A stretch of DNA of 12,842 nucleotides from Clostridia bacterium. Lineage in GTDB: Bacteria; Bacillota_A; Clostridia; Oscillospirales; CAG-272. Location of the stretch: positions 1 through 12,842 of the forward strand of contig JAGBSQ010000176.1 of the NCBI GenBank assembly GCA_017631775.1, read 5' to 3'. The position numbers and the translations under genes were made by a program. Within the stretch, counting starts at the first letter, position 1. The number at the start of each line of letters is the position of its first letter. Below, in pieces: positions 1-12,842 of the stretch. The notes beneath the pieces were generated by a model. It had not been told where the DNA came from, ran no database searches, and saw nothing but the letters and a program-made list of their open reading frames with translations.

Positions 1-351
1 GAAGACGGTTACACCGCTCACAAGGCTTGCGAAAACTGTGAATACACTGAAGGTAAAACAGTTATTCCCGCAGGTCACGACTTCGTAGACGTTGAAGCAA
101 AGGCTAAAACTTGTACTGAAGACGGTTACACCGCTCACAAGGCTTGCGAAAACTGTGAATACACTGAAGGTAAAACAGTTATTCCCGCAGGTCACGACCT
201 CAAGGACGCAGAAGGCAAGGATGTTACTTGTAACGAAGCCGGTTACACCGCTCACAAGGCTTGTGAAAACTGTGACTATACCGAAGGTAAGACGATTGTT
301 ACTGCAAAGGGGCATACTTGGGGTGAAGATACCGAGTGCGACACTTGCAAT
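1..351 (+). repeat. Three tandem 117-bp (39-residue) cysteine-pair repeats
   Basis: Units begin at 1, 118 and 235, giving a period of exactly 117 bp. Units 1 and 2 are identical over their first 81 bases (1-81 and 118-198). Unit 3 keeps the core but diverges from the middle onward. Each unit encodes a GYTAHKACENC-like core, a TEGKT stretch and, in units 1 and 2, an AGHD motif. Copy number is unknown because the window starts inside the array. Confidence 0.93.
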
Positions 352-2382
352 GCAATCAAAGTAACTGTCAGCGTCAATATTGCTGATTACGCAACCATTA
401 ACAGTTGGGAAAACGATAAGCAATACACCACTGTCAAATTAAATGATTATATTTCTGCTGATGTTGTAGTAAAAGGCGGTTATACAGGTAAATACTTCTT
501 GAATGGCAACGATTGGAGAATGTATCAAACCGATAGCGGACAATTCACTATCAGCGCAACCGAAGGAATAACCCTTGTCTCTGTAAAAGTCACTTTTGGA
601 AAAGGCAATTACGGTATTCTTTTGTGCAATGGCGAAAAATACGAATCTGGTACAAATCTAACAGTAAATGCAACATCTGCAACATTTGTTGTTAAAAATG
701 ACAATACAGACACAACCAAAACCAACGGCCAAGTAAAAATCACCGCAATTGAAGTTGTTTACATTATGCCTCCCTGCGAACACGCCAACACTACCGTTGT
801 TGAGCGCAAAGAAGCCACTTGCTTTACCCCCGGCAACACTGCCGGCACAAAGTGCTCCGATTGTGGAAAGATTCTCACAGGAGTAGAAGTAATCCCCGCA
901 ACCAACAATCACACTGACACCAATGGCGATTATAGTTGCGACACTGAAGATTGTACGGTAGTTTTCGCCCCCGCGGCTGATTCTACACTCACCCTTGAGC
1001 AAGCAAACGCTTTGGGTAATGTGCATACTCACAACACCTTTACAGAGAATAAATATTCTGTAACCGGTGAAATCGTCTCGGTTAGTGACACTAGTGTAAC
1101 GATTAAAAACGAGAACGGAACAACGCTCTATCTGTATAAACCCTCAGCGGAAAACACACTTAACGTTGGTGACACAATCACCGTTTATGGTATCATTGGT
1201 AACTATAATGGTGCTCAAATGAAAACTGGTACGGTTACCGCGCACACCTCTACAACTCCCGATCCCGAACCTGATCCGGAGCCTGATCCTGAACCCGACA
1301 CCCCCGTAACGTCTACTCAAAAATATACCATTAGCGATTACACAGCGGGCACACAGTATGCCGAGAACGAAGAACACGTGCTTAATGAGAACACAACTAT
1401 TCTCACAACCCAGTGCCACTTCACAAGCGAACTTAGAATTTACTCAAGTTCAACGCATAACGGCTTTGCTATTATCCAATCAACAAATCCCATCACAGCA
1501 ATTGGTGTAAATGCAAGTTACAAGGTAGATACATTGGTTATCTATGGCTCGAATGATAATGGTGCAACTTGGACGGAGGCGGCACGCATTACGACTACAA
1601 CCACTTCCGCGAAGGACTACGCAGCTGAACTTACAACTGCGTATACATGGCTCAAGCTTGATGTTGAAGGAGAGCAGCAAATAAGACTCGCGTCTATAAC
1701 CTTGACAACAGTAAGTTCCATCAACCAAGGTGGCGAGACCCCTGCTTGCCAACACACCAACACAACCGAAACAACAGTTGCTGCTACTTGCACCGAGGCA
1801 GGCTCCATCACCATTACCTGTGATAGTTGCAAAGAAGTCGTGAGCACTGAAACCGTTGACGCCCTCGGTCACAACTATGTAGGCGGCATGTGCAGTAGAT
1901 GCAGTGCAACTGAACCTACAGAGCCCACTCCCACGGAACCCAAAACATTGGCAACCTTCGAGTTTGGAGCAAACGGCTCCGCAAGCCACGTTGATGGTAA
2001 TGATCTTGGCACTAGCAAGACCTACACCGTAGGAAGTTACACACTAAGTCTGACTGGTATGAGCAAAGTTTACGGCCCCGCTTATGACGCAAAAGGAAAC
2101 TCTTGTATCAAATTAGGCACCGGCTCAGCGGCGGGTAAGTTCTCCCTCACTGTTGATGATAATGTAACTCAAGTGGTTATTTATGTGGCAAAATACAAAA
2201 CCAACACCACGAAAATCAGCGTAAACGGCACGGCATATACAATTTCCGGTGCTTCTAATAATGGCGCTTATGATAAGATTATCATTGACACTTCTACTAC
2301 CAAAACAGTTACCTTCACAACCGTTTCCGGTGGATACAGAGCGATGATTAATCAAATTGATTTCGTCGGCTACCCTAACTAA
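1..2382 (+). CDS. Surface or secreted multidomain repeat protein (5'-truncated)
   Basis: The reading frame is open from the first base to TAA at 2380-2382 (793 visible residues), so the true start lies upstream; the Met at 499 is internal. Residues 1-117 are three 39-residue repeats with a CxxC pair. Residues 121-255 form a beta-rich domain, 257-320 a second cysteine-pair segment, and 326-414 resemble an OB-fold like those in other secreted Firmicutes proteins (VTGEIVSV, GDTITVYG). A Pro-Asp/Glu linker (about 420-436) follows, then another beta-rich domain (439-575), another cysteine-pair segment (from about 583) and a final beta-sandwich-like domain (648-793). The protein is rich in Thr, Ser and Asn and has no visible membrane helix or LPXTG-type anchor at its C terminus, so attachment is unknown. 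Architecture suggests an extracellular protein, perhaps adhesive. The specific function is not recognised. Confidence 0.85.
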   Translation, partial: EDGYTAHKACENCEYTEGKTVIPAGHDFVDVEAKAKTCTEDGYTAHKACENCEYTEGKTVIPAGHDLKDAEGKDVTCNEAGYTAHKACENCDYTEGKTIVTAKGHTWGEDTECDTCNAIKVTVSVNIADYATINSWENDKQYTTVKLNDYISADVVVKGGYTGKYFLNGNDWRMYQTDSGQFTISATEGITLVSVKVTFGKGNYGILLCNGEKYESGTNLTVNATSATFVVKNDNTDTTKTNGQVKITAIEVVYIMPPCEHANTTVVERKEATCFTPGNTAGTKCSDCGKILTGVEVIPATNNHTDTNGDYSCDTEDCTVVFAPAADSTLTLEQANALGNVHTHNTFTENKYSVTGEIVSVSDTSVTIKNENGTTLYLYKPSAENTLNVGDTITVYGIIGNYNGAQMKTGTVTAHTSTTPDPEPDPEPDPEPDTPVTSTQKYTISDYTAGTQYAENEEHVLNENTTILTTQCHFTSELRIYSSSTHNGFAIIQSTNPITAIGVNASYKVDTLVIYGSNDNGATWTEAARITTTTTSAKDYAAELTTAYTWLKLDVEGEQQIRLASITLTTVSSINQGGETPACQHTNTTETTVAATCTEAGSITITCDSCKEVVSTETVDALGHNYVGGMCSRCSATEPTEPTPTEPKTLATFEFGANGSASHVDGNDLGTSKTYTVGSYTLSLTGMSKVYGPAYDAKGNSCIKLGTGSAAGKFSLTVDDNVTQVVIYVAKYKTNTTKISVNGTAYTISGASNNGAYDKIIIDTSTTKTVTFTTVSGGYRAMINQIDFVGYPN

Positions 2383-2398
2383 TCCCATCAACCCCCTC

Positions 2399-2430
2399 GG
2401 AACCACACCTTTTGGTGTGGTTCCTTTTTT
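2399..2430 (+). terminator. Rho-independent terminator of the surface-protein gene
   Basis: A perfect 11-bp stem, GGAACCACACC (2399-2409) with GGTGTGGTTCC (2414-2424), closes a TTTT loop and is followed by six T (2425-2430). It lies 17 bases after the stop codon. The reverse direction has no T-run, so it works on the + strand only. Confidence 0.95.
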
Positions 2431-2444
2431 GTTCTTCTTTTTTG

Positions 2445-2538
2445 TTCTTTCCCTTTCTTTTTCTTTTTTCTTCCCCTTCTTTCTTCTTCCTTTTTCTTTC
2501 CCCTTCCTTTTCTTCCTTTTCCTTTTTCTTTTCTTCTT
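2445..2538. repeat. Uninterrupted 94-base pyrimidine tract
   Basis: Every base from 2445 to 2538 is C or T. With two single G interruptions the tract extends back to 2421. It fills much of the 323-base gap 2383-2705, which otherwise holds the terminator at 2399, two G-rich patches (GGGCGGG at 2553, GGGGGTGG at 2585) and the lysR promoter. Phe/Leu/Ser-only reading frames across it are low-complexity artefacts. Its function is unknown. Confidence 0.9.
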
Positions 2539-2634
2539 GTTTCTATTCTTTTGGGCGGGTTTTATTCTTTTTTCTCCTCTTTTTGGGGGTGGTTGTGTTT
2601 TTTTCTTTCTTATTGTTTTATTGCCTTAAAAATG

Positions 2635-2663
2635 TTGATTTTTTGTGCGGGGTGTGGTATAAT
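2635..2663 (+). promoter_or_regulatory. Sigma-A-type promoter for the LysR gene
   Basis: A -35 box TTGATT (2635-2640), a 17-bp spacer and a perfect TATAAT -10 box (2658-2663) preceded by an extended -10 TG (2655-2656). Transcription would start near 2670, about 36 bases before the ATG at 2706. Confidence 0.85.
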
Positions 2664-2705
2664 AGGAGAGGCATGATTGTCACATCCCGGGGAGGAGACT
2701 GATTT

Positions 2706-3629
2706 ATGAATATTTTGCATGTGAAATACGCTGCCGAAGTTGCCAGAGTTGGCTCACTCAACAAGGCTGCCGAAACCCTTATGATCGCTCAGCCTAACCT
2801 CAGCCGCTCGATTAAGGAGCTTGAGGCTGACCTTGGCATTACCATTTTTCAACGCACCGCAAAAGGTATGATCCTCACCCCCGACGGCGAGGAATTTATG
2901 GACTATGCTCGCGATATCCTCAATCGCATTAGCAAGCTTGAACACTCCTACCGTGACGGCTCTCACAAAAAGCGCAAGTTTGGCATATCTGTTCCCCGCG
3001 CCTGCTACATCTCTGCCGCGTTTGCGGAGTTTTCAAAAAACATTGGTGAGGGCGACGTAGAAATTTATTACAAAGAGACCAACTCCAAAAAAACCATTCA
3101 AAAGGTTTTGGACAATGAATACAAGCTTGGCATCATTCGCTACTCCGAAGCATACGACAAGCATTACAAAACAATGCTTGAAGAAAAAGGCTTGAATTGC
3201 GAGCTTGTGGCAGAGTTCTCCTACGTTCTCATTATGAGCCGCGACAATCCCTTGGCATCTAAAGAGACAATCACCTACGATGATCTCTCCTCTTACATTG
3301 AGATTGCACACGCAGACCCTTACGTTCCCACGCTTTCTATGTCCAAGGTGTTCCGCGAGGAGCTCCCCGACAAGATCGGTCAGCGCATTTTCGTATTTGA
3401 GAGAGCAAGTCAGTTTGATCTGCTTTCCGAAAACCCCAAAACCTTTATGTGGGTCTCCTCTGCCTCTGACAAGGTACTTGACCGCTACAACCTTGTTCAA
3501 CGCGTTTGCGAAGGAAATAAAAAGATTTATAAGGACGTTTTGATCTATCACAAGGGCTACAAGCTCTCCAAGCTCGACAAGGATTTTACCACTTCTCTTT
3601 GCGAAGCAAGAAGAAAGTTTTTGAAATAA
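2706..3629 (+). CDS. LysR-family transcriptional regulator
   Basis: The 307-residue protein has the usual LysR length. The winged helix-turn-helix occupies about residues 3-63, with the typical pattern GSLNKAAETL, then QPNLSRSIKELEADLG and LF/IFQRT, followed by a linker helix to about 85. Residues 92-300 form the periplasmic-binding-protein-like effector domain. The start ATG at 2706 has GGAGGAG at 2691-2697, 8 bases upstream. The gene has its own promoter and terminator and lies immediately upstream of the rex operon in the same orientation. The effector and targets are not recognisable from sequence. The 15-bp-spaced sites at 3685-3729 are candidate binding sites, which would make it a second regulator of the downstream operon; that link is inference. 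Confidence 0.93.
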   Translation: MNILHVKYAAEVARVGSLNKAAETLMIAQPNLSRSIKELEADLGITIFQRTAKGMILTPDGEEFMDYARDILNRISKLEHSYRDGSHKKRKFGISVPRACYISAAFAEFSKNIGEGDVEIYYKETNSKKTIQKVLDNEYKLGIIRYSEAYDKHYKTMLEEKGLNCELVAEFSYVLIMSRDNPLASKETITYDDLSSYIEIAHADPYVPTLSMSKVFREELPDKIGQRIFVFERASQFDLLSENPKTFMWVSSASDKVLDRYNLVQRVCEGNKKIYKDVLIYHKGYKLSKLDKDFTTSLCEARRKFLK

Positions 3630-3649
3630 AATAACGGATATAAAATTTT

Positions 3650-3686
3650 GAGAATGGCTTTGCATTTTTGCAAGGCCATTTTCTTA
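3650..3686 (+). terminator. Terminator of the LysR gene
   Basis: A 15-bp stem with two G-U pairs (3650-3664 with 3669-3683) closes a TTTT loop, with core ATGGCTTTGCA/TGCAAGGCCAT. The T stretch is weak (TTTTCTTA) and partly inside the right arm. It starts 20 bases after the stop codon and abuts the operator array of the next unit. Confidence 0.8.
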
Positions 3687-3729
3687 TCGATACATGATAT
3701 ATCGATAGTGATAATACCGATATAACAAA
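3685..3729. promoter_or_regulatory. Array of three TAYCGATA sites with 15-bp period
   Basis: Units begin at 3685 (TATCGATACATGATA), 3700 (TATCGATAGTGATAA) and 3715 (TACCGATATAACAAA). The 8-base word TATCGATA is itself palindromic, so the array is both a direct and an inverted repeat. It lies at about -87 to -43 relative to the predicted rex start, where an activator or co-repressor would sit. Candidate binder: the LysR protein encoded just upstream. The sites do not match the Rex consensus. Confidence 0.6.
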
Positions 3730-3736
3730 TTGATTA

Positions 3737-3765
3737 TTGCAAAAAGCGAGAAGGTGTGTTAAAAT
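3737..3765 (+). promoter_or_regulatory. Predicted promoter of the rex-adhE-hyd operon
   Basis: A -35 box TTGCAA (3737-3742), a 17-bp spacer and a -10 box TAAAAT (3760-3765). Transcription would start near 3772, leaving about 20 bases of leader before the rex ATG. The -10 box is embedded in the Rex operator. Confidence 0.7.
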
Positions 3766-3772
3766 ATTAACA
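3757..3772. promoter_or_regulatory. Rex operator (ROP)
   Basis: TGTTAA-AATA-TTAACA is a perfect 6+4+6 inverted repeat. It matches the core of the clostridial Rex consensus TTGTTAA-N4-TTAACAA, differing only at the two outermost bases (G at 3756 and 3773). It overlaps the -10 box, the classic position for repression, and lies directly upstream of rex itself, implying autoregulation and NADH-responsive control of the downstream genes. Confidence 0.88.
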
Positions 3773-3792
3773 GAAAGACAAGGAGGTGGCAT

Positions 3793-4407
3793 ATGAACGG
3801 CTATTCCATTCCCAAAGCAACGCTTGGCAGACTTCCGCAATACCTGCAATACTTAAAGGAACTGTCTCAGGCAAACGTTTCTGCAACTGCAATTGCTAAG
3901 GGTCTCTCGCTTGGCGAGGTTCAGGTCCGCAAGGATCTTGCAGTGGTCAGCGGCGCGGGCAAGCCAAAGGTTGGTTACGAGCGCGAAAAGTTAATAGATG
4001 ACCTTGAACGTCACCTCGGATATGAGAGACTGACAAACGCGGTTCTCGTGGGGGCAGGCAAACTCGGTCGTGCGCTCCTCGATTACGACGGTTTTGAAGA
4101 GTTTGGCGTAAGAATCGTTGCCGGTTTTGATTGCAACGAGCAAGCACTCCCCATGGGCAAAAACACAAAAGCAATTTTACCTATTAAAGATATTGGCACT
4201 TACTGTGCACAAAACAACATAAAGCTCGGCATTGTGACCGTAGGTCAAGGTTCGGCTCAGCAGGTTTGCGACGCTCTCGTCTCCTGCGGCATTGAAGCCA
4301 TTTGGAACTTTGCCCCCTGCCCCCTTAAGGTTCCTGCAGGGGTTCTCTTAAAGCAGGAAAACCTCGCGCTCTCTCTTGCACACCTCAACAACCAAATCAG
4401 TAAATAA
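3793..4407 (+). CDS. rex: Redox-sensing transcriptional repressor Rex
   Basis: This 204-residue protein matches the usual Rex length. An N-terminal winged helix (about 1-80) includes the recognition-helix region LGEVQVRKDLA (40-50). The Rossmann domain has GAGKLGRAL (87-95) for the dinucleotide pyrophosphate and Asp113 at the end of strand 2 (AGFD), which favours NAD(H). NFAPCPLKVP (172-181) is a further Rex signature, and a C-terminal domain-swap helix follows. Rex binds DNA when NAD+ is high and lets go when NADH rises. ATG 3793 has AGGAGGT at 3781-3787. A Rex operator sits in its promoter, and adhE, a classic Rex target, starts 22 bases downstream. Confidence 0.97.
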   Translation: MNGYSIPKATLGRLPQYLQYLKELSQANVSATAIAKGLSLGEVQVRKDLAVVSGAGKPKVGYEREKLIDDLERHLGYERLTNAVLVGAGKLGRALLDYDGFEEFGVRIVAGFDCNEQALPMGKNTKAILPIKDIGTYCAQNNIKLGIVTVGQGSAQQVCDALVSCGIEAIWNFAPCPLKVPAGVLLKQENLALSLAHLNNQISK

Positions 4408-4429
4408 TTTCCCGGAGGGTATATACATT

Positions 4430-7126
4430 ATGGAAACCAAACAGTATCAGATCGTAGACAGCGTCGAAGCACTACACAGCGCCATCGCTCGTGTAAGAGC
4501 CGCACAAAAGGTATTTGCAACCTACACCCAAGAGCAGGTTGACAAAATCTTTTTGGCAGCCGCTTCTGCTGCTGACAAGGCAAGAATCAGCCTTGCAAAG
4601 CAAGCTGTTGCCGAAACCGGCATGGGCATTGTGGAAGACAAGGTAATCAAAAACCACTATGCCGCCGAGTACATCTACAACGCATACAAGGAAACCAAAA
4701 CCTGTGGCGTAATTGAAGAAGACAAGGCATTCGGCATTACCAAGATCGCAGAACCCATTGGTGTTGTTGCGGCAGTTATTCCCACAACCAACCCCACCTC
4801 TACCGCAATCTTTAAGTGCCTGCTCGCACTCAAAACCCGCAATGCTATTATTATCCGCCCTCACCCCAGAGCAAAGAACTGCACCATTGCAGATGCAAAG
4901 CACATTCTCGAAGCAGCAGTTGCAGCAGGCGCTCCCGAAGGCATCATCGATTGGATCGACGTTCCCTCACTTGAGATGACCAACACGGTTATGAAGGAGG
5001 CAGACATCATCCTTGCAACCGGTGGCCCCGGCATGGTTAAGGCAGCTTACTCCTCGGGCAAGCCTGCTCTCGGTGTAGGCGCCGGCAACACTCCCGCAAT
5101 CATCGATGAGAGCGCAAACATCCTTTTGGCTGTCAGCTCCATCATTCACTCCAAAACCTTCGATAACGGTATGATCTGCGCATCTGAGCAATCCGTTATC
5201 GTTCACGAAAACATCTACGACACCGTTAAGGCTGAATTTGCCGCACGCGGTTGCTACTTCCTCAATCCTCAAGAGACCGAAAAGGTTCGCAAGACCATCC
5301 TCATCAACGGCGCACTCAATGCAAAGATCGTTGGTCAAAAGGCTGTTCGCATTGCTGAGCTCGCAGGCGTTACCGTTCCCGCAGGCACCAAGATCCTCAT
5401 CGGTGAGGTTGAAAGCGTAGACCTCTCTGAGGAATTCGCACACGAAAAGCTCTCCCCCGTTCTCGCTATGTACAAGGTCAAGAGCTTTGAAGAAGCACTT
5501 GACAAAGCAGACAAGCTCGTTGAAGACGGCGGCTTCGGTCACACCTCCTCCCTCTACATCAACGAAGTAACCGAAAAAGAAAAGCTCGCAGCATACGCGG
5601 CAAGAATGAGAACCTGCCGCATCCTCGTTAACACCCCCTCCGCTCACGGCGGTATCGGCGACCTTTACAACTTCAAGCTTGCCCCCTCCCTTACCTTGGG
5701 TTGCGGCTCTTGGGGCGGTAACAGTGTATCCGAAAACGTAGGTGTTAAGCACCTGCTCAACATTAAGACAGTAGCAGAGAGGAGAGAAAATATGCTTTGG
5801 TTCAGAGCACCTGAAAAGATCTATATTAAAAAGGGTTGCCTCCCCGTAGCTCTCGACGAACTGAGAACTGTTAGAGGCGCAAAAAAAGCGTTTATCGTAA
5901 CCGATACCTTCCTTTATCAAAACGGCTACACCAAGCCGATTACCGATAAGCTGGACGAAATGGGCATTCAACACACCACATTCTTTAACGTTCAGCCCGA
6001 CCCCACCCTTGCAAACGCAACCGAGGGTGCGGCTCAAATGAGAGCATTCCAACCCGACACCATCATCGCTCTTGGCGGTGGCTCCGCAATGGACGCAGCA
6101 AAGATCATGTGGGTCCTCTACGAGCATCCCGAAGCAGACTTTATGGATATGGCAATGCGCTTTATCGATATCCGTAAGAGAGTTTACACCTTCCCCAAGA
6201 TGGGCGAAAAGGCATACTTCATTGCTGTTCCCACCTCTGCAGGTACCGGCTCCGAGGTAACTCCCTTTGCCGTTATCACCGACGAAAAGACCGGTGTTAA
6301 GTATCCCCTTGCAGACTACGAGCTCCTGCCCAACATGGCAATCATCGATACCGACTTCCATATGTCCGCTCCTCGCGGTCTGACTGCAGCTTCCGGTATT
6401 GACGCAGTTACCCACGCAGTTGAAGCTTACGTTGCAATGCTTGCAACCGACTACACCGACGGTCTTGCACTCCAAGCGCTCAAGAACATCTTTAAGTATC
6501 TGCCCCGCGCTTATGAGAACGGTCAGGTTGACGTTGAAGCACGCGAAAAGATGGCAAACGCCGCTACCATTGCAGGTATGGCATTTGCAAACGCATTCCT
6601 TGGCATCTGCCACTCCATGGCCCACAAGCTCGGTGCTTTCCACCACCTGCCTCACGGCGTTGCAAACGCCTTGATGATTGAAGAAGTTATTCGCTTCAAT
6701 GCAAGCGAAGCTCCCACAAAAATGGGTACCTTCTCTCAATACGATCATCCCCACACCCTTGCTCGCTATGCTGAAATTGCAGACGCTCTCGGCCTTGGCG
6801 GCAACACCGAAGAAGAAAAGCTCGAAAACCTTATCAAGGCAATCAACAACCTCAAGGCTCGCGTTGGTATTAAGGAAACCATTAAGGACTACGGCATTGA
6901 CGAGGCAGACTTCATCGCTCGTCTTGACGACATGGTTGAGCAAGCATTTGATGACCAATGCACCGGTGCAAACCCCCGTTACCCACTGATGAGCGAGCTC
7001 AAGCAAATGTACCTCAACGCTTACTACGGCAAGCACTTTGTTGAGGAAAAGATGCCCGCAAAGAACCTTGACGTTGCTACTCCCGACGCCATCAAGGCTC
7101 CCTATCGCAAGGGCAAAAAAGCCTAA
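4430..7126 (+). CDS. adhE: Bifunctional acetaldehyde/alcohol dehydrogenase AdhE
   Basis: The enzyme reduces acetyl-CoA to acetaldehyde and then ethanol with two NADH. The 898 residues compare with 891 in Escherichia coli. The N-terminal aldehyde dehydrogenase domain (about 1-445) has GVGAGN (215-220) and catalytic Cys250 in NGMICASEQ. The C-terminal iron alcohol dehydrogenase domain (about 460-870) has GGGS (549-552) and iron ligands Asp658, His662, His728 and His742, which fit the E. coli ligands with a constant offset. The start is ATG 4430, with GGAGGG at 4414-4419; an in-frame ATG at 4376 lies inside rex and is rejected. AdhE proteins usually assemble into spirosomes. A purine-rich stretch before Met455 in the linker resembles an internal ribosome site. 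It is the second gene of the Rex-controlled unit. Confidence 0.97.
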   Translation: METKQYQIVDSVEALHSAIARVRAAQKVFATYTQEQVDKIFLAAASAADKARISLAKQAVAETGMGIVEDKVIKNHYAAEYIYNAYKETKTCGVIEEDKAFGITKIAEPIGVVAAVIPTTNPTSTAIFKCLLALKTRNAIIIRPHPRAKNCTIADAKHILEAAVAAGAPEGIIDWIDVPSLEMTNTVMKEADIILATGGPGMVKAAYSSGKPALGVGAGNTPAIIDESANILLAVSSIIHSKTFDNGMICASEQSVIVHENIYDTVKAEFAARGCYFLNPQETEKVRKTILINGALNAKIVGQKAVRIAELAGVTVPAGTKILIGEVESVDLSEEFAHEKLSPVLAMYKVKSFEEALDKADKLVEDGGFGHTSSLYINEVTEKEKLAAYAARMRTCRILVNTPSAHGGIGDLYNFKLAPSLTLGCGSWGGNSVSENVGVKHLLNIKTVAERRENMLWFRAPEKIYIKKGCLPVALDELRTVRGAKKAFIVTDTFLYQNGYTKPITDKLDEMGIQHTTFFNVQPDPTLANATEGAAQMRAFQPDTIIALGGGSAMDAAKIMWVLYEHPEADFMDMAMRFIDIRKRVYTFPKMGEKAYFIAVPTSAGTGSEVTPFAVITDEKTGVKYPLADYELLPNMAIIDTDFHMSAPRGLTAASGIDAVTHAVEAYVAMLATDYTDGLALQALKNIFKYLPRAYENGQVDVEAREKMANAATIAGMAFANAFLGICHSMAHKLGAFHHLPHGVANALMIEEVIRFNASEAPTKMGTFSQYDHPHTLARYAEIADALGLGGNTEEEKLENLIKAINNLKARVGIKETIKDYGIDEADFIARLDDMVEQAFDDQCTGANPRYPLMSELKQMYLNAYYGKHFVEEKMPAKNLDVATPDAIKAPYRKGKKA
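5780..5794 (+). promoter_or_regulatory. Possible internal ribosome site and start within adhE
   Basis: AGGAG at 5780-5784 (inside AGAGGAGAG) is followed after 7 bases by in-frame ATG 5792 (Met455), exactly at the linker between the two domains. Initiation here would give a 444-residue stand-alone iron alcohol dehydrogenase. The Arg codons AGG-AGA forming it lie in a linker that is also conserved at protein level, so it may be coincidence. Confidence 0.3.
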
Positions 7127-7144
7127 TTCAAGGAGGACATTACC

Positions 7145-7894
7145 ATGAATCTTGATAGAGTAATTGCAGTAAGAAATAATAAGACCATCTACCGCGATGG
7201 CGACAGATGCATTAAGGTATTCAGCAAAGAATACTCCAAGGCTGACGTACTCAACGAGGCCCTCAACCAAGCAAGAATCGAAGAGACCGGCCTCAACATT
7301 CCCAAGATCCTTGAGGTTACCATGATCGATGGTAAGTGGGCGATCGTTTCCGAGTTCATCAAGGGCAAAACCTTGGCTCAACTGATGGAAGAAGACTCTG
7401 AGAGAAAAGAAGAATACATCAATCTCTTGGTAGACCTTCAAATCGGTGTTCACTCCAAGACCTGTCCCCTTTTGAATAAGCTTAAGGACAAAATGAACAG
7501 AAAGATCTCTCAAACCGATCTGGATGCAACCACCCGTTATGACCTGCACACCCGTCTTGAGAGCATGCCCAAGCACAACAAGGTATGCCACGGTGACTTT
7601 AACCCCTCCAACATTATTGTTGCCGAGGATGGAACACCTTACATTCTCGACTGGTCTCATGCAACACAAGGCAATGCATCTGCCGACGTAGCACGTACCT
7701 ACCTGCTCTTCTGGCTCAACGGTGACGTTGAAGGTGCCGAAGCGTACCTGAACACCTTCTGCAAAAAGAGCGACACCGCAAAGCAATACGTTCAAAAATG
7801 GATGCCCATTGTAGCCGCTTCTCAATCGGTTAAGGGCAACGAAAAGGAACGCGAGCTTTTGATGAGCTGGGTCAGCGTTGTCGATTACCAATAA
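7145..7894 (+). CDS. APH/choline-kinase-fold phosphotransferase of the hydS operon
   Basis: This 249-residue protein has the compact kinase fold of the aminoglycoside phosphotransferase (APH) family. The likely ATP-binding lysine is Lys24 (CIKVF). The hinge is near VSEFIKGKTL (68-77). The catalytic loop is CHGDFNPSN (148-156), with Asp151 as base and Asn156 as metal ligand, and ILDW (167-170) supplies the metal-binding Asp169. This HGD...DW pattern is that of APH and choline kinases, not the HRD...DFG pattern of Hanks-type Ser/Thr kinases. AGGAGG at 7131-7136 sits 8 bases before ATG 7145, and adhE ends 18 bases upstream. A gene at this place in Ruminococcus albus 7 was described as a Ser/Thr protein kinase. 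Resistance to aminoglycosides is unlikely given the context; the substrate, protein or small molecule, is unknown. Confidence 0.82.
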   Translation: MNLDRVIAVRNNKTIYRDGDRCIKVFSKEYSKADVLNEALNQARIEETGLNIPKILEVTMIDGKWAIVSEFIKGKTLAQLMEEDSERKEEYINLLVDLQIGVHSKTCPLLNKLKDKMNRKISQTDLDATTRYDLHTRLESMPKHNKVCHGDFNPSNIIVAEDGTPYILDWSHATQGNASADVARTYLLFWLNGDVEGAEAYLNTFCKKSDTAKQYVQKWMPIVAASQSVKGNEKERELLMSWVSVVDYQ

Positions 7895-7912
7895 TTGATT
7901 ACACTTTCGCAA

Positions 7913-7935
7913 GGCGGGGGAATTTTTCCCCCGCC
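7913..7935. other. Strong GC-rich hairpin without T tail, inside the operon
   Basis: GGCGGGGGAA (7913-7922) pairs perfectly with TTCCCCCGCC (7926-7935) around a three-base loop. No T-run follows on either strand, so a classical terminator is unlikely. It lies in the only sizeable gap of the operon (7895-7974), between the kinase gene and the first ferredoxin gene, and could be a processing, mRNA-stability or partial-attenuation element. No convincing promoter is seen in this gap. Confidence 0.8.
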
Positions 7936-7974
7936 GATACCCCTAATTTATAGAATATTGTGAGGTAAAACAAA

Positions 7975-8217
7975 ATGCTTAAAATTACAGTTTGTATCGG
8001 TAGCTCCTGCCACATCAAAGGCTCTCGTCAAGTAGTAGAGCAGCTGCAACGTTTGGTTGCCGAAAACAACCTTGGCGACAAAGTAGAGCTCAGCGGCACA
8101 TTTTGCATGGGCAAATGCCAGCTTGGCGTTTGCGTAACGGTAAACGATACCTTCCACTCCGTTACTCCCGAAACAGTAGGCGAGTTCTTCGCAAACGAAG
8201 TATTGGCAAAGGTGTAA
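7975..8217 (+). CDS. Thioredoxin-like [2Fe-2S] ferredoxin (NuoE-type domain), first copy
   Basis: The 80-residue protein is a single thioredoxin-fold [2Fe-2S] domain as in NuoE/HydC subunits. The cluster ligands would be Cys7, Cys12, Cys44 and Cys48 (C-x4-C-x31-C-x3-C), within CIGSSCHIKGS and GTFCMGKC. An extra Cys53 is present. No NADH-binding partner (NuoF-like) is encoded nearby, so it probably passes electrons to or from HydS, HydA2 or a trans partner in the cytoplasm. TGAGGT at 7961-7966 sits 8 bases before ATG 7975. A paralogue begins 4 bases after its stop. Small proteins of this kind accompany PAS-type hydrogenase clusters, for example the hfs cluster of Thermoanaerobacterium as I recall it. 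Confidence 0.88.
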   Translation: MLKITVCIGSSCHIKGSRQVVEQLQRLVAENNLGDKVELSGTFCMGKCQLGVCVTVNDTFHSVTPETVGEFFANEVLAKV

Positions 8218-8221
8218 GATC

Positions 8222-8485
8222 ATGTTGTTTGTTCAAATTTGTGTGGGTTCTTCCTGCTACCTCAAAGGGTCGGCAGATCTTGTAGAACTGTTTGAAAGTT
8301 CGATCAAAGAATATAACATCGAGGATGAGGTTGTACTTTCCGGTAGCTTTTGCATCGGCAAGTGCAACCGCGTCGGCGTTACTGTGCAGATCAACGATGA
8401 CGTCCACGTAGGTGTTACAAGAGAGAATTTTAGAGAATTTTTCAAGAAAAACATTCTTGACGTATTAGAAAATGAAAGGAAGTGA
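8222..8485 (+). CDS. Thioredoxin-like [2Fe-2S] ferredoxin (NuoE-type domain), second copy
   Basis: An 87-residue paralogue of the preceding protein: in an ungapped alignment I count 24 identical residues in the first 48. The ligands fall at the same positions (Cys7, Cys12, Cys44, Cys48), in CVGSSCYLKGS and GSFCIGKC, but Cys53 is absent and the C-terminal half has diverged, ending in a charged tail. The pair looks like an old tandem duplication with specialisation rather than redundancy. ATG 8222 follows the previous stop by 4 bases, with a modest AAAGGTG (8208-8214) inside the upstream gene, which suggests translational coupling. Its stop lies 5 bases before the hydS start. Confidence 0.87.
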   Translation: MLFVQICVGSSCYLKGSADLVELFESSIKEYNIEDEVVLSGSFCIGKCNRVGVTVQINDDVHVGVTRENFREFFKKNILDVLENERK

Positions 8486-8490
8486 CGAAT

Positions 8491-10170
8491 ATGGCTAACT
8501 GTTTAACACTTAAAAAATCAAACTGCAAAAACTGCTACAAGTGTATTCGTCACTGCCCCGTAAAGGCAATTCGCTTTTCGGGCAACCAGGCACACATCAT
8601 TGGCAATGAGTGCATTCTTTGCGGACATTGCTTTGTTGTTTGCCCCCAAAACGCAAAAGAGATTGTTGACGGCACCGAAAAGGCGCGCGTGCTTTTGCAA
8701 AGCGGTGACCCCGTTGTGGTCAGCTTGGCTCCCTCGTTTATTGCAAACTACAAGGGCGTTGGCATTGAATCGATGCGCAAAGCTCTCAAAAAGCTCGGCT
8801 TTTTTGACGTAGAGGAAACCGCGATCGGTGCAACCATCGTCAAAACCGAATACGAGCGTATGCTGCGTGAGGAAGACAGAGATATCGTCATTTCCTCTTG
8901 CTGTCACTCCATCAACCTGCTCATCCAAAAGCAGTTCCCCGCTCTTTTGCAATACCTTGCTAACGTAATGTCGCCCATGCAGGCACATTGCGACGATATC
9001 AAAAAGAGAATCCCCAACGCAAAGACCGTATTCATCGGCCCCTGCGTTGCAAAAAAAGATGAGGCTGAATACTACGAAGGCATTGTAGACGCCGTTCTCA
9101 CCTTTGAAGAATTGACCAACTGGTTCAAGGCAGAAGGCATTGAGTTGGAAAAGGAAATGGACAGCTCCCCCGAGAGCCGTGCACGCTTCTTCCCCACCAC
9201 CGGCGGCGTACTCAAGACCATGGCACAAGACGCTCCCGGCTTTACCTACCTCGCTCTTGACGGTGTTGAAAACTGTATTGCAGCACTCAAGAACATTGAG
9301 AACGGAAACGTTCACAAATGCTTTATTGAAATGTCGGCGTGTGTTGGCAGCTGTGTTGGCGGCCCCGTTATGGAAAAATACCATATGTCCGACCCCGTAA
9401 GAGATTACATCACCATCGCGCAATATGCAGGCGAGCGCGACTTTGCCGTAGAGCAACCCGCTCACGAGACCCTGAAGAAGAACTTCTCCATGATCGAGCG
9501 CAAATTGCCGCTGCCCAGCGATATGGAGATCATGTCTGTCCTCCGTCAAATGGGCAAATTCAAGCCCTCGGACGAGCTCAACTGCGGCTCTTGCGGCTAC
9601 AACTCCTGCCGTGAAAAGGCAATTGCCATCATTCAAGGCAAGGCCGAAATTTCGATGTGTCTGCCCTACCTCAAGGACAAGGCAGAAAGCTTCTCCGAAA
9701 CCATTGTTAACAATACTCCCGACGGTCTTATCGTTCTTAACGAAAACCTCGAGGTTCAACAAATTAACAATGCGGCACGCAAAATCATGAACATTCGCGC
9801 AGCCTCCGACGTTCTCGGCGAGCCCGTTATCCGTATTCTTGACCCCACCGCGTTCATTCAAGTCAGAAACAGCGGCAGAACCGTGCGCGACCAACGTACC
9901 TACCTTGCCGAGTACAAAAAGTACGTTAAGCAAACCGTTGTTTACGATCCCGATTCGCGTATGCTCATTGGTATTATGCGCGACATTACCGACGCTGAGT
10001 TTGATAGAGAAAAGAAAGCGCGCATCAACAAGCAAACCGTTGAGGTAGCCGACACCGTTGTTGAAAAGCAAATGAGAATCGTTCAAGAGATCGCATCTTT
10101 GTTGGGCGAGACCGCCGCAGAGACCAAGATCGCACTCACAAAACTGAAGGAGTCTATTGGCGATGAATGA
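8491..10170 (+). CDS. hydS: Sensory [FeFe]-hydrogenase HydS (group C) with PAS domain
   Basis: The 559 residues hold, in order: a 2[4Fe-4S] ferredoxin (Cys12/15/18/22 and Cys41/44/47/51); an H-cluster domain with SSCCHSI (ligand Cys138), GPCVAKKDE (Cys185) and MSACVGSC (Cys284, Cys288); an extra Fe-S domain (Cys365/368/373/390, PF04060-like); a PAS domain (about 400-500); and a helical tail (501-559) with no kinase or other output domain. Against Clostridium pasteurianum hydrogenase I, proton-relay positions appear as Tyr121, Met124 and Ala157, while Cys137 is kept. All this suits a slow, H2- or redox-sensing protein. The start is taken as ATG 8491, 8 bases after GGAAG (8478-8482); a GTG at 8482 overlapping the previous stop is possible but less well placed. 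It overlaps the phosphatase gene by 8 bases. Confidence 0.92.
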   Translation: MANCLTLKKSNCKNCYKCIRHCPVKAIRFSGNQAHIIGNECILCGHCFVVCPQNAKEIVDGTEKARVLLQSGDPVVVSLAPSFIANYKGVGIESMRKALKKLGFFDVEETAIGATIVKTEYERMLREEDRDIVISSCCHSINLLIQKQFPALLQYLANVMSPMQAHCDDIKKRIPNAKTVFIGPCVAKKDEAEYYEGIVDAVLTFEELTNWFKAEGIELEKEMDSSPESRARFFPTTGGVLKTMAQDAPGFTYLALDGVENCIAALKNIENGNVHKCFIEMSACVGSCVGGPVMEKYHMSDPVRDYITIAQYAGERDFAVEQPAHETLKKNFSMIERKLPLPSDMEIMSVLRQMGKFKPSDELNCGSCGYNSCREKAIAIIQGKAEISMCLPYLKDKAESFSETIVNNTPDGLIVLNENLEVQQINNAARKIMNIRAASDVLGEPVIRILDPTAFIQVRNSGRTVRDQRTYLAEYKKYVKQTVVYDPDSRMLIGIMRDITDAEFDREKKARINKQTVEVADTVVEKQMRIVQEIASLLGETAAETKIALTKLKESIGDE

Positions 10171-11335
10171 TTTGTGTGCAGATATCGGATATAAAAGCAT
10201 TAACCACGTTGGCGAAGAGCTTTGCGGTGACCACGTAGACGTTGTGGAAGAAAACGAAAATTCCACAGTCATCGTTTTGGCGGACGGTCTCGGCTCGGGT
10301 GTTAAGGCGAGCATCCTCTCCACCCTCACCTCCAAGATCATCTCCACCATGATGGCAGCAGGCCTCCCCATTGAGGAGTGCGTCTCTACCATTGCAGGTG
10401 CTCTGCCCGTGTGTTCGGTGCGCGGCGTGGCATACTCCACGTTTACCATTATTCACCTTTTGAATAATGAAGTTGCCGAGATCATTCAGTACGATAATCC
10501 GCAGGTCATTATCATTCGCAATTTCGAGATCTACGATTATCCCAAGACCGAAATGCATATCGGCGGCAAGAAAATATACAAATCCACCATCAGACTGCAA
10601 GAGGATGACGTCTTTATCGCAATGAGCGACGGTTGCCCTCACGCAGGCATGGGTGGCAAATATAACTTTGGTTGGAAAAGAGAGGACATTGCAGGATATA
10701 TGCAAGCCTTGGTAGCCGGCGGCTACACCGCCAAAAACCTTTCTACAATGTTGGTTGACGAGTGCGATAACCTCTACGGTCACAAGCCGGGTGATGACAC
10801 CACAGCCTGCGTTGTAAAAATTAGAAAGAGAGAGCCGATGAACATCCTCTTCGGTCCTCCCTCCAACCGTGACGATGCCAACCGCATGATGTCCCTCTTC
10901 TTCTCCAAGGAAGGCAAACACATCATTTGCGGCGGCACCACCTCTTCTATCGCGGCAAAATACCTTGGCAAGCCCGTGCGCGCGAGCCTCAGCTTTGAGC
11001 GCAGCGACATTCCCCCCATCGCTCACATCGAGGGCGTTGACCTGGTTACCGAGGGCGTTATTACCATGAACCGCGTAATTGAATACGCCAAGGATTACCT
11101 CGGCGAAAACGCGCGGTACGAAGAATGGAACTTTAAAAAAGACGGCGCATCGCTGATCAGTCGTCTGCTCTTTGAAGAAGCCACCGACATCAACTTTTAC
11201 GTGGGCAAAGCGATCAACCCCGCCCACCAAAACCCTGACCTGCCCATTAACTTTAACATCAAGATGAATCTTGTTTCGGAGCTTTCTACGTGTTTAAAAA
11301 AAATGGGTAAGCGTATTAAGGTAAGTTATTTCTAA
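10163..11335 (+). CDS. SpoIIE/PP2C-type protein phosphatase linked to HydS
   Basis: The 390-residue protein starts with a SpoIIE-like PPM phosphatase domain (about 1-225). Metal-binding acidic residues are Asp23 (CGD), Asp41 in ADGLGSG, Asp156 in MSDG and Asp211-Asp212 in PGDDTT. Such enzymes remove phosphate from Ser or Thr with two Mn or Mg ions. Residues 226-390 are a second domain that I do not recognise, with FGPP (230-233) and CGGTTSS (256-262). ATG 10163 lies within the 3' end of hydS (8-base overlap) with AAGGAG at 10147-10152; a TTG at 10157 is an alternative start. The overlap implies coupled synthesis with HydS, so the phosphatase is the best candidate for its output partner. PAS-type [FeFe]-hydrogenases linked to a phosphatase form a recognised class (group C3). 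Confidence 0.88.
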   Translation: MNDLCADIGYKSINHVGEELCGDHVDVVEENENSTVIVLADGLGSGVKASILSTLTSKIISTMMAAGLPIEECVSTIAGALPVCSVRGVAYSTFTIIHLLNNEVAEIIQYDNPQVIIIRNFEIYDYPKTEMHIGGKKIYKSTIRLQEDDVFIAMSDGCPHAGMGGKYNFGWKREDIAGYMQALVAGGYTAKNLSTMLVDECDNLYGHKPGDDTTACVVKIRKREPMNILFGPPSNRDDANRMMSLFFSKEGKHIICGGTTSSIAAKYLGKPVRASLSFERSDIPPIAHIEGVDLVTEGVITMNRVIEYAKDYLGENARYEEWNFKKDGASLISRLLFEEATDINFYVGKAINPAHQNPDLPINFNIKMNLVSELSTCLKKMGKRIKVSYF

Positions 11336-11350
11336 TGAAGGAGTTAAAAA

Positions 11351-12781
11351 ATGCGTAAATTTGATACAAAGGTACAGCATTTGAAATATAAGGTTTTGCG
11401 CGAGGTTGCTCGCCTGGCATGGGAAAACAAGCTTTTGGAAAACGTAATGGACATTCCCCAAAAGCTTGCCCCCGGCAAGGTGCCCACCATGCGTTGCTGT
11501 GTCTATAAAGAAAGAGCCATTCTCGGTGAACGCGTTAAGATTGCTATGGGTGGCGACAAAAACAACCCCAACGTAATTGAGGTCATTGACATCGCCTGCG
11601 ATGAATGCCCCGTTGGCGGTTACGAGGTTACCAACGCTTGCCGCGGTTGCTTGGCACACCGTTGCGAGGACGTTTGTAAGTTTGGCGCACTCACCTTTGA
11701 TAGCAATCACGTAGCACACATCGACAAATCCAAATGCCGTGAGTGCGGCGCGTGTGCAAAGGTTTGCCCCTACACCGCTATCGTTAGCCGCAAGCGCCCC
11801 TGCCAAAACGCTTGCAAGGTAAAAGCGATCGCTATGAACGAAGAAAAGGCCGCTACCATTGATAACTCCAAATGCATTCAATGCGGTGCTTGCGTATATC
11901 AATGTCCCTTTGGCGCAATCAGCGATAAATCCTATATTTTGAACGCGATCGACATTCTCAAAAAGAGCGAGCGCAACACACAAAATGACGGTTGCAGAGT
12001 ATATGCCGTTGTTGCACCCTCTATTTCCAGCCAGTTCTCTTATGCAAAGCTCGGTCAAGTCATTACCGGCTTGAAGAAGCTCGGCTTCCATGACGTTATC
12101 GAGGCTGCTCTCGGTGCCGATATGGTTGCTATGGCAGAGGCAAAGGAGCTCTCCGAAAAGGGACTCCTCACCAGCTCCTGCTGCCCTGCATTCGTTCAAT
12201 ACATCAAATCCACCTTCCCGCAGCTTGTTGAGCACATCTCGCACAATATGTCCCCCATGACAGTGCTTGCAAAGTATATTAAGGAGACCACTCCCGGCGC
12301 AAAGGTCATCTTTATCGGTCCTTGCACCGCAAAGAAGGCGGAGGCACAGCTCGAATCTGTTAAGCCTTACGTAGACACCGTGCTCACCTTTGAGGAGCTC
12401 CAAGCGCTCTTTGACAGCCGCGACTTTGACCTTTCCACCTTTGAGGAAGGCGTTCTTGACAATGCCTCCTACTTTGGACGTATCTTTGCACGCAGCGGCG
12501 GTCTTACCGATGCAGCAGTGCAGGCAATGAAGGAACAAAACATCAACTTTGAGATCAAGCCCGTTGTTTGTGACGGTATTGAGGCTTGCCGTATGGCTCT
12601 GCTCAAATTGAGCAAGGGTGTGCTTGACGGCAACTTTATTGAGGGTATGGCTTGTATTGGCGGTTGTATTGCCGGTGCAGGATGCCTCACCCACGGTGAA
12701 AAGAACAAGGCAGAAGTCGATAAATACGGTCGCGAAGCACTTGAAAAGAATATCACCGATGCAATTTCACTTTTGAAATAA
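11351..12781 (+). CDS. hydA2: [FeFe]-hydrogenase catalytic protein, group B-like (HydA2)
   Basis: This 476-residue enzyme likely makes H2 from protons and reduced ferredoxin. The N terminus has 16 cysteines between 83 and 185 (83, 86, 97, 100, 105, 109, 129, 132, 135, 139, 151, 155, 175, 178, 181, 185), enough for four [4Fe-4S] clusters. The H-cluster domain has SSCCPAF (ligand Cys278, relay Cys277), GPCTAKKAE (Cys325) and EGMACIGGC (Cys435, Cys439). By ungapped alignment to C. pasteurianum hydrogenase I, the proton-path positions are kept as Glu263, Glu266 and Ser297. Gly in place of Met before PC in the second motif points away from group A. No NAD- or flavin-binding domain is present, so it is not the bifurcating HydABC type. 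AAGGAG (11338-11343) precedes ATG 11351 by 7 bases; it follows the phosphatase by 15 bases. Confidence 0.93.
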   Translation: MRKFDTKVQHLKYKVLREVARLAWENKLLENVMDIPQKLAPGKVPTMRCCVYKERAILGERVKIAMGGDKNNPNVIEVIDIACDECPVGGYEVTNACRGCLAHRCEDVCKFGALTFDSNHVAHIDKSKCRECGACAKVCPYTAIVSRKRPCQNACKVKAIAMNEEKAATIDNSKCIQCGACVYQCPFGAISDKSYILNAIDILKKSERNTQNDGCRVYAVVAPSISSQFSYAKLGQVITGLKKLGFHDVIEAALGADMVAMAEAKELSEKGLLTSSCCPAFVQYIKSTFPQLVEHISHNMSPMTVLAKYIKETTPGAKVIFIGPCTAKKAEAQLESVKPYVDTVLTFEELQALFDSRDFDLSTFEEGVLDNASYFGRIFARSGGLTDAAVQAMKEQNINFEIKPVVCDGIEACRMALLKLSKGVLDGNFIEGMACIGGCIAGAGCLTHGEKNKAEVDKYGREALEKNITDAISLLK

Positions 12782-12786
12782 TTAAT

Positions 12787-12814
12787 TTGTCAATCACATA
12801 TATCAAACTATAAA
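12787..12814 (+). promoter_or_regulatory. Possible promoter for the gene after hydA2
   Basis: TTGTCA (12787-12792), a 16-bp spacer and TATAAA (12809-12814) would start transcription near 12821, just before the ribosome site of the next gene. No terminator hairpin is visible after hydA2, so read-through is also possible. Confidence 0.45.
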
Positions 12815-12838
12815 CACCACACAGAAAGGATTTTTCCT

Positions 12839-12842
12839 ATGA
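12839..12842 (+). CDS. Start of a downstream gene (cut by the window end)
   Basis: ATG at 12839-12841 is preceded by AGAAAGGA (12823-12830) with 8 bases of spacing, 57 bases after hydA2. Only the start codon and one further base are visible, so the product is unknown. The window edge falling here agrees with a gene start, but the call rests on the ribosome site alone. Confidence 0.5.

Follow-up and report, generated by a model that had tools for sequence, protein, structure and literature searches.

The eight genes at positions 3793–12781 of the window, by which we mean the whole stretch of 12,842 nucleotides analysed here, probably represent two electron-disposal modules that have become joined, in which a sensory hydrogenase, HydS, would steer the phosphatase encoded beside it and a neighbouring kinase would act mainly as a partner of the alcohol dehydrogenase AdhE rather than as the phosphatase's dedicated opponent. 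An earlier note on this DNA had proposed that kinase and phosphatase oppose each other on one target, under the control of HydS as a sensor of H2 or ferredoxin state; taken as a whole, that interpretation is partly supported. The same gene cluster is already known from Ruminococcus albus, and the pairing of HydS with a phosphatase is already known as a hydrogenase class (C3).

Open reading frames and profile searches recovered all eight genes as they had been described, each on the + strand: the redox-sensing repressor gene rex (3793–4407; NF003994, 229 bits, cut-off 130); adhE, encoding a bifunctional acetaldehyde/alcohol dehydrogenase (4430–7126; NF010378, 1394 bits, cut-off 951); the kinase gene, encoding an APH/choline-kinase-like phosphotransferase (7145–7894; PF01636, 52.7 bits, cut-off 23.2); two thioredoxin-like [2Fe-2S] ferredoxin genes (7975–8217 and 8222–8485; PF01257, 35.7 and 32.2 bits); the gene for HydS, a PAS-containing sensory [FeFe] hydrogenase (8482–10170; Pfam Fe_hyd_lg_C, 171.9 bits, and PAS, 31.8 bits); a SpoIIE/PPM-type phosphatase gene (10163–11335; PF07228, 50.2 bits, cut-off 25); and the gene for HydA2, a monomeric ferredoxin-type [FeFe] hydrogenase matching the group B1 model (11351–12781; TIGR04105, 571.5 bits, cut-off 450). 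That list had left out a LysR-family regulator gene directly upstream of rex (2706–3629, + strand; HTH_1, 63.6 bits). The reported 8-base overlap of HydS and phosphatase is exact, with the phosphatase ATG at 10163 and the HydS stop ending at 10170, and 48 of 80 HydS–phosphatase pairs from a 297-genome sample of the order share this spacing. The similar unit that the note mentions for R. albus 7 proved to be a gene-for-gene match on pRUMAL01 (NC_014824.1, RUMAL_RS17345 to RS17385), where the operon LysR-rex-adhE-phosphotransferase-Fd-Fd-HydS-SpoIIE-HydA2 agrees with the window in all eight genes and in their arrangement, with identities of 69% for HydS, 76% for the kinase, 80% for the phosphatase, 75% for AdhE and 48% for Rex. 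Since content and order agree with R. albus 7, and both recur, with gaps, in many of 80 related loci, the cluster is not a chance arrangement. Some reading frames in related loci had been picked antisense, and these were used only where similarity to window proteins backs the gene; the HydA2 query also matches HydS, which inflates the tally of loci carrying phosphatase plus HydA2, and that tally was not used.

HydS has the sequence features of a sensory [FeFe] hydrogenase (group C), and is a putative H2 sensor. Its domains run from two 4Fe-4S clusters through the H-cluster domain and a further FeS domain to a PAS domain (residues 406–502; PF00989, 31.8 bits, cut-off 22.6) and a tail in which a Pfam scan found no output domain. 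The H-cluster cysteines C141, C188, C287 and C291 are conserved in 96 of the 97 rows of the alignment, and the last row has a gap there. Alignment to HydA1 places G186 and S285 at the positions of M353 and M497 (CpI numbering), with glycine in 96 and serine in 91 of the 97 rows; replacement of both methionines, as in Thermotoga maritima HydS, is given as a sensory criterion in the available text of PMC10055695. The C299 position is not replaced, C140 being kept in 93 of 97 rows, and because the same text reports cysteine there in 17% of sensory enzymes, C140 would be a minority variant that does not exclude HydS from the group. Across 72 sequences the tail (residues 525–562) is 90% identical, against 78% for the H domain and 70% for PAS; part of the tail is retained even in two HydS proteins whose neighbouring genes include no recognisable phosphatase, and we therefore do not claim it as a phosphatase-specific dock. 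Six of 11 long relatives examined carry the HydS-type module fused to a signalling output, either HisKA/HATPase (three) or a sigma-54 activator (three), so that the separately encoded phosphatase occupies the place of an output; no HydS–phosphatase fusion was seen in a search that was not exhaustive.

Among the 297 genomes of the order, the phosphatase gene lies within 500 nt downstream of HydS at 80 of 86 HydS places. The six exceptions include one in which the phosphatase start is cut by the contig end (G028), one with a 25%-identical PPM protein directly downstream (G027) and two in which the contig stops within HydS (G123 and G222). In a wider sample of the phylum, the best 30 of 70 HydS genomes all have a phosphatase beside HydS, one of them split in two frames. 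Together, the conserved adjacency and overlap, the outputs fused elsewhere and the hfsB/hfsC genetics described below bear out the suggestion that HydS is probably a sensor that has no output domain of its own and forms a pair with the phosphatase, which is its near-constant partner and plausible output. The arrangement resembles HydDB group C3, the phosphatase-linked class, in which a sensory [FeFe] hydrogenase is encoded with a serine/threonine phosphatase (available text of PMC5037454); the window fits that class by description, not by HydDB clustering, and differs in adding adhE, rex and the kinase gene.

The phosphatase consists of a SpoIIE/PPM domain (residues 1–222) followed by a 165-residue C-terminal region. 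Its metal-site aspartates (D41, D156, D211 and D212) are present in 86 of 86 sequences, and its closest folds, judged from a modest structure model (pLDDT 64), are SpoIIE (5mqh) and RsbU–RsbW (3ke6). A Pfam scan gave no match for the C-terminal region, whose profile matches to solved structures are weak (best E 0.13) and where the model is poor. At least 120 protein matches to it were listed, the named ones being called 'hypothetical protein' or 'serine/threonine-protein phosphatase, partial', and from these names we take them for truncated copies.

The kinase appears to have an APH/choline-kinase-like fold and to resemble small-molecule kinases. Its catalytic residues are intact (K24, E38, H149, D151, N156 and D169), and the 50 structural matches listed comprise APH, choline/ethanolamine, homoserine and related antibiotic kinases and one lanthipeptide enzyme complex, with a choline kinase as the best PDB sequence match. 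We rejected a Ser/Thr protein kinase assignment because PF00069 scores 22.0 bits, below its cut-off of 31.7; PF01163 (RIO) reaches 40.1 bits against a cut-off of 22, and no RIO or Bud32 structure stands among the 50 matches listed, which is not evidence of absence. Compared with the APH/choline-kinase-like phosphotransferases related to TIGR02172, the window protein scores below the family cut-off (64.7 against 228.2), and its gene usually adjoins adhE. Changes at catalytic positions are confined to four of 90 adhE- or HydS-linked kinases (D151N in L284, serine at E38 in L283, and G150C in L156 and L171); some kinases beside neither gene have a changed catalytic aspartate.

The neighbourhoods of the kinase gene point to AdhE. 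It follows adhE within 600 nt at 70 of 115 kinase places in the order, and 35 of the 67 genomes with this pair have no HydS match (E 1e-100). Seen from the other side, AdhE proteins of at least 60% identity have the kinase within 600 nt at 73 of 104 places, although G016 encodes an AdhE at 70% identity and has no kinase match. The pair also occurs in one Collinsella record, from another phylum, in which HydS matches are weak and partial only; no earlier report of it was found in the parts of the open-licence literature consulted. The association is not exclusive: at 13 of the 115 places the kinase precedes HydS with no detected adhE, so that it is not solely an AdhE partner (at least one of these, G261, carries part of an adhE where its contig stops and was scored as lacking the gene), at 32 it has neither neighbour, and it is also found before a HydA2-like hydrogenase without adhE.

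Measured against HydS, the kinase lies within 5 kb at 39 of 86 places, and a kinase match of some kind turns up in 51 of the order's 82 genomes with HydS, compared with 46 of the remaining 215. In the phylum sample of 224 genomes, by contrast, HydS is found in 70 and the kinase in three, at different E-value cut-offs, all three also having HydS. The two modules are separable. Among 51 HydS loci with 3 kb of upstream sequence, 31 have AdhE and kinase, none AdhE alone, four the kinase alone and 16 neither, and 12 of the 16 genomes whose HydS locus lacks both have no kinase match anywhere (the other 29 of the 80 loci have less than 3 kb of upstream sequence and were left out of this count: 10 with both, six with the kinase only, 13 with neither). 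On the kinase tree the joined arrangement is scattered over many branches, the A+H label undergoing 16 changes of which at least seven are forced by well-supported branches; this tree holds 105 kinases, part of the 115 places, its bootstrap had not converged and the placement of several long branches may be wrong, and its labels, like the 115-place counts, use match cut-offs under which an adhE truncated by the end of a contig counts as missing. The gene-neighbourhood survey proposed in the earlier note thus does find kinase and HydS together within the order, and the total lack of co-occurrence that would have spoken against the idea is not what we see, but the association is not a general rule.

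In front of rex lies a putative Rex-box-like operator (3756–3773, + strand; GTGTTAAAATATTAACAG), with two mismatches to the Rex-box consensus. As expected of a Rex regulon member, the site stands 19 nt 5′ of the rex start codon, overlaps a −10-like hexamer and keeps its position in many adhE-bearing relatives. A count of such sites in the window is not significant by itself (three, where 0.93 would be expected; three or more arise in 14 of 200 shuffles), and the operator call therefore leans on position and conservation. Predicted Rex boxes track adhE: a site with no more than three mismatches lies in the 200 nt before the first gene of the cluster in 22 of 30 loci with adhE and in three of 25 lacking it, both counts being regrouped rows of one locus scan that kept the best site. 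No Rex box at this threshold was found in the 200 nt before rex or adhE in R. albus, whose copy differs from that of the window also in being plasmid-borne. The rex gene is the least constant of the eight: of 31 related loci that carry AdhE and kinase, 12 have it and 19 do not. Its absence from these 19 counts against the Rex part of the two-module reading, as does the lack of a Rex box in R. albus. The LysR gene is found upstream in 26 of those 31 loci and in two of the 16 with neither AdhE nor kinase, and is present in the R. albus locus as well.

In the reading we favour, the first module, made up of the Rex box, adhE and the kinase gene (here with rex), would answer NADH, with Rex leaving its operator when NADH is high. 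The second, comprising the two 2Fe-2S ferredoxins, HydS, the phosphatase and HydA2, would answer H2 or ferredoxin state: H2 bound at the H-cluster of HydS may cause a change passed on through PAS and the conserved C-terminal tail to the separate SpoIIE-type phosphatase, which would be held in check by HydS at low H2 and released at high H2, when it would strip phosphate from a regulator encoded elsewhere and so allow expression of adhE and hydA2. The direction of control in this scheme is borrowed from genetics in another genus. In Thermoanaerobacterium saccharolyticum, the operon hfsABCD encodes a PAS hydrogenase (hfsB), a phosphatase (hfsC) and a HydA2-like hydrogenase (hfsD), which we liken to the window genes by their descriptions, not by sequence, and adhE stands outside the four-gene operon as described. 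According to the published portions consulted, deletion of hfsB, the HydS counterpart, changes adhE and ethanol, raising both along with hydrogenase activity, and the high-ethanol state needs intact hfsC and hfsD; rex is expressed more strongly as ethanol increases, the reverse of what simple Rex control would give (PMC5707799). The need for hfsD as well as hfsC counts against the proposed chain, as does the lack of an encoded target in the cluster, and those portions contain no mention of a kinase for the hfs operon. For R. albus, published work reports that co-culture with an H2 consumer lowers the hydrogenase/AdhE/HydS cluster 111-fold. Both the cluster and an H2-sensing chain were already described in publications of 2014–2019; further literature was drawn on in part (PMC6776011, PMC11837493, PMC10838669, PMC3608648, PMC6984386 and PMC12578642).

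A switch in which the kinase places a phosphate on AdhE, HydA2 or some regulator and the phosphatase, steered by HydS, takes the same one off again now seems improbable. The co-occurrence of the kinase with HydS within the order, the 13 places where the kinase accompanies HydS with no detected adhE, the repeated joining on the kinase tree and the intact catalytic residues all speak for such a switch, and an APH-type fold is compatible with protein substrates. The rarity of the kinase in the phylum sample speaks against it, as do its absence from 12 of the 16 genomes with adhE- and kinase-free HydS loci, the many adhE–kinase genomes with no HydS match, a fold that resembles small-molecule kinases and a Pkinase score below the cut-off. 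As the kinase accompanies AdhE more often than the phosphatase, the switch is unlikely as a general rule, and the neighbourhood counts lead us to reject kinase and phosphatase as a generally conserved pair, despite their co-occurrence within the order. A greater share of our belief, short of an even chance, goes to the kinase being a metabolic enzyme on the AdhE side, acting on a small molecule linked to acetaldehyde or ethanol, or on AdhE itself, with no part in H2 signalling. The adhE–kinase adjacency, Collinsella included, and the small-molecule kinases among the 50 structural matches listed, choline kinase foremost in the PDB, agree with this; the kinases beside HydS or a HydA2-like hydrogenase where adhE is missing do not, nor do the 32 places with neither neighbour, some with a changed catalytic aspartate. 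A more specific idea, which we regard as speculative and rather unlikely, is that AdhE is served by a kinase of its own, a protein of the APH fold whose gene forms a two-gene unit with adhE in Clostridia and Collinsella, which would phosphorylate AdhE or its ligand and set ethanol flux post-translationally, and which in some rumen and hindgut clostridia has been joined repeatedly to the HydS–phosphatase module, linking both.

For the last step of the chain, partner switching offers a more specific version of our preferred reading, possible but on the doubtful side: the phosphatase would act on a STAS anti-anti-sigma factor phosphorylated by an RsbW-type HATPase kinase, freeing a sigma factor or other regulator, and the cluster kinase would be unrelated. 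RsbP is a PAS-controlled PPM phosphatase of this logic, and the window phosphatase has in common with SpoIIE, RsbU and RsbP its PPM domain, intact metal aspartates and closest solved folds; it differs in having a separately encoded sensor and the further C-terminal region, and a Pfam scan of nine window proteins found neither STAS nor HATPase domains. HATPase_c_2 (PF13581) genes occur in all 80 genomes examined, but equally in the 40 with and the 40 without HydS, so that their presence does not discriminate and was dropped as a pointer to the target. Least probable of all, and by a wide measure to be doubted, is an account with no signalling, in which HydS serves as a slow, redox-buffering hydrogenase and Rex and LysR are the sole regulators of the operon. 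The Rex box before the adhE module and the LysR gene conserved there would suit it, against which stand a PAS-bearing HydS with a phosphatase in nearly every locus, the signalling outputs fused elsewhere, the rarity of Rex boxes in adhE-free HydS clusters (three of 25) and the rise, not fall, of hydrogenase activity and adhE on hfsB deletion.

H2 pressure decides between ethanol and acetate plus H2 in gut and rumen fermenters, and that H2 feeds methanogens; no identified H2 sensor chain for this choice was found in the portions of the literature consulted. The two-module reading indicates where to look, namely at the phosphatase as the plausible output of HydS and at a target likely encoded elsewhere, and cautions against assuming the neighbouring kinase to be the phosphatase's general counterpart. 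The adhE–kinase pair stands apart as a simple two-gene system in two phyla that could explain post-transcriptional regulation of AdhE, of which the available part of PMC5707799 gives a hint.

The gap between the kinase and first ferredoxin genes contains a GC-rich hairpin (7913–7935, + strand) with no T run after it, and the whole gap is predicted to fold at −25.2 kcal/mol; an Rfam search of the window gave nothing above gathering scores. Among 51 related gaps, 12 are predicted, without a shuffle control, to fold at −19 kcal/mol or below, their sequences differing, and many others are just 10–24 nt long, as is the 17-nt gap of R. albus.

The eight genes at 3793..12781 lie tightly packed on the forward strand in the order rex, adhE, a kinase-fold gene, two genes for small, thioredoxin-like 2Fe-2S ferredoxins, hydS, a SpoIIE-type phosphatase gene and hydA2, confirming the gene content reported in an earlier note, as well as the hydS/phosphatase overlap, which is exactly 8 bases. 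A LysR gene (2706-3629) is an additional neighbour. Further upstream, window 1-2382 encodes an open-ended, probably surface, protein of Cys-rich repeat units that has no relation to the operon. The cluster is already known: as the earlier note stated, Ruminococcus albus 7 carries a similar unit, and plasmid pRUMAL01 matches the window's gene order throughout (LysR, rex, adhE, phosphotransferase, two ferredoxins, HydS, SpoIIE phosphatase, 4Fe-4S hydrogenase). The window's HydA2 exceeds the cut-off of the group B1 model TIGR04105, whereas the R. albus enzyme has been assigned to group A1 (PMC6776011). The nearest loci found belong to Clostridia genomes, in most cases from herbivore hindgut; among 31 related loci having AdhE and the kinase, the LysR gene lies upstream in 26 and rex is present in 12.

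HydS (8482-10170) and the phosphatase (10163-11335) belong together. Across 297 genomes drawn evenly from the order, a phosphatase lies within 500 nt downstream in 80 of 86 HydS places, and 48 of these 80 pairs have the window's exact spacing. The six remaining places comprise one phosphatase whose start is cut by a contig end (G028), a divergent PPM directly downstream (G027), two HydS genes that run into contig ends (G123, G222) and two with a different open frame downstream (G102, G228), that of G102 giving no Pfam match when scanned. In a phylum-wide sample, HydS occurs in 70 of 224 genomes, and a match to the phosphatase immediately follows HydS in each of the 30 best-scoring loci among these 70, one such match being broken across two frames. 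In a set of 80 close loci, 79 have room downstream and 78 of these have the phosphatase; only L075 lacks it there, and its genome has a copy at another location. The phosphatase's four metal-binding Asp are intact in all 86 sequences, a modest model places it nearest to SpoIIE and RsbU, and no Pfam family matches its C-terminal 165 residues.

These counts strengthen one half of the earlier proposal, a HydS-steered phosphatase, which had already been put forward in print. The R. albus study, in which an eight-gene cluster fell 111-fold when an H2 consumer was co-cultured, proposed that a group C hydrogenase with a phosphatase subunit senses H2 (PMC6776011); Zheng et al. 2014, as quoted in PMC5707799, proposed that HydS signals to a Ser/Thr kinase adjacent to it; and HydDB describes group C3 as phosphatase-linked (PMC5037454). 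The earlier idea is therefore close to existing accounts.

The other half, a kinase opposing the phosphatase, is weakened, and the adhE-kinase pair emerges instead as a separate unit, a new if modest result. A Rex-box-like site lies at 3756-3773, 19 nt before rex; sites of this kind precede 16 of 18 loci scored as starting with adhE, 7 of 20 starting with rex and 2 of 17 adhE-free loci starting with a ferredoxin gene (regrouped, 22/30 with adhE versus 3/25 without), counts that are not independent because the loci are related. They are rare upstream of HydA2 (1/80), the phosphatase (0/80) and HydS (1/78), and R. albus departs from the pattern, lacking a site of this kind ahead of rex or adhE. 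Judged from these predicted sites, regulation divides between an adhE module and a HydS module. Between the two, a GC-rich hairpin (7913-7935) separates the kinase gene (7145..7894) from the ferredoxin gene and may serve in RNA processing or stability; strong folds, of differing sequence, are predicted in the same place in 12 of 51 relatives, and in many others the gap is just 10-24 nt.

Kinase copies linked to adhE are scattered over both halves of a tree built from 105 sequences. The label for adhE and kinase joined to the HydS module requires 16 changes, at least seven forced by well-supported branches, although the bootstrap had not converged, the placement of some long branches is uncertain and contig ends make part of the labelling unreliable. 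This suggests that the joined arrangement arose or broke up repeatedly. Catalytic residues are intact in all 27 joined copies. A seven-copy clade (L147-L152 and L284) has Asn for the catalytic Asp, with six copies in unrelated contexts and one adjoining adhE.

Fused domains in relatives suggest what HydS might drive. Eleven long HydS relatives appeared; of six examined, three have HisKA and HATPase domains after PAS, and three (L241, L243, L244) have a sigma-54 activator and a helix-turn-helix domain. The same type of sensor is therefore coupled to different outputs, and the window's separate phosphatase plausibly serves as its output, occupying an output domain's place. Each sigma-54 protein would combine H2 sensing and transcription activation in a single chain; the HydDB class table has histidine-kinase, chemotactic and phosphatase classes and no sigma-54 class (PMC5037454). 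The HydS tail (residues 525-562) is more conserved than the hydrogenase and PAS domains, both in 72 sequences (90% identity versus 78% and 70%) and in seven distant ones (64% versus 41% and 29%), and because two HydS proteins that have no recognisable phosphatase beside them also retain part of it, the tail may act as an output helix more generally. At the positions of M353 and M497 (CpI numbering) HydS carries the substitutions of sensory enzymes, but it retains cysteine at the C299 position, a 17% minority according to PMC10055695.

We propose that NADH would act through Rex on the adhE module, and that H2 or ferredoxin state would be relayed by HydS and the phosphatase to a target whose gene lies elsewhere; HydS would hold the phosphatase back when H2 is low and let it act when H2 is high. 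This ordering, drawn by analogy across genera, fits the 111-fold R. albus effect and Thermoanaerobacterium saccharolyticum genetics, in which strains that have lost hfsB (HydS) show more adhE transcript and more ethanol, those that have lost hfsC (phosphatase) or hfsD (HydA2-like hydrogenase) show no such rise, and the high-ethanol state requires intact hfsC and hfsD (PMC5707799). In the same organism rex expression climbs along with ethanol, which counts against simple Rex control (PMC5707799).

Several loci vary the arrangement. In L145 and L159 the kinase immediately precedes a gene for a HydA2-like hydrogenase, with no HydS within the stretch read. L170 and L171 have NuoE-like and NuoF-like genes between kinase and HydS (Pfam-confirmed in L170), with a further hydrogenase-like frame in L171; the insert looks like a captured hydABC set. 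In L155, the kinase and the HydS-phosphatase pair are immediately preceded by NfnA-like and NfnB-like genes (2638-4923). L157 carries an L-lactate dehydrogenase gene (9189-10136; 332 bits, TIGR01771 cut-off 303.55) between phosphatase and hydA2, and five of the 80 close loci (L004, L008, L013, L018, L030) have at that position an open frame whose start is similar, a putative L-lactate dehydrogenase.
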